The translations under genes were made by a program, and so were the position numbers. From the NCBI RefSeq assembly GCF_002887595.1, contig NZ_PEBU01000010.1, forward strand, positions 124,001 through 188,000: a stretch of DNA of 64,000 bases, given 5' to 3'. How positions within the stretch are numbered: the stretch's first letter is position 1; the number at the start of each line of letters is the position of its first letter. Below are positions 1-64,000 of this stretch, piece by piece. Under the pieces are notes generated by a model. It did no database searches and was not told the origin of the DNA. It saw only the letters and a program-made list of their open reading frames with translations. Origin of the DNA: Bowmanella denitrificans. GTDB taxonomy: Bacteria > Pseudomonadota > Gammaproteobacteria > Enterobacterales > Alteromonadaceae.

Positions 1-1
1 T

Positions 2-172
2 GTGCTCAGTAGCGGCTATGAACAGTTTGCATTGCTGTTTGACGAGGGTCCCGTACATGTTACCCATATGGGCCACGAAACGCTGAACTGGCAGAATCAG
101 CCACAACCACGGGCGCTGGACAGCAACAACATTCAACAGGCCATGTTGCAAATGAGCCACTTTTATCGCTGA
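2..172 (+). CDS. C-terminal end of an unidentified protein (cut by window start)
   Basis: An open frame runs from the first bases to a TGA at 170-172 and gives 56 residues ending MSHFYR. No start is visible, so only the tail of the gene lies here. The tail has no motif I recognise. It is followed 66 bases later by recQ on the same strand. Codon use looks normal for the region. I call it coding because the frame is open to the edge and ends just before a gene in the same direction. Confidence 0.5.
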   Translation: MLSSGYEQFALLFDEGPVHVTHMGHETLNWQNQPQPRALDSNNIQQAMLQMSHFYR

Positions 173-238
173 TTGCGGTCATGAATTCCTGATAACTTTG
201 GGGTAGACTAGCGGCCCTGTTTTTCTGACCCCGAAACC

Positions 239-2053
239 ATGTCTGACGTTCTGGCCTCCCCCCTAACACAACCCACCCCGGCAAGCGTATTGCGGGAAGT
301 GTTCGGCTACGACAGTTTCCGGCCCGGTCAGGAACAAGTCATTCTGGCCTGCCTGGACGGACAGGACAGTCTGGTACTGATGCCCACCGGCGGCGGTAAG
401 TCGCTGTGCTACCAGGTGCCGGCACTGCTGCTACCCGGCCTGACCCTGGTGGTGTCTCCGCTGATTTCATTGATGAAAGATCAGGTGGATGCCTTACATG
501 CCTCCGGCGTCAGTGCCGCCTATCTGACCTCAGCGCTGACCCGCCCCGAGCAACTTAACCTGCTGGCCGGCGTGCAGGATGGTAAATACAAACTGTTGTA
601 TGTGGCCCCGGAACGGCTGGTCCAGCCAGAATTTATTCAGCGTTTGCAACATATTCAGGTCAGCCTGTTTGCCATTGATGAAGCCCACTGCGTGTCACAC
701 TGGGGCCATGACTTTCGCCATGACTATATGGCCCTTGGCCAGCTTAAGCACTTCTTTCCCCATGTGCCAATGATGGGGCTGACCGCCACAGCCGACCCGG
801 CCACTCGCATGGATATACTGCAGCAACTTCGTTTGCACCAACCCATGATCTATCAGGGCAGTTTTGACCGCCCCAATATTCGCTACACCCAGTTGCAGAA
901 ATACAAGCCCATGGAACAGCTTGAAGCCTATATAAAGGGCCAGGAAGGCAGCGGCATTATTTACTGTAACAGCCGCAAAAAGGTGGAAGATGTAGCCTTT
1001 AAACTGGCCAATCGTGGGATTAACTGTGCCGGTTACCATGCCGGTATGGAAGCCGAGATCCGTGACATTACCCAGCGTAACTTTCTTAAAGACAATATTG
1101 ATGTGATTGTTGCCACTGTTGCGTTCGGCATGGGCATCAATAAACCGAATGTGCGCTACGTGGTGCATTTTGATCTGCCCCGTACCATCGAGTCTTACTA
1201 TCAGGAAACCGGCCGCGCCGGGCGGGACGGCAGCCCGGCCGAAGCACTGTTGTTGTTTGACGAAAAAGATGTGGCGCGCATTCGTGAATGGATCAGTCTC
1301 ACCGACAATCCTCACCGTCAGGAAGTGGAGCTGCAACGCTTTGCTGCCATGGAGGCCTTTGCCGAAGCGCAAACCTGTCGGCGCCAGGTGTTGCTGAACT
1401 ACTTTGGTGAATACAACGCCTCGGCCTGCGGCAACTGTGATATCTGCCTGGATCCCCCCAAGGCCTTTGACGGCACGGTAGCCGCGCAGAAAGTCCTGTC
1501 CTGCATCTACCGTCTGAACCAATCGGTGGCCAGCCAGTATCTGATCGATGTATTGCGCGGTAAAAAGCTAAAACGTATTGTCGACAGCGGCCATGACCAA
1601 CTCAGCACCTATGGTATAGGTAAAGACGAAAGTGATGCCTGGTGGCACAACCTGATCAATCAACTGATACACCAGGGGCTGGTCAGGGTGGATATTACCC
1701 AGAATGCCATGCTTAAACTGAATGAAGCCGCCCGCGCGGTACTCAAAGGGGAATTACCTGTTAGTCTGGCCGTGCCCAGAATGAGTTTGAATCTGGGTAA
1801 AAAAGCCAAGCTGGATAACCGCAACTACGACAGGGCGCTGTTTGCCAAATTGAAAAAGCTGCGCAAAGCCATTGCCGAAGAAGACGAAGTACCACCTTTT
1901 GTTGTGTTTTCCGATATGACGTTGTCGCATATGGCAGAAATCCTCCCCACCAGCGAGCGCGATATGTTGCAGGTCAGCGGTGTAGGTCAAACCAAACTGA
2001 GCCGCTATGGCGAGGCCTTTTTAAATCTGATCCGCGATCATCTGACAGGGTAA
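239..2053 (+). CDS. recQ: ATP-dependent DNA helicase RecQ
   Basis: RecQ is a 3'-5' superfamily 2 helicase acting in recombination and replication-fork repair. The 604 residues match the usual full length. Visible parts in order are the Walker A segment TGGGKS (about residues 50-55), the DEAH box in AIDEAHCVSHWGHDFR (about 145-160), helicase motifs V and VI with YYQETGRAGRDG, the RQC zinc-binding cysteines (C in QTCRRQ, then CGNCDIC, about 378-403), and a C-terminal HRDC domain (about 525-600). The ATG at 239 fits the family N terminus. The gene appears to be a single transcription unit. It is intact, and I see no unusual residue. Confidence 0.97.
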   Translation: MSDVLASPLTQPTPASVLREVFGYDSFRPGQEQVILACLDGQDSLVLMPTGGGKSLCYQVPALLLPGLTLVVSPLISLMKDQVDALHASGVSAAYLTSALTRPEQLNLLAGVQDGKYKLLYVAPERLVQPEFIQRLQHIQVSLFAIDEAHCVSHWGHDFRHDYMALGQLKHFFPHVPMMGLTATADPATRMDILQQLRLHQPMIYQGSFDRPNIRYTQLQKYKPMEQLEAYIKGQEGSGIIYCNSRKKVEDVAFKLANRGINCAGYHAGMEAEIRDITQRNFLKDNIDVIVATVAFGMGINKPNVRYVVHFDLPRTIESYYQETGRAGRDGSPAEALLLFDEKDVARIREWISLTDNPHRQEVELQRFAAMEAFAEAQTCRRQVLLNYFGEYNASACGNCDICLDPPKAFDGTVAAQKVLSCIYRLNQSVASQYLIDVLRGKKLKRIVDSGHDQLSTYGIGKDESDAWWHNLINQLIHQGLVRVDITQNAMLKLNEAARAVLKGELPVSLAVPRMSLNLGKKAKLDNRNYDRALFAKLKKLRKAIAEEDEVPPFVVFSDMTLSHMAEILPTSERDMLQVSGVGQTKLSRYGEAFLNLIRDHLTG

Positions 2054-2080
2054 CAGGCTAAATCAGCACGATCCCTGCTG

Positions 2081-2392
2081 CTATAACTTCTGCAGCAAAC
2101 GCCGCACCTGTTCGGCAAAGCCAGGCAGCGGCTGCCAGTTTGCTACCCACCCCAGACAATGTTCGGGCAGAGTGTCAGGCGCAGCCCCATAGCCTATTTT
2201 GGTGATACTGGCAGGCATAGTAGCCAGCACTTGTTGCCCGCCCAGCAAGACATCAAAGGGCCTGGCAATCATAGCCACCACTGCCTGCTCCGGTGTAGCG
2301 AAATCCATCACATCAAAACCACCGGTGCTTTGCAGCACCAGGGTCAGGTCCTTTCTAAGCCTGGCTTGCTGCTCAATAAGCAGAATCCGCAC
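2081..2392 (-). CDS. stand-alone degenerate response-regulator receiver domain
   Basis: The 103 residues begin MRILLIEQQARLRKDLTLVL, the fold start of a CheY-like receiver. The position expected to hold the phosphorylated aspartate reads FDVLLGGQQ, so glycine seems to replace it, and the acidic pair near the N terminus is EQ rather than DD. There is no output domain. The GTG start overlaps the TAG stop of the upstream cytochrome c gene by one base, so the two are probably translated together. Receivers without the aspartate usually work as phosphorylation-independent protein-binding modules; that role is inference here. Confidence 0.6.
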   Translation of the reverse strand: MRILLIEQQARLRKDLTLVLQSTGGFDVMDFATPEQAVVAMIARPFDVLLGGQQVLATMPASITKIGYGAAPDTLPEHCLGWVANWQPLPGFAEQVRRLLQKL

Positions 2393-2697
2393 TATTTTCC
2401 GGCAGGGTCGAGACTGGCGTAATAGGCGGCCAAATTAGCGATATCGTCGTCAGACAGCGGTTTGGCCATAGGAGCCATCACCATATTTTTACGCTCACCG
2501 TCACGAAAGGCTTTCAGTTGCAGCACCAGATACTGCTCTTTCTGACCAGCCAGATTGGGGTACATGGGGATTGGAGATATACCATTGGCCCCGTGGCAAG
2601 CCGCACAAGTCGCCGACTTGGCTTTACCGGCGGCAACATCGCCGGCCAGTGCAGAATAGGATGCAAACAAAGCTAACAGTACAGCAAGTTTCTTCAT
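2392..2697 (-). CDS. small periplasmic class I cytochrome c (c553-like)
   Basis: The protein has 101 residues with a Sec signal peptide ([18 protein letters not shown]) and one heme-binding site, CAACH, at about residues 31-35. A methionine in [10 protein letters not shown] is the likely distal ligand. The end, [18 protein letters not shown] and [13 protein letters not shown], is typical of cytochrome c553/c4-type monoheme electron carriers. It acts in the periplasm as a soluble electron shuttle. It is transcribed divergently from selO and followed by the overlapping degenerate receiver gene. Confidence 0.9.
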
Positions 2698-2768
2698 AAC
2701 AACTCCGGGTAGTGGTCTTATTGAATGTTACAATAGCCCAAGTTTTCATTTTTCCATACGGCAACACT

Positions 2769-4217
2769 GTGTATTTGGCTCACACTTACGCCCAACAATT
2801 GGCAGACCTGGGAAGTCAGGTGCGGGTGCAAGCGCCGCAGGAGGCTTGGTTAGCCCATGTTAACCATGCCCTGCTGGCGGATCTTGATCTGGATCCACTA
2901 CTGTTTGAACAAAAAAGATTATTTGCTGAATTGTTCAAGGAACAGGGACTGCTGAATCGTCAGGCCATGGCACAAAAATACGGCGGCCACCAGTTTGGCC
3001 AATGGAACCCGCAACTGGGTGACGGGCGCGGATTGCTACTTGGCGAAACCCGGGATAAGCAAGGTAAGCCGGTAGATCTGCATTTAAAAGGGGCCGGCCA
3101 AACGCCCTATTCCAGATTTGGTGACGGCCGCGCCGTACTGCGTTCCACCCTGCGTGAGTATCTGGTGGGCGAAGCCATGCACCATCTGGGCATCCCCAGC
3201 TCCCGTTCCTTGTGTCTGATTGCCAGTCAGGAACCGGTGCAACGTGAGCAACAAGAAACCGCGGCAATGATGATCCGCACCTGCCAGAGCCATATACGTT
3301 TCGGCCATTTCGAGTATTTTTTCCATAGTGGTCAAAGCGACAAGCTACAAAGACTGTTTGATTATTGCCTGACCCAGCATTTTGCCGACATGCAGGGCAG
3401 CGACAATCCGTATTTGGACCTGCTTGAGCGCATTGTACTGACCACCGCCGAACTGGTTGCCAAATGGCAGGCCTTCGGTTTTGCCCACGGCGTTATGAAT
3501 ACCGACAATATGTCCATCCATGGCATCAGTTTCGACTTCGGGCCTTACGCTTTTTTAGACGACTTTCAGCAGGACTTTATCTGTAATCATTCTGATCATC
3601 AGGGCCGTTATGCCTTTGACCGTCAGCCCGGCATTGCCCTGTGGAATCTCAATGCGCTGGCACATGCCTTTAGTGGCCATCTGGATATTGACCAGCTTAA
3701 ACAGGCGTTGGCCAGCTACGAGCCCCACCTGCTAAGCCACTATTTCGACCTGATGGCAAAAAAACTGGGCCTGCAGAATGCCGATGAGCAGGACAACCGG
3801 GATGAAAAACTGATTGGCGACTGGCTAAGCATGCTCAGTCAGCAGCGACGCGATTACCACTGCGCTTTTCGGCTGCTCAGTCACTACCAGCCCGGCCAGG
3901 AAGCACCACTGTTGGATTACTTTATCAATCGTGATCAGGCCAGCCAGTGGCTTACCCGATATCAACAAAAGCTGGCGACCCAGCCGCAGTCGCACCAGGA
4001 GCGTCAACAGGCCATGCAGGCCATTAACCCCAAATTCGTGCTGCGTAATTACCTGGCCCAGCAGGCCATTGAACAGGCACAGCAAGGCGATTTTGGCGAA
4101 TTTGAGCGCCTGTTTGAGGTACTGAAACGCCCTTTTGCCGAGCAACCACAGTTTGACACTTATGCCAAACCGCCGCCGGATTGGGGTAAGTCGCTGGAGA
4201 TTTCATGCAGCAGTTAA
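2769..4217 (+). CDS. selO: protein adenylyltransferase SelO (YdiU family)
   Basis: SelO is a pseudokinase-fold enzyme that transfers AMP to Ser, Thr or Tyr of protein substrates, linked to oxidative stress. Visible signatures are KYGGHQFGQWNPQLGDGRG, LKGAGQTPYSRFGDGRA, the catalytic segment GVMNTDNMS and the DFGPYAFLD metal-binding segment. The protein ends SCSS; eukaryotic SelO carries selenocysteine at this C-terminal position. The frame is open back to a GTG at 2712, but that would leave only 14 bases to the divergent cytochrome start. The GTG at 2769 gives 482 residues, close to E. coli YdiU, and begins at the conserved HTYAQQL block. I prefer 2769. The 3' end overlaps the next gene. Confidence 0.93.
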   Translation: MYLAHTYAQQLADLGSQVRVQAPQEAWLAHVNHALLADLDLDPLLFEQKRLFAELFKEQGLLNRQAMAQKYGGHQFGQWNPQLGDGRGLLLGETRDKQGKPVDLHLKGAGQTPYSRFGDGRAVLRSTLREYLVGEAMHHLGIPSSRSLCLIASQEPVQREQQETAAMMIRTCQSHIRFGHFEYFFHSGQSDKLQRLFDYCLTQHFADMQGSDNPYLDLLERIVLTTAELVAKWQAFGFAHGVMNTDNMSIHGISFDFGPYAFLDDFQQDFICNHSDHQGRYAFDRQPGIALWNLNALAHAFSGHLDIDQLKQALASYEPHLLSHYFDLMAKKLGLQNADEQDNRDEKLIGDWLSMLSQQRRDYHCAFRLLSHYQPGQEAPLLDYFINRDQASQWLTRYQQKLATQPQSHQERQQAMQAINPKFVLRNYLAQQAIEQAQQGDFGEFERLFEVLKRPFAEQPQFDTYAKPPPDWGKSLEISCSS

Positions 4218-4528
4218 AGACGCTGCAATTTCGCCTGCAGGGCCATGCATTATTGATAGATAACCTGCCCTCATATGCAGATGCTGATATGCAGCTATTT
4301 TGCCAGTCCTTGTGCCACGGCTTGCAGGCAACGCTTCTGGCCATGGAAAGCGGTGCAGACCGGCTGCAATGCCGTTTTGAACTGGATGGCAGCATTTTTA
4401 TCCTGTACCTAGAAAGCCTGTGTGAAGCGGCCTGGGTGGAGGCCTTTTATCACACAGATATCGCGGTATTGGCCCAGCGTCTGGCACTGGTCGGCGCACA
4501 GCAGCTTGCCCCGCAGCACCAAGCCTGA
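4205..4528 (+). CDS. small conserved-looking protein of unknown function
   Basis: The 107 residues have no motif I can name. The ATG at 4205 lies inside the last codons of selO, with a 13-base overlap, so translational coupling to selO is likely. The protein looks soluble and cysteine-containing (CQSLCHG, RLQCRF, LESLCEA), with mixed alpha/beta composition. No signal peptide or membrane segment is seen. It could be one of the small DUF3630-like proteins of Alteromonadales, but I cannot confirm that. The overlap and normal codon use make a real gene likely. Confidence 0.65.
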   Translation: MQQLKTLQFRLQGHALLIDNLPSYADADMQLFCQSLCHGLQATLLAMESGADRLQCRFELDGSIFILYLESLCEAAWVEAFYHTDIAVLAQRLALVGAQQLAPQHQA

Positions 4529-4626
4529 GCCAAGGGTTTGATAACCAATTACAAATCAGGGCTTTTAAGCGCCGCCAAAGAATTTATACTGTGGCTACAA
4601 CGATAAAAAAGTAATCAAAGCCAACG

Positions 4627-7485
4627 TTGAAACTCACCTCTTACATTCTGCTGCTTCTTGCATGCCTGCTGCTCGGTTCGATGTTGCCATGTCAGGGACA
4701 GCCTTTGATTCTGGATTCGGCCTTTACCAGTCAGGAACTCAACGGCCAGATTGAATATCTGCGTGCCGAAAAATACGCGCAGTTGTCTGACGTGCAAGCC
4801 AGCCCAGACTGGCAGCGCCAATTGGATATTCAGCCATTGTCGCCACAGCAAAGCCTGTGGGGTCGCTTTAAGGTTGTACAGCAGGCTGGCCATCAGGCCA
4901 GATTCGCTTTTGTGATTGCCAATCCAACCCTGGACGAAGTGGATCTGTACCTGCTGGATGACCGGGGCCGTATCCGCCGCTCGTTAATGATGGGGGCCTT
5001 GCGGCCTTTCAGCGCCAGAGAACTGAATCACCGACATTTTCTGATCCGCCTGGATATGACGCCGGGGGAACAACTGGATATTTACTTCCGCATTGCCGAC
5101 AAAGGTCCGCTGGTATTCCCTGTGCAGTTATGGCGTGACGAAGCACTGATTGCCGAAGAACAGGCCAACCTGGCCATTATCGGCATGATTGGCGGCGCCC
5201 TGTCGATTCTGGCGTTTTATTACCTGATTACCTATGTGCTGCTGCGCAGTCCGGTACGTTTCTGGTTTTCCATGGCCAGTTTCAGCTTTTTACTGCTGTT
5301 TTTAAATGTGGAAGGGGTGCTGGTACAGATTGTACCGGGGCTGTCTGGCTATATCTCTCTGCTAACCCTATGCCTGGTGGCCCTGGCCCTTTTCAATGCA
5401 TCCAAGGTGTCGCATCTGATGTTGCACGGCGTACCCATGTACTGGCGCTACGTGTCTTACAGTGCCTCTTACCTGCTGCTGTTGTGCGCCTTTATACTGA
5501 ACGATTACTGGCAGATTATTGCCGCCATTGGCCTGGCGGGTGCGACCCTGGTAGTGCAACTGGGTGTGGCCTGGCGCTTCAGCGACCGTAAAGACGGCCG
5601 CCCTAACCGCCTATACGCCATTGGCTGGTCCAGTATCAGTCTGATTGCCTTATTGCAGTCGGGTTTCTATTTAAGTGGCGTGATTCTGGAATCCACCCTG
5701 AGCCTGTATCTGACTTTACTGACCTTGTTTGGCATCTTGTTGATTGCCCTGGCGGTAGAAGCCCATCAACAAGCCCAGGTGCTGTCCCGTTACGAACGCC
5801 AGAGCAACACCATCAATGACTTAAGGCGCTTCTATGAGTTGTTCCGCAACTCGGCCGAGGGCCTGTATACCTCAACCCTGGCTGGCAAACTGATTACCAC
5901 CAATCCTGCTATGTGTAAGCTGTTTGGCTATGACAACGAACAGCAGATGCTGAAAGAATGCGGCAATACCTCACAGTTTTATGCCAACCAGGTGGACAGG
6001 CTGACCTTAGTGGAAGAACTGGTTAAACAAGGGGTGGTGATGGGCCGCGAGATCCGCGGGGTACGCCGTGATGGCAGCCAGTTCTGGTTCTCCATTTCGG
6101 TACAGTTGCGCCATGAGCACAACGAGGATTACCTGTTCGGGACCATCTTCGATATTACCGAGCGCAAAGAATCCAGCATGAGCCTGGAATATATGGCCAC
6201 TCACGACCCGCTCACCGGAGTATATAACCGCCGCGAATTTGAGTTGCGTCTGCGCCGGGGCCTTAGCCAGGCCAGAGATGCCGAACAGGAATTAACCCTG
6301 CTGTATATGGATTTGGACCAGTTTAAAGTGGTCAACGACACCTGTGGCCATAAGGCCGGCGACATCCTGATCAAGCAGTTGTCTCAGCAGTTAAATCAGG
6401 TAGTGGAAAACAAAGGTATTCTGGCCCGCTTAGGTGGCGACGAATTCGGCGTGTTGCTGGAAGGTGAACAGGCTAATGATCAACATGCCTACCTGCTGGC
6501 CAACAAACTGCTGAATGTGGTGCAGCAATTCCGCTTTGTATGGGACAACCGTATTTTTACCCTGGGTATCAGCATCGGCCTGGTGCCTTACCACCGCGCC
6601 ATTCATTCACCCGAACAATTACTCAGCATGGCTGACTCAGCCTGTTATATGGCCAAGGAACAGGGCCGCAATCAAATTCATACCTACTCCAAGCAGGATG
6701 ACAAAATTCAGCGCTATGAAACCGAATTGCATTGGGTTTCACTGATTAATAAGGCCCTGCAGGAAGACAGGTTTGAACTGTACTACCAGCACTACCATCC
6801 GCTGAATAAAATCTCCCGTGGTTACCATTATGAAATACTGCTACGTATGCAGGGCGACGAACCCGAGCAGATTGTGTCGCCAGCATCGTTTTTACCGGCC
6901 GCCGAACATTATAATCTGACCGCGCAAATTGACCGCTGGGTAGTGGAACATTATTTCCGCTGGCTGGCCGCCAATCCGGAGCATAAAAACAGTCTGGTGC
7001 GGGCCAATATCAACTTAAGCGGCCATTCTCTGGGCGACAAGGAACTGCGTCTGTTTGTGCTTAACGCCTTTGAAAAACACGGTATTCCTTACAATAAAAT
7101 CTGCTTCGAGATCACCGAAAGCATGGCCATTATTAAAATGGATGAAACCCTGGAGTTTATTAAAACCTTCCACCAGCTAGGCTGCACCTTCGCTTTGGAC
7201 GATTTCGGCAGCGGTTTCTCCTCGTACGGCTACCTGAAGAGCTTGCCGGTGAATTACGTGAAAATAGACGGCGGCTTTGTGAAAGACCTGTTGGTCGACC
7301 CGGTGGATATGGCGATGGTCAGTTCCATTAAAGACGTGGCCAAGGCCATGGGCATGAAAACCGTGGCCGAGTTTGTTGAAAGTAAGGAAATCATGGTGGA
7401 ACTGGGCAAAATGGGCGTTGATTACGCTCAGGGCTATGGCGTGGCCCGCCCCGCCCCACTGCGCGACTTCACCCCCCTCGCCTGA
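4627..7485 (+). CDS. membrane GGDEF-EAL protein with 7TM-DISM sensor and PAS domain
   Basis: The 952-residue protein controls cyclic di-GMP. In order it has a signal peptide (about 1-25), a periplasmic 7TMR-DISMED2-like domain (about 28-170), seven membrane helices (about 180-380), a PAS domain (about 395-510), GGDEF (about 525-690) and EAL (about 700-950). The cyclase motif is intact (ARLGGDEFGVLL). The EAL motif reads EIL (YHYEILLRM), but the acidic and lysine residues of FEITES, FALDDFGSGFSS and VKIDGGFV are kept, so both activities are possible. The TTG at 4627 is chosen because it gives the signal peptide; the next in-frame ATG would remove most of it. Confidence 0.92.
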   Translation: MKLTSYILLLLACLLLGSMLPCQGQPLILDSAFTSQELNGQIEYLRAEKYAQLSDVQASPDWQRQLDIQPLSPQQSLWGRFKVVQQAGHQARFAFVIANPTLDEVDLYLLDDRGRIRRSLMMGALRPFSARELNHRHFLIRLDMTPGEQLDIYFRIADKGPLVFPVQLWRDEALIAEEQANLAIIGMIGGALSILAFYYLITYVLLRSPVRFWFSMASFSFLLLFLNVEGVLVQIVPGLSGYISLLTLCLVALALFNASKVSHLMLHGVPMYWRYVSYSASYLLLLCAFILNDYWQIIAAIGLAGATLVVQLGVAWRFSDRKDGRPNRLYAIGWSSISLIALLQSGFYLSGVILESTLSLYLTLLTLFGILLIALAVEAHQQAQVLSRYERQSNTINDLRRFYELFRNSAEGLYTSTLAGKLITTNPAMCKLFGYDNEQQMLKECGNTSQFYANQVDRLTLVEELVKQGVVMGREIRGVRRDGSQFWFSISVQLRHEHNEDYLFGTIFDITERKESSMSLEYMATHDPLTGVYNRREFELRLRRGLSQARDAEQELTLLYMDLDQFKVVNDTCGHKAGDILIKQLSQQLNQVVENKGILARLGGDEFGVLLEGEQANDQHAYLLANKLLNVVQQFRFVWDNRIFTLGISIGLVPYHRAIHSPEQLLSMADSACYMAKEQGRNQIHTYSKQDDKIQRYETELHWVSLINKALQEDRFELYYQHYHPLNKISRGYHYEILLRMQGDEPEQIVSPASFLPAAEHYNLTAQIDRWVVEHYFRWLAANPEHKNSLVRANINLSGHSLGDKELRLFVLNAFEKHGIPYNKICFEITESMAIIKMDETLEFIKTFHQLGCTFALDDFGSGFSSYGYLKSLPVNYVKIDGGFVKDLLVDPVDMAMVSSIKDVAKAMGMKTVAEFVESKEIMVELGKMGVDYAQGYGVARPAPLRDFTPLA

Positions 7486-7594
7486 TCACAATATTACATC
7501 ATCTCTCGCAGAGGACGCCGAGTCTTCAGGGCATAGATTGAATGATCTGCTGTATGCCGCTGTAGTGGAAATATATGTGCCTGAAAGCATAAAT

Positions 7595-7754
7595 AACCAC
7601 AGAGGCACAGAGAACACAGAGAACACAGAGTGTTCAAAGGGGCTAATTCACTGCGAAGGCATCTGCACTCATCATCGTGACTTATAAAAGCCATATATTT
7701 CAATGAATTATCTTAACATCAGGCTCTTCTCCGTGACCTCTGTGTCTCTGTGGT
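7595..7754. repeat. type A inverted-repeat element, first unit of a two-unit array
   Basis: The left arm starts AACCACAGAGGCACAGAG and the right arm ends CTCTGTGTCTCTGTGGT, an imperfect inverted repeat of about 30 bases around an 85-100 base core. This copy carries an extra nine-base repeat of GAACACAGA in its left arm. A linker of about 27 bases (GACATTGATCTGAAC and onward) joins it to the next unit. Confidence 0.85.
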
Positions 7755-7781
7755 GACATTGATCTGAACTAAGTTGTAAAT

Positions 7782-7933
7782 AACCACAGAGGCACGGAGA
7801 ACACAGAGTGGCTGAAGGTGTTAGTCCCAGATGAGACCATATTCTCTCACCTTCTAGGCACATAAAAATCCTACATTTCAATAATATTAGTTTTGTCTCC
7901 TGCTCTTCTCAGTGCCCTCTGTGCCTCTGTGGT
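7782..7933. repeat. type A inverted-repeat element, second unit
   Basis: The arms are the same as in the unit at 7595, with a diverged core. It begins 187 bases after the first unit, which is the usual 178 plus the nine-base insertion there. It is followed by a different tail (TTTACCGAAGGTCGTGG) instead of the linker, so this is the array end. Confidence 0.85.
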
Positions 7934-8142
7934 AAAAGAAATCTTTACCGAAGGTCGTGGTGAAAGCTCAGACAAAGCGAGCGATTAAAGCCAACCATTC
8001 AACTTATTAGATTAACCAATTCACTATTTTGATTTTCCATTGTCGGCCTTTGCCGCTATATTGTGCCTCCCTTGGCGGGCAGCCTGCACAGTGCGAGCGC
8101 CCGATACTGTACTAAACTCGATAAAACGGCCAAGTTCAGACC
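7934..8142. other. array tail and ribA leader
   Basis: Bases 7934-7988 resemble the stretch that follows another array at 9917-9972 (shared TTTACCG, GGTCGTGGTGAAAG, TCAG, AAGCG). The remaining 150 bases before ribA hold no gene. I see no FMN-riboswitch-like conserved boxes and no clear promoter. Confidence 0.5.
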
Positions 8143-8760
8143 ATGACTAACGCGGATTCGCCTTTCGAATATATCAGCAGTGCCAAATTGCCCACCCGGT
8201 TTGGCCAGTTCACCATCCATGGCTTTGTAGAAGTCGCCACGGACCAGGAACATGTGGCCCTGTCCTACGGCGATTGGCAAAAAGACGAAGTGGTGCCCAT
8301 TCGCATCCATTCTGAATGCCTGACCGGCGACGCCCTGTTCAGCACCCGCTGTGACTGCGGATTCCAGCTTGAAAAGGCCCTGCAGAATATTGTTGAGCAT
8401 GGTAAAGGGGTGATTCTGTATCTGCGCCAGGAAGGTCGTGGTATTGGTCTGCTCAACAAGATCCGCGCCTATCATTTGCAGGACAACGGCATGGATACCG
8501 TGGAAGCCAACGAACATCTGGGCTTTGACGCCGACCTGCGCGATTATCGCATTTGCCGTTTTATGCTGGATCACCTGAATATCAGCAAAGTTCAGTTAAT
8601 GACCAATAATCCACGTAAAATCAAGGCCCTGACCGACCTCGGAATCGAAGTGGTCAGCCGTACCCCCATCGACCACGGTATTACCGACGACAACCGCGGT
8701 TATATCCGCACCAAGACGCAGAAACTGGGGCACGAATTCGACCCGCACCTGCTGAAATAA
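8143..8760 (+). CDS. ribA: GTP cyclohydrolase II
   Basis: RibA opens GTP to 2,5-diamino-6-ribosylamino-4(3H)-pyrimidinone 5'-phosphate, the first step of riboflavin synthesis. The 205 residues match the stand-alone enzyme. The zinc site is clear in [16 protein letters not shown] (three cysteines, about residues 54-69), and the GTP/catalytic segment is [17 protein letters not shown] (about 93-110). [10 protein letters not shown] near the C terminus is also typical. There is no fused DHBP synthase domain. The gene stands alone between a repeat array and a GAF-domain gene and has a hairpin just downstream. Confidence 0.96.
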
Positions 8761-8792
8761 CATACAAAGAATGCCGCAACAAAAACGCAAAT

Positions 8793-8814
8793 AAGGCTGT
8801 TAAGACACAGCCTT
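8793..8814 (+). terminator. possible terminator after ribA
   Basis: AAGGCTGT (8793-8800), a six-base loop and ACAGCCTT (8807-8814) form a perfect eight-base-pair stem 32 bases after the ribA stop. The T-run that follows is weak (TTTGGCATTATTCTT), so termination efficiency is uncertain. Confidence 0.45.
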
Positions 8815-8862
8815 TGGCATTATTCTTAATCTATCCCTGATTGATAAATTGGTTGTTTCAAC

Positions 8863-9378
8863 ATGTCAAATCTGTCAACAGAGTCTGTTTCTCTGGTGAC
8901 TAAGGACCAGTTACTTTCCATTATCCAGGCCCAGTCCGATATTATTGGCGGCGGCTTAAACCTTACCCAAGTGATGCAAAAAATGGCCATGCTGGCCGAG
9001 CAGCTGACTTTTGCCTCGGGGGCGGTGGTCGAGATGCTGGACGGCGATGAAATGGTCTATCGCGCCGCCACCGGCAAAGCGCAAAGCCGTTTGGGTATGC
9101 GACTGCATAAGGACAGCAGCCTGTCTGGTTTATGTATTAAAGAAAACCAGGTGCTGAACTGCCGCGACGCCAACCAGGACCCACGGGTAGACAGGCAGGC
9201 CTGCCAGGCGGTGGGGCTACAGTCTATGTTGGTGGTACCGCTCAAGTATGCTGACCAGGTGGTGGGGGTAATTAAGGTGTTCTCGATTAAAACCGACAGC
9301 TTTGACGAGGTGGACGCACAAATCCTGACCATGGCCGCCGAGATCATCAGCGCCGCCATGCACTCCCTGACCAAATAA
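8863..9378 (+). CDS. GAF-domain protein
   Basis: The 171 residues are mostly one GAF domain: an N-terminal helix (about 15-40), then the core ASGAVVEMLDGDEMVYRAATG, and the closing strand and helix LVVPLKYADQVVGVIKVFS...FDEVDAQILTMAAEIISAAM. No output domain is attached. GAF domains bind small ligands such as cyclic nucleotides, heme or bilins; the ligand cannot be read here. No chromophore-type cysteine context is evident. It may serve as a soluble sensor partner of another protein. The gene stands alone and is followed by a three-unit repeat array. Confidence 0.85.
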   Translation: MSNLSTESVSLVTKDQLLSIIQAQSDIIGGGLNLTQVMQKMAMLAEQLTFASGAVVEMLDGDEMVYRAATGKAQSRLGMRLHKDSSLSGLCIKENQVLNCRDANQDPRVDRQACQAVGLQSMLVVPLKYADQVVGVIKVFSIKTDSFDEVDAQILTMAAEIISAAMHSLTK

Positions 9379-9404
9379 CCCGGTTTTCCTACCAAAAGCA
9401 TAAA

Positions 9405-9555
9405 AACCACAGAGGCACAGAGAACACAGAGTGGTTGAAGGGGCTAATTCACTGCTAAGGTATCTGCCCTTATCATCGTGACTTATAAAAGATATATATT
9501 TCAATAAATTAGCTTAACCTTCTGCTCTTCTCTGTGACCTCTGTGTCTCTGTGGT
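9405..9555. repeat. type A inverted-repeat element, unit 1 of 3
   Basis: AACCACAGAGGCACAGAGAA opens the unit and CTCTGTGTCTCTGTGGT closes it. The core includes GGGGCTAATTCACTGC, shared with the units at 7595 and 15269. A 27-base linker leads to the next unit 178 bases on. Confidence 0.88.
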
Positions 9556-9582
9556 GACATTGATCTGATCAAGTTTATAAAT

Positions 9583-9732
9583 AACCACAGAGGCACAGAG
9601 CACACAGAGTTTTTGAGGGTAGTATCCTAGCGAGAGGACTTTTGCACTCACAGTCGAGACCAAAAAAATACTTTATTTCAATAAGTTAGTTTAATCCCCT
9701 GCTCTTCTCCGTGACCTCTGTGCCTCTGTGGT
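9583..9732. repeat. type A inverted-repeat element, unit 2 of 3
   Basis: The arms are the same; the core is diverged (TTTTTGAGGGTAGTATCC). The linker GACATTGATCTGATCAAGTT follows, identical to the one after unit 1. The period to the next unit is 177 bases. Confidence 0.88.
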
Positions 9733-9759
9733 GACATTGATCTGATCAAGTTTATAAAT

Positions 9760-9916
9760 AACCACAGAGGCACAGAGCACACAGAGTGGTTGAAGGTATT
9801 TTTCCGCTGCGAGCTTTTCTCAGCACCACTGCGTCTCAGTGCCGAGAATGAAGAGTTTTCAAATGCATAGATTAAAAATCTCCAGCTCTTCTCCGTGTCC
9901 TCTGTGTCTCTGTGGT
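9760..9916. repeat. type A inverted-repeat element, unit 3 of 3
   Basis: The arms are the same, with a distinct core that itself contains a small inverted pair (CACCACTGCGTCTCAGTGCCG). The unit ends at TCTCTGTGGT and passes directly into the tail at 9917, which runs into the 3' end of the ATP-grasp gene. Confidence 0.88.
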
Positions 9917-9951
9917 AAACAAATTCTTTACCGCAGGGTCGTGGTGAAAGT

Positions 9952-10815
9952 TCAGCCGAAGCGGGCAACAAAGGCATCCACAAAGCGCTGGGGTGAAGCA
10001 GCGTCCATATTGAAATACAACGAAGGCTCAATCAGCTCCAGTTCCATCACCGCAAAGCCGTCTGCCAGACGCACATAATCCAGCCGCGCATACAAGGTGG
10101 GCTCGGGCAAGGCCGCCAGGGTTTGCCGGGCCAGTTCCAGCAAGGCCGGTTCGGGTTCAACCGCTTGCAGATAACCGCCATGTTCCTCCTGCACGCGAAA
10201 ATCTCCCGCCTTGGGCCGCTTAACAATACAATGACTGTACTCGGTGCCGAAGAAAAATAGTGAATACTCACCTTCCTGCAAAATAGCCGGTACAAATGGT
10301 TGTATTACATGAGCACGACCGGCAAAACGTTCAGCCAGCAGTGCGGCCTGGTCTTGCAGCCTTTGTCGAATTAGCCGGTAAGTGTCGTCTGCATTGGCGC
10401 TGACCAGCGGCTTAATAATCAGTTCGTCACAAGCAAAATGCTCAAACGCGCTGTGACAGTCGGCCAGATGAAAGTCATCACGCCACAAACTGGGCACGAT
10501 GGCGATACCCCGCTGTTGGATATCGCGTAAGTAACCTTTGTTAATATTCCAGCGTACCAGTGCCAACGAGTTGACCAACATCGCCCCTGAAGCATCAATA
10601 CCTTCCAGGCAGCGCAAAAAAGCCCCGGCATCCTGCTGGTAATCCCAGGGGCTGCGGATCACCACCACATCAAAGCGCGCCCAGTCAACGTCTTTTGCCC
10701 GCCAGGACACCCGCTCCACATGCCAACCTTTGACGGCCATGGGTGCATACAGCAAGTCGTCATAAACAAAGTAGCCTTCGAGGCTGTCCATGGATAAAAA
10801 AGCACAGGTTTTCAT
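9952..10815 (-). CDS. ATP-grasp family ligase
   Basis: The 287 residues show an ATP-grasp fold. The N-terminal part has VVIRSPWDYQQDAGAFLR, the nucleotide-binding region has ELIIKPLVSANADDTYRL and QPFVPAILQEGEYSLFFFG, and the metal-binding end has ARLDYV and MELELIEPSLYFNM. This ending is typical of the RimK-like/DcsG-like group that joins an acyl phosphate to an amine or thiol. The substrate is unknown. It stands alone, divergent from cytochrome b561. Its last codons and stop lie inside a sequence that also follows another repeat array (7934-7988), so the exact C terminus may have been shaped by the repeat. Confidence 0.82.
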   Translation of the reverse strand: MKTCAFLSMDSLEGYFVYDDLLYAPMAVKGWHVERVSWRAKDVDWARFDVVVIRSPWDYQQDAGAFLRCLEGIDASGAMLVNSLALVRWNINKGYLRDIQQRGIAIVPSLWRDDFHLADCHSAFEHFACDELIIKPLVSANADDTYRLIRQRLQDQAALLAERFAGRAHVIQPFVPAILQEGEYSLFFFGTEYSHCIVKRPKAGDFRVQEEHGGYLQAVEPEPALLELARQTLAALPEPTLYARLDYVRLADGFAVMELELIEPSLYFNMDAASPQRFVDAFVARFG

Positions 10816-10883
10816 AAGGCTTTACTGCAACGGGTGAGAGCGGCAATATAGCCTGCCAGAACCTGAAACAACAAGCAAAGAGC

Positions 10884-11459
10884 ATGGCGTTAACCAATAG
10901 CGATAAAGACTACGGCCGCATTGCCAAATGGCTGCACTGGGGCACTGCCCTGTTATTTTTAGCCTCCTATTGTGCGGTGTATTACCGCCAGTGGTTTACC
11001 GAGAGGCAAACCCCGGAAAACTGGACCGCCCTGCAGCTACACCTGTCGGTGGGCGTGACCATAGGGGTATTACTGGTATTACGGTTGATTTGGCGCCTGA
11101 CCAATACCCAACCACGGATCTGCCCGGGCCCAGCCTGGCAGGTTAAAGCCGCCCACTGGGGCCATTGGCTGCTGTATGCGATGATTTTTATTATGGTATT
11201 TACCGGCTATACCGGCACCGGCGCCAATACCGAGTTTTTCTTCTTGTTTGATATCCCTAAATTTGAAGATACCGCCATGATGCCAGCGTTAATGTCATTG
11301 CTGGGGGTGGAATACGCCGCTTATGAGGATGTGATGGACTTGATCCACAAGGACATTGGCGGAGCCTGGCTGGTTTGGATGCTGATTCTGGGCCATGCCA
11401 GCGCCGCTTTGTATCACCATCTGGTGGTAAAAGATCGCACCCTGAAAAAGATGCTTTAA
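10884..11459 (+). CDS. cytochrome b561 family protein
   Basis: The 191 residues form four membrane helices with histidines for heme b: H in KWLHWGTALLF (about residue 17), LQLHLSVGV (about 53), KAAHWGHWLLY (about 90-93) and LGHASAALYHHL (about 172-179). Members pass electrons between the quinone pool and periplasmic partners. The end, HHLVVKDRTLKKML, is typical of the bacterial b561 group. It is divergent from the ATP-grasp gene, with 68 bases between the starts. An FNR-type site lies just after it but belongs to the next gene. Confidence 0.93.
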   Translation: MALTNSDKDYGRIAKWLHWGTALLFLASYCAVYYRQWFTERQTPENWTALQLHLSVGVTIGVLLVLRLIWRLTNTQPRICPGPAWQVKAAHWGHWLLYAMIFIMVFTGYTGTGANTEFFFLFDIPKFEDTAMMPALMSLLGVEYAAYEDVMDLIHKDIGGAWLVWMLILGHASAALYHHLVVKDRTLKKML

Positions 11460-11470
11460 GCCAACCCCAC

Positions 11471-11484
11471 TTGATTGGGATCAA
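11471..11484. promoter_or_regulatory. FNR/Anr-type box upstream of the phosphorylase-PRPP synthetase pair
   Basis: TTGATTGGGATCAA is an exact match to the FNR consensus TTGAT-N4-ATCAA. Its centre lies at 11477.5. A TG-TATTAG element at about 11502-11509 could be the -10, which would put the start near 11517 and the box near -40, the position for class II activation. The gene begins at 11557. The match is seen; regulation by oxygen is inferred. Confidence 0.72.
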
Positions 11485-11556
11485 GCAGCTTCTATCCTCA
11501 GTGTATTAGCCTGCCGGAATGAATCTGGCAGCGCTTGTCGCACTTGGAACATAAAT

Positions 11557-13068
11557 ATGGAAACCGTACACAGCCTGAATGCCGTACGAATGGGCATCGA
11601 CACCCACCAGGAACCCGTGGTGTATATGCGCCAGGATTGTCACGTGTGCAAGGCGGAAGGCTTTAATGCCAGCAGCAGAGTATTAGTTACCCACGGCAGC
11701 CACATGTTGGTGGCGACCCTGAATGTGGTGGAACAGCATGTTCTGCCGCCGGGCTCGGTGGGGCTGTCGAATATCGCCGCGCTGCGACTGCGCGCCGAGC
11801 AGGGTGACGCCCTGTGCATTGCCCATGCGCCGATTCTGCAGTCTATGAGCGCGGTCAGAAAAAAAGTCTTCGGCCATGCCCTGAGCAGCAGTGAAATGCG
11901 TGACATTGTGGTGGATATTGCCGCCCACCGTTACAGCGATATCGAAATCGCCAGCTTTCTCAGCGTCTGCGCGGGCAGTCGTTTGAATCTGGATGAAATC
12001 ACCAGCCTGACGCAGGCCATGGTCGCCTGTGGCAAACGCCTGAGCTGGGCCGGTGAACGGCAAATTTATGACAAACATTGTATCGGCGGCATCCCGGGAA
12101 ATCGCACCACTCCCATTGTGGTGTCCATAGCCAGCGCTGCCGGTCTGACCCTGCCTAAAACCTCTTCCCGGGCCATTACCTCGCCAGCGGGCACAGCCGA
12201 CACCATGGAAGTGCTGACCAATGTCGACCTGCGGCTGGAAGAGATTCAACGCGTGGTCGCACAAACCGGTGCCTGTCTGGCCTGGGGCGGCGCGGTAAAT
12301 TTAAGCCCGGCCGATGATCTGTTAATTCGCATAGAGCGGGCCCTGGATTTAGACGGCGAAGGCCAATTAATTGCGTCGGTGCTGTCGAAGAAAATCGCCG
12401 CCGGTTCCACCCATGTGGTGATCGATATTCCGGTCGGCGACACCGCCAAGGTACGTAACCGTCAGCAAGCCGACAGGCTGGCCGCGCTGTTTACCGAAGT
12501 GGGCGAAGCCTGTGGCATTTATGTACGCTGCGTAATCACCGATGGCAGTCGCCCCATTGGCCATGGTATCGGCCCGCTGGAAGAAGCGCGGGATTTACTG
12601 GCGGTTTTACAATGCCAGGCCGACGCGCCCAGAGATTTACGTCACCGCTCTTTACTGCTGGCCTCACATTTACTGGATTTGGCACAGAATTGCGGCCTGG
12701 AAGCCGCCCTGTTACAGGCCACCGAGATCCTCGAGTCCGGCCGGGCCTGGGGCCAGTTTAAGATGATTGTGGCTGCCCAGGGCGGTATGCGCGAATTGCC
12801 CGTTGCCCCCTACCAACACCAGCAAAACAGCAGCCGTCATGGTGTATTAAGCAGCATAGATAATCGCCGCCTGGCCAGGCTGGCCAAGCTGGCCGGTGCG
12901 CCACAAGACAAAGCCGCCGGGCTGCGTTTGCATGTGGAAGTGGGTGACAGAATTGTGATTGGCCAGCCGCTGTTTACTTTGTACAGTGACAGCCAAGGCG
13001 AACAAGAGTACGCCCTGGAGTATTACCGCGAAAACCGCGATGTATTTTGTATTGAGGAGCCCCTATGA
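11557..13068 (+). CDS. thymidine phosphorylase / AMP phosphorylase-like enzyme
   Basis: The 503 residues match the long archaeal-type branch (AMP phosphorylase and putative thymidine phosphorylase) rather than the E. coli DeoA of about 440. An N-terminal extra domain (about 1-85) precedes the glycosyl-transferase family 3 helical domain, the phosphate-binding stretch KHCIGGIPGNRTTPI (about 170-184), SSRAITSPAGTADTMEVLT (about 205-224) and a PYNP C-terminal domain. Family members phosphorolyse pyrimidine nucleosides or NMPs to base and ribose (bis)phosphate. The stop overlaps the next start as ATGA, so the two are coupled. An FNR box lies 73 bases upstream. Whether AMP or thymidine is the substrate is not decided by sequence. 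Confidence 0.88.
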   Translation: METVHSLNAVRMGIDTHQEPVVYMRQDCHVCKAEGFNASSRVLVTHGSHMLVATLNVVEQHVLPPGSVGLSNIAALRLRAEQGDALCIAHAPILQSMSAVRKKVFGHALSSSEMRDIVVDIAAHRYSDIEIASFLSVCAGSRLNLDEITSLTQAMVACGKRLSWAGERQIYDKHCIGGIPGNRTTPIVVSIASAAGLTLPKTSSRAITSPAGTADTMEVLTNVDLRLEEIQRVVAQTGACLAWGGAVNLSPADDLLIRIERALDLDGEGQLIASVLSKKIAAGSTHVVIDIPVGDTAKVRNRQQADRLAALFTEVGEACGIYVRCVITDGSRPIGHGIGPLEEARDLLAVLQCQADAPRDLRHRSLLLASHLLDLAQNCGLEAALLQATEILESGRAWGQFKMIVAAQGGMRELPVAPYQHQQNSSRHGVLSSIDNRRLARLAKLAGAPQDKAAGLRLHVEVGDRIVIGQPLFTLYSDSQGEQEYALEYYRENRDVFCIEEPL

Positions 13069-13988
13069 GTTTAGGTCGTGCACTGGTGCTGTTCAGCCTG
13101 ACGCCACACCCGTTACATACCCCCCTTGCCCAGCAGTTAGGGGCGGAATCGGGGCGTCTGGAAAGGCGCGATTTTCCAGACGGCGAATCCTATTTGCGGA
13201 TTAACAGCGACGTAACGGGTAAAGACGTGCTGGTGCTGGTCGACCTGGTGCACCCCAATGACAAATACCTGCCGCTGATTTTTCTGCTGGACACCCTGCG
13301 CGAATTCGGTGCCGCCTCGGTGGGGGTAATGGCCCCCTATTTAAGCTATATGCGCCAGGATATCCGCTTTAACCAGGGCGAAGCCCTGACGTCGAAAATT
13401 TTTGCTGGCGCCTTATCCAGACATATGGACTATCTGGTTACGGTCGACCCACATCTGCACCGTTATCACAGCCTCGACCAAATCTACAGCGTGCCCAGCC
13501 AGGTGGTACAGGGCGCCCCGGCATTGGCCCAGTGGCTGAAAGGACGGGACAATTTGCTGTTAGTCGGGCCAGACGCCGAAAGCGAGCAGTGGGTAGCTGG
13601 TATTGCCGGGCTCTGCGGCCACCCCTTTGTGATTGGTGAAAAGCAGCGTAACGGTGATCGCGACGTACAAATTCAGCTGCCAGACCTCAGTGCCTACGCA
13701 GGGCGCACCGCCGTGATGATTGACGATGTGATCTCCAGCGGCCAGACCATACTGCAATGTATGCAGGCCCTGAATAAAGCGGGTATTGAGCAACAGGAAT
13801 GTGCCGCAGTGCATGGTATTTTTGCCGAAGGCGCAGCACAAATGCTGCTGGAAGCCGGTTTGCAGGCCCTGGCTACCAGCAACAGTATTGCGCATTTTTC
13901 CAATGCCATTGACCTCAGCCCCCTGCTGGTCGCGCCTATACAGCAATGTTTACAGTTAATAAACAGCACAAAAGTGGTGGATAATTAA
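13065..13988 (+). CDS. ribose-phosphate pyrophosphokinase-like protein
   Basis: The 307 residues have the PRPP synthetase fold: RRDFPDGESYLRI near the N terminus, PYLSYMRQDIRFNQGEALTSK with the Arg-Gln-Asp loop (about 88-108), VTVDPHLHRYHS with the catalytic histidines (about 124-136), and the PRPP-binding loop VMIDDVISSGQT (about 218-229). It is diverged from the housekeeping Prs and lacks the usual DDMIDTAGT text. Its start overlaps the phosphorylase stop by four bases. Together the pair could move ribose from nucleotides into PRPP, or act in reverse; this is inference. No other gene of the pathway is adjacent. Confidence 0.86.
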   Translation: MSLGRALVLFSLTPHPLHTPLAQQLGAESGRLERRDFPDGESYLRINSDVTGKDVLVLVDLVHPNDKYLPLIFLLDTLREFGAASVGVMAPYLSYMRQDIRFNQGEALTSKIFAGALSRHMDYLVTVDPHLHRYHSLDQIYSVPSQVVQGAPALAQWLKGRDNLLLVGPDAESEQWVAGIAGLCGHPFVIGEKQRNGDRDVQIQLPDLSAYAGRTAVMIDDVISSGQTILQCMQALNKAGIEQQECAAVHGIFAEGAAQMLLEAGLQALATSNSIAHFSNAIDLSPLLVAPIQQCLQLINSTKVVDN

Positions 13989-14053
13989 CCAGGCTTCTCC
14001 CAGGCCATACTTGTGATAGTCTGGAAGCTTATTGTTGTCTGGAGCCTGCCTTG

Positions 14054-14830
14054 ATGCGTTTTTTCCTGCTGCTGATCTTGCCCCTGGCTGCTTTTGCCAG
14101 TGATGGCCGGGGCGCATTGGTTGCCTGTCTGGATGAATTCCCGCCTTATCAGATGCTGGAAACCCCACCTAAGGGCGAACATGTTGCCGCCCTGGCGCAA
14201 CTGGCCGAAGAGCTGGACATGGAACTGCAATTTGTTACCGAGCCCAACTTCGCCCATTGCATGAAACGCATCGAGCAGGGCAGTGCCGATGTTATTGCCG
14301 GCATTCTGGATCGCGAGGAACGTCGGCACTTTTTGCATTTGCTACCCATGCGTAAAGACACCGCCTATATCTTTGCCACCCGCAACGACGCCAAACCCAT
14401 TGAAAAATATACCGATCTGCACGACAGGTTGATTGCCGTATCAGAAGCAACCTATTACTTCGATCAGTTTGATCAGGACAACAGCCTGCAGAAGGTGACA
14501 TTAAACGACGTACATCATGCCTACAAACTGCTGTTGGCCGGTCGGGTGGATACCGTTATCAGCAGTATGGAGAATCTCACTGCTATTTTTGCCAGCGACC
14601 CCGGGCTGAAAGAGCATATTCAGGTCCAGCCTTTTACCCATGAACTGAACCGCATTGTGTATTTTGGCTTGTCCATGCAGTCCCGTCACGCCGGACAGGT
14701 CAATCATATTCGCGCCAAGGCGGAAAAGGCCTTTGCCGCCGGTAAATTTGAGGCGGTGATTCACCAGTTTGCTGCCGAACACCCTCAGTACTACCAGGTT
14801 AAGCCCCCCACTCCGGCCAAGACCAATTAA
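14054..14830 (+). CDS. periplasmic solute-binding protein, family 3
   Basis: The protein has a signal peptide (MRFFLLLILPLAAFA) and a family 3 binding-protein fold: ACLDEFPPYQMLE at the start, ADVIAGILDREERRHFLHLLP in the hinge region, then KYTDLHDRLIAVSEATYYF and a closing lobe, 258 residues in all. No transporter permease or ATPase gene is near. Many such orphans in Alteromonadales are stand-alone sensors or fragments of amino-acid uptake. An in-frame TTG precedes the ATG by one codon; I take the ATG at 14054. Its end overlaps the convergent rof-like gene by four bases. Confidence 0.85.
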   Translation: MRFFLLLILPLAAFASDGRGALVACLDEFPPYQMLETPPKGEHVAALAQLAEELDMELQFVTEPNFAHCMKRIEQGSADVIAGILDREERRHFLHLLPMRKDTAYIFATRNDAKPIEKYTDLHDRLIAVSEATYYFDQFDQDNSLQKVTLNDVHHAYKLLLAGRVDTVISSMENLTAIFASDPGLKEHIQVQPFTHELNRIVYFGLSMQSRHAGQVNHIRAKAEKAFAAGKFEAVIHQFAAEHPQYYQVKPPTPAKTN

Positions 14831-15108
14831 AGGTTGCAGTGCCCCGGCTGGACATCCAGCTCAGTAAAATACTGGTTGTCAGTCAGCGCCCGTATGCGGG
14901 CAATCTGGTTAAGTTCCAGCTCAAAATTGCCACTGCCGTCTTCCAGCACCAGCCATTCACTACCAGCCTGGGTACGGGTGGTCAGCGCCACACCGCTACG
15001 CTGGCTGCCGTTAAGCAGCCATAGTTCCAGCCGGTAGCCATATAAACAGGCCACTTCGATATAATCATGCACAGCGCAGGCAATGCTCTTGTTGGTCGGG
15101 GTTTTCAT
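14827..15108 (-). CDS. rof: Rho-binding antiterminator, Rof family
   Basis: The 93 residues match Rof in layout: ACAVHDYIEVACLYGYRLEL, a central LNGSQRSGVALTT, WLVLEDGSGNFELELNQIARIRAL and a short tail. Rof is a small Sm-like barrel that binds the primary RNA site of Rho and blocks termination. It acts in the cytoplasm. The ATG at 15108 has AGGA nine bases upstream. It is convergent with the binding-protein gene and next to a repeat array. The sequence match is to the family pattern, not exact identity. Confidence 0.8.
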   Translation of the reverse strand: MKTPTNKSIACAVHDYIEVACLYGYRLELWLLNGSQRSGVALTTRTQAGSEWLVLEDGSGNFELELNQIARIRALTDNQYFTELDVQPGHCNL

Positions 15109-15152
15109 CAGTTTATCCTGCTTTTTACTCTCACCATGAATGTCAGATTATG

Positions 15153-15241
15153 CACCGCCGAGACGCAGAGAGCGCAGAGAATTCAAGGCCCTAGATTAAA
15201 AGATCTCCTGCTCTTCTCCGTGACCTCAGTGTCTCTGTGGT
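15153..15241. repeat. chimeric repeat element, type B left half and type A right half
   Basis: The left arm (CACCGCCGAGACGCAGAG) and the core CCTAGATTAAAAGATCTCCT equal the reverse complement of type B elements, while the right arm (CTCTTCTCCGTGACCTCAGTG and TCTCTGTGGT) is type A. It is joined by the type A linker to the next unit. Confidence 0.8.
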
Positions 15242-15268
15242 GACATTGACCTGAACAAATTTATAAAT

Positions 15269-15419
15269 AACCACAGAGGCACAGAGCGCACAGAGTGTTC
15301 AAAAGGGCTAATTCACAGCGAAGGCATCTGCACTCATCACCGTGACATATAAAATCTATACATTTCAATAATTTAGTTTAATCTCTTGCTCTTCTCCGTG
15401 ACCTCTGTGTCTCTGTGGT
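15269..15419. repeat. type A inverted-repeat element
   Basis: AACCACAGAGGCACAGAG opens and TCTCTGTGGT closes the unit; the core AAAAGGGCTAATTCACAGC resembles the unit at 7595. The standard linker follows, and the next left arm begins 178 bases after this one. Confidence 0.88.
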
Positions 15420-15446
15420 GACATTGATCTGAACAAATTTGTAGAT

Positions 15447-15509
15447 AACCACAGAGACACAGAGCACACAGAGTGTTCAAAAGGGCCAATTCACTGCGGA
15501 GGCAGCTGT
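15447..15509. repeat. truncated type A element (left half only)
   Basis: The left arm and the first part of the core (TTCAAAAGGGCCAATTCACT) are present, then the repeat stops where the DUF2024 gene ends. The right arm is missing, so the element is cut at the gene border. Confidence 0.75.
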
Positions 15510-15776
15510 TTAGTCTCCTGACGGGCAGCCTTGCATGGGAATAATGGCAAAGCCCTGTTGTTCAATACTGGACCGCACCGCGGTGTTGGCCATTTCAGTA
15601 TGACAAAAATCGCAGCGCTGCTGACTAATCTCGGCCTCGTGCACGCCAATATCGCGTAAATACGCATCGGCAAATTGCCCCGCCCGGTGGCGGGCATCTT
15701 CAGTCACCAGCACGTCAAAATGATAGTACGCGCCGCTTTTGGTATGCACATGGGTATCATAAACCAGAACTTGCAT
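15510..15776 (-). CDS. DUF2024 family protein
   Basis: The 88 residues start MQVLVYDTHVHTKSGAYYHFDVLV, the pattern of the DUF2024 family. A CDFCH motif (about residues 55-59), with a histidine after it, suggests metal or redox chemistry, but the family function is not known to me. AGGAAG lies just before the ATG. A thioredoxin-like gene lies 51 bases upstream on the same strand, so the two may form an operon under the divergent HxlR gene. A truncated repeat touches the 3' end and may have set the last residues. Confidence 0.8.
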   Translation of the reverse strand: MQVLVYDTHVHTKSGAYYHFDVLVTEDARHRAGQFADAYLRDIGVHEAEISQQRCDFCHTEMANTAVRSSIEQQGFAIIPMQGCPSGD

Positions 15777-15827
15777 TGCACTTCCTTAATAAAATTAAGG
15801 CGGCAACCTGAGTCGCCGCCATGGCCA

Positions 15828-16064
15828 CTAACGCAGATCGCTCAGCGACGCACCAAAATTAATATGAAAGACCTGACCGTCCAGCACTAAGGCAGGTACC
15901 GACTTAACCCCCTGCTGTTCAGCTTCGTTGAGGCGCTGTGGCTGTTCGCCAAAGTGCACAATCTCAACATCAATACGATTTGGATCCAACGCGGCGGCCA
16001 GATTTTGCTCGGCGTCAACACACACCGGGCAACCCGCATGGTAGAAAATGGCAGTGCTTTTCAT
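15828..16064 (-). CDS. small thioredoxin/glutaredoxin-like protein (CPVC)
   Basis: The 78 residues have a thioredoxin fold: an active-site CPVC in YHAGCPVCVDAEQ (about residues 12-15), a cis-proline segment VKSVPALVLDGQVFHINFG (about 55-72) and no signal peptide. It should work in the cytoplasm as a dithiol reductant. AGGAG lies eight bases before the ATG. The DUF2024 gene follows, and an HxlR-type regulator is divergent at 16166, so redox-responsive control of the pair is a reasonable inference. Confidence 0.85.
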   Translation of the reverse strand: MKSTAIFYHAGCPVCVDAEQNLAAALDPNRIDVEIVHFGEQPQRLNEAEQQGVKSVPALVLDGQVFHINFGASLSDLR

Positions 16065-16165
16065 GGTATTCTCCTGTGGTTAAAAGCCTGGCTATTACAC
16101 GCCCCATTGCCAGGGAAAAACAGCAGGTACAAACCGGTAAGCCACTTACCAAATGGAGCATCTTT

Positions 16166-16495
16166 TTGATTAATAAAGAAAAAAAAGTTCAGACAAATAT
16201 GACCGTGCATGCCATGGTGGAAAGCATTGTCGGCTGCAAATGGTCATTAACGGTGCTTAGCCTGATTCGGCAGGGCATTAACCGCCCCGGTGCCATGCAA
16301 AGGGAAGTGGACGGCCTGACCACCAAAGTGCTGAACGAGCGCCTGGTCAAACTCACCCGCTTTGGGATATTACATAAACAGATTTACCCCGAGAGCCCGC
16401 CCAGAGTGGAGTATCAGTTCACCGAGTTTGGCCAGCACTTTCTGCAGATTATCGACAGCATCGAAAAGGTGCAGGCCGAACTGACATCCCAATAA
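16166..16495 (+). CDS. HxlR family transcriptional regulator
   Basis: The protein of about 110 residues is a winged-helix regulator of the HxlR type: SIVGCKWSLTVLSLIRQGINR, then GLTTKVLNERLVKLTRFGILHKQIYPESPPRVEY and a closing helix. The cysteine in GCKW is the only clear candidate for a redox switch. The TTG at 16166 has GGAG eight bases upstream, whereas the ATG at 16199 has none, so I prefer the TTG. It is divergent from the CPVC and DUF2024 pair and probably controls it. Starting at the ATG would give 98 residues and keep the domain. Confidence 0.82.
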   Translation: MINKEKKVQTNMTVHAMVESIVGCKWSLTVLSLIRQGINRPGAMQREVDGLTTKVLNERLVKLTRFGILHKQIYPESPPRVEYQFTEFGQHFLQIIDSIEKVQAELTSQ

Positions 16496-16527
16496 GCTAA
16501 GTGGATACCGCTGACAACCTAGCCCTG

Positions 16528-17853
16528 TTAACCGTTGCGCAGATGGCGGCGAATAACATGCTCGGTATAATACAGCGGCATAACAATATTTTGTTGTTCC
16601 AATGGCGATGAGCCCCTGGTACCGGTTAGTTTGATGCTTTTCAGTGGCTGGCATTTTTCAATATACGAATTAAGCGATCTGGCTTGTGTTCGTTTACCAC
16701 TTTTTACCTCAATGGGAATAATGTGGCCGTCATGGTCCGCCACAATAAATTCTATTTCCGCCCTGGCGTCCTGCCAGGAAAATGAGGGTTCGATACCATA
16801 GGCGGCTAACTCTTGTTGCACGAAGTTTTCTGCAATATATCCCTTGTATTCGTACCCCTGCTGCTTAATCTCTTTGTAGCTGGTGCCCAGCATATGATTC
16901 AGCAGCCCGATATCAAACATGAATAATTTCACTTTGTTGTCTTTAAGGTAAGCAGCGAGAGGACTGCGAGGTTTGCCATCGATGGGATAGTTTTTTAGCA
17001 CCAGTCGACATTTTTCCAGCCAGGCAATGGCGCCTTCAAATTCCTGGTAGCGAGATTTACGTTGATGCACATCTTTAAAGCGAAAACGTTTAACTGACTC
17101 ATCCAACACACTGGATAGCTGTGAGGGTACACTCCTGAATACTGCCTCGATAAGGCTGGCATCTGTTTTTCCAGAGTATTTGCCGAAGTCTCGCAGGTAA
17201 CCAGAGACCAGATTGGCATGAATGCCCGAAACGGCTTTCACTCGCTCGAGTATGCTCTTGTCTGCCAGGGCAAACCACATAGCAACCGCCTCCGGCATTC
17301 CTCCGGTAAAGTAATAGTCGGTTAATTGGTCAAACAACTTGGTATGTGCAGCCGTTGAGTTCACCGCTGCATCATAGGCTTTAAGTTGTGCCGGTTCATC
17401 GGCAGCAATCAGAAACTCCCGAAATGTCAGTGGGCGTAAGTTGTGCTGCTCTACTTTACCTACAGGGAAAGCGTCAAGCAGACCAATATTAGAGCCACTG
17501 GCGGCCACATACATTTGCGGGGCTTTTTCGGCGAAATATTTAAGCGCGGTAACGGCCCTGGCGCATTCACCGATTTCATCAAGGATCAGCAGATCCTTGT
17601 TCATATTGAATGTTTCCCCAGTAAGCAGCTCTATGTTCGAAATCACGTCCTCTGGCGTCAGAGAACCAGAGAAGGCTTCCGCCATACTTGGCGTCTCCAG
17701 GAAATCAATTCGTAATACATGCTCAAATTGGCTGCCCAGCAGCCTTTGTAGCAAATAGGTTTTACCTGTCTGACGGGCACCATCTATTAATAGCGGTTTT
17801 CGCTCTGTCCGTTTTTTCCAGGTTAACAAGGCAGATAGTAGTGTCCGATGCAT
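16528..17853 (-). CDS. AAA family ATPase with DUF4143 domain
   Basis: The 441 residues contain an N-terminal AAA_14 ATPase with Walker A GARQTGKTYLL (about residues 25-35), Walker B LLILDEIGECARA (about 91-103) and the sensor ASGSNIGLLDAF, followed by a C-terminal DUF4143 region with a PD-(D/E)XK-like end: ARAEIEFIVADHDGHIIPIEVKSGK. Such proteins are common, often horizontally moved and of unknown role. An ATG at 17853 has GAGG upstream; a TTG five codons earlier is possible. The promoter carries a striking palindrome array at 17892-17970. Confidence 0.88.
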   Translation of the reverse strand: MHRTLLSALLTWKKRTERKPLLIDGARQTGKTYLLQRLLGSQFEHVLRIDFLETPSMAEAFSGSLTPEDVISNIELLTGETFNMNKDLLILDEIGECARAVTALKYFAEKAPQMYVAASGSNIGLLDAFPVGKVEQHNLRPLTFREFLIAADEPAQLKAYDAAVNSTAAHTKLFDQLTDYYFTGGMPEAVAMWFALADKSILERVKAVSGIHANLVSGYLRDFGKYSGKTDASLIEAVFRSVPSQLSSVLDESVKRFRFKDVHQRKSRYQEFEGAIAWLEKCRLVLKNYPIDGKPRSPLAAYLKDNKVKLFMFDIGLLNHMLGTSYKEIKQQGYEYKGYIAENFVQQELAAYGIEPSFSWQDARAEIEFIVADHDGHIIPIEVKSGKRTQARSLNSYIEKCQPLKSIKLTGTRGSSPLEQQNIVMPLYYTEHVIRRHLRNG

Positions 17854-17891
17854 AATTTGCCGCCTCAAATCATTTCCCCATAGGCTAACTA

Positions 17892-17970
17892 TACACTTTT
17901 ATGCGCATAAAAATGTAATAAAACACACTTTTATGCGCATAAAAGTGTGAAATTCCGCACTTTTCTGCGC
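17892..17970. promoter_or_regulatory. array of 26-bp palindromes with 32-bp period before the AAA/DUF4143 gene
   Basis: 17924-17949 is a perfect 26-base palindrome (half CACACTTTTATGC). 17892-17917 is the same palindrome with one mismatch (half TACACTTTTATGC). 17957-17970 (GCACTTTTCTGCGC) is a degenerate third copy with only the left half. Centres lie at 17904.5, 17936.5 and 17968.5, exactly 32 bases apart, about three helical turns. The layout suggests a multi-site operator; the binding protein is unknown. Confidence 0.75.
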
Positions 17971-18130
17971 CTACCAACAGAAACGGCACCAACTACATAA
18001 GGCCGCAGGCCAATATCAATCCAGAAAAACTATCAAAAGCATTTGTTTAATTGATTTAATCAAGCCTTTACCTCAACTTTGCTTAAGGTTTTATGCTATT
18101 TCCAAACTGGCACAGCAGGAGGATTACAAC

Positions 18131-18547
18131 ATGATTCATCTGGAACATTTAAATCTGGTGGTAAGCAATATGGACAAGGCGCTGGCCTTCTATCAGGCCG
18201 CCTTTCCCCACTGGCGGGTGCGTGGCGGCGGCCATCAGAACTGGTATGGCACCGAGCGCAACTGGCTGCACTTTGGTGACGATTACAACTACCTGGCTCT
18301 GAATGACAACGGCCAGCAGCGCAATCGCGATTTAAACAGCAACGATGTCGGCCTGGCGCATTTTGCCTTTGTTACCGACAACCTCGACGCCCTAATCGAC
18401 CGCCTGCAGGCCGCAGGTTTTGCCCCCATCAAAGGTGGCAACAGCCCGTACCGCAGCAATGTGTATTTTATCGATGCCGATGGCTACGAAGTGGAATTTG
18501 TACAGTACCACAGTGACATTCCGGCCCAGCGCAACCACTACCAATAA
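18131..18547 (+). CDS. VOC family protein (glyoxalase/dioxygenase fold)
   Basis: The 138 residues have paired beta-alpha-beta-beta-beta modules: IHLEHLNLVVSNMDKALAFYQAAF, LAHFAFVTDNLDALIDRLQAAG and a closing DADGYEVEFVQYHS. The histidine near the start, the histidine in LAHF and the glutamate in VEF could bind a metal. Substrate unknown. AGGAGG lies nine bases before the ATG. A second VOC gene begins nine bases after the stop, so the two probably form an operon. Confidence 0.85.
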   Translation: MIHLEHLNLVVSNMDKALAFYQAAFPHWRVRGGGHQNWYGTERNWLHFGDDYNYLALNDNGQQRNRDLNSNDVGLAHFAFVTDNLDALIDRLQAAGFAPIKGGNSPYRSNVYFIDADGYEVEFVQYHSDIPAQRNHYQ

Positions 18548-18556
18548 GGACAAGCG

Positions 18557-18925
18557 ATGAACCTTAACCAAATTACCTTACCTGTCACCGATATGCAGGC
18601 CGCCGTTGATTTCTACCTGCAACTGGGTATGACACAAATAGTCGATACCCCGCACTACGCCCGCTTTAGCTGCCCGCAGGGCGACAGCACCTTCTCGCTG
18701 GCCCTGCAGGCCGAGCCGGTGCAAAACCAGTCGGTGATCTATTTTGAATCGGACGACCTCGACAACCAGGTCGCCACCCTGCAGCGTCGCGGCATTAAGT
18801 TTGACCAGCCGCCCCAGGATATGCGCTACCTATGGCGTGAAGCCATACTGCATGACCCGGCAGGCAATAAAATCAAACTCTTCCACGCCGGTGAAAATCG
18901 CCTGAATCCGCCCTGGCGGGTGTAG
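18557..18925 (+). CDS. VOC family protein
   Basis: The 122 residues begin MNLNQITLPVTDMQAAVDFY and end HDPAGNKIKLFHAGENRLNPPWRV, which is a single-chain VOC fold. The first metal-ligand position is glutamine rather than histidine, so it may be a non-catalytic or differently ligated member. AAGGA precedes the ATG. It follows the previous VOC gene closely. Two small perfect hairpins begin right after the stop. Confidence 0.82.
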   Translation: MNLNQITLPVTDMQAAVDFYLQLGMTQIVDTPHYARFSCPQGDSTFSLALQAEPVQNQSVIYFESDDLDNQVATLQRRGIKFDQPPQDMRYLWREAILHDPAGNKIKLFHAGENRLNPPWRV

Positions 18926-18965
18926 GTCTGACCTCGGTCAGACTCTAGTTGGAATCAATTCCAAC
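18926..18965. repeat. two 18-bp perfect hairpins in tandem
   Basis: GTCTGACC-TC-GGTCAGAC (18926-18943) and GTTGGAAT-CA-ATTCCAAC (18948-18965) each have eight-base arms and a two-base centre, four bases apart. The second matches a hairpin at 50612-50629 in form, with paired base changes. There is no T-run, so a terminator is not obvious. Confidence 0.7.
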
Positions 18966-19077
18966 CCACAGTAGTAAGCACCTCAGTCCGCCGGGTGCAG
19001 TCTACTTCAATAAAGGCACAGGCTACTGAATTTGAGCCTTGCATGCTAAATTCACTGAAAATCACCAGGAGCAGCCA

Positions 19078-19377
19078 ATGGACAAGCATGCCTTTTTAGC
19101 CGAATGCCAGACCCGAATCCGCAAAGTGTATGAACTTACCAAGGCTGGTAAGCCTGACGATATCAATAAACACAGAGCAGAAGGCTTTCTGCATGCCGGG
19201 GAATTTCTCGGCCTGGTTAGCCGTGACGAAGCAACCCACCTTATTGAATCCGTTCATCAGGAAGTATTCGGCGAATCGGTCAGCCAACGCCGGGAGCGCA
19301 AAGACAGATTAAATAAGCTGAAGGAACACTCTTTGGATGCTTTCTATGACGAACCGGCCATTAACCGCCGCCCTTGA
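19078..19377 (+). CDS. small hypothetical protein
   Basis: The 99 residues are not a family I recognise. The protein is charged and mostly helical (AFLAECQTRIRKVYELTKAG; QRRERKDRLNKLKEHSLDAF), with no signal peptide. The ATG at 19078 has AGGAG six bases upstream, which I prefer to an in-frame start at 19039 that lacks a ribosome site. It stands alone between the VOC pair and the repeat-rich border of the defence island. Confidence 0.7.
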   Translation: MDKHAFLAECQTRIRKVYELTKAGKPDDINKHRAEGFLHAGEFLGLVSRDEATHLIESVHQEVFGESVSQRRERKDRLNKLKEHSLDAFYDEPAINRRP

Positions 19378-19403
19378 TTTAAGCTTTCCCGCTGGGGAAT
19401 ACG

Positions 19404-19495
19404 TTCACCGCAGAGCCTCCGAGAGCACGGAGAAAAACAGGAGATCTTCCACTCTATATTATTGAAAAATAAGTGTTCTGTCGCGCCTCGGCGGT
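19404..19495. repeat. type B inverted-repeat element
   Basis: TTCACCGCAGAGCCTCCGAG opens and GCGCCTCGGCGGTG closes the element, about 92 bases, with a diverged core (GGAGATCTTCCACTC). It is the leftmost type B copy and borders the defence island. Confidence 0.8.
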
Positions 19496-19514
19496 GCACA
19501 ATGGCTTTTTACCC

Positions 19515-19598
19515 CTTCGTGTTCTTCGTGACCTTCGTGGTCAATAGCTTTTCAAACAAAACACCTCATATCACCACGAAGAAAAGAAGTGTCACGAA
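19515..19598. repeat. inverted repeat of a third type (TTCGTG arms)
   Basis: TTCGTGTTCTTCGTGACC (19517 onward) and its near reverse complement, GAAAAGAAGTGTCACGAAG ending near 19598, enclose a short AT-rich centre. It sits between two type B elements. Confidence 0.65.
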
Positions 19599-19609
19599 GA
19601 GAATACTTC

Positions 19610-19702
19610 TTCACCGCAGAGTCGCCGAGGGCACGGAGAAATACAGGAGATCTCTTAATCCAGGGCCTTGAAAACTCTGCGTTCTCTGCGTCTCGGCGGT
19701 GA
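19610..19702. repeat. type B inverted-repeat element
   Basis: TTCACCGCAGAGTCGCCGAG opens, CAGGAGATCTCTTAATCCAG is the core, and CTCTGCGTCTCGGCGGTGAA closes. It is nearly identical in form to the copies at 33710 and 34999. Confidence 0.85.
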
Positions 19703-20202
19703 ATAATAGACGACGTCACGCTGAGGGAGATTAGGTCTGATTCTGTAGCGGTTAGACTGGCTGGCTGTCTGTCTGTGATGAGCCGAATAAATCGATTATT
19801 CGGCTCATCACTTGGAGTTACTTGAAGCGATATTCCCACCTGATTTACTTGCACTCAAAAATGAAGCAATACTTATATAAAACAATACCTTAAAGCATAT
19901 TCAACATGAAGATTGAAGTGCATTTCTGACCAACTCCCGCCCATTCCAGCTTGAGCCGAATATGGCTTTTGTTTCGACAGATTCAAGGAGCACATAAGTG
20001 AAGCTTTACTCCACTGCTAAGTCCCGGTGGGTGCAAAAACACTAAGACATTAGGATGTTCCAGCAGATGTTTAGTTATCAGAAGCCAGGAACTGATAGCA
20101 TTGCCATCACTCGTAATTTAATCCCGCACGTAAACGCTGAAAGTTCAAATCAAAGCAGGTATATTCCATTTGTCAGCAAAACAATAACAAAGGCTTTAGG
20201 GA
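19703..20202. other. 500-base gene-free left border of the defence island, with a strong hairpin
   Basis: No convincing gene is present. At 19775-19811 a perfect 16-base-pair stem (GTGATGAGCCGAATAA and its complement) closes a five-base loop ATCGA. The rest is AT-rich and should hold the promoter of the mrr-hsd operon, but I see no clear -35/-10 pair. No integrase, tRNA end or direct-repeat attachment site is seen. Confidence 0.6.
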
Positions 20203-21108
20203 ATGATTCCAAACTATCAGGCATTGATGCGCCCTATCCTGGAATCCGCACGTTCAGGCGAGGTTAAACTGAGCCAAGTGATTGAAGAATTGGCTAATAC
20301 GCTTGGTTTGTCAGAGGAAGAAAAGTCTGAGCTTCTTCCAAGCGGCAAACAAACTGTATTAGCAAACCGCGTTGGTTGGGCCAAAACCTATCTAGCCAAA
20401 GCGGGCTTACTTGAAGCAACCAGACGCGGGCATTTTCAGATTTCAGCAAGAGGGCTACTAGCTCTTGAAGAAAGCAACGCTTGCATAGATGCTGATTACT
20501 TAAAGCAATTTGAAGAATTCCAAACATTTCTAGCAACTAAGAATGAACCAGGATCGGGGCAAACAGCTAGCGAAGCTGATCAAGAAATCACCCCTGATGA
20601 AGCCTTAAGAGCTGCGTTTAAACTTATTAATCAAGCCCTGATATCAGAGTTATTGGAACGCACGCGCAAAGTCACGCCAGCGTTTTTTGAACATCTGTTA
20701 GTCGAACTCCTGCTAGCCATGGGCTACGGTGGCAGTGGTGAAGGTGCAGCTCATGCGTTAGGTCGAACTGGTGATAACGGCGTAGATGGGGTCATCAACC
20801 AAGACCCGTTGGGGGTGGATCAGATTTATCTTCAAGCCAAGCGCTATGCAGAAGGCAACAACGTTAGCGCCGGGGATATACGCGACTTTTTCGGCGCACT
20901 TAACTTAAAAAAAGCCCAGAAAGGTATATTCATTACTACCTCGGATTTTACCCAATCGGCCACCCAAACCGCCAAAGATCTAGGCAGCCGTATTGTGCTG
21001 ATTAACGGCAACGAACTCGCCAAGCTAATGCTACGCTACAACATCGGTTGTCGCGAAGAACAGGTGTTGTCGTTAAAGAAAATCGACGAAGAGTTTTTTG
21101 AGATCTAA
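20203..21108 (+). CDS. mrr: Mrr-type restriction endonuclease
   Basis: The 301 residues match Mrr, a type IV-like enzyme that cuts DNA with modified bases. The N-terminal winged-helix part reads LSEEEKSELLPSGKQTVLANRVGWAKTYL (about 41-70). The C-terminal nuclease domain has FEHLLVELLLAMGYGGSG, then the PD-(D/E)XK core GDNGVDGVI and IYLQAKRY (about 188-213). The ATG at 20203 starts the conserved MIPNYQALMRP block. hsdR begins 14 bases after the stop, so it is the first gene of the restriction operon. The complete motif suggests an active enzyme. Confidence 0.92.
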   Translation: MIPNYQALMRPILESARSGEVKLSQVIEELANTLGLSEEEKSELLPSGKQTVLANRVGWAKTYLAKAGLLEATRRGHFQISARGLLALEESNACIDADYLKQFEEFQTFLATKNEPGSGQTASEADQEITPDEALRAAFKLINQALISELLERTRKVTPAFFEHLLVELLLAMGYGGSGEGAAHALGRTGDNGVDGVINQDPLGVDQIYLQAKRYAEGNNVSAGDIRDFFGALNLKKAQKGIFITTSDFTQSATQTAKDLGSRIVLINGNELAKLMLRYNIGCREEQVLSLKKIDEEFFEI

Positions 21109-21122
21109 GGAAGCATTGAGCC

Positions 21123-23906
21123 ATGGAAATCGACGGACTCAAACCAGAAACCAAAGCCAGATTGTCTATCGACGAGCAGTTAAAGCAAGCAGGTTGGGCT
21201 GTTCAGACCTGGCCGAATACTAACTTGGGGGAGTCGCTAGGCGTAGCCGTACGGGAATATCCAACAGATAGCGGTCCGGCGGATTACATTCTGTTTGTAA
21301 ACCGTATCCCCGTCGGGGTGATGGAAGCTAAAAAAGACCAGAGCATATTAACGGCCGCCGAATCGCAAACACTAAGATACGCGACCAGTAAGTTAAAGCA
21401 TTTTCCGGAACACAAGCCTAAGCCTTTTTTGTTTCAGGCCACTAGCCAGATGATTCAGTTTACAGATTTGCGCGATCCTGCCCCGCGCTCGCGCGAAATC
21501 TTTTACTTTTTCAAGCCAGAAACCTTACTGCGCTGGTACAACGAACCTGAATCGACCCGCCATAAGCTGTTTAGCGCCATGCCAGAATTAGATATCGAAG
21601 GGTTGCGCGATTGCCAAGTATCGGCCATTAAAGGGTTAGAAAAATCACTAGCCGAAAACCGTCCTCGTTCTCTAATTCACATGGCGACCGGCGCAGGTAA
21701 AACTTTTACCGCCATCAATGCCGTGTATCGGCTACTAAATCACGGTGGCGCCAAGCGTATTTTGTTTCTGGTTGATACCCGCAACTTAGGCAAGCAGGCG
21801 CAGCAGGAATTTCACGCTTTTAAACCCAAAGGTAAAGAGAGCTTTTTTCACGAAAGCCATATCGTACAGCGCCTAAACAGCAATACCGTCGACAGTGCAG
21901 CCGAGGTTTGTATCTGCACTATTCAGCGCATGTATTCTATTCTAAGCGGTCAGCCCATTGATGAAAGCGCTGAAGATGCATCACTGTTTGAAGTCAAGCA
22001 AAGTACCAAGCAGCAAAAGTTCGTGCAGTACAACCCCGCAGTGCCCATTGAAACCTTTGATTTTATTATTATCGACGAATGCCACCGCTCCATTTACAAC
22101 CTGTGGAAGCAAGTACTGGATTACTTTGATGCCTTCCTGATTGGTTTAACTGCGACACCAGATAAACGCACCTACGGCTTTTTTAACGAAAACATCGTGG
22201 CCGAATACAGCTATGAAGATTCGGTGTTGGATGGAGTCAACGTTGGGTACGACGTATATGAGATTGATACCAAAATTACCCAGGCCGGTGAGAAGTTAAA
22301 GGCTAAGGAATGGGTAGATCATCGAGATAAACTCACCCGCAAAAAACGCTGGGCGCAAACGGAAGAGGAAACCAATTACAGCGCTAAGGAATTAGATCGT
22401 TCCGTGGTAAACAAAAGCCAAATCCGTAAGGTGATCCAGGCCATGAAAGAAGCCGTGGAAAGCAAAATCTTCCCAAATAGGGCAGAGGTACCAAAGACCT
22501 TAATCTTCGCCAAAACCGACAGCCACGCCGATGACATTATCCAAATGGTGCGCGAGGTCTACGGCCAAGGGAACGACTTTTGCCAAAAGGTTACTTATGG
22601 CGCCAAAGACCCAGACGCCGTGCTCAGTGATTTTCGCAATGAATTTAACCCGCGTATTGCCGTTACTGTTGATATGATTGCCACAGGCACCGACGTAAAG
22701 CCGCTAGAAGTACTGCTGTTTATGCGTGATGTGCGTAGCAAAGGCTACTACGAACAAATGAAAGGCCGCGGGGTACGCAGTTTAAGTTTTGAGGAGCTGC
22801 ACCGCATCAGTAAAAGCGCCACCAATGCCAAAGACCGTTTTATTCTGATTGATGCTGTAGGAGTGGAAAAGTCACTTAAAACCGAAAGCCGCTCTTTAGA
22901 AGCCAACCCCAGCTTGCCACTTAAAGACTTACTCCAAGGTGTTGCTATGGGGCATCGGGACAATGACACCATACAAACCCTGGCCAACCGTTTAATTCGC
23001 CTGACCAAACAAGCCGATACAAAAGCCTTAAGCAAAATTGAGAATATTACCGGCCACAGTGTTCAGCAATTAGCAAAAAGCTTGCTGTTAGCCATCGATC
23101 CAGATGCCATTAATCAACAAGCCTTAGCCAATACTAAAGCCGCCGGTATCACCAGAGGCGAAGAGACTTTGACCGAGCAAGAGCGGCAAACCGCGCGTGA
23201 CCAACTGGTTAGCCAAGCTTGTGCGCCTTTTGATAATCCCAAACTACGCGAACAGGTCGCCAATGCGCGGCGGGAAAGAGAGCAGCTTATCGACCATATT
23301 AATCTCGATGAGCTGCTCGTCTCGGATTTTAGCGAACAAGCTGTCGCCAATGCCGAGCAAGCCGTGCAAGACTTCCGTAGCTTTATCGAACAGCATAAAG
23401 ACGAAATTCAGGCCCTAAGCTTTTTCTATCAGCAGCCCTACCAGCGCCGAACATTAACCTACGACATGATTGAAGCGCTGCACCAACAGCTACAACAACC
23501 GCCGTTAATGTTAACCACAGAAAGACTGTGGAACGCCTACAGCCGTATTCAACCGGATAAGACCAAAGGCCAAAACCAAAAGCGCCAGCTGACCGATATC
23601 CTCGCGTTGGTAAAATTTGCCATAGGCCTCGATAGCGAACTAAAACCTTTTGCAGAGCAGGTAGACAGCAAATTTAAGCAATGGATCTTCCGCCATAACG
23701 CCCAGCGCAAAGCCGTATTTACGCCGGAACAAACCGAATGGTTGCGCTTAATAAAAGACCACATTGCTGCCAATGCAGGAATTGAGCGCGATGATTTTGA
23801 CTACAGCCCCTTTGCCGATAAAGGCGGCCTACAAAAGGCCTGGGGCCTTTTTGAACATGAATTAGATAGCATTATGAATGAGATTAATCAGGAGTTGGTG
23901 GCGTGA
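21123..23906 (+). CDS. hsdR: type I restriction enzyme, R (motor and nuclease) subunit
   Basis: The 927-residue protein translocates and cuts DNA not protected by the cognate methyltransferase. In order it has an N-terminal nuclease domain with ADYILFVNRIPVGVMEAKK (about 52-71), Walker A MATGAGKTFTAI (about 187-198), DECH in FIIIDECHRSIYNLW (about 315-330), LTATPDKRTYG, motif VI with MKGRGVRS, and a long C-terminal region that probably contacts HsdM, of the EcoEI type. The stop overlaps the GTG start of hsdS. No frame break is seen. Confidence 0.94.
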   Translation: MEIDGLKPETKARLSIDEQLKQAGWAVQTWPNTNLGESLGVAVREYPTDSGPADYILFVNRIPVGVMEAKKDQSILTAAESQTLRYATSKLKHFPEHKPKPFLFQATSQMIQFTDLRDPAPRSREIFYFFKPETLLRWYNEPESTRHKLFSAMPELDIEGLRDCQVSAIKGLEKSLAENRPRSLIHMATGAGKTFTAINAVYRLLNHGGAKRILFLVDTRNLGKQAQQEFHAFKPKGKESFFHESHIVQRLNSNTVDSAAEVCICTIQRMYSILSGQPIDESAEDASLFEVKQSTKQQKFVQYNPAVPIETFDFIIIDECHRSIYNLWKQVLDYFDAFLIGLTATPDKRTYGFFNENIVAEYSYEDSVLDGVNVGYDVYEIDTKITQAGEKLKAKEWVDHRDKLTRKKRWAQTEEETNYSAKELDRSVVNKSQIRKVIQAMKEAVESKIFPNRAEVPKTLIFAKTDSHADDIIQMVREVYGQGNDFCQKVTYGAKDPDAVLSDFRNEFNPRIAVTVDMIATGTDVKPLEVLLFMRDVRSKGYYEQMKGRGVRSLSFEELHRISKSATNAKDRFILIDAVGVEKSLKTESRSLEANPSLPLKDLLQGVAMGHRDNDTIQTLANRLIRLTKQADTKALSKIENITGHSVQQLAKSLLLAIDPDAINQQALANTKAAGITRGEETLTEQERQTARDQLVSQACAPFDNPKLREQVANARREREQLIDHINLDELLVSDFSEQAVANAEQAVQDFRSFIEQHKDEIQALSFFYQQPYQRRTLTYDMIEALHQQLQQPPLMLTTERLWNAYSRIQPDKTKGQNQKRQLTDILALVKFAIGLDSELKPFAEQVDSKFKQWIFRHNAQRKAVFTPEQTEWLRLIKDHIAANAGIERDDFDYSPFADKGGLQKAWGLFEHELDSIMNEINQELVA

Positions 23907-25657
23907 GTGAGAAGTTAGAAGCGTTGCCACGGGGGTGGTTTGAAGTTCAGTTATATGAAGCAATTGACATTCACGATTATGAACGTCAGCCGGTTAATAA
24001 TTCTGAGCGTAACAGTAGAATTGAGGGTAAAACTACAGAGAGTCTATATCCTTATTATGGAGCCACTGGCCAAGTTGGTTGGATTGATGACTACCTTTCC
24101 AATGAAGACTCAGTTTTACTCGGTGAAGATGGCGCCCCATTTTTGGACCCATATAAGGATAAAGCTTATTTGGTCGCTGGGAAGTACTGGGTTAATAATC
24201 ATGCCCACATATTGCGAGGCCATAAAAATCTAGTTAACAACAAGTTCATATGCTATCAACTAAACATCCTAGATTATGCAGATTTTGTATCTGGAACTAC
24301 GAGATTAAAATTAACCAAGTCTGCTCTAGAGAAACTCCCTTTTCGCATATGCCCGCATAGAGAGCAGTCACGCATAGTTGAAAAACTCGAAGAGTTGCTA
24401 TCCGATCTTGATAACGGCGTAGAAGAACTAAAAGCCGCACAAACCAAACTTACTCAGTATCGCCAGTCGCTGCTAAAAAGTGCGGTAGAAGGCAGCTTAA
24501 CCGAGCAATGGCGCGAGGAAAATGCCGTTACCATCACCGAAACCGGCGAGCAATTGCTGGAGCGTATCCTTAAAGAACGTCGCAGCCGCTGGGAAACACA
24601 AAAACTCGCCGAGTTTAAAGCCAAAGGCCAAACACCACCGAAAAACTGGCAGGATAAATACCCTGAACCCGTGCAGCCAGATACCAGTGAGTTACCCGAA
24701 CTACCTGAAGGTTGGGTTTGGGCCAGTTTGGATATGCTGATAAGCAGCATTGAGGCGGGGAAAAGTTTCAAATGCCTGGAACGGCACCCAGTATATGATG
24801 AATATGGTGTTGTTAAAGTCAGCGCAGTGACATGGGGGGAATATGATGAACTAGAGAGTAAAACCTGCACTCGCAAAGATTATGAGAACGACAGCGTATT
24901 GATTAAGCAAGGGGACTTCCTTTTCTCCAGAGCAAATACGACAGAACTTGTTGGTGCGTGCGTTATAGCTGAGAGGGTCACAAAAAAAATAATGCTCAGC
25001 GATAAAATCCTGAGAATTAATTTTATTGAAGACTCAATAAAGTACTGGTTATTACAATTTCTTAGAAGTCAATGGGGGCGTCAACAAATAGAGGCAGCTG
25101 CCAGTGGTAACCAAGCTTCAATGAAAAATATATCGCAAGGAAAGCTGAAAGGGTTCACTGTGCCATTGCCATCAAAAGATGAGATTTACAAAGTAGAAGG
25201 AGATCTCTTTAGTGCATTTGAAAATATACAAAAAAGTAGCGCTGAAGCAGAAATAACCCAAAGAACTTTGTTGGCTCAGAGGAAAAATATCCTAAAAGAT
25301 GCCTTTGCCGGTAAGTTGGTCCCGCAAGATCCCAATGATGAGCCCGCTAGTGTGTTGCTAGAAAAGATACAGGCCGAACGCGCTGAGCGAGCCAAGCTGG
25401 CTAAGTCAAAACCTAAAGCCGCTAAAAAAAAAGCCGGTAGTCGAGTAACCATCATGGACAAGTTAGAAAATGTACTAAAAAACAAAGACGATTGGATGGA
25501 TGCACAAGAAGCCTTTAAAGCCTGTGGTGTCACTGATGGAACAGATACCGATCGTATTGAAGAGCTTTATGCTGAACTGCGAAGATTAGACCAAGCAGGT
25601 CGGCTGGAAGTTGAGCGACACGGCAACTACGACATGATCAAACTAAAAGGCGAATAA
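23903..25657 (+). CDS. hsdS: type I restriction specificity subunit with an extra C-terminal domain
   Basis: HsdS sets the recognition site through two target-recognition domains, here at about residues 1-155 and 270-415, joined by coiled conserved regions (EQSRIVEKLEELLSDLDNG; LLAQRKNILKDAFAGKLVPQ). The 584 residues are long because a lysine-rich linker and a winged-helix-like end (about 510-584, VTIMDKLENVLKNKDDWMDA to NYDMIKLKG) are added. The two recognition domains are clearly more AT-rich than the conserved parts, which suggests domain exchange. The GTG start overlaps the hsdR stop by four bases. The methyltransferase gene is not adjacent; it lies four genes downstream. Confidence 0.93.
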   Translation: MSEKLEALPRGWFEVQLYEAIDIHDYERQPVNNSERNSRIEGKTTESLYPYYGATGQVGWIDDYLSNEDSVLLGEDGAPFLDPYKDKAYLVAGKYWVNNHAHILRGHKNLVNNKFICYQLNILDYADFVSGTTRLKLTKSALEKLPFRICPHREQSRIVEKLEELLSDLDNGVEELKAAQTKLTQYRQSLLKSAVEGSLTEQWREENAVTITETGEQLLERILKERRSRWETQKLAEFKAKGQTPPKNWQDKYPEPVQPDTSELPELPEGWVWASLDMLISSIEAGKSFKCLERHPVYDEYGVVKVSAVTWGEYDELESKTCTRKDYENDSVLIKQGDFLFSRANTTELVGACVIAERVTKKIMLSDKILRINFIEDSIKYWLLQFLRSQWGRQQIEAAASGNQASMKNISQGKLKGFTVPLPSKDEIYKVEGDLFSAFENIQKSSAEAEITQRTLLAQRKNILKDAFAGKLVPQDPNDEPASVLLEKIQAERAERAKLAKSKPKAAKKKAGSRVTIMDKLENVLKNKDDWMDAQEAFKACGVTDGTDTDRIEELYAELRRLDQAGRLEVERHGNYDMIKLKGE

Positions 25658-25662
25658 GGACT

Positions 25663-27393
25663 ATGCGTTTAGCCTCTCTAACCATTGGCTCGGACAAGCC
25701 AGGTGACAAACAGCGGTTTAAAAACCTAAAAAACGTCACCATCGACTTTGATGAAGGTGAATGGATAACGGTCGTTATTGGTTGGAACGGCACGGGAAAA
25801 TCCAATGTTTTGGAAGCCCTGGCAACAATTTTCAGGGATTTAATAGGTAAACCAAAAAATAGACCAACGATTGTCGGTGAGCATTCAGAACCTGAAAAGC
25901 CAGAATTTTCCTATAGGCTGCGCTATTTCTGCCACAACAAAGAAATTGTTGTTGATGCTGATCCTGATCGTTCAACCAAGCTCAGCGAACAATATGAAAT
26001 TAGCTATAAAGCCTTATCCAATAAACAGGAAGATAGCGCTTTACAGACGAGTTTATTTTCTGAAATAGATAGTGATGAATTTCAGTTAGTTAAGTTTTCT
26101 AGGTTCATTCAAGATAGAGATAGTTTCCTTCCAGCATATATTTTTGGTTACTACTCAGGGCATAGCCAAAGGATGCATGATGTCTTTTATCCGTACCTTG
26201 AACGATATGATGATAATTTGAGAAACGGCATAGATCCTGGTTTGCGGAAGATGTTCTATGCCAAGCCCGTGCATAGTCAGTTTACACTATTGGCATTTAT
26301 GCTGAACCAAGAGAGTTTTGTGCAAGAGTTTTTGGAAGAGCATTTTGGTATTGATACGGAAGTTGGTATTGATTCTGTTCTTTTTGTTTTAAATCAGCCT
26401 CCTTGGAAATCTAATGCAGAGGACGGCGATCCTCGTTTTTGGAACTCCCGCGGTGTGGTAAGGGAATTTTTGAGTCGGTTATATGATGTGGCACTGGCAC
26501 CTATCAGAATCAGGAGACGCACTCAAACTAGTCTGTGGAACAAGACAACGCTGGAGTATCTATATCTTTATGTAAAAGACCGTGATGCTCTTAGAGAACT
26601 AGTTGGGAATATGGCCCCAAGAGAGTTTTTTAGGGATTTAGAAAGTACGTATGTCTCTGAACTAATAGAAGAAGTTCGCATTAGGGTAAAGCTCAAAAAT
26701 AATGATGGAACCGTTATCTTTAGGGAGTTAAGTGAAGGGGAGCAACAATTACTTACTGTACTTGGATTACTGCGCTTTACAGCAGAGGAAGAAGGTCTAT
26801 TTCTATTGGATGAACCAGATACCCACCTTAACCCCCAATGGAGTGTCGACTACTTTAAATACCTAAAGATGTTCGTCGCTTCAGGAAAGGGGGGAAGTTC
26901 TAGTCATATTGTACTGAATACTCACAATCCTTTGGCTGTGGCAGAACTTGCCAGAGAACAAGTACAAATCCTTTATCGAGATCCCGAATACCTAAGCATT
27001 ACTTCTCACTTGCCAGAGTTCGATCCAAGAGGAATGGGCTACACAGGCATAGTCACTAGCGATATGTTTGGGTTGCCTTCTTCTGTTGATTCTCGTACTC
27101 AGAGGCGTTTAGAAATATATCGAGTATTGGCCAGCATAAAGATACGTACGAAGTTTCAGGAATTGCGCTTTAAAGTAATCCAGGATTGGTTAGATAAGGA
27201 TAGATTCAAACTTAATCAACGTGATGATGACTATCAACGATATTTAGAAATTCGTACTGAGTTGCTTTCCAGTAAATTTGATGATGACGAATATCAAACC
27301 CTAATTCGGCATGCATTATCTTTAAGCTCAGATGAACGAGAGCGAATAGCTCGTGAAGCTGTTGCCGCTGTGCTCTCGGAGCGAGATTCATGA
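25663..27393 (+). CDS. PtuA-like / restriction-associated AAA ATPase (ABC-type head)
   Basis: The 576 residues have an ABC/SMC-type ATPase: Walker A VVIGWNGTGKSNVLEAL (about 37-53), signature LSEGEQQLLTVL (about 356-367), Walker B GLFLLDEPDTHLNP (about 380-393) and an H-loop NTHNP (about 418). This is the pattern of PtuA in the Septu defence system and of ATPases found inside restriction loci. AAGGA precedes the ATG, five bases after hsdS. The gene overlaps the HNH gene as ATGA. Its AT-rich composition differs from hsdR and yhcG. In Septu the ATPase controls a partner HNH nuclease; that role is inferred from pairing. Confidence 0.88.
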   Translation: MRLASLTIGSDKPGDKQRFKNLKNVTIDFDEGEWITVVIGWNGTGKSNVLEALATIFRDLIGKPKNRPTIVGEHSEPEKPEFSYRLRYFCHNKEIVVDADPDRSTKLSEQYEISYKALSNKQEDSALQTSLFSEIDSDEFQLVKFSRFIQDRDSFLPAYIFGYYSGHSQRMHDVFYPYLERYDDNLRNGIDPGLRKMFYAKPVHSQFTLLAFMLNQESFVQEFLEEHFGIDTEVGIDSVLFVLNQPPWKSNAEDGDPRFWNSRGVVREFLSRLYDVALAPIRIRRRTQTSLWNKTTLEYLYLYVKDRDALRELVGNMAPREFFRDLESTYVSELIEEVRIRVKLKNNDGTVIFRELSEGEQQLLTVLGLLRFTAEEEGLFLLDEPDTHLNPQWSVDYFKYLKMFVASGKGGSSSHIVLNTHNPLAVAELAREQVQILYRDPEYLSITSHLPEFDPRGMGYTGIVTSDMFGLPSSVDSRTQRRLEIYRVLASIKIRTKFQELRFKVIQDWLDKDRFKLNQRDDDYQRYLEIRTELLSSKFDDDEYQTLIRHALSLSSDERERIAREAVAAVLSERDS

Positions 27394-28259
27394 GGTACAT
27401 TGACAACACATTCTTGGAAATACCCGAGGGATGGGATGAGCGAGCGTTAGAGGCAAGTCGGCAGTTGTTGGATGGTGAACGTACAGCGGAGCAGCTAAGT
27501 CAGGTTTGGAGAGTCCTTAAAGCCTGTCTATCTGAAGCATCAAATAGGCGCTGTTGGTATTGTGAAAGCACTATTCATCGTAGTGATAATGCTGTTGATC
27601 ACTACCGGCCTAAAGGCACAGTGAAGACAGGTCGTCTCCTTGAGGACGGCTCTCGAATTGTGGCTATGGAAATCGCCCCTGTTCACCACGGGTACAAATG
27701 GAAGGCCTTCAATTTAGATAACTTTCGTTACTCTTGTGAACATTGCAATGAATATCGTAAGGATCTCGATGGCACCGCAGGCGGTAAGTGGAACTACTTC
27801 CCCTTAGTTCATGAAGAGCGACGAGCATATGATGCTCAGAATGAACGTTTTGAAGTTCCCGTCTTGCTAGACCCCTGTAAAGCTCTCGATTGGCAACTAT
27901 TGTCTTATGATTCAAACGGAAGACCTTTTTCGAGATTTGATAGAGGAACTGAAGAAGACGTTAAAATACGATTTTCCATAAGGCTTTTGCATTTGGATCA
28001 GCAAGGGCTAAATGAGGGGCGGCGTTCCTGTTGGAGTCTTGTAAGTCCAATATTAAGGGATACAAAATACTGGTTTGTAGAGAAGCTAAACGGTAATCCA
28101 GAAGCCGAGCATAATTTTCAAGAAGAGCTGAGAAAGCTAAAACAATGGTTAAATCCAAGGAATCCCGCCACATATATAGGTTTTGTGCGATACAAGCTTC
28201 GAAATGATCGGGACAAAAAAATTCATCCATGGATTGATATGCTCTTGGGTGACATATAG
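27390..28259 (+). CDS. PtuB-like HNH endonuclease
   Basis: The 289 residues carry an HNH-type zinc site: RRCWYCESTIHRSDNAVDHYRPKG (split for length, about 52-75) with CWYC and the DH pair, then NFRYSCEHCNEYRK with a second CxxC (about 112-126). This is the arrangement of PtuB and related nucleases that pair with an ABC-type ATPase. Its start overlaps the ATPase stop (ATGA) and its TAG overlaps the yhcG GTG by one base. No reverse transcriptase is nearby, so it is not a retron. Degradation of invader DNA or other nucleic acid is inferred from the family. Confidence 0.86.
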   Translation: MRYIDNTFLEIPEGWDERALEASRQLLDGERTAEQLSQVWRVLKACLSEASNRRCWYCESTIHRSDNAVDHYRPKGTVKTGRLLEDGSRIVAMEIAPVHHGYKWKAFNLDNFRYSCEHCNEYRKDLDGTAGGKWNYFPLVHEERRAYDAQNERFEVPVLLDPCKALDWQLLSYDSNGRPFSRFDRGTEEDVKIRFSIRLLHLDQQGLNEGRRSCWSLVSPILRDTKYWFVEKLNGNPEAEHNFQEELRKLKQWLNPRNPATYIGFVRYKLRNDRDKKIHPWIDMLLGDI

Positions 28260-29317
28260 TGAAAGATAAGCCTGCACAATTACTACTAACTGAACTCCGC
28301 ACCCTAGTCAACGAAGCCAAGCAACAGGTTTCCGTTGCTGTTAATGCCACCCTCACCGAACTTTACTGGCAAATTGGCCAACGCATTAACCAAGAGGTAC
28401 TTGGCGGCGAGCGGGCCGAGTACGGTAAGCAAATCGTCGCTACACTGGCGCGACAATTGACCCAGGAGTTTGGTAGCGGATTCTCGGAGAAACAACTGCG
28501 GCGTATGATGCAATTTGCTGAAGCTTTTCCCGAAATGAAGAATGTCGCCACACTGTGGCGACAATTAAGCTGGAGTCATTTTAAGCAGCTCATTTCACTA
28601 AAGGAGCCGCTTCAGCGAGAATTCTACGCGCAAATGTGCCGCATAGAGCGTTGGAGCGTTCGCGAGCTGGCCAGCCGTATCGACTCCATGCTTTACCAGC
28701 GCACCGCCTTATCTAAGCAGCCAGAAATGCTGATTAAACAAGAGCTTGGGAAACTAGCACAAAAAGATGCGCTGTCCACTGAGTTGCTACTTAAAGACCC
28801 TTATGTGTTGGACTTTCTGGGACTAACGGATCATTACCTTGAAAAAGATCTTGAAGACGCTATTCTGCGCGACCTTGAGAACTTTCTGTTAGAGCTAGGT
28901 GCGGGCTTTACCTTTATTGCCCGGCAAAAGCGCATCCAGATAGATGATGAAGATTTCTATATAGACCTGCTGTTTTATAATCGCCGTCTTAAGCAGTTGG
29001 TGGCAGTGGACCTGAAGATTGGCGCTTTCAAAGCCCAGTATAAGGGCCAGATGGAGCTTTACCTGCGTTGGTTAGACAAACATGAACGTCAGCCAGATGA
29101 AGAACCACCACTGGGAATTATTCTTTGTGCCGAGAAGCGCACCGAGCAAATTGAACTTTTACAGTTGGATGCTACTGGCATCCATGTAGCCGAATATTTA
29201 ACCGTACTCCCCGAGCGCCAGTTGCTGCACGAGCGACTGCAACGGGCCATAGATACCGCACAAAAGAAGTATGTGGAGCAGAAAAGTTCTGTCCCACATT
29301 TGGATGATAAGAGATGA
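28259..29317 (+). CDS. YhcG/DUF1016 family PD-(D/E)XK nuclease
   Basis: The 352 residues have an N-terminal DUF1016 helical domain (ATLTELYWQIGQRINQEVL; FGSGFSEKQLRRMMQFAEAF) and a C-terminal nuclease core IDDEDFYIDLLFYNRRLKQL followed by VAVDLKIGAFKAQYKGQM (about 227-262), the D...DxK pattern. YhcG proteins are common beside type I restriction genes and have been proposed to be nucleases or Holliday-junction-like resolvases. The GTG start overlaps the HNH stop by one base, and the end overlaps hsdM as ATGA, so it is firmly in the operon. Confidence 0.9.
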   Translation: MKDKPAQLLLTELRTLVNEAKQQVSVAVNATLTELYWQIGQRINQEVLGGERAEYGKQIVATLARQLTQEFGSGFSEKQLRRMMQFAEAFPEMKNVATLWRQLSWSHFKQLISLKEPLQREFYAQMCRIERWSVRELASRIDSMLYQRTALSKQPEMLIKQELGKLAQKDALSTELLLKDPYVLDFLGLTDHYLEKDLEDAILRDLENFLLELGAGFTFIARQKRIQIDDEDFYIDLLFYNRRLKQLVAVDLKIGAFKAQYKGQMELYLRWLDKHERQPDEEPPLGIILCAEKRTEQIELLQLDATGIHVAEYLTVLPERQLLHERLQRAIDTAQKKYVEQKSSVPHLDDKR

Positions 29318-30849
29318 ATGCTGCAACCTTAGTACAAAAAGTTTGGAACTATTGCCATACCCTTCGCGATGACGGCGTAGGTTATGGAGATTATCTGGAG
29401 CAGCTAACCTATCTGCTATTCCTGAAAATGGCCCATGAATATGCCCAGCCTCCTTACCAGCGCGATACCAAAGTACCCCAGGAATATAGTTGGATTACCT
29501 TACTGGATAAGACTGGCGAGAAACTGGAGAACCATTACCGTAAGGCCCTCAAAGAACTCGGCAGCGAGATGGGTATGCTGGGCGCTATCTTCTATAAGTC
29601 GGAAAATAAGATCCCCGACCCCGCCAAGTTGGCGCGCATTATCAAGATGATCGATGAAGAAAATTGGATCAGCTTGGAGATAGACGCCAAAGGCGACTTA
29701 TATGAAGGCCTATTGCAGAAAAACGCCGAAGATACCAAAAGCGGCGCCGGCCAATACTTTACTCCTCGCCCGTTAATTGATGCCATCGTCGCCTGTGTAC
29801 AGCCAGAACCTAAGAAGACTATTGCCGATCCAGCTTGTGGGACGGGTGGGTTCTTTTTAAGCGCTCATGATTGGATTGCCTACGGCGACCCAGATTGGAT
29901 TCAAAAGGAATATACCCATTGGAACCCCAATAAAGGGGCTCAGGGCGTTGAAGTTAAGAGCAAACTGGATAAAAGCAAAGCCAGCTTTCTGCGTGATAAC
30001 ACTTTTTTTGGTAATGAAATCGTTCCCTCTACCCGCCGCTTATGTTTGATGAACCTCTTTCTGCATAACATCGGCAGTATTGATGGAGAACCCGAAGTAG
30101 AGCGGGCTGATGCGCTATTGAACAAGCCAAGCCAGTATGTGGATTATGTGCTAGCTAACCCGCCCTTTGGTAAAAAGAGTAGCTTAACCATCACCAATGC
30201 TGAAGGCGGCACAGATAAAGATACGCTGACCTATGAACGACAGGATTTTTGGGCTACCACCACCAACAAACAGCTGAACTTTTTACAGCATATTGTCACC
30301 ATGCTTAAAGATACGGGCAAAGCAGCTGTGGTACTGCCTGATAACGTATTATTTGAAGGTGGCGTAGGTGAGCGTATCCGCCGTAAATGGTTGGAGACTT
30401 GTAACGTACATACCATCTTGCGCCTGCCCACCGGCATCTTTTACGCCAATGGTGTAAAGGCCAATGTGGTGTTCTTTGATAATGCGCCTCGTGATGGCAA
30501 GACTCATACAAAGGGTATCTGGTTTTATGACCTGCGAACCAATAAACACTTTACCCTAAAGCAACGTCCCTTGGTTTTGGCCGATTTGAAGGACTTTATC
30601 GACTGCTACCATATGCAGCCAAGGAAAGAATCTGAGCGATTTAAATTTTACAAATATGCCGACTTAGTGGCGAGAGACAAAGCCAGCTTGGACATCTTTT
30701 GGCTAAAAGATGATAGCTTAGATAACCTCGACAACCTTCCACCGCCAGACATATTGCAGCAGGAGATCATTGACCACCTGGAAGCGGCATTGGCTGCATT
30801 TAGGGATGTGGCTGCCGGATTGCCATCTTCTACTGCGAATTCAGAATAA
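29314..30849 (+). CDS. hsdM: type I restriction-modification methyltransferase subunit
   Basis: The 511-residue protein is an N6-adenine methyltransferase working with HsdS. The N-terminal helical domain is present (NYCHTLRDDGVGYGDYLEQLTYLLFLKM). The SAM-binding motif is ADPACGTGGFFLSAHDWI (about 170-188) and the catalytic motif is ANPPFGKKS (about 280-289). A four-base overlap joins it to yhcG. It is unusual that hsdM lies at the far end from hsdR and hsdS, with three genes between. All key motifs are intact, so the system is probably active. Confidence 0.94.
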   Translation: MNAATLVQKVWNYCHTLRDDGVGYGDYLEQLTYLLFLKMAHEYAQPPYQRDTKVPQEYSWITLLDKTGEKLENHYRKALKELGSEMGMLGAIFYKSENKIPDPAKLARIIKMIDEENWISLEIDAKGDLYEGLLQKNAEDTKSGAGQYFTPRPLIDAIVACVQPEPKKTIADPACGTGGFFLSAHDWIAYGDPDWIQKEYTHWNPNKGAQGVEVKSKLDKSKASFLRDNTFFGNEIVPSTRRLCLMNLFLHNIGSIDGEPEVERADALLNKPSQYVDYVLANPPFGKKSSLTITNAEGGTDKDTLTYERQDFWATTTNKQLNFLQHIVTMLKDTGKAAVVLPDNVLFEGGVGERIRRKWLETCNVHTILRLPTGIFYANGVKANVVFFDNAPRDGKTHTKGIWFYDLRTNKHFTLKQRPLVLADLKDFIDCYHMQPRKESERFKFYKYADLVARDKASLDIFWLKDDSLDNLDNLPPPDILQQEIIDHLEAALAAFRDVAAGLPSSTANSE

Positions 30850-30859
30850 GGGCATGTAA

Positions 30860-31828
30860 ATGCACGATTTGGTGAAATGGATTTCCCAAGCAGAACCTGT
30901 ACTTAGCGCAATTTCAGCGGGTATTGCTATTGTGCTGGCGCTATGGGGCGTGGCAAAGGCCGCACCTAAAGTTGTGAAGAATTTCACAGGTCGAACTAAG
31001 CAAGCTACTTCGCATTTACCCTATACTGTTGCCCAGCGCTTCGTTGCATTGTTCGAGTCACACGGCGTAAAACGAAATCAGATAACTGGGTTTTTTGGGC
31101 ATGATTTAACTATCGGAAAATTGGCGACAGATGAGGAACTGACCAATCATCTAACCCCAGAAATTCTCAAGGATGCAGCGTTACTGTTTGGCGTAAACCA
31201 AGATTGGCTGGAAGGAGCTTCTGAGACGATTTATGAGGTTAAGGATTTTTATAAGCATCCCGAAGATTTTGAGTACTTTCTGCAACATTTCTTGAACAGA
31301 AAAGATAAGTTTTTCTGCTATGTGTTGAATGCTCAGTATGAGACTGCAAAAAACAACCAATATGACGGCATTATCCTATTGGAAGAAACCATTGCTGAAA
31401 TAAATGGGCGGCCAGTTTATCGGTACCATTTCTGCGGAAAGTGGCTTATGGGTTATTGGAAGTCCAGGGGTTACCTAGCAGCTTGCTGTGCACTATTATT
31501 CAAATATGGATTTCATCCCATTGGCAAAAATGTTTCTCAGACTTGGTTAGTGGAAGTTACCAATGGCACTCAACTAATGCAGTATGACTATGAGTCTCCA
31601 GGCTTGGCTCTTACTCACACAGCAACCTGGTATGTTGATGAATTTATTGAGAAACCAGACCGGTACTTACAAGGTGTAGATCCTGAAATGGACAAGTTCG
31701 GTTTTAAAGCCGCACTAAGTCTATGGTTGGAACTAAGTCAGAAAGGGTATATGGATTGCTTCAATGACGGCACCCATCAAAAATTGATACATACATTTAA
31801 AAAGAAGCTATTAGAGCTTAATAAATAA
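30860..31828 (+). CDS. unknown membrane-anchored protein, last gene of the restriction operon
   Basis: I do not recognise this 322-residue protein. It has one N-terminal membrane segment (about 17-35, AISAGIAIVLALWGVAKAA), a basic patch, then a region resembling a Cro/C1-type helix-turn-helix (VAQRFVALFESHGVKRNQIT to LKDAALLFGVNQDWLEGAS, about 56-115), and a C-terminal domain without known motif. AAGGG lies upstream and the start is only 10 bases after hsdM. The composition is AT-rich, like the ptu-like pair. A membrane-tethered sensor or effector of the defence operon is possible but unproven. Confidence 0.75.
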   Translation: MHDLVKWISQAEPVLSAISAGIAIVLALWGVAKAAPKVVKNFTGRTKQATSHLPYTVAQRFVALFESHGVKRNQITGFFGHDLTIGKLATDEELTNHLTPEILKDAALLFGVNQDWLEGASETIYEVKDFYKHPEDFEYFLQHFLNRKDKFFCYVLNAQYETAKNNQYDGIILLEETIAEINGRPVYRYHFCGKWLMGYWKSRGYLAACCALLFKYGFHPIGKNVSQTWLVEVTNGTQLMQYDYESPGLALTHTATWYVDEFIEKPDRYLQGVDPEMDKFGFKAALSLWLELSQKGYMDCFNDGTHQKLIHTFKKKLLELNK

Positions 31829-31927
31829 GCTCTGCATCCCCTCCCCCATTCCTTGTCACCCCAACATCCATTGACTAATATTCATACTGTCGGAGTACAA
31901 ACACACCATCTTTAAAAGGACGTTCTT

Positions 31928-32902
31928 ATGAGCCAGATTCTGCTTTGCAACCAATCCTTAAACCCTCAAAACCTGCTGTATCAATGCGGTATCAGCATTG
32001 ATCGTATCTCTACAGTCAGTTGTGCGCGGCCCGATGTGATGGCCGCCAATATGCCGTATTTGCTGGACGAGGATAACGCCAGCCATAGCCGCAGTATGCT
32101 TGATCAGCTTTCGCCCAAGCCGGTGGCGGAAGAGTTGACCCGGCTGTCTTTGTCCTTGGGGGGCGATAATGTGGTGGCCCTGGCAGATATCAGGGCGAAA
32201 CTGCATGAATACAACGTGGGCCTGATGGGGGCGTCGACCAGCGTCTATGCCGACCGTATTGGTGGCTTTGCCAAGTCGGTACAAAATTATCAAGCGGCCC
32301 TGATGGAATACCGAAAAGCCATTGAAACCAGCTCTCCATTGCGCTCTGCCTTAAAACAAAAAGCCCATATGGCCCACCAGGCAATGCAGCGCCAATTCGG
32401 CAATGAACTTAATGCCGTCACCGCGCAGGTACGCTCCAACCGCGGAACACCGCTTTCCAATCCCAACCGGGCAACAAATATCGCCAGAAGCAGCCGCAAT
32501 GTGGCTAAACTCAATGTCAGCAGCCAGATTCAGGCCAATAACCTGGTGAAGCTGGCCAAGCACGCCAAACTACTGGGCAACGGTCTGGCCGTTATTGATT
32601 TTGGCAGCCGCGTAGGCAATGTGCATAACACCTATCAGGCCGGCGGCCATTGGGAGCGTGAGTTGTTTATTGAATCGAGTAGTTTTGCTGCCAGTGCCTT
32701 AACAGGAACGGCTGTTGTAAGTGCTGGAAGTACAGCTTTAGGCATACTCATAGTTGCAACTCCAGTTGGTTGGGTTGGATTAATAATTGGTGGAATCGCA
32801 GTAGCAGGAGCCGCAGCTGGTGCATCAATTTGGGTAAATGGGCAGATGAAGGAAAACAGTGGCGGGTGGTATGACGATATTATGAAATGGTTGGGGCTTT
32901 GA
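31928..32902 (+). CDS. candidate membrane-disrupting toxin (T6SS effector-like)
   Basis: The 324 residues have a soluble helical N-terminal part (about 1-200), then GNGLAVIDFGSRVGNVHNTY and a long glycine/alanine-rich hydrophobic region (about 256-298, with LGILIVATPVGWVGLIIGG). There is no signal peptide. The layout resembles the Tme type of type VI secretion effectors that insert in membranes; this is recalled, not checked. AGGA precedes the ATG. Two related small membrane-protein genes follow directly, as immunity genes do. No secretion genes are in the window. Confidence 0.6.
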   Translation: MSQILLCNQSLNPQNLLYQCGISIDRISTVSCARPDVMAANMPYLLDEDNASHSRSMLDQLSPKPVAEELTRLSLSLGGDNVVALADIRAKLHEYNVGLMGASTSVYADRIGGFAKSVQNYQAALMEYRKAIETSSPLRSALKQKAHMAHQAMQRQFGNELNAVTAQVRSNRGTPLSNPNRATNIARSSRNVAKLNVSSQIQANNLVKLAKHAKLLGNGLAVIDFGSRVGNVHNTYQAGGHWERELFIESSSFAASALTGTAVVSAGSTALGILIVATPVGWVGLIIGGIAVAGAAAGASIWVNGQMKENSGGWYDDIMKWLGL

Positions 32903-33276
32903 TGCCAAGTTTATCGTCGCTCTTGGCAGTTGCTGCTGCCATAGGCTTTTTCAGTTTAATTTTATTTGTCATCTTTGGTCAGCTTACCGTTAGAAAGCTG
33001 AGAAAAGATCCTATCACCAAAAATGAACTTGGCATGGAATATGTGAGTGGCTGGGACATTATCAACATTGCTCAAGCATTAACTCTGCCTTCTTCCTGGA
33101 GTGAAAAACTCAGTAAGAGCCAAATATCTTTTCTGTATGCCAATGCTGCACTTATTAAGCAGCATACGAACAAGCTGGATAAAGTCGTGGGCATGATGTT
33201 TTACATTTCGCTAATGACCTCTGGGCTATCCATGGCGCTATTGGCGCTGCTTGATACGTTGGGTTTTTTTGACTAG
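32902..33276 (+). CDS. small membrane protein, first of two paralogous immunity candidates
   Basis: The 124 residues have two hydrophobic segments, one near each end (LLAVAAAIGFFSLILFVIFG; GMMFYISLMTSGLSMALLAL), and a soluble middle with GWDIINIAQALTLPSSWSEKL. The ATG at 32902 overlaps the toxin TGA by one base and has GGGG upstream; an in-frame ATG at 32887 is possible. About half the residues equal the next protein (LTVRKLRKDP/ITVRKLRKNP, SGWDI, NIAQAL/NVAQAL). The position and form fit an immunity protein against a membrane toxin. Confidence 0.65.
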   Translation: MPSLSSLLAVAAAIGFFSLILFVIFGQLTVRKLRKDPITKNELGMEYVSGWDIINIAQALTLPSSWSEKLSKSQISFLYANAALIKQHTNKLDKVVGMMFYISLMTSGLSMALLALLDTLGFFD

Positions 33277-33301
33277 TCGTACATAACTTTTCTGGACTGA
33301 G

Positions 33302-33673
33302 ATGATGAACGACCAGATATTTGCATTTTCAATGCTTGGGGTATTTATTACCTGCATTTTGTTTGTGCTATTTGGCCAGATTACCGTACGCAAGCTACGA
33401 AAGAACCCACAAACTAAAGATCAACTGGGTGTCGAGTTTGCCAGTGGCTGGGATATTCTGAATGTTGCTCAGGCACTTGCCCTGCCAAAAAGCTGGAGCA
33501 GGAAACTCGAAAGCAGCCCTTTATCAGGGTTATATGCTAAGTCAGAGTTACTTAGAAAAAACACTACCTTATTTGACCGCATACTGGCGAGGATTTTTTG
33601 GTATTCCTACGTTGTTTCCGGCACTGGCCTGATTCTGATGGTGATATTGAATTTGTTTGGCGTCTTTGACTGA
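33302..33673 (+). CDS. small membrane protein, second paralogous immunity candidate
   Basis: The 123 residues are the duplicate of the preceding protein: two terminal membrane segments (SMLGVFITCILFVLFGQ; YVVSGTGLILMVILNLF) and the shared core ITVRKLRKNP, SGWDILNVAQALALP, KSWSRKLES. The start is one of two adjacent ATGs at 33302. It lies 25 bases after the first copy. Duplication of immunity genes can protect against toxin variants of other strains; this is inference. Confidence 0.65.
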   Translation: MMNDQIFAFSMLGVFITCILFVLFGQITVRKLRKNPQTKDQLGVEFASGWDILNVAQALALPKSWSRKLESSPLSGLYAKSELLRKNTTLFDRILARIFWYSYVVSGTGLILMVILNLFGVFD

Positions 33674-33709
33674 ACGCTTACTGCCCGTTGCTGAGTAATC
33701 AGATGCGTT

Positions 33710-33802
33710 TTCACCGCAGAGCCGCGGAGATCACAGAGAAAAGCAAGAGATCGTTTAATCCATGCCACTGAAAACTCTGCGTTCTCTGCGTCTCGGCGGT
33801 GA
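33710..33802. repeat. type B inverted-repeat element
   Basis: TTCACCGCAGAGCCGCGGAG opens, GCAAGAGATCGTTTAATCC is the core, and TCTGCGTCTCGGCGGTGAA closes. It separates the membrane-toxin cluster from the RES/Xre pair. Confidence 0.87.
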
Positions 33803-33822
33803 ATATTAGAAGGCTTTTCGCT

Positions 33823-34359
33823 CTACTCCAGGGTAAATCTGTCGCCAAAGATTTTCTTCAGGCGGTCATCCGGATCATAAAGCCTGACCTGGCTGGCATC
33901 CCATCGGTAAATCACCAGGTTGACGCCAGATTTCATGGTATAAGATGGCACCAGAATGCCGCTGGCCAGGTTTTCTTCCACAACCATCCGCGCCAACAAC
34001 TGCCCCCGGGATTGCTGCTTCTTTACCTGCAGAATGCGCCAGTTCTGTTTAAAAAACTCATCATCTTGTGAAAAATCCAATACCCGGGGCAGATCAACCT
34101 GGTAGCTACATAGGGTAAAAGGTTCTATCAAGCCGGAGGCCGTGGGTTTAACCACTTCGCTGTAGGCCGTCATCAGGTCACAGGCGGTATAAAACGCGTC
34201 CAGTCCTTTGGGATTAAAACGCCCACCGGTTAAGGCGGCACCTGCTGTACTAAGGGGGCTGAATGACCACAGCGGATTGTGGACACGAAACACCACCTGT
34301 TTAAATGGCTTGGCGGGGAGCTTGCTGTTTAACAGTTTCCTTACTGTCGGGATTGTCAT
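33823..34359 (-). CDS. RES-domain toxin (NAD-degrading family)
   Basis: The 178 residues match the RES toxin family, which depletes NAD+ by phosphorolysis or hydrolysis. Key stretches are QVVFRVHNPLWSFSP with the conserved arginine, then GGRFNPKGLDAFYTACDLMTAYSE, which carries the arginine, tyrosine and glutamate of the active site (about 45-70), and LVIYRWD near the end. The ATG overlaps the antitoxin stop (ATGA), so the two are coupled. Confidence 0.9.
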   Translation of the reverse strand: MTIPTVRKLLNSKLPAKPFKQVVFRVHNPLWSFSPLSTAGAALTGGRFNPKGLDAFYTACDLMTAYSEVVKPTASGLIEPFTLCSYQVDLPRVLDFSQDDEFFKQNWRILQVKKQQSRGQLLARMVVEENLASGILVPSYTMKSGVNLVIYRWDASQVRLYDPDDRLKKIFGDRFTLE

Positions 34360-34733
34360 TCAAAGCCGCCAAGTTCCTTGGAAGTAATAAAGTCCTGCAC
34401 GGCAGATACGCCGTCATTCCCATACAGCTTAATGGTCTCGGCGGCGGTCAGGCCATTTAAAGATGGAATGGGTTTGCCGACATACCAGGCCCAGGCCTCC
34501 AGGTCGGAATTAAACCATGGGCGCACTCTGGTCAGAATGGCTTTAACGTCCACTAAGCGGGTTTGTACTTTCGGACTGCTTAACCTGACCTGCTTGGTTA
34601 GCGACTGCATGGGAATATCCATATACCTGGACAATTGCTCAACCGTAACACCAATACCCTCGGCCAGGGCTCTGGGATTCACCAAACCCGCTGAACTCAC
34701 TGCAGCCGTATTGCTTGTTGAATCTGCATGCAT
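34356..34733 (-). CDS. Xre/MbcA/ParS-type antitoxin with DUF2384 domain
   Basis: The 125 residues have an N-terminal DNA-binding helical domain (LAEGIGVTVEQLSRYMDIPM, SLTKQVRL) and a C-terminal toxin-binding DUF2384 region (PWFNSDLEAWAWYVGKPIPS, LTAAETIKLYGNDGVSAVQDF). It neutralises the RES toxin encoded next and likely represses the promoter upstream at 34734 onward. The order, antitoxin first with a four-base overlap, is the usual one. An AAAAATAGGTCG stretch lies just upstream, with no clear ribosome site. Confidence 0.87.
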   Translation of the reverse strand: MHADSTSNTAAVSSAGLVNPRALAEGIGVTVEQLSRYMDIPMQSLTKQVRLSSPKVQTRLVDVKAILTRVRPWFNSDLEAWAWYVGKPIPSLNGLTAAETIKLYGNDGVSAVQDFITSKELGGFE

Positions 34734-34895
34734 CAGTATCGACCTATTTTTGACTGGCTATTAGGTCATATATTAGTCTTTTCTGTGCTTTTATCCACAG
34801 ATTCTGTGCAATCCCCCGTTCCCCTTTACAGGCCACTACAAACTTTTCTGTCTGTGTTTTCACCGCAAAACCACTGATGCTATTCCACTTCCATA

Positions 34896-34987
34896 TTCAC
34901 CGCAGAGCCGCAGAGGTCACGGAGGAAAACAGGAGAGCTTTTAATCTAGGCCCATGAAATCTCAGCGTTCTCTGCGTCTCCGCGGTG
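34896..34987. repeat. type B inverted-repeat element, unit 1 of 2
   Basis: TTCACCGCAGAGCCGCAGAG opens, GAGCTTTTAATCTAGGCCC is the core, and CTCTGCGTCTCCGCGGTG closes. A partial left arm (TTCACCGCAAAACCACTG) lies at about 34858. The next unit starts 103 bases on. Confidence 0.87.
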
Positions 34988-34998
34988 CACAACGACTT

Positions 34999-35089
34999 TT
35001 ACCGCAGAGCCGCGGAGGTCACGGAGAAAAGCAGGAGATCTCTTAATCCAGGGCCTTGAAATCTCAGCGTTCTCTGCGTCTCCGCGGTG
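34999..35089. repeat. type B inverted-repeat element, unit 2 of 2
   Basis: TTACCGCAGAGCCGCGGAGG opens, GGAGATCTCTTAATCCAGGG is the core, and CTCTGCGTCTCCGCGGTGAA closes. The unit is nearly the same as the one at 19610. Confidence 0.87.
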
Positions 35090-35143
35090 AATATTGTAAA
35101 ACATACAAAATAGGCACAGGGGCCAGCGAGAATCGTCTTCACC

Positions 35144-35683
35144 CTAGCCCACGCCCTGCACTTCTTCCAGGTGGTTATAAAAGTGCATAACATGCGCCAC
35201 TTCGTAATCCGCCTTACTCAGTTCGCCATAAGCAAAATGCGGCGCCAGCGGCCCCTGGTGGGCCTGAAACGCCAGCATAGCCTGGCGGAAGCGGCGAATG
35301 GCGCTGTTTACCTCGCCTTGCGCGGCAATGGTCGGCGCACCGGGAATAGGCTCACTCAGGCTGTGGGCCATTTCACCCCTGGCGCTAAATACCGCAAAGG
35401 CGGCTTTACCCAGGGTATGTTTAAACACCGGGGATTTATGTTCTGGAAAACCGCTAAGGGAATATTCAATGCTTTGTGCACAGTGGCTGAAGATTTGAAA
35501 CAGGTTCCAGTCACCCGTCGCAGATAACTGCTGGGGTTGCAGGCTGTCCAGTTTGGCCAGCGCCAGTTCCATACTCAGTTGCGCACGGCTAACCTGCTGT
35601 GAGCTTAGCCAAAGGCCGCCACCCGCGGCAGCCAGGACACCAGTGCCAAGCAGGAAACGCTGAATAAATTGCCGACGGTTCAT
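35144..35683 (-). CDS. DUF1569-like exported protein with Tat-type signal
   Basis: The 179 residues start MNRRQFIQRFLLGTG, a twin-arginine signal, followed by AAAGGGLWL. The mature part, TGDWNLFQIFSHCAQSIEYSL to PHFAYGELSKADYEVAHVMHFYNHL, fits the DUF1569 (DinB-like helical bundle) group, with histidines near both ends of the bundle that could bind metal. It is likely periplasmic. The ATG at 35683 starts the Tat motif; an in-frame GTG three codons earlier is possible. The function is unknown. Confidence 0.75.
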   Translation of the reverse strand: MNRRQFIQRFLLGTGVLAAAGGGLWLSSQQVSRAQLSMELALAKLDSLQPQQLSATGDWNLFQIFSHCAQSIEYSLSGFPEHKSPVFKHTLGKAAFAVFSARGEMAHSLSEPIPGAPTIAAQGEVNSAIRRFRQAMLAFQAHQGPLAPHFAYGELSKADYEVAHVMHFYNHLEEVQGVG

Positions 35684-35811
35684 ATACTGCACTTGCCAAT
35701 GTTGCTATATGCCGCCAGCATAGGTGGCACCAGGGCGCTTAACAAGCAGAAAAGTGGGTAACTACTTCTGCCCGTAAGTCGATTAGATCAAAGTATTGAA
35801 ACAGGTCACCA

Positions 35812-36345
35812 TCAATTCAAACAATCAACAGAGTTAACTTTGATAAAGTTCTCCATCCTGTAGTTGTCTTCCTTCATAGTAAAAGAGAGCGCGGCATCAC
35901 TCACTTCGTAGTCATCATTTGGATCTGCTGTATCAGTCTTTCGCAGCTTATATGGCGGTAATACCTTCCAGGAAATCAGATCAAACCTATGTGAACTTGA
36001 GATATCAACCTGACCTGTCAGTTTATTCTGAGTTTCAAATTGATAACTAAAACCAGTTAGCTCAAATACGTTATCTGCGTAGGCTTGACCACCATCTTCG
36101 GGAGACGGCAGAGAAGCAGGAAGCGCTAAAAATATAGGTTCCTTACTCGCGATAGGCCGCCCCCCATGCCATTTATCCAACTTATACAGCTTGGCACATA
36201 GTGGGGCCCCGGTAACATTTAGATAGACTGCTGTAATGACTTCTGGCTTAGCAGACATTCTTGCTTGGCGGGAGTAAAGAAATGGCTTGAAGACATATAT
36301 CACCATAAGTACTACAACAGCTGCCAATAAAAGTAATCTTTTCAT
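35812..36345 (-). CDS. hypothetical membrane-anchored protein
   Basis: The 177 residues have one N-terminal membrane segment (LLLLAAVVVLMVIYVFKPFL), then a soluble, beta-rich-looking part with two cysteines (PLCAKLYK and NSVDCLN at the end) that could form a disulfide outside the membrane. No family recognised. The composition is AT-rich like the toxin genes around it. It is divergent from the CdiA-type toxin gene, with 122 bases between the starts. Confidence 0.65.
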   Translation of the reverse strand: MKRLLLLAAVVVLMVIYVFKPFLYSRQARMSAKPEVITAVYLNVTGAPLCAKLYKLDKWHGGRPIASKEPIFLALPASLPSPEDGGQAYADNVFELTGFSYQFETQNKLTGQVDISSSHRFDLISWKVLPPYKLRKTDTADPNDDYEVSDAALSFTMKEDNYRMENFIKVNSVDCLN

Positions 36346-36467
36346 TGCAATCCCTGGCTCACAATTTCACAAACCACAGAGATGTAAGTCATGAATCTCC
36401 AGATTTGTGCATGTTTTAAACAAAACACAATACACTATAACTGTGGTCTGAAAATTAGCAGGATTTT

Positions 36468-37358
36468 ATGGCCGCATTCATCAATGCCTATCTGAACGAG
36501 TTGCAACAGGCAGCGGAATATAATTGTACAGTCCATATTAACAAGGAGATTGAAATGGAAGAGGGAGTTGAGGTTGTTCTAACACCGATTCAATTGGCTG
36601 CAGTATTAGAAGAAGAAACCATTGAAGAATCTGATAATTTCTCAAACAGACTTTGGGGAGGCGTTACACTGATTGCTGGTGCCATTGAGTTGTTAGGAGG
36701 TGCAGCCCTTTTCTTGGTTCCAGAGCCGACGACTGTAACTAAAATTGCAGGTGGAACCTTGGGTCTTCATGGTCTGGACACTGCTTCGGCAGGCTTCATG
36801 CAAGTTGTTTCAGGTAAAACTCGCACGACACTTACTTCACAGGCCGTTGAAGCTACTGCAAGTTATTTAGGTTCAAGTGAGGACGTATCAAAAAAGATCG
36901 GAATAGCGGTAGATATTGGTGTCCCTTTGCTTACGGGCTTTGCTGGATTAGCCCGAGCAATTGCAGTAAGGAGAGGCTTAATAAGCCTTACAGCCGAAGA
37001 AGTTGCCGGTGGCCATACAATTGCGCGCCATATTGGTTTATCCGAAGCGCAACTTAGAGCGCGACTATTAAGTCAGCCTAAGATACCTGCCGCGACGACA
37101 TTCAGATCATTAAGAGATGCAGAACGTTATGTATCCGCAGCTTTGATCGCTAATAAAGCATTAATAAAGGAGTGGGCTAAGTCAGCAACTGTCGGTCAGA
37201 CGAAAGGATTTATGTACGACGCAGGAAGAGTTGTTGGCGAAGGGGTTATCAGAAATAGTGGTCAGTTGCAGAAGCTCACGAAAGTTGCCGTTGTAATTCG
37301 GAAGGTCCAGCAACAGAATAGAGTATATTTTGTTTTAACAGCTTACCCAAAACCATAA
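36468..37358 (+). CDS. orphan polymorphic toxin with CdiA-CT RNase A-like domain
   Basis: The 296 residues end in a bacterial RNase A-like toxin domain (about 175-296): EEVAGGHTIARHIGLSEAQL with the catalytic histidines, ATTFRSLRDAERYV, KALIKEWAKSATVG and the closing VYFVLTAYPK. The first 170 residues have a hydrophobic pretoxin-type part (TLIAGAIELLGGAALFLV). There is no CdiA filament, TpsB partner or signal peptide. AGGA lies just before the ATG and CTATAAC upstream may be the -10. The immunity gene follows after 11 bases. Delivery, perhaps by type VI secretion, is unknown. Confidence 0.82.
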   Translation: MAAFINAYLNELQQAAEYNCTVHINKEIEMEEGVEVVLTPIQLAAVLEEETIEESDNFSNRLWGGVTLIAGAIELLGGAALFLVPEPTTVTKIAGGTLGLHGLDTASAGFMQVVSGKTRTTLTSQAVEATASYLGSSEDVSKKIGIAVDIGVPLLTGFAGLARAIAVRRGLISLTAEEVAGGHTIARHIGLSEAQLRARLLSQPKIPAATTFRSLRDAERYVSAALIANKALIKEWAKSATVGQTKGFMYDAGRVVGEGVIRNSGQLQKLTKVAVVIRKVQQQNRVYFVLTAYPKP

Positions 37359-37369
37359 GATTATCACCA

Positions 37370-37672
37370 ATGAACAGTACATCTGAGCGTTATACTGCTT
37401 TGAAAGAACTGATTTCTGGTTGGTTTCACCAAGATTATGATCTGGAGGGAGACTCAATCACTGAGATTATGAGTGCATTTATGCGGTCGTGCTCGACGCA
37501 AAGGAAAAAGCAGTTAAGTAACGACATTGCTGATTTTTTGTCCTCAGCAACAGGGCCCTTGGATAACGAATTTGAAATGGAATTTCAACCTGATGTAGAC
37601 CCAAAGGCCTTCTCAGGCAGTGCACGCCGTTTCCTTGAAGAGATAAAGACGGAGTTGGAGCCTGAAAGATAA
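37370..37672 (+). CDS. CdiI-type immunity protein
   Basis: The 100 residues begin with ALKELISGWFHQDYDLEGDS, the typical start of the small CdiI immunity family paired with CdiA RNase toxins, followed by helices (TEIMSAFMRSCSTQRKKQLS; ARRFLEEIKTELEPE). It is acidic, as expected for a protein that covers a basic RNase. It starts 11 bases after the toxin gene. The pairing and sequence type both support the call. Confidence 0.8.
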   Translation: MNSTSERYTALKELISGWFHQDYDLEGDSITEIMSAFMRSCSTQRKKQLSNDIADFLSSATGPLDNEFEMEFQPDVDPKAFSGSARRFLEEIKTELEPER

Positions 37673-37753
37673 ATCACTCTTATTTTTGGGTTTTCACACA
37701 GGAAAAAGATTCAGCCCTTTGCCGTTAAAAGAAAGGACCAGCCAGTTGCTAGA

Positions 37754-38410
37754 TCACAGCGGCTTTTGGCTCATCAGATAATCGATAGTGCCCAGGCTGG
37801 TATTGGAAATATGGTTGCGCATGGCGTCGAAGGCTTTGTCACGGTCGCCGGCGATAATGGCTTCAACCAGTTCACCATGTTCACGGAAGGATGCTTCCAG
37901 GCGATTGCGTTTTTCAAATAACCAGGGCTGGCGATACAAACTCAGGCGCTTACGCAGCTTGGCAATGGTTTCCTGCAGGGTTTTATTGCGTGAGCCCTGG
38001 TGAATGGCGGTATGGATTTGGTTATTAAGCTCGGCAAAACGCTCAACATCTTCGCTGTGTACCGCTTCTTCCGACAACTGATGCATACGCTGAATTTGTT
38101 TGCGTTCAACGGCCGTCATACGCTCGGCACTCAGGCGTGCGCATAAGGCTTCCAGTTCCTGCAGGGCTTCGTACATATCGCTGAGCTGATCAATATCCAG
38201 CTCAATCACGGTGACCCCTTTATGGGCTTTGCTTTCCACCAGGCCGCTGGTATGCAGCAGGCGAAAGGCCTCGCGAATAGGGGTGCGGGATACGCCGAAT
38301 TGATTGGCAATTTCCTGCTCTTCCAACTTTTGTCCGGGTTTGATCTCGCCGGAGATAATTTGCGCAGACAGTTGGTTATAAATTTTGTCAGAGATAGTCA
38401 GAGTGGACAT
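37754..38410 (-). CDS. GntR family regulator, FCD subfamily
   Basis: The 218 residues have an N-terminal winged helix (QEIANQFGVSRTPIREAFRLLHTSGLVESKAHKG) and an all-helical FCD ligand domain with metal-binding histidine candidates (LNNQIHTAIHQGS; FREHGELVEAI; MRNHISNTS). Family members bind organic acids and control catabolic operons. The ATG at 38410 is the likely start; an in-frame TTG eight codons earlier is possible. It lies next to the FAA-dioxygenase-decarboxylase operon, and GTATAC/GTGTACAC sites around that region are candidate targets. Confidence 0.88.
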   Translation of the reverse strand: MSTLTISDKIYNQLSAQIISGEIKPGQKLEEQEIANQFGVSRTPIREAFRLLHTSGLVESKAHKGVTVIELDIDQLSDMYEALQELEALCARLSAERMTAVERKQIQRMHQLSEEAVHSEDVERFAELNNQIHTAIHQGSRNKTLQETIAKLRKRLSLYRQPWLFEKRNRLEASFREHGELVEAIIAGDRDKAFDAMRNHISNTSLGTIDYLMSQKPL

Positions 38411-38493
38411 TCCTATTGCTTCAAACGCAGCCAAACTGCGGCCAGTTTAAAAGATATCCCTTAAGTTTCAAGCGATATATACACAGACATTTT

Positions 38494-38505
38494 ATTGTGT
38501 ACACG
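38494..38505. promoter_or_regulatory. possible GntR operator, upstream of the regulator gene
   Basis: ATTGTGTACACG contains the palindrome GTGTACAC and resembles the ATTGTATACATT sites at 45287 and 46896. It lies about 85 bases before the regulator start. Autoregulation is inferred. Confidence 0.35.
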
Positions 38506-38526
38506 CCAGAATTATATTTATCACTT

Positions 38527-38619
38527 TTCACCGCAGAGCCGCAGAGGTCACAGAGAAAAGCAGGAGATCTTTCAATCCTTACCCCTGAAATCTCTGCGTT
38601 CTCTGCGCCTCCGCGGTTC
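38527..38619. repeat. type B element, unit 1 of 3
   Basis: TTCACCGCAGAGCCGCAGAG opens, GCAGGAGATCTTTCAATCC is the core, and TCTGCGCCTCCGCGG closes. The next unit starts exactly 102 bases later. Confidence 0.9.
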
Positions 38620-38628
38620 ACAATGGCT

Positions 38629-38720
38629 TTCACTGCAGAGCCGCGGAGGTCACAGAGAGAAGCAGGAGATCTTTTAATCTAGGCCCATGAATTCTCTGCG
38701 TTCTCTGCGTCTCGGCGGTG
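38629..38720. repeat. type B element, unit 2 of 3
   Basis: TTCACTGCAGAGCCGCGGAG opens, GCAGGAGATCTTTTAATC is the core, and CTCTGCGTCTCGGCGGTG closes. CACAATGGCT links it to the next unit, 102 bases on. Confidence 0.9.
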
Positions 38721-38730
38721 CACAATGGCT

Positions 38731-38813
38731 TTCACTGCAGAGCCGCGGAGGTCACAGAGAGAAGCAGGAGATCTTTTAATCTAGGCCCATCAATTCTCTG
38801 CGTCTCGGCGGTG
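38731..38813. repeat. type B element, unit 3 of 3 (shortened)
   Basis: It is the same as unit 2 except for loss of about ten bases in the right arm (one TCTCTGCGT missing). It ends 12 bases before the aldehyde dehydrogenase stop. Confidence 0.88.
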
Positions 38814-38825
38814 AATAAACTCCCT

Positions 38826-40280
38826 TTAATCAAGGTCGAGTTGCATGCACATGACTTTGGTCTGGCTCATTTCCCGTACCGCGAATTTCACCCCCTCGCG
38901 CCCCAGGCTGCCGCGCTTGGCCCCACCAAAAGGCATAGCATCCAAGCGGTAATCGGTGGAATCGTTAACCATCACACCGGCCACATCCAGTTCGCGGCTG
39001 ACTTTCATGGCGGTATTTAAATTACTGGTAAATACCGCGCCATGAATAGAAAACTCAGCACTGTTGGCCTGGGCCAGAGCCTGATCCAAATCATCAAAGG
39101 CAAACAAGCTCACCACCGGGCCAAAGGCTTCCTGACACACCAGCCGGTCGCTGTCTTTGAGGTTATCCAGGGCGGTAGGATAGTAACAGGCACCATCGCG
39201 CTTGCCGCCCACCAGCAAATTGGCGCCGTTGGCCAACGCCTGCTCAACCCATTGCTCAATGCGGATGGCTTCGCGCTCGTTGATCATGGGGCCAATATCG
39301 GTGTCATCCAACAGCTGGCTACCCACTTTCAGCCTGGCGGTTTGTTCGACAAAGGCCTGTTTAAAGGCCCCGTACAGGCTACGCTGAATATAAATGCGCT
39401 GTACTCCAATGCAGTTTTGCCCTACCGCCCAGTAAGCGCCAGACACGCAGGCTTCCACAGCCTTTTGCAGATTGCAGTCGTCCATCACCAGCACCGGGCT
39501 GTTGGCCCCCAGTTCCATGGCCAGCTTTTTAATCCCGGCGTTTTTGGCAATGATTTCCGCCGAGGCTTCGCCGCCGGTGTAGGTCACCATCGCCACATCT
39601 TTATGGCCCACCAGGGCCTGGGCGAATTCCCGCGCATAGCCGGTCAGCACATTGACCTGGCCTGGCGGCAGACCGCTTTCGAGCAGGGCCTGCACCAGCA
39701 TTAATGCAGACAAGGGCGCCTGCTGCGACGGTTTCAGCACCACCGCATTGCCAGCGGCCAGGGCCGGGCCCAGCTTATGGGCTGCCAGGTTTAACGGATC
39801 ATTAAAGGGCGTAATGGCGGCAATCACCCCCAACGGCACCTGCTCGTAATAACCAATGCGCTGTTCGCCACCGGCAAAACTGTCGAAACGCAGGGTTTCG
39901 CCGCACAGCCTGGTGGCTTCCTCGGCCGACAGATTCAGGGTGTTGACGCAGCGGCGCACTTCCTTACGGGCGGCCTGTATCGGTTTGCCGGTTTCCAGCG
40001 CGATAGTACGGGCAAAATCCTCCAGCCGCTGCTGCACCAGATTAGCCGCGCCTTTTAACCAGGCGGTGCGCTCGGCACTGGGCACAAAGCGATGTTTCTC
40101 AAACGCCTGTCTGGCACTTTTCACCGCCTGCAGCACATGGCGGTCGTCAGCACAGGACACTTCGCTAATCACCTCGTTATTAAAGGGATTATGGATCTGC
40201 ATACTGGCGCTACTGGCCAGCCACTGACCGTTGATCAGCAAACTGGCCGCGGCACTTGGGTACTTGATGGCGGCCTGCAT
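38826..40280 (-). CDS. NAD(P)-dependent aldehyde dehydrogenase
   Basis: The 484 residues have all aldehyde dehydrogenase marks: ITPFNDPLNLAAHKLGPALA (catalytic Asn region), VVLKPSQQAP, the catalytic Glu in MELGANSPVLV, the catalytic Cys in GQNCIGVQRIYIQ, and EAFGPVVSLFAFD. The end MPFGGAKRGSLGREGVKFAV is typical. It is the last gene of a five-gene operon and follows the ThDP enzyme by one base, so it probably oxidises the aldehyde made by that decarboxylase to an acid. The exact substrate is not known. Confidence 0.9.
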   Translation of the reverse strand: MQAAIKYPSAAASLLINGQWLASSASMQIHNPFNNEVISEVSCADDRHVLQAVKSARQAFEKHRFVPSAERTAWLKGAANLVQQRLEDFARTIALETGKPIQAARKEVRRCVNTLNLSAEEATRLCGETLRFDSFAGGEQRIGYYEQVPLGVIAAITPFNDPLNLAAHKLGPALAAGNAVVLKPSQQAPLSALMLVQALLESGLPPGQVNVLTGYAREFAQALVGHKDVAMVTYTGGEASAEIIAKNAGIKKLAMELGANSPVLVMDDCNLQKAVEACVSGAYWAVGQNCIGVQRIYIQRSLYGAFKQAFVEQTARLKVGSQLLDDTDIGPMINEREAIRIEQWVEQALANGANLLVGGKRDGACYYPTALDNLKDSDRLVCQEAFGPVVSLFAFDDLDQALAQANSAEFSIHGAVFTSNLNTAMKVSRELDVAGVMVNDSTDYRLDAMPFGGAKRGSLGREGVKFAVREMSQTKVMCMQLDLD

Positions 40281-40281
40281 A

Positions 40282-41907
40282 TCAGGGTTTGTCCTTACGC
40301 AGTACCAGACCGTCGTACTCTCGGGAATTTAAGATGGCCTCAACAATCACCGGCCCCTGCATGGCAAAGGCTTTTTCCAGCGCCTGGGCGTATTCCTGTT
40401 TATCAAAGGCTTTTAGCACCGGCGCACCAAAGATATTGTCACCACCTATGGTGCCACGTTCACGAATCGGTGTGCCGTAAATGGGGTTGTGCTTTTTCTC
40501 CTGCTTAATGCGGATCAGCGCCAGGTCATTGTCGGTAAACAGCACATAAACAATATTCAGCTTTTCCCTGACGGCCACCGCCAGTTCACCAGCGGTCATT
40601 AAAAAGCCGCCGTCACCTACCACTGAACAGACCGGGGTGTCGGGTTTACACAGCTTGGCGGCAATAGCCGAAGGAATAGCAAAGCCCATGGCCGACCAAC
40701 CGTTGGTCATAATCTGCAAACCGGCTTTAGGAGTGGGCCACTTTTGCCCAATCAGGTGAATATGCGCGCCCACATCGCAGGTCATAATGCCGTGTTGCGG
40801 GAACTTGTCGCGCAAAATGTCCAGCGCCGCACAAGGGCCGAAGGCGTCATTGGCTGGCGACATACGGGCAAACATCTCGGCCTTACGCTGGGCCAGTGCA
40901 TTCAGATCCCAGTTCTTGGCGCTGCAGTCACTGGCCAGCAGATATTCCACCGAATGCTTAATATTGCCCAGCACGTCACAGGCCAGGGTATATTTGCTGG
41001 TGTCCAGGTCGGTGGCAGCAATATCCAGGCTGACCAGCGGCGCATTGGGGATCCAGTCTTCGTAGTTAAACTCCACTTCGTCGTAGCCAATGCTGACCAC
41101 CAAATCAGCCTGCTGATGGGTTTGCCCCACCACATCACTCAGGGCATGGAACAGCACCCCGGCATAACATGGATGGGATTCGGCCAGCATGCCTTTGGCC
41201 ATAGGGTTTAACACCACCGGCACCTGGAATTTTTCGGCCAGGGCGATGACCTGCTCCTGCACGCCGCTGGTGATGGCGCGCATGCCCAGTGCAATCACGG
41301 GTTTGTCGGCCTGCACAAACAATTCGCGCATTTTGTCCAGCAGCACCTGGGCAGCGGGCTCGGCAATTTTCACCGGAATCGGCTTGGCACTTTCTGCCAC
41401 CGCTGGCAGGGCACTCATCCCCACAGGCAGGCCAATATGCACCGGCCCTGGTACACCAGACATGGCCACATGGGCTGCATCAAAGATGATTTCGCGCACC
41501 CGCTCAGCTTCCAGACGGGTGTTTTTTTTGGTGATGGGGGCAAACAGCGCCTGATGATCAATGGCCATTTGCACTATGCGGCCGCGTTTGGCGGCAGGCA
41601 TTTCGTCGGTCAGGGCAATCATTGGCGAGCGGTCCAGATAGGCACTGCCCACGCCGGTGGCCAGGTTAGTCGCGCCCGGCCCGAAAGTGCCGAAACACAC
41701 CCCAGGTACGCCGGTAATACGGCCACAAACATCGGCCATAAAGGCGGCACCACCCTCATGGGTGGCCAGCACAAATTCAATGCCGTCTGTGGAGCGCAGG
41801 GCTTCCATGTAGTCGACCCAGCCCCCGCTGGGTACGCCGAAGACATGTTTGACGCCCAGCTCCTTGAGCGCATCGACGACCTGTTGAGCTACGGTTTTAT
41901 TAGTCAT
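40282..41907 (-). CDS. thiamine-diphosphate enzyme, 2-oxo acid decarboxylase-like
   Basis: The 541 residues belong to the acetolactate synthase/benzoylformate decarboxylase superfamily. The catalytic glutamate is in LATHEGGAAFMADVCGR (about 48-64), followed by GTFGPGATNLATGV, and the ThDP-Mg motif is VVGDGGFLMTAGE to VLFTDND (about 426-455). There is no regulatory subunit. Sitting one base before an aldehyde dehydrogenase, it probably decarboxylates a 2-oxo acid to an aldehyde rather than making acetolactate. An oxygen-dependent or CoA-type role cannot be excluded. Confidence 0.87.
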   Translation of the reverse strand: MTNKTVAQQVVDALKELGVKHVFGVPSGGWVDYMEALRSTDGIEFVLATHEGGAAFMADVCGRITGVPGVCFGTFGPGATNLATGVGSAYLDRSPMIALTDEMPAAKRGRIVQMAIDHQALFAPITKKNTRLEAERVREIIFDAAHVAMSGVPGPVHIGLPVGMSALPAVAESAKPIPVKIAEPAAQVLLDKMRELFVQADKPVIALGMRAITSGVQEQVIALAEKFQVPVVLNPMAKGMLAESHPCYAGVLFHALSDVVGQTHQQADLVVSIGYDEVEFNYEDWIPNAPLVSLDIAATDLDTSKYTLACDVLGNIKHSVEYLLASDCSAKNWDLNALAQRKAEMFARMSPANDAFGPCAALDILRDKFPQHGIMTCDVGAHIHLIGQKWPTPKAGLQIMTNGWSAMGFAIPSAIAAKLCKPDTPVCSVVGDGGFLMTAGELAVAVREKLNIVYVLFTDNDLALIRIKQEKKHNPIYGTPIRERGTIGGDNIFGAPVLKAFDKQEYAQALEKAFAMQGPVIVEAILNSREYDGLVLRKDKP

Positions 41908-41930
41908 AATAGGGTACCCGTTAATAGTGA

Positions 41931-42752
41931 TTATGCATGAATGTAGCCCGCGCTATTGCTATGCGCAGCGGCACTGGGCGCAAGCCCGGCCATCTGCAGA
42001 AAGCTCAGCAGGCTGTCGTTAAATTCCACCGGCTTTTCAAAAAAGGCCGAGTGGCCGCAGGCGTCAAATTCCACCAGAAAGGAACCTTCCACCTGCTCCT
42101 GCACCAGACGAATGGCCTCAATGGGGAACAAAATATCGTCCTGCCCGGCCAGAAACATCACGGCAAAACCCAGCTTGCCCAGGGCAGCCGGATCCACCTT
42201 GGTAGGGGCATAGGCGCCGCCCAGGTTACTGCGATCGGTGCGGTTAAAACTGTTGAATTGCCGGTATAACAAGCTTTGCTCGGGGTTGGCCTGGCGAAAT
42301 GCATTGCCCAGTACCCGTTGCAACTGGTCCAGCTCGGCGGTGTCGGCGCGGGCTTTGTCCATAATGGCAGCGACCTCGGGGCTTTCCTGTAAAGCATGCA
42401 GGGAGTCGGCTATCACCAGCCCCGCGACCCGCTCGGGATACTGGCTGGCGAACTGAATGGCGGTGCCGCCGCCCATGGACTGGCCAACCAGGGCAACTTT
42501 GTGCAGTTGCAGATGGTCAAGCAAGGCCAGCAAATCGCTGACAAAGCCGCTACGCCCCAGGCCAGCCTTATCGCTGGAATTGCCAAAGCCACGGTGATCA
42601 AAGGTGATTACCTGATAGGCTTTGGCCAATACCGCCACCTGCTTGTACCAACTGGCATGGTTGCCGCCCAAGCCATGGGCCAGCACCACAGGCTCGCCCT
42701 GACCATGGACTTCGTAATAAAAGTTGTCTTGTGCAATCTGAATAAAGGGCAT
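41931..42752 (-). CDS. alpha/beta hydrolase (C-C bond hydrolase-like)
   Basis: The 273 residues have the alpha/beta hydrolase fold: the oxyanion region HGLGGNHASW, the nucleophile elbow GQSMGGG (about residues 90-96), the acid in FLAGQDDILFP and the histidine in CGHSAFFEKP. Proteins of this type next to a VOC dioxygenase often cleave ring-fission products or lactones. It lies 12 bases after the VOC gene and 23 before the ThDP gene in the same operon. The last 20 residues are a low-complexity tail. Confidence 0.87.
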   Translation of the reverse strand: MPFIQIAQDNFYYEVHGQGEPVVLAHGLGGNHASWYKQVAVLAKAYQVITFDHRGFGNSSDKAGLGRSGFVSDLLALLDHLQLHKVALVGQSMGGGTAIQFASQYPERVAGLVIADSLHALQESPEVAAIMDKARADTAELDQLQRVLGNAFRQANPEQSLLYRQFNSFNRTDRSNLGGAYAPTKVDPAALGKLGFAVMFLAGQDDILFPIEAIRLVQEQVEGSFLVEFDACGHSAFFEKPVEFNDSLLSFLQMAGLAPSAAAHSNSAGYIHA

Positions 42753-42764
42753 GGTGCGTCTCCT

Positions 42765-43301
42765 TTATTGGTCTTTGTTGATAATGGCCTTGATCCGCGC
42801 AGGCGGCTCAACCACAAAATTTTCCAGGCTCCACTGGTCAAAGGTGCCCATTTCTGAGCCGGGCCACACCGATGCGGTATAAGGCGCCTGCTCTGAGATT
42901 TGCAGCATGTCGGAATAAAACTCCACGTTGTTGCCGTCCGGGTCCTTAAACACGATAAAGGTATTGTCGCCGGGGCCATGGCGACCTATACCACGGTCAA
43001 TTTCGATGCCCCGGTCTAGCAGCATCTGTGTGATTTCTTTAATTTCTTCAATACTTTCAACATGATAAGAGAAGTGCTCAACACGGGACTGGGCCGGATC
43101 CTGCCTATCAATCTGGTCGGCAGGCAACTGCAGTAAGGCCAGATCATGATGGTCCTGCCCGGCACGCAGAAACACCATACGGTCGTCTATCCAGTCCGAT
43201 ACGGTCAGGCCGACCACGTCCTGATAAAACTGCACCGAGCGTTGAATGTCCTGCACTTTGATCACCAGATGGCCCAGTTTGGTTGGCTTGGGTTGGTACA
43301 T
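42765..43301 (-). CDS. VOC family protein, extradiol dioxygenase-like
   Basis: The 178 residues have VOC modules with the metal triad pattern of extradiol dioxygenases: His in KLGHLVIKVQDIQRSVQFY (about 11), His in VEHFSYHVESIEE (about 75-80) and Glu in GNNVEFYSDM (about 130). A C-terminal tail of about 40 residues follows. It fits a small catechol 2,3-dioxygenase-like enzyme. It is the second gene of the operon, 16 bases after the FAA hydrolase. Confidence 0.85.
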   Translation of the reverse strand: MYQPKPTKLGHLVIKVQDIQRSVQFYQDVVGLTVSDWIDDRMVFLRAGQDHHDLALLQLPADQIDRQDPAQSRVEHFSYHVESIEEIKEITQMLLDRGIEIDRGIGRHGPGDNTFIVFKDPDGNNVEFYSDMLQISEQAPYTASVWPGSEMGTFDQWSLENFVVEPPARIKAIINKDQ

Positions 43302-43317
43302 GTTGCCCTCCTGTGGG

Positions 43318-44256
43318 TCAGAGCACTTCGGCTCTGACGGTATTTTTAATGCTGCCCACGCCCGCGGCGCTGGCTTCCAATACGTCGCCCGGCTTCAGAA
43401 ACAAACCGATACCCTTGCCCACCCCGGCTGGGGTGCCGGTCATAATCAAGTCGCCGGGGCGCAGGGTTAAAATGCCGGACAGGTATTCAATCTGTTCAAA
43501 TACGTTCCAGATCAGCTCGCTGGTATTGCCGTCCTGCATTTGCTTACCGTTCAAAAACAGCGACAGCTTGACCTGATGTGGGTCGGCAATAGCCTGCTTA
43601 GGCACAAACACCGGCCCCATGGGGCAGAAGGTGTCCCAGCTTTTGCCACGAAACCAGTCGTGCTTAAAGGGGTAGTCGCTGCGACGATTCAGATCGCGGG
43701 CAGAAATATCATTCACCACGGTATAACCGGCAATATAGTCCAGCGCGTCGGCGGCCTTTACCCGGCGGGCGGTTTTACCTATCACCACACCCAGTTCCAC
43801 TTCCCAGTCCAGTTGCTGGGTTTCCGGTGGCAGAATCACATCACTGTGCGTACCGGTCACCGAGGTGGTGGCCTTCATAAACACATAGGGCGAACTGTCC
43901 GGCTTGGCAGCAAGAATGGTGTTCATCTCGGCGGCATGCTCGTGATAGTTAGACGCCGTACCAAAAATGGTGGTGGGACGAAACGGCGCCAACAGCTGAA
44001 TATCGTCGGCCAGTGCTGCCAGTTTGCCTTGCTCGGCCAGGCTATCTACCTGCTCGGCCAGATCCTGCAACTCTGTGCGGGTTTGCTGCCAATGGCGAAT
44101 GGCTTCGGTGGTATTTTGCAACCACAGCGGTTTGCTCTGCTGACCCGGGTGCACGGCGTCGAAACAGGCGGCCAGGTCGAAAAATTGACCGCGAATCTGC
44201 AGCGCTGCGCGCTCTGCCCCTTGTTGTTGGTATGTAGCTAATGCAAATGTTGTCAT
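43318..44256 (-). CDS. fumarylacetoacetate hydrolase family protein
   Basis: The 312 residues have an FAA hydrolase fold with the metal site in LDWEVELGVVIGK (about residues 155-167) and VVNDISARD (about 186-194), and the closing LRPGDLIMTGTPAGVG. Such enzymes hydrolyse or isomerise ring-cleavage products (fumarylpyruvate, 2-hydroxyhepta-2,4-diene-1,7-dioate). It is the first gene of the five-gene operon. The leader of 160 bases to the TauE gene should hold its promoter (TATATATAAA at about 44361), though no operator matching the GTATAC sites is seen there. Confidence 0.9.
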   Translation of the reverse strand: MTTFALATYQQQGAERAALQIRGQFFDLAACFDAVHPGQQSKPLWLQNTTEAIRHWQQTRTELQDLAEQVDSLAEQGKLAALADDIQLLAPFRPTTIFGTASNYHEHAAEMNTILAAKPDSSPYVFMKATTSVTGTHSDVILPPETQQLDWEVELGVVIGKTARRVKAADALDYIAGYTVVNDISARDLNRRSDYPFKHDWFRGKSWDTFCPMGPVFVPKQAIADPHQVKLSLFLNGKQMQDGNTSELIWNVFEQIEYLSGILTLRPGDLIMTGTPAGVGKGIGLFLKPGDVLEASAAGVGSIKNTVRAEVL

Positions 44257-44417
44257 GTTCTGTTCTCTTATTCTGGCCCGTCACAGGAGGGCGATGAAAC
44301 TTGTTGCGCTCACTTTGCTGCGCTTAGCAGTGAATTTCGACTAATTAAATTGCCGCCAGCTATATATAAAAACTTATATCTACACCAGCACACCTAGGCC
44401 TTTTGGTTATGGCTGGG

Positions 44418-45242
44418 TCAGGCCAACAGGGTGCGATACAGCATGCGACCCGCCACCAGTAACAGGAAAAAACCAAACAACATGCTTAAATGGCGTTTGG
44501 CCAACCTATGCGCGAGCCTGGCCCCAAAGGGCGCTACCATTACAGTGACCGGCGCAATCAAAGCCACGCCGATTAAATTGATATAACCGAGGCTGGCGGG
44601 CGGCAGCCGGCTGTCGCCCCAGCCGGAAATGGCAAAGCCCACCGCGCCCGGCAAGCTGATCAGCAAGCCAAACAGCGCAGCCGTACCCACAGCCCGGTGA
44701 ATGGGCTGACTCATCAGAGTTAACACCGGCACACTAAGCGTTCCGCCACCTATGCCCATCATGCTGGACAAACCGCCGATGGCCAGCGGCGGTAACGGCG
44801 CAGCCAGTCCTCTGGGTACATCGCGACTAAGGGTCAGGCCATCCAGAGGAAGCAGCATTTTCAGCGCCACGATAAGCGCCACCACCCCAAACAGCGCAGC
44901 CAATACCTGGCTGTCCACATAGGCCGCGCCCACTGCCCCCAGCAGCGACCCCATTAGCACTCCCGGCCCCCAGACCTTGGCCAAAGCCAGATCCACCGCC
45001 CCTTTGGCATGGTGAGCACGGGTGGACGAAACAGAAGTGAAAATAATGCAGGTCAACGACGTGGCGACGGCCACATGCATACGAATGGCCGGGTCGATGC
45101 CGTATATCCCCAGTGCTGTATCCAACACTGGCACAATAACAATACCGCCGCCCACACCCAGCAAACCGGCCAGCAGTCCGGCAACCACACCTGTGGCCAG
45201 CATCATGGCGGCCAGTGGCAGTAAAGCGTCAATTATCTCCAT
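44418..45242 (-). CDS. TauE/SafE family membrane permease
   Basis: The 274 residues form about eight membrane helices, with GLLAGLLGVGGGIVIVPVL near the start and the second repeat SSMMGIGGGTLSVPVL (about 155-170), the two half-repeats of TauE/SafE. Members export or import small organic anions such as sulfonates. It is on the same strand as the FAA operon and divergent from the RutE-like gene. Two GTATAC sites lie in the 112-base promoter gap. Movement of an acid made by the nearby catabolic genes is inference. Confidence 0.9.
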   Translation of the reverse strand: MEIIDALLPLAAMMLATGVVAGLLAGLLGVGGGIVIVPVLDTALGIYGIDPAIRMHVAVATSLTCIIFTSVSSTRAHHAKGAVDLALAKVWGPGVLMGSLLGAVGAAYVDSQVLAALFGVVALIVALKMLLPLDGLTLSRDVPRGLAAPLPPLAIGGLSSMMGIGGGTLSVPVLTLMSQPIHRAVGTAALFGLLISLPGAVGFAISGWGDSRLPPASLGYINLIGVALIAPVTVMVAPFGARLAHRLAKRHLSMLFGFFLLLVAGRMLYRTLLA

Positions 45243-45265
45243 AGCATCAGATCTCCAAATTCAAC

Positions 45266-45298
45266 TTAGTATACTTTAATATAGTTATTGTATACATT
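45266..45298. promoter_or_regulatory. two GTATAC operator-like sites between tauE-like and rutE-like genes
   Basis: AGTATACT (45268-45275) and ATTGTATACATT (45287-45298) have GTATAC cores 21 bases apart, two helical turns. The second site recurs exactly at 46896. GntR/FCD regulators commonly bind such palindromes, and one is encoded at 37754. Confidence 0.45.
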
Positions 45299-45354
45299 AA
45301 ATCTAGATTGCACTCAGATCTAGTGATTTTTTTCATCAAGCCAAAGGACAACCT

Positions 45355-46026
45355 ATGAATTCTGCTTCTTTCAGCCCCGCACAAAAACAAGCCATTCAGC
45401 AGGCCCAGGCCGCTGCAGACAAGTTACGTGCAGAGTTTGAGCCCCTCAGCCAGAAGGCGCTGGACCAGATTTTGTGTCAGGCACGCAGCCACAATGGCTG
45501 GCTGGACAAAGCCGTTGCCGAGCCAACCCTGCGACAGCTGTATGAGATTGTGAAAATGGGTTCCACCAGTATGAACAGTTGCCCGGCCCGTTTTGTGTTT
45601 GTGCAGACCAAGGCTGGCAAAGAAAAACTCAGAGGTTGCCTGGCCCCGCTGAATGTGGACAAAGTGCTGAGCGCGCCGGTCACGGTGATAATTGGCCAGG
45701 ATCTGGCGTTCTATCAGAAGATGGATAAGTTGTTTGCCCACAATCCCGGGGCCAGGCAAATGCTGGCAGATAACCCCAAGGTCGCCGAAACCACCGCATT
45801 CAGAAACGCCACCTTGCAGGGCGCCTACCTGATGATTGCTGCCCGCGCGCTGGGACTGGACGTTGGCCCGATGTCCGGCTTCAATAATCAGGCCTGCGAC
45901 CAGGCATTTTTTGCCGGCACCAGCATTCGCAGCAACTTTCTTTGTAGTCTGGGCTATGGCGACAGCAGCAAGCTTTTCCAGCGCTTGCCGCGTCTGGACT
46001 TTGACGAGGCCTGCCAGTTGCTCTGA
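45355..46026 (+). CDS. RutE-like flavin reductase (malonic semialdehyde reductase / nitroreductase family)
   Basis: The 223 residues match RutE closely in text: SHNGWLDKAV, MGSTSMNSCPARFVFVQT with the FMN-binding stretch, KVAETTAFRNATLQGAYLMI, GLDVGPMSGFNNQACDQAFF and YGDSSKLFQRLPRLDFDEACQLL. RutE reduces malonic semialdehyde to 3-hydroxypropionate in uracil breakdown; no other rut gene is here. AAGGA precedes the ATG. The N terminus is about 20 residues longer than in E. coli. In this setting it may reduce a reactive semialdehyde of the nearby pathway. Confidence 0.85.
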   Translation: MNSASFSPAQKQAIQQAQAAADKLRAEFEPLSQKALDQILCQARSHNGWLDKAVAEPTLRQLYEIVKMGSTSMNSCPARFVFVQTKAGKEKLRGCLAPLNVDKVLSAPVTVIIGQDLAFYQKMDKLFAHNPGARQMLADNPKVAETTAFRNATLQGAYLMIAARALGLDVGPMSGFNNQACDQAFFAGTSIRSNFLCSLGYGDSSKLFQRLPRLDFDEACQLL

Positions 46027-46075
46027 CAGGGCTTGCCAACGGCGGCCTGCTACAGCAACAGAACAGGCCGCTGGA

Positions 46076-46855
46076 CTAAAGCCCCTGTTGCGCCAGCAGG
46101 CTACCCAGTTTAGCCAGGTCTTCGGCGCGCGGCGCTGGCATACGGAACTGCGCCAGACAGGCCGCCTGGCTGAATGCCGGGCGCGCCCTGACCCGCTCAA
46201 TCCACCCGGCCAGTGCTGGCTTGTTACGCCAGATAAAGTCAAACCCCAGTCTGTCGATTCTGTCCAGCAGCGCCATACTGGCGATATCCGCCAAAGAAAA
46301 GCCGTTACCCGCCAGCCATAAGGTTTGCTGCAATCTTTGCTCCATTAAGGTCGCGACTTCATACAGCTTTTCGATGCTGGTCAGCACCGCCTGATAGTCC
46401 ACCGGCGTGTCCACCAGGTTCTGAAACGCCTGTGCCCTGGCCGGTTGTGGATGGTGGCGAATCAGCGCCTGCACATCCTGCTGACTCATGCACATAAAGC
46501 GCTGCCTGATCATCAGTTGGAATGACGCCACCCGCAATGTTGGGTGAATCACCTCATCAAAGTAACCACACCAGCTACGCATACTGTCTCTCAGCTCTGC
46601 CCGCTCTGGTACCAGACTGGGTTGAAAGGCCTGATCAAGGTACTCGTTGATATGGCTGGACTCGCAAATAACCTGTTGGTTATGCACCAGTGTGGGTACC
46701 ACACCGGCAGGATTTAACACGAGATAGGCCGGGCGCAGATGTTCAAAGTCTCTGAGCGACACCCGACGGCTCTGCCATGCCAACTGTTTTTCTGCCAGGC
46801 AGGCCCGGACCTTAAACGACATCAGTGAATCCCACTCGTGATAGAGCGCAAGCAT
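46076..46855 (-). CDS. glutathione S-transferase family protein
   Basis: The 259 residues have a thioredoxin-fold N-terminal domain (LALYHEWDSLMSFKVRACLA, then NPAGVVPTLVHNQQVICESSHINEYL with the cis-proline and Glu-Ser glutathione site, about 45-72) and a helical C-terminal domain. Likely roles are conjugation or a glutathione-dependent isomerase step of aromatic breakdown. The ATG at 46855 has AGGGGA upstream, and an in-frame ATG at 46906 lies inside the operator. It is divergent from the TonB receptor and convergent with the RutE-like gene. Confidence 0.85.
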   Translation of the reverse strand: MLALYHEWDSLMSFKVRACLAEKQLAWQSRRVSLRDFEHLRPAYLVLNPAGVVPTLVHNQQVICESSHINEYLDQAFQPSLVPERAELRDSMRSWCGYFDEVIHPTLRVASFQLMIRQRFMCMSQQDVQALIRHHPQPARAQAFQNLVDTPVDYQAVLTSIEKLYEVATLMEQRLQQTLWLAGNGFSLADIASMALLDRIDRLGFDFIWRNKPALAGWIERVRARPAFSQAACLAQFRMPAPRAEDLAKLGSLLAQQGL

Positions 46856-46895
46856 AAGCTTCCCCTTGTTGAACTGGTTGTAGATAACAAGACGC

Positions 46896-46907
46896 ATTGT
46901 ATACATT
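46896..46907. promoter_or_regulatory. GTATAC operator-like site between the GST and TonB receptor genes
   Basis: ATTGTATACATT is identical over 12 bases to the site at 45287-45298. It lies 41 bases before the GST start and about 130 before the receptor start. The repeat of the same site in two intergenic gaps supports a shared regulator, probably the GntR/FCD protein. Confidence 0.5.
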
Positions 46908-47036
46908 CAAATATTAATGTATTTATTTTGATCAAAAATATATACAAATAATTAACATTGAATTATATGTAAAAAAGGTGAACACAAAACAAACAGTCTC
47001 AAACAACCACACTGCAACGAGAACGAGGAGACGGGA

Positions 47037-49691
47037 ATGACACGACACACCACCAACATAGGCTTCTGCACCGGTTGCCTGCTGTCAGGGCTGACCAGCC
47101 AAGGCCTGATGGCACAGGACGCACCAGTTGCACAGGACAGGAAAGTCGAACAAATTGTCGTCACAGGGTCTTTTATCAAAGGCAGGGAACAAGGTAACAG
47201 CGCTTCCCCCATTGCCATTATTGGCGAGGAGGATTTAACCAATATCGGTGCCACCAGCGTATCGGATCTGGTCAACACCCTGACGGTGAACACCGGGGCA
47301 CAGGTATACTCCGACAGTTTCGAACAGGCCCGCTCGGCGGGTACCACTAACATTAATCTGCGTGGCTTAGGCGTCACTTCCACCCTGGTGCTGTTAAATG
47401 GCCAGCGCCACACCTTATCACCGGCGGTCACCGAAGCAGGCGACCAGTTTGTCGACCTGAGTACCCTGGTCCCTGCCATTGCGGTGGAGCGGGTGGAAAT
47501 ACTTAAAGACGGTGCATCGTCTTTGTATGGCTCAGACGCGGTAGCCGGGGTGGTGAACTTTATTACCCGTTCCAGCTTTGAAGGCTTTGAGCTGGATGCC
47601 AATTACCAACACAACAAATACGGTTCAGATGAAGTGAGTCTGGGTGCCATTGTGGGCGCGGCCGGTGAGCGCAGCAATGTGATGCTGGCGGTAAACTATC
47701 TGACCCGCAGCAACGTGCCCAATGCTGCGCGACGCGACGACTATGCCGACAACCAGGACTCCTGGAGTGGCTATGGTTTTCCCGGCAAGGTGATTGCGTT
47801 TGATGGCCCGCCCGGACCGCCGATTAAGTTAATTGACCCCAGTTGCCTGGACGGCAGTGCCTTTGCAAAATACCCAGGTCTGGTGCGCCGTAAACCAGAC
47901 GGTGCCGTGCCCAGCGACGGGGCCTGTGAGCTGAACTATGGCTACTACGGCGACATTATTGCTGCTGCCGAACAAACCCAGGCCATGGCACAGGCCAGCT
48001 TTGACCTGACAGACAACACACAGATATTCAGTGAAGTGGTGGTGGCCCGCAATAAAACCACCATAAATTCGGTACCCAGTCAGCCACAGCTGGATGAAGT
48101 GCGGGTTCCGGCCTTTCACCCGGATGCCATTGAGGTGGGTGGCACAAACCCCTTCCCCGGCAGCGCGTCGAACAGTGGCGTGCTGTTTATTCGCCCGCTT
48201 GGCGCCGGCTCTGAGCCCAATGTGGATGACAAACTCTATCAAAGCTGGCGCTACCAGTTAGGTATCAAAGGCGATCTGGTCAACTACTGGAGCTGGAAAG
48301 CCACCTGGAGTAAAAGCGTGAATGAGGCCGAAAATGCCCGCAAGGACGTGATAACCGATAATCTGCAGGCGGCGCTTAATGGCCAGGGCGGCCCCAATGG
48401 CGATGCCTTCTATTATTGGTTGTCCAGCAGTCAGGATAAAAATAGCGCAGAAATGTATGACTTTATCTTCGGCGAATTCGGCTATCAGGCTGAATCCAGC
48501 CAGACGGTATTTGATGCCCATGTGACCGGTGATTTGTTTGAACTGTCGGCCGGTGCGGTGGGAGCCGCCTTTGGTGTACAACACCGCACCGACAAACTGA
48601 CATACGACTTTAATGAGCTGTCTAACGATCTGGTGTTTAACTTTTTCGGCGGCGGCGAAGACTTCAGCGGTGAACAGAAAGTGTGGGCGGTATTTGCCGA
48701 GTTCTCTGTTCCCCTGACTTATGATCTAACCATGCAAACCGCACTGCGCTATGAGAATTTTGACATTGCCAGTACCACGGATCCGAAAGTCGCGCTGCTA
48801 TGGGCCCCCAGCCAGGATTTCAGTCTGCGGGCCAGCTATGGCACCTCGTTCAGGGTGGCCACCGTGTTTCAGAACGACTCACAGTTTATTACCCCGCAGA
48901 CCGCTAATGACCCGTTGGCCGGCGGCAACGAGGTAAGCTTTATTTCCCTGCTGACCGGTGACCCGGACCGTCCGCTGAAGCCGCAAGAATCTGAGGCGGT
49001 GAACTTAGGGCTGAGCTGGACCTTGGCCGACAATCTGACCCTGAATCTGGATTACTGGCGCTTTGACTACAAAAACTTTATCACTCCCGAATCCGCAGCG
49101 GCACTGCTGGCGGTGGACCCCACCAATAGCCAGATAGAACGCGGTCCGGGCGGTGAAGCAGTGAAGATCACCACCTACTACCGCAATGCCGGGTCGGTAA
49201 AAACCGATGGTGTGGACTTCAGCCTGTTTACCGACGTGGATCTTGGCGACTGGGGCAATCTGCGCCCGGTATTAGATGGCACTTATCTGCTTAGCTACGA
49301 TTTGGATGACCCGCTACTTGGCCCTATTGATGGCCTGGGCAATGTAAATGATGAGAACTTTGGTGTGTCTACCGTGGAACTGCGCGCCAATCTGGGCTTG
49401 CTGTGGAGTCACGGCAAGCACAGTGGCAATTTGTATCTTCGTCATATCGGCGACTACCAGAATGACAACGAAGACAACGCCAAAGTGGCCAGCTGGACCA
49501 AGGTAGATCTGCAATACAGCTACCAGATGGACCCGCTGTTTGACCAGGATCAGGGCCCGCGCTTAACGCTGGGCGCCCTTAATTTGTTTGACCGCGCCGC
49601 GCCTACGGTGCGCAATTCACTGGGGTATGACGCCACAGTGCATGATCCACGCGGGCAAATGTTGTATTTGAATATTAAACAACAGTTCTGA
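47037..49691 (+). CDS. TonB-dependent outer-membrane receptor
   Basis: The 884 residues carry a signal peptide (ending about GLMAQDA), a plug domain beginning VEQIVVTGSFIKGREQGNSA and containing NINLRGLGVTSTLVLLNGQRH and EILKDGASSLYGSDAVAGVVN, and a beta-barrel ending with the aromatic-rich LGYDATVHDPRGQMLYLNIKQQF. GAGGAG lies before the ATG. The substrate is unknown; the catabolic neighbours suggest an organic nutrient. A GTATAC site lies upstream and a strong terminator lies downstream. Confidence 0.93.
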   Translation: MTRHTTNIGFCTGCLLSGLTSQGLMAQDAPVAQDRKVEQIVVTGSFIKGREQGNSASPIAIIGEEDLTNIGATSVSDLVNTLTVNTGAQVYSDSFEQARSAGTTNINLRGLGVTSTLVLLNGQRHTLSPAVTEAGDQFVDLSTLVPAIAVERVEILKDGASSLYGSDAVAGVVNFITRSSFEGFELDANYQHNKYGSDEVSLGAIVGAAGERSNVMLAVNYLTRSNVPNAARRDDYADNQDSWSGYGFPGKVIAFDGPPGPPIKLIDPSCLDGSAFAKYPGLVRRKPDGAVPSDGACELNYGYYGDIIAAAEQTQAMAQASFDLTDNTQIFSEVVVARNKTTINSVPSQPQLDEVRVPAFHPDAIEVGGTNPFPGSASNSGVLFIRPLGAGSEPNVDDKLYQSWRYQLGIKGDLVNYWSWKATWSKSVNEAENARKDVITDNLQAALNGQGGPNGDAFYYWLSSSQDKNSAEMYDFIFGEFGYQAESSQTVFDAHVTGDLFELSAGAVGAAFGVQHRTDKLTYDFNELSNDLVFNFFGGGEDFSGEQKVWAVFAEFSVPLTYDLTMQTALRYENFDIASTTDPKVALLWAPSQDFSLRASYGTSFRVATVFQNDSQFITPQTANDPLAGGNEVSFISLLTGDPDRPLKPQESEAVNLGLSWTLADNLTLNLDYWRFDYKNFITPESAAALLAVDPTNSQIERGPGGEAVKITTYYRNAGSVKTDGVDFSLFTDVDLGDWGNLRPVLDGTYLLSYDLDDPLLGPIDGLGNVNDENFGVSTVELRANLGLLWSHGKHSGNLYLRHIGDYQNDNEDNAKVASWTKVDLQYSYQMDPLFDQDQGPRLTLGALNLFDRAAPTVRNSLGYDATVHDPRGQMLYLNIKQQF

Positions 49692-49713
49692 TCCTGGCTG
49701 TTGTTGTCTGCTT

Positions 49714-49736
49714 GGCGGGCCTGGCCCGCCTTTTTT
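49714..49736 (+). terminator. intrinsic terminator after the TonB receptor
   Basis: GGCGGGC, a three-base loop and GCCCGCC are followed by six T residues, 23 bases after the receptor stop. This is a clear Rho-independent terminator. Confidence 0.9.
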
Positions 49737-49738
49737 GC

Positions 49739-50407
49739 CTATTTATCGTTGTAGCGGCGCTCGACTTTGTCTTGCATTTCAGGGTTTTCCAGCTTCAGGC
49801 GTACCGGTTTTTCCAGAATAATACGACCGTCAATGCGTACCGCTTTTTCCACCAGCAGGGTGGGTTCTTCGTCACTGTTCCAGTCCCAGCCCTGGTCACG
49901 ACGGCGTTCAAACACCACATCACCTTTAATATAGGTGTCGCCACGTAACTTAATATCGCCGTTTAAGGTTTGCAGGTCCTTGCCCACTTCAGCGTCAAGT
50001 AACAGAATATCGCCATTCACGGTACTGATGTCGCCGCCCACCCGAGCGCCTTTTTGCAGCTCAATGCGGCCATTTACCGTTTGTAAATCGTCATGGGCCT
50101 GCAGGTTATGACCGGCAGTGATGCTGCCATTCACCGTTTCCGCTTCTTCAATCACCACATTGTCGCCAAGCTCTATCCCCCCGTTAACGGTGGTTACATC
50201 ACCGGCCTGGCTGCGATGACCAATATCGATACCGCCATTGACGGTGCTTAAGTCGCCTACCTGACGATCATTGCCAATATCGATGCCACCAAATACCGTG
50301 CTGGCATTACCATGTTCATCGGCATCGCCGCCGACATGAATAATACAGCCAGACAGTAAGCTGACACTGAACAGGGGTACAAGCAGAGCGAGGGTGTGTT
50401 TTTTCAT
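49739..50407 (-). CDS. lipoprotein with repeated VNG segments
   Basis: The 222 residues have a lipoprotein signal (lipobox LLSGC, cysteine at about 21) and a run of about seven short repeats of 18-20 residues with the core VNGGIDIG (VFGGIDIG, VNGGIDIG, VNGGIELG, VNGSITAG, VNGRIELQ, VNGDILLL, LNGDIKLR). Such repeats form a right-handed beta-solenoid, as in bactofilin-like or DUF4097-like proteins. It is probably anchored in the membrane facing the periplasm. The function is unknown. The gene is convergent with the receptor gene. Confidence 0.82.
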   Translation of the reverse strand: MKKHTLALLVPLFSVSLLSGCIIHVGGDADEHGNASTVFGGIDIGNDRQVGDLSTVNGGIDIGHRSQAGDVTTVNGGIELGDNVVIEEAETVNGSITAGHNLQAHDDLQTVNGRIELQKGARVGGDISTVNGDILLLDAEVGKDLQTLNGDIKLRGDTYIKGDVVFERRRDQGWDWNSDEEPTLLVEKAVRIDGRIILEKPVRLKLENPEMQDKVERRYNDK

Positions 50408-50611
50408 TTTGGTTATCCGTATTTGCAGAAATAACGACTAGCAGCAAAAACCTGGCCAGTAAGTTAACTTATTGTTTTAAATTGATAATATTTTTATTGG
50501 TGAGATTTTGTGCTGCGCATCGCACCACTTTTTAGTGAGTTTGGCAATCTGCCCGGGTTCGTTCCTTTGCTGGGCTAACGTTGCTAATCCCTACTCTGAC
50601 AGGCTGCCACC

Positions 50612-50629
50612 GTCGGACTCAAGTCCGAC
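50612..50629. repeat. 18-bp perfect hairpin
   Basis: GTCGGACT-CA-AGTCCGAC has eight-base arms and a CA centre. Compared with 18948-18965 it differs at four positions, and all are paired changes that keep the stem. The region 50408-50705 has no other gene. Confidence 0.7.
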
Positions 50630-50672
50630 CCACTGCGAGGCTCTAACAACAAAATACAATTTTTTGTCTACT

Positions 50673-50701
50673 TAAAAAAAAGGGAGCCCAGCGGCTCCCT
50701 T
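50673..50701 (-). terminator. intrinsic terminator of the 3-hydroxyanthranilate operon
   Basis: Read on the minus strand, AAGGGAGCC, a four-base loop and GGCTCCCTT are followed by a run of T. It lies just after the LVIVD gene stop and ends the seven-gene operon. Confidence 0.9.
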
Positions 50702-50705
50702 AAGA

Positions 50706-52451
50706 TTAATTACCCTTAGGCGGCCAGGCCTGCTTCGGTGGGGCAAAGCTGGGTTCACCCAAAAGTGGGCTGGACAGGGCATAGAAGCCATGGTTGGTAA
50801 ACAGCCAGAACAGGTTGCGGTCGTATTCCACATACACGGCGTGGGACAAGTTGCCCATGGCATAGCTGGCGACCTGATCTTCCTTAAAGGGGGGAACAAA
50901 GTAAGCGGCAATTTCCGGTTTGTCCGGGTTGCTTACGTCAAACACCTGTAACCCTGCGTTGTAGAAGTTAAACGGCAAGATACCGGCTTTGTGACTTCCT
51001 GGCTGATGGTAAGCACCTGTGCGCTTCGGGCCAAAGCTGCCACGACGCTGACAAAAGTCGGTGAAGGCTGCCTCGGCTGGCGGCTTGGGGCGAGGCATCA
51101 CGCCTTTCACTTTGGGATTAGCCGGGTCAGAGACATCAATGATATGGATATCTTTATAGGGCTCATAACAGTCTTCGTTGAGTGGGTAGCCACTGAAATA
51201 CACCAGACCGGTTTCCTCTACCTGAGAAACATCCACATAGTCTCCTTCGGTGCCAGCGATATTGGCCGGGAACTTAAGGTTGCTGACCACTTTCATATTG
51301 GACGGATCGCTGATATCCACCACCACAAAACCTAACCCGCCCATGGCACCATAACCATATTTGCCGCCCTGGGAAGCCGGTTTGGGAATAAACAACGGCA
51401 TACGAGAGCCCATCCAGGAGGTACGGTTGCCGGCACGGGGATCGGCTTTAAATACCGCTTCGTGTTCGGGGTCGCCGACGATTTGGCCGGGCAGACCCAG
51501 CATATCCAGGAATCTGGGGTTGGTTGGGTCAGACATATCCCAGGCCTGATAACCTGAACTGTACAGGTCATTGGGATATTCGGTCAGGCCCCAGCGCTTA
51601 TCCGGCGCAGCTGACACAAACATAATATCGTCACCAAAATAGGCCGGAATATCCCGCACACCTGAGCCTTGCTGCTGGCCGATGGGGGCATCCGGATGCA
51701 GGATGTCGGTGCTGCGCTGGGCAATCAGTTTCCAGTCTTTGGGCAATGGCCCGTTCATTTCATAGACCTTAAAGCCTTTGAGATGATTGGCGTGGCGAAT
51801 GGCCTCGACTTTGTCCGGCTGGCGGTATTTATCGCGCAGCAAACCGAAGCGACGAATTTCAAAGGACTGCACCATCACATACTTACCCAGCTTTTTGCTC
51901 CACTGGATGCTGGCGGCGCCCATCATATCGTCTTCAGGATAGGGATTTTGCGCTTCAGCGTCCGGGCCGTTGGCGCCCCAGGTATGGCCCCGGGTCAGTA
52001 ACAGTTCGACTTTTTTGGGGTTGGTGATGTCGAAAATCTTCAGATCGCGGCGCACATACTGATACAGGTAACGACGGCCCTCGAAATCGACAATATTCTG
52101 CCAGGTGTGAAAAGGCTCTACCGTAATAGGGTAGTAAGCTTCCACCTTCATATTCTTGATGTAACTGTTGGGATCCCAGTAATCCAGTTGCCCTTTAAAA
52201 GGAAAGGCATCATGGGATTCCGGTGTGGCTTTGGGGTGTACAAAGCTGCCATCGGCCTGCATCCCATAACTTTCTGGTGCAGGATTAGCCGGGGTGCGGT
52301 CGCCCCCCAGCTCGGCCTGGCGTTTAACGATGGGGTCCTGAATATTAATCGGTGTATCCTTGCTGATATCCCAGGGGCTGGCCAGCAAACCCGAGCTGAA
52401 TATCAGCGCGGCGGCAATGGCACTCAGCGGGAGCCTTGTGTAGTTGTGCAT
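50706..52451 (-). CDS. exported LVIVD-repeat (beta-propeller) protein
   Basis: The 581 residues have a signal peptide (AALIFSSGLLAS) and several LVIVD-type blades: RDLKIFDITNPKKVELL, LGFVVVDISDPSNMKVV, IHIIDVSDPANPKVKGV and GLQVFDVSNPDKPEIAA. It should fold as a propeller in the periplasm or outside the cell. It is the last gene of the 3-hydroxyanthranilate operon, 14 bases after the decarboxylase gene, and a terminator follows at once. Its part in the pathway is not known to me; a binding or delivery role for substrate is possible. Confidence 0.85.
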   Translation of the reverse strand: MHNYTRLPLSAIAAALIFSSGLLASPWDISKDTPINIQDPIVKRQAELGGDRTPANPAPESYGMQADGSFVHPKATPESHDAFPFKGQLDYWDPNSYIKNMKVEAYYPITVEPFHTWQNIVDFEGRRYLYQYVRRDLKIFDITNPKKVELLLTRGHTWGANGPDAEAQNPYPEDDMMGAASIQWSKKLGKYVMVQSFEIRRFGLLRDKYRQPDKVEAIRHANHLKGFKVYEMNGPLPKDWKLIAQRSTDILHPDAPIGQQQGSGVRDIPAYFGDDIMFVSAAPDKRWGLTEYPNDLYSSGYQAWDMSDPTNPRFLDMLGLPGQIVGDPEHEAVFKADPRAGNRTSWMGSRMPLFIPKPASQGGKYGYGAMGGLGFVVVDISDPSNMKVVSNLKFPANIAGTEGDYVDVSQVEETGLVYFSGYPLNEDCYEPYKDIHIIDVSDPANPKVKGVMPRPKPPAEAAFTDFCQRRGSFGPKRTGAYHQPGSHKAGILPFNFYNAGLQVFDVSNPDKPEIAAYFVPPFKEDQVASYAMGNLSHAVYVEYDRNLFWLFTNHGFYALSSPLLGEPSFAPPKQAWPPKGN

Positions 52452-52465
52452 GTCGGTCTCCGTTA

Positions 52466-53461
52466 TTAATTAAGGTTAAAAAACTCAGCGGCGTTGTCCG
52501 CCAAAATACGTTGCTTGGTGTGCTGGCCAAGGCCATCGTGGCTTTTTACCAGCTCGCCGATGACCTGTTCACCCAGCGGAAAGGGGTAGTCAGAGCCCAG
52601 CATTACCCGCTCTTCGCCCATGGTTTTCACCAGCAGGGCCAGGGCGTCAGGGTGAAATACCGCAGAGTCCACATAGAATCTGTCCATATAGCTGGAAGGC
52701 AGATTGGGGCAGTCTTCACGCACGATGTCGCGGTGCTTCCAGGCGTTGTCCACCCGGCCGATCAGATAGGGGAAACTGCCGCCACCATGGGCAAAGCAGA
52801 TTTTCAGGCTGCGGGGCAGGCGCTCAAAAGCACCGGATAAGATCAGGGATAGAATCGACAGCTGCGTTTCGGCCGGCATGGCCACCAGCCAGGGCAGCAT
52901 ATATTTGGGCATGCGTTCCGGCGCCATCATATCCCAGGGGTGGATCAACACCGGCGCGCCGATATCGGCACAGTGGTGCAGGAAGGTGACAATACCTTCA
53001 TCATCCAGATTCTTCAGGCCCACATGGTTACCGATTTGTACGCCCACATGACCATTGGCCATACAGCGTGACACCTCGGCGCAGGCGGCATCAATATCCT
53101 GCATGGGTACCTGACACAGGGCTTTTAAGCGCTGATTGTCCGGGGTGCAAAGTTCCAGCGCCTGATCGTTCAGCCAGGCCGCCAGTGCCAAAGCCTGTTC
53201 CACCGGCCGGTGATAAGCGAAAAGGACCGGCGTAGCACACATAATCTGCGTATCGATACCCAGTGTGTCCATATCGGCCAGACGCTTATGGCTGTCCCAG
53301 CAGGCATGGGTAATAGGCCGGAACAGCTTACCGTCAATCAGAATATCGGCCTGTTCGGCATTTTTATGCACCACCTGTGGCCAGCCCGGACTGTTATAAC
53401 GTGCGGCAAAATCCGGCAGACTGGCCGGAAAAAAATGCGCGTGCATATCGATTAACTTCAT
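52466..53461 (-). CDS. 2-amino-3-carboxymuconate-6-semialdehyde decarboxylase (ACMSD)
   Basis: The 331 residues have the amidohydrolase-type zinc site of ACMSD: HxH in IDMHAHFFPASLPDF (about residues 7-9), His in VLIHPWDMM (about 172), His in CFAHGGGSFPYLIGR (about 222), and the aspartate in MLGSDYPFPLGE (about 288). It removes CO2 from the product of 3-hydroxyanthranilate ring opening and so steers it away from quinolinate. AGGAG precedes the ATG at 53461. It lies next to the dioxygenase and dehydrogenase genes of the same pathway. It corresponds to NbaD in 2-nitrobenzoate degraders. Confidence 0.92.
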   Translation of the reverse strand: MKLIDMHAHFFPASLPDFAARYNSPGWPQVVHKNAEQADILIDGKLFRPITHACWDSHKRLADMDTLGIDTQIMCATPVLFAYHRPVEQALALAAWLNDQALELCTPDNQRLKALCQVPMQDIDAACAEVSRCMANGHVGVQIGNHVGLKNLDDEGIVTFLHHCADIGAPVLIHPWDMMAPERMPKYMLPWLVAMPAETQLSILSLILSGAFERLPRSLKICFAHGGGSFPYLIGRVDNAWKHRDIVREDCPNLPSSYMDRFYVDSAVFHPDALALLVKTMGEERVMLGSDYPFPLGEQVIGELVKSHDGLGQHTKQRILADNAAEFFNLN

Positions 53462-53470
53462 GGCCAACTC

Positions 53471-53986
53471 CTATTTGCCGGGGTGCAATTCGCCACAGGC
53501 ACTGCAGGTGCGTAATTGCGCATTTTCCTGAAAGGCTTTAAACAGCGGGGGCAAGTCTTTAACGATGGACTTCAGCTCTACCTGCACTTCGTGCAGCAGA
53601 TGGTTGCAGCTCAGGCAATACCAGCGAAAAGCATCTTTCTTTCCATCGGGACGTTTGGGTTCAATCACCAGGCACAGACTGCCAGCTTCCGGGCGCTGCG
53701 GAGAATGGGGCACATAAGGCGGTAACAGAAATACATCACCTTCTTTGAGCTCAAGCCGGTATGGGCCGTCGTCGCCCATGATGTTGAGATAGGCATTGCC
53801 TTTCATCTGGTAAAAGAACTCTTCCACCGGATCGACATGGTAGTCAAAACGCTGGTTTGGCCCGCCCACCACCGTACACATCAGGTCTGCGTCTTCCCAG
53901 ATCAGCGCGTTATTAACCGGCGGCTGCAGCTTGTCTTGATTGTCATCCAGCCACTTTTGGAAGTTGAAAGCTTTAAGTTGCGTCAT
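53471..53986 (-). CDS. 3-hydroxyanthranilate 3,4-dioxygenase
   Basis: The 171 residues form the cupin enzyme that opens 3-hydroxyanthranilate. The iron ligands lie in [20 protein letters not shown] (His, Glu; about 46-65) and [19 protein letters not shown] (His; about 85-103). The C-terminal rubredoxin-like iron site is present with CLSC and CSAC, as in bacterial forms. The gene lies between the RidA-like deaminase and the ACMS decarboxylase, with gaps of one and nine bases. All metal ligands are intact. It corresponds to NbaC/HaaO. Confidence 0.93.
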
Positions 53987-53987
53987 G

Positions 53988-54431
53988 TTAGTTCTCCTTG
54001 ATGGTGGCTGACTCTGTCAGTGGCTTATACGCCACCGCCTTGATTTCAATCAGCAGATGCGGATGGGGTAACTGATGCACCGCCACCGTGGTTCTGGTCG
54101 GACCGTTGGCATCGAAATATTCGCTGTACACCTGATTGTAAGGACCAAAATCGTTCATATTGACCAGAAAGGTGCTGATTTCCACCAGATCTGCCAATGA
54201 CGCCCCTTCAGCGGCCAGAATATCGCTGATATTGTCAATAACGGCGCGGGTCTGGGCCCGGATATCCAGATTGGTGGTGCCCATGGCGTCCACCTCGGCC
54301 CCAACGATACTGTTGTCAGGCAGGCGGGAGCTGGTGCCAGACACAAACAAAAAGTCGCCTGCCCGTTTAATATGCGGGAATTTGCCCCGCGGTGTGGCTT
54401 TACCGCTGACTAGGGTTGCACGCTTGGTCAT
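53988..54431 (-). CDS. RidA family 2-aminomuconate deaminase
   Basis: The 147 residues belong to the RidA/YjgF fold: [58 protein letters not shown] and [23 protein letters not shown]. In 3-hydroxyanthranilate operons this protein removes ammonia from 2-aminomuconate (NbaF). GGAG precedes the ATG at 54431, and the upstream gene ends one base before. A longer in-frame extension to 54500 overlaps the neighbour and is rejected. Confidence 0.88.
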
Positions 54432-54432
54432 A

Positions 54433-55215
54433 TTATTCTCCTGCCTGTAAGTGCACCTGGCCCATGCTGCTGGTATGCAAACAAACATGATCAGCGGCAT
54501 TCAACGGGTGTGCTGCGGTGGCCGCGCCGGCCAGCACGATCCAGCCCGCTTCCAGACAGATATCGGATTCCGCTGCCAGGCGCGCCGCTTCCACCAGCGA
54601 GCGCCAGGGATTACCGAGAATGGCTGAGGATGAGCCGATTTGCACCGGTTTACCGTTGATTTCCATCACCATGGCCTGGTTGCTGATATCCAGTTTGGGA
54701 GAACACCACTGGCCCAGCACAAAGCCTGACGACGAGGAGTTATCCGCCACCACATCGGCCAGTGAAAACTTAAAATTGGCGTAACGTGAGTCAATAATTT
54801 CCAGCGCCGGGGCCACCGCGTCTACCGCACTCATGGCTTCCAACAGGCTGACTTTGCCTTTCAGGGTTTTATTCAGACGAAAAGCGATTTCCGGCTCAAT
54901 TCTGGGGTGAATAAAGCGCTGCATCGACACGCTGTCGCCTTCCACCAGTTGCATGCTGCTGGTCAAACGGCCCCAAATCAGGTCGTCCACCCCCATCTGC
55001 AGCATCTTGGCACGGCTGGTAAAACCCATCTTAATGCCCAGCAGCTTTTCACTGCGACTCATGCGCTTTTCAATGCCAGCGGCCTGAATCTGGTAGGCCT
55101 GCTTCAGGCCGATTTCAGGATAGTCCAGGCTAAGCTGAGGGGTGGCCTGACTATTGAGCATGGCCTTATCCAGAATATCGGCCATTTGCCCGGTTTGATG
55201 TTGTTTGCTGTCCAC
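54433..55215 (-). CDS. 4-oxalocrotonate decarboxylase
   Basis: The 260 residues are of the hydratase/decarboxylase family: [23 protein letters not shown] (split, about 61-83), metal ligands in [14 protein letters not shown] (about 105-118), and [26 protein letters not shown] (split, about 134-160). The text DDLIWGRL fits the decarboxylase (NbaG/DmpH) rather than the hydratase. It follows the paralogous hydratase gene by nine bases. It converts 2-oxo-3-hexenedioate to 2-oxopent-4-enoate. Confidence 0.87.
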
Positions 55216-55224
55216 AGGCCCTCC

Positions 55225-56022
55225 TTAATTGGTACCGAAACTGGCACGTACCGAGCCCAGTCCGCTAATTTCACAATCAAACACATCCCCGGCCTGCACT
55301 GGCACCATGGGCCCCAACGCGCCGGTTAAAATGGTATCGCCGGCGCGTAGCGGCTGGCCATGGCGTACCATGGTTTTTGCCAGCCACAAGGCCGCACTTA
55401 ATGGATGGCCAAGACAGGCCACCCCGGCTCCGGTGGACACGGGTTCGCCGCGACGGCTTAATGTCATACCACAGAGTTTCAGGTCAACCTGGCTGAGCAA
55501 GGTCGGTTTTCCCCCCAGCACATATAAACCGCTTGAGGCGTTGTCGGCCACGGTATCCACAATGCGGATATCCCAATTGGCGACCCGGCTGCCAACCACT
55601 TCCAGGGCCGGCAGGGCGAAAGCGGTGGCGCGTAGCAAATCCGCCAGGGTGGGCTGCTCCATGGCCAGGTCCTGTTCCAGTACCAGTGCCACTTCGGCTT
55701 CTATTTTTGGCTGCAGTACCGCAGTTATGGGGATATCTTCGCCTTCGGCGATGGCCATATCGGCAAACAAGGCGCCAAAGTCCGGCTGGTCTACCCCAAG
55801 CTGGGTTTGCACCACCTTGGAGGTCAGACCGATTTTACGCCCCACCAGGCGGCGGCCCTGCTCCTGCCAATATTGGCTGTTGAGCTGTTGCACCCGATAG
55901 GCACTGTCCAGATCATTGTCTGCCAGTAAGGTTCTGACCGGGGCGCAGGGCTGGCCGGATTGATGGGCCTGGCGCAACTGCAAGGCAGCACGTAGTTCAG
56001 CGTCGGTGGCTTGTGATTGCAT
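55225..56022 (-). CDS. 2-oxopent-4-enoate hydratase
   Basis: The 265 residues belong to the same fold as the next gene, with hydratase-type text: GRKIGLTSKVVQTQLGVDQP then DFGALFADM (about 62-92), metal ligands in KIEAEVALVLEQD, and ALEVVGSRVANWDIRIVDTV. It adds water to 2-oxopent-4-enoate to give 4-hydroxy-2-oxovalerate (NbaH/DmpE/MhpD). The aldolase and acetaldehyde dehydrogenase needed next are not in the window. Gaps of nine bases on both sides show operon membership. Confidence 0.88.
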   Translation of the reverse strand: MQSQATDAELRAALQLRQAHQSGQPCAPVRTLLADNDLDSAYRVQQLNSQYWQEQGRRLVGRKIGLTSKVVQTQLGVDQPDFGALFADMAIAEGEDIPITAVLQPKIEAEVALVLEQDLAMEQPTLADLLRATAFALPALEVVGSRVANWDIRIVDTVADNASSGLYVLGGKPTLLSQVDLKLCGMTLSRRGEPVSTGAGVACLGHPLSAALWLAKTMVRHGQPLRAGDTILTGALGPMVPVQAGDVFDCEISGLGSVRASFGTN

Positions 56023-56031
56023 AATGTCCTC

Positions 56032-57492
56032 TTACAGCTTGATACAGATATTGCTGGGTTCGGCATAGAAATTCAGGGAATGCTGGCCGCCTTCACGACC
56101 AATACCTGACATCTTGACCCCACCAAAGGGGGTGCGCAGATCGCGCAGATACCAGGTATTTACCCAGATCATGCCGGCTTCCATTTGCTTGGCGACCCGG
56201 TGACCACGGCTGATATCCCGGGTCCAGATAGCGGCTGCCAGGCCGTAGCGACTGTTATTGGCAAGCGCAATGGCCTGCTCTTCAGTATCAAAGGGGCAAA
56301 TATGTGCAATCGGGCCGAAAATCTCTTCTTTTACGCAGCGTGCCTCTTCGCTAAGGCCGGTAATAAGAGTGGGTTGTACCCAGGCGCCCTGATCGCGCTC
56401 ATCACCAAATTCAGGCACACCACCGCCGGTCACAAAGCTGGCGCCTTCTTCGGCCGCCAGTTTGTAATAAGACAGCACCTTGTTGCGGTGCTCAAAGGAG
56501 ATCAGCGGCCCCATGTCGGTGTCGGCATCCGTGGGCCAGCCAATTTTCATGGCTTCGGCTTTTTGCTTTAGTGCTGCGACAAAGCGTTCGAAGATAGGGC
56601 GCTGCACATAGACCCGCTCGGTACAGAGGCAAACCTGGCCACCGTTGGTGAAAACAGAACGGGCCGTACCTTGCACTGCGGCATCAAAATCGGCGTCGTC
56701 AAAAATAATCGCCGCATTCTTGCCACCCAGTTCAAAAGACAGGGGTTTAACATGTTCTGCCGCTGCGCGCATAATGGCGCTGCCGGTACGGGATTCACCG
56801 GTAAAGGTAATAGCGTCAATGTGTGCATGGCTGGTGAGATATTCGCCTGCTGAATTAGGGCCAAAGCCATGGATCAGGTTGAATACCCCAGGCGGGATAC
56901 CCGCTTCATGCATCACTTCTGCCAGTAAGGTCGCGCTGGACGGCGTCTCTTCCGACGGTTTGGCGACGATACAGTTGCCCGCCGCCAGTGCCGGTGCCAG
57001 CTTCCAGGTCAGCAGTAATAGCGGCAGATTCCAGGGTGCGATAACCGCCACCACGCCCAGGGGTTTAGGCAGGCTGTAGTTCAGTGCACCTTTGCCATCT
57101 GGGGTATCAGTATGAAAACACTCACTGCCAGCGGTTTTTACCATATCGGCAAACACCCGAAAATTGGCTGCTCCGCGCGGGATATCAATACTGGAGGCCT
57201 GTTGCAGGGATTTACCGGTATCGCGCATTTCAGCGGCCACAAACTCATCAAAGCGCTCTTCAATACCGTCGGCGACTTTGTGTAACAGGGCAGCGCGCTG
57301 CTGCACCGACATGTTGCCCCAGGGACCCTGCAAGGCCGCTTTGGCGGCCATAACGGCCTGATTGACCTGCTTCTTGTCGGCTTCGGCCACCTGACAAATA
57401 CGCTGGCCGTTAACCGGATTGATATTGTCAAAACGCTTGCTGCTGTCGACAAATTCGCCGGCGATATAGTGATGCAAAATACTCGATGTCAT
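56032..57492 (-). CDS. 2-aminomuconate (2-hydroxymuconate) semialdehyde dehydrogenase
   Basis: The 486 residues are an NAD-dependent aldehyde dehydrogenase of the NbaE/DmpC type. Visible are VIAPWNLPLLLLTWKLAPAL (catalytic Asn, about 155-175), FELGGKNAAIIF (catalytic Glu), GQVCLCTERVYVQ (catalytic Cys) and the substrate arginine in WYLRDLRTPFGGVKMSG. It oxidises the semialdehyde made by ACMSD. It is the first gene of the seven-gene operon and divergent from the LysR gene, with 302 bases between. Confidence 0.92.
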   Translation of the reverse strand: MTSSILHHYIAGEFVDSSKRFDNINPVNGQRICQVAEADKKQVNQAVMAAKAALQGPWGNMSVQQRAALLHKVADGIEERFDEFVAAEMRDTGKSLQQASSIDIPRGAANFRVFADMVKTAGSECFHTDTPDGKGALNYSLPKPLGVVAVIAPWNLPLLLLTWKLAPALAAGNCIVAKPSEETPSSATLLAEVMHEAGIPPGVFNLIHGFGPNSAGEYLTSHAHIDAITFTGESRTGSAIMRAAAEHVKPLSFELGGKNAAIIFDDADFDAAVQGTARSVFTNGGQVCLCTERVYVQRPIFERFVAALKQKAEAMKIGWPTDADTDMGPLISFEHRNKVLSYYKLAAEEGASFVTGGGVPEFGDERDQGAWVQPTLITGLSEEARCVKEEIFGPIAHICPFDTEEQAIALANNSRYGLAAAIWTRDISRGHRVAKQMEAGMIWVNTWYLRDLRTPFGGVKMSGIGREGGQHSLNFYAEPSNICIKL

Positions 57493-57794
57493 TCCTGATT
57501 CTCTGGTGGCTGCAAGACGCAGAGCTGAGACTTGGAATGACTTTACAGGCCGTTAACATAATACAAAAATAGAATTTACCGACTTGGATATAAGATAAAA
57601 GTTATACCTCCTGGCCCGCTGGCGCAGGCAGGGGTGTAACAGAGCAGAATCATCAGGAATTGAAATTGAGTATTTCTTATCCAGCTAAAACTGTGGTAAG
57701 ACATAATAAAAGGGTTGGCAAATTCACATTGTTATAGCTTTTCACTGATAACAAATGGGCGCCGCTGATCGTAAAAATCACTGAGATCCTGAAC
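57493..57794. promoter_or_regulatory. divergent promoter region of the 3-hydroxyanthranilate operon and its LysR gene
   Basis: This 302-base gap is AT-rich and holds no gene. TATAA (57589-57593) and TTATA (57602-57606) form an 18-base interrupted dyad of the T-N11-A kind favoured by LysR proteins, about 100 bases before the dehydrogenase start and 190 before the regulator start. Promoter boxes cannot be assigned with confidence. Confidence 0.45.
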
Positions 57795-58742
57795 ATGACA
57801 CCAGAAAAACTGCAACGCGATATGGTTGCCCGCATGAAGCTCAAACACCTGAAACTACTGGTAACGGTGGGCGAGCAGTGCAATATTTTTAAGGCCGCAC
57901 AGCTGATGAATATGGCTCAGCCTGCCGCCACCAAGATTATCCGTGATATAGAATCGGCTTATGAGCTTACGTTGTTTGAACGCTCGTCCCGCGGTGTGGT
58001 GCCCACCCTGTACGGCGAGGTGCTGATCAAACATGCCAAACTGGTGCTGTCGCAAATCAAACATGTCAGCGAGGAGCTCACCTCTTTGCAAGGCGGCTTG
58101 TCAGGCCATGTCACGGTGGGCACCCTGATCACCGCCAGTTTAACCCTGCTGCCCAAGGCATTGGTGCGACTGCGCGCCGAGCGGCCCAATATTTCTGTGA
58201 CCGTGGTGGAAGGTACCCAGGATGTGCTGTTGCCCAATCTGGTACAGGGCGATCTGGATCTGGTAGTGGGCAGGATCCCGGAGCACCAGGATTACGACGG
58301 CTTAACCTCCATTGAACTGTATGAGGAACCCACCATGATTGTGGCAAGGGCAGGCCACCCGCTAAGTAACCGCGGAGTACTGAGTCTGGAAGATCTGTTG
58401 CAGGAAGACTGGATTTTGCCGTCACCACAGACCTACCTGCGCCGCGAACTGGATCAGAACTTTCGTGATCAGGGCCTACCCTCGCCCGCGCCGGTGGTGG
58501 AGTCGGTATCGGTGCTGACCAACCGTACCCTGCTACGTGAAACCGATATGATCGCCGCCATGCCTTATCAGATCTTTCGTACCTACGAACAGCTCGGCGA
58601 ATTATGCCGTTTACCCGTGCCCGCGCTTGCCCGTAAAGGGCCGGTGGGTATTACCATGCGCACCGAGGGCGGCCTGACACCAGCGGCGGCCTGTTTGGTC
58701 GACGATCTGAAACTGGTGGCTGCCGAGATCACAGAAAGCTGA
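57795..58742 (+). CDS. LysR family transcriptional regulator
   Basis: The 315 residues have a typical LysR winged helix (KLLVTVGEQCNIFKAAQLMN, MAQPAATKIIRDIESAYELT, LFERSSRGVVPTLYG; about 20-75) and a periplasmic-binding-protein-like effector domain (VTVGTLITASLTLLPKALVR to the end). The family usually regulates a divergent operon and senses a pathway intermediate; here that would be the 3-hydroxyanthranilate operon. The ATG at 57795 gives a 19-residue lead before the helix; an internal ATG at codon 14 is possible. Confidence 0.9.
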   Translation: MTPEKLQRDMVARMKLKHLKLLVTVGEQCNIFKAAQLMNMAQPAATKIIRDIESAYELTLFERSSRGVVPTLYGEVLIKHAKLVLSQIKHVSEELTSLQGGLSGHVTVGTLITASLTLLPKALVRLRAERPNISVTVVEGTQDVLLPNLVQGDLDLVVGRIPEHQDYDGLTSIELYEEPTMIVARAGHPLSNRGVLSLEDLLQEDWILPSPQTYLRRELDQNFRDQGLPSPAPVVESVSVLTNRTLLRETDMIAAMPYQIFRTYEQLGELCRLPVPALARKGPVGITMRTEGGLTPAAACLVDDLKLVAAEITES

Positions 58743-59254
58743 GCTTGCTGACAAAGTGATTGAATTGCCTGGCTTTTAGCCAGATCCGCCAGGATCCTTA
58801 TGGCCGGTAAGGATCTTATCGTCATGGCTATTGATCTTATAATTCAACCACATGCGATTTACTGAGCAGCCTTGGCCACTTACCTGTGGATTATTTTTTG
58901 ATTTAATGGATTAAAACTTAAGCATTGTCACCAGATTGAATCTTTCGGCTCGCCGTTAATGCCGCAAAACTATCTGAAATCCCCAGATATAACGGCTGTT
59001 CACTTTGTTTTATTGTGCAAAAAGCATGTTATTCAGGTACAAAAGTTATGCACCGTTTTGCACAATGCCTGTGGAAAAAACTGTGTTTTATTTTGAAGAA
59101 AATGCTTAAGGCACCTTAAAAGCCGTGATTGCAATCAGTGCCAGACAGGTCTGAATACCTTGATCCTGAGCGATCCTCAGTACCGATCAGGATCGCAAAA
59201 ACAATAAGGGATCCACTTGGGATCCCTTACAAAACATCAGCTTCAGGAGCTTAC
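58743..59254. other. 512-base gene-free stretch rich in GATC and hairpins
   Basis: No gene is seen. Ten GATC sites lie in two clusters (58780-58835 and 59161-59225). Hairpins include CTGGCT/AGCCAG at about 58770, GATCCTTA/TAAGGATC at about 58792-58814 and GATCCTGA/TCAGGATC at 59162-59194. The middle is AT-rich, with TTTTCCACA and TAATCCACA (minus strand) and TTATGCACC, which resemble DnaA boxes. Confidence 0.5.
59205..59229 (-). terminator. intrinsic terminator of the ZnuD-like receptor
   Basis: TAAGGGATCC (59205-59214), five bases, then GGATCCCTTA (59220-59229). On the minus strand the stem is followed by TTGTTTTT, 26 bases after the receptor stop. Confidence 0.82.
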
Positions 59255-61486
59255 TTAGAAACGTCCTTTCACCCCAAAGCGCACAGAGCGACCTGGCAGC
59301 GGGGCAACGTCCTTAAGGAAAGACGAATGCACCCTGGCTTCTTCATCGGTGAGGTTGTCGCCTTTCAGGAACAGAGTGATGTCGGCAAGATCCGTGGGCA
59401 GATAGTAATTAACGCTGGCAGACACCAAAGTGTAGCCGTCGGTTGCGGTTTCATAGTCGGCGTATTTGTCTTGTTTGCTGTAACGGGTTGCACCGGCTTC
59501 CGCATGCCACCTGTCGTATTCAAAGTGCAGGGCCGCACCAACACGTAAGGGCGGAATACGCGGCACGTTAGTACCGTCATCCAGCTTGGCGCGGGTGTAG
59601 TCGGTAAAGGCATCTACCCGCCAGTTGTCGGCAAAGTGCCAGTCCACCTCGGCTTCAAAGCCATACAGCTTGGCATCCTGCTGTGCAAACAGGAACACCG
59701 GCAGGTCATCACCATGCTCATGTTCGTGCTCGTCATGGGTCTCTTCGCCAGCTGGCTCGTCATCATGATGGTGCAGATGGCCGTCGCTGATCACCAGGCC
59801 GGTATCCTGCTGGAAGATATAGTTGTCCACATGGTTGTAGAACAGGCTGACCGACGCATGCCACTGCTCGGCATGATAGCGGTAGCTGACATCCAGGTTA
59901 TTGGACACTTCCTTGTCCATTTTGGTCTCGGCCTGTTCCAGGATATGCTCATCATCATGCTCATGGATGCTAAAACCGCCGCCGACCTCATAGGTGCCGG
60001 TACCAATATGCGGGCCATTGGCGAAAATTTCCGAAGCAGACGGTGCGCGCTGGGAAAACGCATAGTTAAACGCCAGCGACTGATGCTCATCCAGGGTCCA
60101 AACCATGCCGGCTGACGCACTCAGGCTGGTATAGCGCTGCTGGTCAAAATGAATCTCGTGGTGTTGTTCTTCGCCTTCATCGTCATGTTCTTCGTGCTCG
60201 TGAGCCAGGGCATCAAAGAAGCGGTTGTCGGCCTGATGACGCACCTTTTCCAAGCGTAAGCCAAGTTGCCACAATAGGTCACCGCTGCGTTTCTCTTCCA
60301 GCACAAACATGGCCAGGCTCTGGCTGTCGGTTGGTGGGGTAAAGGCTTCCTCACCGGTGGCCGAAAACTCACCATCGTTGTAGTGCAATCCCACTACCCC
60401 TTCCCAGCCAAACAGCGGCTTATGTTCGGCCCACAGGCGTGATTCCAGCGTATCGTTTTTAAAGGTGGTACCGACCTGCCCGTCTTCTATTTCGCTGTGC
60501 TGATAGTCGGTATAGCCACTGTGCCAATGCACCGCCTGGAACGGGCCCGACAAATTCATCCAATCGGCCACAGCCTGGAATCTGTCCTGCTTAAGGCTGG
60601 CATACACGGATTCTTCGTTGTGGTTGGCTTCTTCGTGCTCGCCTTCCTCATGTTCATGCTCATGGGAATGACCAGGTACGCCATAGTCGGATTCCAAACG
60701 ACCATAAGACAGTGCCAGACGGAAATCGTCGGTGATCCAACCGCTGCCCAGGGTAAAGCCCTGGGCATCTATGGCTGAATTTTGCAGGTAGCCGCTGGGC
60801 TCTTCATGTTCTTCTTGCTGGCCGTCGTCGTCATGATGCAATTCGGCCTCGCCGGGGATCTCAAAATTGTCGGTTTTGCGACTAAAGGCATCCAGGTGCC
60901 AGGCGAAGTTGCCAGCCCCACCATTCAGATCGGTAGAGACGCTTTTCTCGTTGGACACCGTGTCATAAAAACCCATCACTTCGCCGCTCAGGCCGTCCTG
61001 GGTTTGCTGCGGCAAGCGGTTGTCCACGACGTTGACCACGCCACCAATGGCACCACTGCCATATAGTAAAGTAGCTGGGCCGCGTAACACCTCTATCTGA
61101 GTGGCGGTAGAGGCTTCAGTGGCAACTGCGTGATCAGGCCCCACTCTTGAAGCATCTGACGCATCCAGGCCATTTTGCACTACTTTAATCCTCGGGCCAT
61201 CCAGGCCACGAATAATCGGGCTGCTGGACACCGGACCAAAGTACGAGCTGTTGACCCCAGGGGTATTTTTCAGGGTTTCACCCAGGGTGGCCGCCTGATT
61301 CTGATCCAGCTCTTCGCCACTCAGAATAGATACCGGTGTGGCCGACTCCAATACCGTACGTTTAATCGGTGAAGCATTGATAATAAGTGTTTCAATATCA
61401 TGTTCATCCTTCTGGGTGGGCTTGTCATCAGCCCAACCGAATACCGGGAGAAGCGCTAAAAGAACAGGGGATAGGCGTAATTTCAT
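59255..61486 (-). CDS. histidine-rich TonB-dependent receptor, ZnuD-like
   Basis: The 743 residues have a signal peptide (MKLRLSPVLLALLPVFGWA), a plug domain (ETLIINASPIKRTVLESATP; SPIIRGLDGPRIKVVQNGLD; EVLRGPATLLYGSGAIGGVV) and a barrel ending FGVKGRF. At least five loops are packed with histidine, glutamate and aspartate (HEHEHEEGEHEE; HEHEEHDDEGEEQHHE; HLHHHDDEPAGEETHDE), as in zinc receptors of the ZnuD group. It should import zinc, or perhaps copper or nickel, across the outer membrane. The frame is open far upstream, but the signal peptide sets the ATG at 61486. A TATAACAT half-site of Zur type lies 34 bases upstream. Confidence 0.9.
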   Translation of the reverse strand: MKLRLSPVLLALLPVFGWADDKPTQKDEHDIETLIINASPIKRTVLESATPVSILSGEELDQNQAATLGETLKNTPGVNSSYFGPVSSSPIIRGLDGPRIKVVQNGLDASDASRVGPDHAVATEASTATQIEVLRGPATLLYGSGAIGGVVNVVDNRLPQQTQDGLSGEVMGFYDTVSNEKSVSTDLNGGAGNFAWHLDAFSRKTDNFEIPGEAELHHDDDGQQEEHEEPSGYLQNSAIDAQGFTLGSGWITDDFRLALSYGRLESDYGVPGHSHEHEHEEGEHEEANHNEESVYASLKQDRFQAVADWMNLSGPFQAVHWHSGYTDYQHSEIEDGQVGTTFKNDTLESRLWAEHKPLFGWEGVVGLHYNDGEFSATGEEAFTPPTDSQSLAMFVLEEKRSGDLLWQLGLRLEKVRHQADNRFFDALAHEHEEHDDEGEEQHHEIHFDQQRYTSLSASAGMVWTLDEHQSLAFNYAFSQRAPSASEIFANGPHIGTGTYEVGGGFSIHEHDDEHILEQAETKMDKEVSNNLDVSYRYHAEQWHASVSLFYNHVDNYIFQQDTGLVISDGHLHHHDDEPAGEETHDEHEHEHGDDLPVFLFAQQDAKLYGFEAEVDWHFADNWRVDAFTDYTRAKLDDGTNVPRIPPLRVGAALHFEYDRWHAEAGATRYSKQDKYADYETATDGYTLVSASVNYYLPTDLADITLFLKGDNLTDEEARVHSSFLKDVAPLPGRSVRFGVKGRF

Positions 61487-61519
61487 GAGCAAACTGCTTA
61501 GACCAAAAACTGGTGACAG

Positions 61520-61530
61520 TATAACATCTC
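61520..61530. promoter_or_regulatory. possible Zur half-site before the ZnuD-like gene
   Basis: TATAACATCTC resembles the right half of the gammaproteobacterial Zur box (TATAACATTTC). The left half is poor (ACTGGTGACAG). The position, 34 bases before the start, would suit repression. The evidence is weak. Confidence 0.25.
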
Positions 61531-61676
61531 CAACAACATTCTGGTCAAGGCTGGACCGATGGATACCGTTTAATCTGCGACCAGCGCAACCTTCAGTGGC
61601 ATTTAATCCCGTCTTCGTTATTACTACACACAGCAATTTCTGTTGTAATAGATATAAGCGTGTTTCGGATGCCACT

Positions 61677-62543
61677 ATGTTACCCAGCAGCCTTGCTCAA
61701 CTGACTCAATTACTGGATTTATCCCCACAGGCCATGCAGCTATTGCATCGTCAATGGTGGCCACTTGCCAGCAGTCTGGCAGTGCGCAATGCCCCGAAAG
61801 TACTGGGCATCAATGGCGCACAGGGCAGTGGTAAATCGACTCTGGTGAAATACCTGCAAGCTGTTGTCGCCCAGGAGTTTGGTCTGCAGGTGGCCATTTT
61901 ATCGCTGGATGACCTGTATTATCCCAAGCCTCACCGCCGCTGGCTGGCCGCCCAGGTGCACCCCTTATTGGCCACCCGCGGTGTACCCGGCACCCATGAT
62001 ATTAATCTGGGTATGGAGATTATTCGCCGTTTTCGTGCCGGGCTGGAACTTAATCTACCGCGTTTTGACAAAGCTACAGATGACCGGGCACTGGAAGGCC
62101 ACTGGCTGCAGGGACCGGTGGATATTCTAATCCTGGAGGGTTGGTGTCTGGGAGCCTTACCGCAGTCACAAGCGCAGCTGAAGACACCAGTGAATGAGCT
62201 GGAGGAAAATGAAGACAGCGACGGCAGTTGGCGTCAATACGTCAATACGCAACTGGCCGGGGAATATCAGCGCTTGTTTGCCCAGTTGGATAAACTATTG
62301 GTGCTGCAAGCACCAGACTGGCAAAGCGTGCAAAGATGGCGTGCCGAACAGGAGCAAAAGCTCATCGCGCGCCGCGGGCAGGGTATGAATGAACAGGCGC
62401 TTGCACGCTTTATGCAGCATTATCAGCGCCTGACCTGCCACCAGTTGCACGCGCCGCCGCCAAACGCCCAGCTTTGTCTGCTGGATCCTGCGCGTCAGGT
62501 GCAAAACCAACCAGGACAACCAAGCTATGACTGGCAAATCTGA
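61677..62543 (+). CDS. D-glycerate 3-kinase-like P-loop kinase
   Basis: The 288 residues have a Walker A loop in VLGINGAQGSGKSTLVKYL (about 42-60), then ILSLDDLYYPKPHRRWLAAQ (about 77-96), THDINLGMEIIRRF and EGWCLGALPQSQ, the pattern of plant-type glycerate 3-kinase. It would make 3-phosphoglycerate from D-glycerate. The ATG at 61677 begins the conserved part; the longer upstream frame overlaps the divergent receptor gene and is rejected. Its end overlaps the next gene by 17 bases. Confidence 0.87.
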   Translation: MLPSSLAQLTQLLDLSPQAMQLLHRQWWPLASSLAVRNAPKVLGINGAQGSGKSTLVKYLQAVVAQEFGLQVAILSLDDLYYPKPHRRWLAAQVHPLLATRGVPGTHDINLGMEIIRRFRAGLELNLPRFDKATDDRALEGHWLQGPVDILILEGWCLGALPQSQAQLKTPVNELEENEDSDGSWRQYVNTQLAGEYQRLFAQLDKLLVLQAPDWQSVQRWRAEQEQKLIARRGQGMNEQALARFMQHYQRLTCHQLHAPPPNAQLCLLDPARQVQNQPGQPSYDWQI

Positions 62544-63180
62544 GTCTCAGCATCTCGCCCTGCTGCAACTCTGTGAGGATTTGCCGCAGCACTTACGGGC
62601 CGCACACGAAGTGGAAGGACTGATTTTCGCCGTTTGCGCCGCCCCGCAAATTCCCCCGCCTCAGCAATGGATGCCCTGGGTATTGATCAGCGCTGAAGAT
62701 CTGCAGCCCAACCAGGCAGAACAGTTAACCCAGGTATTAATGGACAGCTTTAAACATGGGCTTGGCAAGATGCGCGATGAAGGACCATTGTTGCCGGATA
62801 TTTGCCGTTATCATCAGGGCCTGACCATAGAAGACCCGTTAAGCCAATGGATGAGTGGCTGTCTGCTGGGCCACCAACACCTGCATAGCACCTGGCAACA
62901 GGCCTGGACAGCGATGCAAACCCAGAATCAGCAGTATGCGCCGCAAGCCGCCAGCGAACTGAGCCACCTGCTCAGGCTGTTCAGTACTTTTGCCAATGTA
63001 CCGCTGGCCCTGCAACAGGCTGCCGACAAAGGTAATAGCGGGCTGGCAGAGCAGTTGGACGCCATAGCACAAACCCTGCCCCGCGCGCTGAGTCAATATG
63101 TGGCGCTGGCCGGTAAGTTAGCAGACTATCTTCCCAATCAGTTTGAAACCTTTATATCAGGCCCAGATCCAGCGCCTTAA
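62527..63180 (+). CDS. UPF0149/YgfB-like family protein
   Basis: The 217 residues are of the YecA/YgfB (UPF0149) type: an all-helical protein with DPLSQWMSGCLLGHQHLHSTW in the middle and AASELSHLLRLFSTFANVPLAL later. There is no C-terminal zinc-binding SEC-C motif. The function is poorly known. It overlaps the glycerate kinase gene by 17 bases and the 3' end of the convergent response regulator by 29 bases. Confidence 0.78.
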   Translation: MTGKSESQHLALLQLCEDLPQHLRAAHEVEGLIFAVCAAPQIPPPQQWMPWVLISAEDLQPNQAEQLTQVLMDSFKHGLGKMRDEGPLLPDICRYHQGLTIEDPLSQWMSGCLLGHQHLHSTWQQAWTAMQTQNQQYAPQAASELSHLLRLFSTFANVPLALQQAADKGNSGLAEQLDAIAQTLPRALSQYVALAGKLADYLPNQFETFISGPDPAP

Positions 63181-63787
63181 GCACGGCACGGGTTCGGTCC
63201 CTGACCTCCAGCTTGGCCAGTATCGACGACACCTGATTACGGATAGTGCCTACCGACTTATACAGCGCATCGGCGATTTCATGGTTGGAATAACCGGCCG
63301 CCACCAATCGCAGCACTTGCACTTCTATATCGGTTAACTGTTCGATCAATGCGGTGGGTGAATCTTCGCTGTCTCTGGCTTTCTCCACCCGGCAGGTCAC
63401 CGCAGGTTGCAACCAGCTTTTGCCCTGGGCCAGATTGAGTATGGCGTTGGTTAGCACCTCAAAGCTGACATCTTTGCGCAAATAGCCTTTGGCCCCCAGC
63501 TTAATGCAATCCAATACCAAATCATGGTCATCAAAGGTGGTCAGAATGAGCACCGGCACATGAATGCCTGCGGATTTAAATTGCTGCAGCACATCCAGGC
63601 CGGTCACCCTGGGCATACGGATATCCAGTAACAGCACATCGGGTTGGTGCTGGCGCACCAGTGTTTCTGCTGCACTGCCATCATCCGCTTCGGCGACAAC
63701 ATTCAGACCGGGTTTAAGTTGCAGCAGGCTCTTGATGCCTTCACGAACCAGATTCTGGTCGTCTATCAATACTATCCTGACATTCAT
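63152..63787 (-). CDS. NarL/LuxR-type response regulator
   Basis: The 211 residues have a receiver domain with the acidic pair in IVLIDDQNLVREG, the phospho-acceptor in VLLLDIRMPRVTG (Asp about 55), the threonine in LILTTFDD and the lysine in GYLRKDVS, then a LuxR-type helix-turn-helix: LTDIEVQVLRLVAAGYSNHE and IADALYKSVGTIRNQVSSIL. It works with the kinase gene that ends two bases upstream. Target genes are not visible. Confidence 0.93.
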   Translation of the reverse strand: MNVRIVLIDDQNLVREGIKSLLQLKPGLNVVAEADDGSAAETLVRQHQPDVLLLDIRMPRVTGLDVLQQFKSAGIHVPVLILTTFDDHDLVLDCIKLGAKGYLRKDVSFEVLTNAILNLAQGKSWLQPAVTCRVEKARDSEDSPTALIEQLTDIEVQVLRLVAAGYSNHEIADALYKSVGTIRNQVSSILAKLEVRDRTRAVLKALDLGLI

Positions 63788-63789
63788 AC

Positions 63790-64000
63790 TTAGCTATCCG
63801 GTACGCTGGCTATCAGACAAAAGCCTGACCCACTATTTTCAAACTGCAGATCGCCATCCAACTTGTTTAAACGCTCACGCATGCCGGACAGACCATGGCC
63901 CGCAACCACTTGTTTGTTATTACTGCCATTGTCTGCCACCAGTAACTTTACCACGCCCTGATGCTTGTCCAAGCGTAACCGACAATGGTTGGCATCGCTG
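63790..64000 (-). CDS. C-terminal end of a NarL-type sensor histidine kinase (cut by window end)
   Basis: The frame is open from the window edge to a TAA at 63790-63792, 69 residues. The visible part is the ATP-binding end: LLVADNGSNNK with the N/G1-like box, GHGLSGMRERLNKLDGDLQF (G2 region) and FCLIASVPDS. This is typical of HisKA_3-type kinases such as NarX, DesK and LiaS. It is followed by the response regulator gene after two bases. The sensor part lies outside the window. Confidence 0.88.
   Translation of the reverse strand, partial: SDANHCRLRLDKHQGVVKLLVADNGSNNKQVVAGHGLSGMRERLNKLDGDLQFENSGSGFCLIASVPDS

What the first reader, a model, noticed from the sequence alone, without database searches (positions are those of the whole stretch)
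20203..31828. Restriction operon with embedded Septu-like pair, YhcG nuclease and a membrane-anchored terminal gene
Eight genes run in one direction with overlaps or gaps of 15 bases or less: mrr, hsdR, hsdS, PtuA-like ATPase, PtuB-like HNH nuclease, yhcG, hsdM and an unknown gene. The methyltransferase is separated from its specificity subunit by three nuclease-type genes, so one transcript would make modification enzyme and up to four nuclease activities (Mrr, HsdR, HNH, YhcG). The order is unusual and suggests a compound defence system where methylation status may license the ATPase/HNH pair. Gene identities are read from motifs; joint function is inference.
Basis: partly seen in the sequence, partly recalled or inferred. 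Interest (0 to 1): 0.8.

Follow-up and report, generated by a model that had tools for sequence, protein, structure and literature searches.

The report
Septu pair docked on restriction enzyme
A bacterial DNA-restriction operon carries inside it an ATPase and nuclease pair known from the Septu anti-phage system, and comparison with relatives suggests that the pair is attached to the DNA-reading subunit by an added winged-helix tail, so that one machine may read methylation marks and fire a second weapon.

Summary
The eight genes are present as described. The exact order was seen in no other locus read, but its middle is a widespread unit. Of the 80 best PtuB relatives in genome contigs (of 210), 74 lie in type I hsd loci; in 71 of the 74, hsdS directly precedes the ATPase gene or is fused to it, across 13 named phyla. 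Six loci encode one HsdS-PtuA protein. HsdS of PtuAB loci ends in an extra winged-helix domain: 78 of 81, 37-38 of 41 held-out, 0 of 33 controls. The tail varies with PtuA; the HsdS segment before it varies with HsdM. hsdR is seen in 37 of 74 loci, absent in 24, undetermined in 13; 11 of the 24 genomes gave no HsdR by two probes. Best reading: PtuAB is an effector tethered to the M2S complex by the HsdS tail, beside HsdR here, without it elsewhere. Mrr, YhcG and the last gene are sporadic extras; the hsdS-hsdM gap is also a general cargo slot. Coupling is inferred from sequence alone.

The parts
20203..21108 (+). mrr: Mrr-type (type IV-like) restriction endonuclease, accessory; 301 aa
   Evidence: Pfam Mrr_cat 116.2 bits, Mrr_N 99.6 bits; QAKRY at 211; seen in 11 of 78 hsd-linked loci
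21123..23906 (+). hsdR: type I restriction/translocase subunit; optional in the wider family; 927 aa
   Evidence: HSDR_N, ResIII, EcoEI_R_C; GAGKT, DECH, EAKK; seen in 37, absent in 24, undetermined in 13 of 74 relatives
23903..25657 (+). hsdS: type I specificity subunit, 584 aa, two target-recognition regions
   Evidence: Methylase_S 61.8 bits; PADLOC Specificity_I 288.9 bits
25415..25462 (+). predicted flexible linker of HsdS, residues 505-520
   Evidence: pLDDT under 50 over residues 505-517 in the AlphaFold model
25463..25654 (+). HsdS C-terminal winged-helix tail, residues 521-584: proposed PtuA docking domain
25663..27393 (+). ptuA: Septu-type ABC/SMC-like ATPase, 576 aa
   Evidence: PADLOC PDLC00302 724.5 bits; GWNGTGKS at 40, LSEGEQQ at 356, LLDEPDTH at 381
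27390..28259 (+). ptuB: HNH nuclease partner, 289 aa
   Evidence: PADLOC PDLC00330 283.9 bits; CxxC pairs at 55 and 116, DH at 70-71; D70, H71 and N120 invariant in 77 of 77 hsd-linked PtuB
28259..29317 (+). yhcG: DUF1016/PD-(D/E)XK nuclease, sporadic cargo; 352 aa
   Evidence: YhcG_C and DUF1016_N; in 4 of 78 hsd-linked loci
29314..30849 (+). hsdM: type I N6-adenine methyltransferase subunit, 511 aa
   Evidence: N6_Mtase 226.7 bits, HsdM_N; NPPF at 282, DPACGTGG at 172
30860..31828 (+). unknown gene, 322 aa, N-terminal hydrophobic stretch; sporadic
   Evidence: no Pfam, PADLOC or NCBIfam match at E 0.01; relatives seen only in L036 (hsd locus) and in G772 = L151/L178

Best explanation
This is a type I restriction-modification operon whose specificity subunit carries a dedicated docking tail for a Septu-type PtuA-PtuB effector. 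HsdM and HsdS read and methylate a target sequence. A winged-helix domain at the end of HsdS, on a flexible linker, holds the ABC-type ATPase PtuA, which in turn holds the HNH nuclease PtuB. The DNA-bound M2S complex therefore controls PtuAB. Within this reading I think it most likely (about 0.45) that meeting unmodified target DNA fires PtuAB directly, so that it acts as a restriction effector beside HsdR here and instead of HsdR in R-less relatives. Next (about 0.3) is that PtuAB is kept silent by the complex and released when a phage disables it, as PrrC is. Mrr, YhcG and the last gene are extra cargo. Shown by sequence: conserved gene unit, fusions, pair-specific tail in the sets examined, tail-PtuA covariation, optional hsdR. 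Inferred: physical docking, trigger and substrate.
For: 74 of 80 best relatives are hsd-linked and 71 of these have hsdS next to or fused to ptuA; hsdS-ptuA gap at most 25 bases in 70 of 72 separate pairs. Six natural HsdS-PtuA fusions, Methylase_S in the first half and AAA_21 in the second in 6 of 6, one clade on the PtuA tree (SH-aLRT 100, quick tree). Tail in 78 of 81 linked HsdS, 37-38 of 41 held-out against 0 of 33 controls; in the fusions the tail region lies between the HsdS and PtuA parts (by eye). Tail modelled as a winged helix behind a disordered linker. Tail distances follow PtuA (rho 0.62; partial 0.59 given HsdM), hardly HsdM (partial 0.07 given PtuA); the 75 residues before the tail do the reverse (0.12 and 0.51). 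hsdR seen in 37, absent in 24 of 74; 11 of the 24 R-less genomes have no HsdR by two probes. HsdM NPPF motif in 72 of 72, incl. 22 of 22 R-less. HNH residues D70, H71, N120 in 77 of 77.
Against: No binding, methylation or phage test exists. The tail adjoins ptuA on the DNA, so joint transfer alone would give tail-PtuA covariation; the HsdS body as a whole also keeps some correlation with PtuA (partial 0.32 given HsdM) and the tail a little with HsdM (0.07, p 0.036) and the HsdS body (0.15). Other cargo sits in the same slot without such a tail. TgvAB in a Vibrio type I operon protects without HsdR activity (PMC11411939, passages). HsdM of PtuAB loci are not one clade (11 changes against 19.9 shuffled). 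The scan query was built from hsd-linked proteins and only the best 80 of 210 hits were read. L020 has hsdS next to ptuA but no recognised tail. The SAM-site pattern of HsdM is missing by a relaxed pattern in 4 of 72, 2 of them R-less. Diversified target regions in R-less loci rest on few pairs, and L093/L097 do not show it. Many R-less genomes are drafts. The winged helix is a very common fold.
Confidence: 0.67

Rival explanations
1. Independent cargo: PtuAB is an ordinary Septu system that shares the transcript and the slot between hsdS and hsdM but acts on its own, as TgvAB does in the Vibrio cholerae VPI-2 type I operon.
For: Relatives of this HsdM carry other defence genes in the same slot: AbiD, patatin plus cyclase (CBASS type), DarT-DarG, Fic, Schlafen AlbA_2, PDC-S18. 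TgvAB works without HsdR activity (PMC11411939, passages). PtuAB occurs beside at least two HsdM types.
Against: TgvAB alone is reported 17 times more frequent than the embedded form (same paper; it also says that tgvAB alone protected 10 to 100 times less against several phages than the whole cluster, which the authors ascribe to expression), whereas this PtuAB clade is hsd-linked in 74 of the 80 best hits. Cargo does not explain a pair-specific HsdS tail or HsdS-PtuA fusions.
Confidence: 0.2
2. PrrC-like guard (a variant of the docking reading with another trigger, so the odds overlap with it): the M2S complex keeps PtuAB silent; a phage anti-restriction factor releases it and PtuAB aborts the infection, perhaps by cutting a tRNA as reported for retron-Eco7 PtuAB.
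For: PrrC170 lies in the same slot, listed as HsdR, HsdS, PrrC and HsdM; retron-Eco7 PtuAB leads to depletion of tRNA-Tyr, directly or indirectly (both PMC11555353, passages). PrrC is sequestered in the type I complex and released on T4 infection (PMC3874165, passages). PrrC170 has an ABC-ATPase domain, as PtuA does.
Against: 24 of 74 loci have no hsdR in the stored stretch and 11 of these genomes none by two probes, so there is often no restriction enzyme to guard, while the HsdM NPPF motif is kept.
Confidence: 0.3
3. Neutral neighbourhood: conserved adjacency reflects only joint transfer of defence genes, with no functional link.
For: These are mobile defence genes; hsdR state changes at least 15 times on the PtuA tree, and Mrr and YhcG come and go.
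Against: Immediate adjacency in 13 phyla, fusions, and a tail with a sharp change of covariation inside one polypeptide.
Confidence: 0.06

Closest known systems
Septu (PtuA-PtuB), type I of PADLOC
   Same: Strong PADLOC matches of both proteins, gene order ptuA-ptuB, HNH and ATPase motifs
   Different: Not a stand-alone pair: inside an hsd operon, directly after or fused to hsdS; 7 of the 9 solo homologues in the tree lie outside this clade
EcoprrI with PrrC / PrrC170 (type I operon with embedded anticodon nuclease)
   Same: ABC-type ATPase effector in the hsdS-hsdM slot of a type I operon (PMC11555353 and PMC3874165, passages)
   Different: Effector is an ATPase plus an HNH protein, not an anticodon nuclease of the PrrC family; hsdR often missing; HsdS tail and fusions
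TgvAB embedded in the VPI-2 type I operon; RloF of Campylobacter
   Same: Second nuclease system between hsd genes (PMC11411939, passages)
   Different: DUF262/GmrSD family, reported mostly outside that five-gene operon and active without HsdR activity
Retron type I-A (Ec78, Ec83) effectors PtuA-PtuB
   Same: Same kind of effector pair, there neutralised within a retron (PMC11555353, passages)
   Different: No reverse transcriptase among the ten proteins scanned; retron PtuA and PtuB equivalog models score 40.1 and 27.4 bits against cut-offs of 500 and 150
HNH linked to OLD-type ABC ATPases near BREX genes
   Same: ATPase-HNH dyad beside another modification system (PMC12839542, passages)
   Different: BREX, not type I hsd; whether those ATPases are of this PtuA clade was not tested
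MADS (methylation-associated defence system)
   Same: HsdM/HsdS-like proteins with an ATPase (weak matches to MAD2, MAD3, MAD5)
   Different: All far below the model cut-offs (117.5 of 720; 24.1 of 420; 50.8 of 400 bits)

Membership tests
Type I restriction-modification | HsdR, HsdM and HsdS encoded together with intact motifs | tested here: met
   Pfam above cut-offs; motifs
Type I restriction-modification | Methylates a bipartite target and restricts unmodified DNA | not testable with these tools
   needs methylome sequencing and plating tests
Septu | PtuA ATPase and PtuB HNH genes side by side | tested here: met
   PADLOC 724.5 and 283.9 bits, 4-base overlap
Septu | Stand-alone two-gene defence unit | tested here: not met
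   embedded here; of the 80 best relatives 74 hsd-linked, 4 solo, 2 without a PtuA ORF on the contig. So it is Septu-like in its parts, not filed as canonical Septu
PrrC/EcoprrI-type guard system | Effector gene in the hsdS-hsdM slot of a type I operon | tested here: met
   gene order; PrrC170 gene list from PMC11555353
PrrC/EcoprrI-type guard system | Anticodon-nuclease (PrrC) effector protein | tested here: not met
   Pfam and the PADLOC rows shown name AAA_21/PtuA and PtuB, no PrrC (PADLOC lists were cut at 25 rows)
PrrC/EcoprrI-type guard system | Effector released by an anti-restriction factor | not testable with these tools
   needs expression with Stp or Ocr
Retron type I-A | Reverse transcriptase and msDNA beside ptuAB | tested here: not met
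   no reverse transcriptase among the ten proteins scanned; retron PtuA/PtuB equivalog cut-offs not reached; msDNA not searched
MADS | MAD proteins above NCBIfam equivalog cut-offs | tested here: not met
   MAD2 117.5 of 720, MAD3 24.1 of 420, MAD5 50.8 of 400 bits

The most novel reading that the evidence does not exclude
HsdM-HsdS-PtuA-PtuB is a distinct class of restriction system, found without hsdR in several phyla, in which a winged-helix tail of the specificity subunit recruits an SMC-like ABC ATPase, much as a kleisin docks on an SMC head, and the ATPase/HNH pair replaces the HsdR motor-nuclease as the methylation-licensed effector; the window holds a form that has kept or gained hsdR as well.
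Probability: 0.35. Interest if true: 0.88.

Novelty: new variant of a known kind. Interest (0 to 1): 0.72.

Why it matters
Embedded defence genes are readily explained by shared transcription. Here one polypeptide, HsdS, has a body that varies with the methyltransferase and a tail that varies with the embedded effector, and in some cyanobacteria and acidobacteria the two are fused. That gives a concrete, testable interface through which a restriction enzyme could command a second, unrelated effector. It would also explain why some type I methyltransferase loci have no HsdR: they may not be orphan methylases but complete restriction systems with another effector. PADLOC models name the parts of such a locus separately as 'type I' and 'Septu', so the link is easily missed.

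Tried and rejected
Eight-gene order as a conserved unit: rejected; no other of the 78 hsd-linked loci has Mrr, YhcG and the last gene together. Last gene as part of the core: rejected; seen in 2 of 59 relative genomes counting the window's own and in 1 other hsd locus (L036). In L178 it follows two genes that my models labelled HsdS and HsdM; I do not trust these labels. Promoters and terminators: at chance level. HsdM as the partner with which PtuAB travels: not borne out, the HsdM tree is mixed. Loss of zinc cysteines as a sign of dead PtuB in hsdR-carrying loci: not borne out, fewer than four cysteines in 9 of 38 with and 7 of 33 without hsdR, and in 6 of 6 fusion loci. Two long PtuA homologues with SIR2-like additions (L075, L086) first looked like HsdS fusions by length; they are not. 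Dropped rows: near-copies L118, L023, L024, L053 and rows with under 350 PtuA residues (among them L051, L090, L075, L086, L104) from the PtuA tree; 6 of 30 control loci gave no usable HsdS ORF and 5 only ORFs of at most 250 aa. A Foldseek 'pdb' search of the tail could not be run; VIA-align was used. The kleisin likeness is one of many tied winged-helix rows and only a lead. Prior art: paper searches listed no paper that I saw describing PtuAB inside hsd operons or an HsdS-PtuA fusion; most listings were capped and only passages of ten papers were read. Three likely sources are not held (Li 2024; Krishnan 2020; the Payne 2024 preprint), so an earlier mention cannot be excluded.
Full report
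What is there. The eight genes of the finding exist at the stated coordinates, on one strand, with spacers between -4 and +14 bases. Family searches give Mrr, HsdR, HsdS, PtuA, PtuB, YhcG/DUF1016 and HsdM; the last gene has no match. Expected motifs are present (their meaning is recalled). GC content falls to 41% around the PtuA gene, in line with a foreign origin, which I did not test. Promoter and terminator pattern counts equal chance, so a single transcript is plausible from the overlaps but not shown.

How I looked for relatives. PtuB homologues are rare: 2 of 369 class genomes including the window's own, and 12 of 398 phylum genomes with the PADLOC PtuB model at E 1e-15. Of 17 plasmid records with a hit I opened four; all four had hsdS directly before ptuA and hsdM beside them. 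An alignment of seven PtuB proteins was scanned against the species genomes of genome contigs: 210 relatives, best 80 kept with up to 10 kb flanks; four loci came from viral contigs, three of them R-S-A-B-M (two alike) and one solo.

The core unit. Of the 80 loci, 74 are hsd-linked, 4 have PtuAB alone (L075, L086, L092, L104) and 2 have no PtuA ORF (L057, L077). In 71 of the 74, hsdS immediately precedes ptuA or is fused to it; the exceptions are L051 (contig end), L082 and L090. HsdM is seen in 72 of 74: upstream 36, downstream 35, both sides 1. The hsdS-ptuA gap is at most 25 bases in 70 of 72 separate pairs, plasmid, viral and window loci included. Thirteen named phyla are represented, one archaeal. 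On the PtuA tree of 87 rows (78 linked or fused, 9 solo; quick method) linked against solo needs 3 changes (solo label shuffled: mean 8.7); solo rows L035 and L092 fall at or in the linked part, the other seven outside, several on long branches. The query was itself hsd-linked and only the best 80 of 210 were read, so this describes one clade of Septu proteins, not Septu as a whole.

Fusions. Six loci, four cyanobacterial (L073, L083, L085, L089) and two acidobacterial (L087, L110), encode one protein of 1078-1157 aa with HsdS followed by a complete PtuA. Pfam finds Methylase_S in the first half and AAA_21 in the second in 6 of 6. They form one clade on the PtuA tree (SH-aLRT 100), yet the cyanobacterial and acidobacterial ones sit beside different HsdM types.

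Covariation. In 61 loci (no fusion among them) tail distances follow PtuA (Spearman 0.62) and PtuB (0.53) more than HsdS body (0.37) or HsdM (0.25). Partial correlations: tail-PtuA 0.59 given HsdM and 0.55 given the HsdS body; tail-HsdM 0.07 given PtuA (p 0.036); tail-HsdS body 0.15 given PtuA (p 0.005); HsdS body-HsdM 0.50 and, against a clean split, HsdS body-PtuA 0.32 given HsdM. Thinning to 20 or 28 loci keeps tail-PtuA at 0.49. The 75 residues just before the tail do the opposite of the tail: 0.51 with HsdM given PtuA, 0.12 with PtuA given HsdM. So HsdS looks like a chimera whose body belongs with HsdM and whose tail belongs with PtuAB. Joint transfer of tail-ptuA-ptuB as a cassette would give the same pattern; but a cassette that includes the end of another protein still points to function.

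HsdR is optional. It is seen somewhere in the stored stretch in 37 loci, absent with at least 8 kb on both sides in 24, undetermined in 13. Its state changes at least 15 times on the PtuA tree (64 loci, 40 with, 24 without). A whole-genome search with TIGR00348 finds no HsdR in 12 of the 24 R-less genomes while 6 of 6 positive genomes ring; in the other 12 it finds one, some only weakly. With the window's HsdR as a second probe 11 of those 12 stay empty (L062's genome has a 793-aa hit) and 4 of 4 positives ring. Many genomes are drafts. L041, a close relative with S-A-B-YhcG-M, has transporter-like genes where hsdR would be (by eye). One E. coli genome of 5426 carries M-S-PtuA-PtuB with no hsdR annotated in the 20-kb stretch, near an integrase gene, with the tail (E 1.7e-30). 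HsdM keeps the NPPF motif in 72 of 72 (22 of 22 R-less, plasmid L019 among them); a relaxed SAM-site pattern is missing in L058, L066, L091 and L113. Between close pairs the target-recognition regions mostly differ strongly while tail, PtuA and HsdM stay alike (40 of 90 pairs listed). Of pairs with both members firmly R-less, L084/L100 differ in one of two regions and L093/L097 in neither; R-less L041 and L056 differ from hsdR-carrying kin. So site-specific recognition may matter without HsdR, on thin evidence.

The slot. HsdM relatives in class genomes show that the hsdS-hsdM gap is a general cargo bay. Of 30 control loci fetched (5 without an HsdM call, others cut by contig ends), 9 have other genes between hsdS and hsdM: AbiD (L154), CBASS-type patatin plus cyclase (L156), DarT-DarG (L159), Fic (L160), a ParA-like pair (L162), a DUF262-like gene by eye (L164), AlbA_2/Schlafen (L165), PDC-S18 (L168) and a different ATPase-HNH pair (L152). 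AbiEii lies directly before hsdM in L172, where no hsdS was called. HsdM of PtuAB loci mix with these on the HsdM tree: 11 changes among 72 and 22 rows, fewer than the shuffled 19.9 but far from one clade; control rows L178 and L179 are very long and doubtful. YhcG (4 of 78 loci) and Mrr (11 of 78) look like extras of this kind.

Comparison with what is known (passages only). PrrC170 was cloned as HsdR, HsdS, PrrC and HsdM, the same slot; retron-Eco7 PtuAB leads to depletion of tRNA-Tyr, whereas PtuAB of an E. [quoted passage not shown] PrrC is sequestered in the EcoprrI complex until T4 infects (PMC3874165; PMC12707154). TgvAB embedded in a Vibrio type I operon acts without HsdR activity and is 17 times more common alone than in that operon (PMC11411939). 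A BREX survey mentions HNH proteins linked to OLD-type ABC ATPases near BREX (PMC12839542). The PADLOC passages list Septu with and without a reverse transcriptase and Hma genes near Septu, none with hsd genes (PMC8565338). The general idea of systems embedded in systems is in print (PMC12255303 and PMC12988326). I saw the exclusive HsdS link, the tail or the fusions in none of the papers looked at; three likely sources are not held.

Verdict. The finding is a conserved HsdM-HsdS(tail)-PtuA-PtuB unit with optional HsdR. I hold physical coupling through the HsdS tail as likely (0.67); which trigger fires PtuAB, and on what substrate, is open.

Noticed in passing
L154, L156, L159, L160, L165, L168 (hsdS-hsdM gap); L172 (directly before hsdM): The gap between hsdS and hsdM in relatives of this HsdM is a cargo bay for abortive-type systems: AbiD, CBASS-type patatin plus cyclase, DarT-DarG, Fic, Schlafen AlbA_2, PDC-S18; AbiEii before hsdM in L172.
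   Followed up: partly
L152:10745-13446 and L169: A different ATPase plus HNH-type pair also follows hsdS (PtuA-like with a PDC-M62B/M01B-like partner in L152; the partner in L169 is cut by the contig stretch and named by eye); the tail was not found on those two HsdS.
   Followed up: partly
L075:7170-10004 and L086:2209-5394: Solo PtuA homologues with long N-terminal additions: SIR2-like regions and, in L086, WD40-like repeats inserted into the ATPase, each followed by a PtuB-like gene (domains named by eye).
   Followed up: no
window 31928-33673: A 324-aa protein with a glycine-rich hydrophobic end followed by two similar small membrane proteins; by eye like a membrane-active effector with two immunity proteins. 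Pfam gave nothing above cut-off for the 324-aa protein and the first small one; the second was not scanned.
   Followed up: partly
window 33823-34733, minus strand: RES-domain protein (PF08808, 72.2 bits) with a small overlapping partner gene without a Pfam match, perhaps a RES/Xre-type toxin-antitoxin pair.
   Followed up: partly
PtuB of L020, L022, L076, L084, L088, L091, L093-L095, L097, L098, L100, L105, L109, L111, L112 and the six fusion loci: Part of the PtuB family has lost zinc-type cysteines, mostly C58 and C119, while D70, H71 and N120 of the HNH stay invariant.
   Followed up: partly
G000:C7:100794-100895 and similar places in related genomes: ORFs of about 100 aa in 12 other genomes of the same order or family give weak partial matches (34 residues, E 3e-6 to 2e-4) to the HsdS tail profile.
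   Followed up: no
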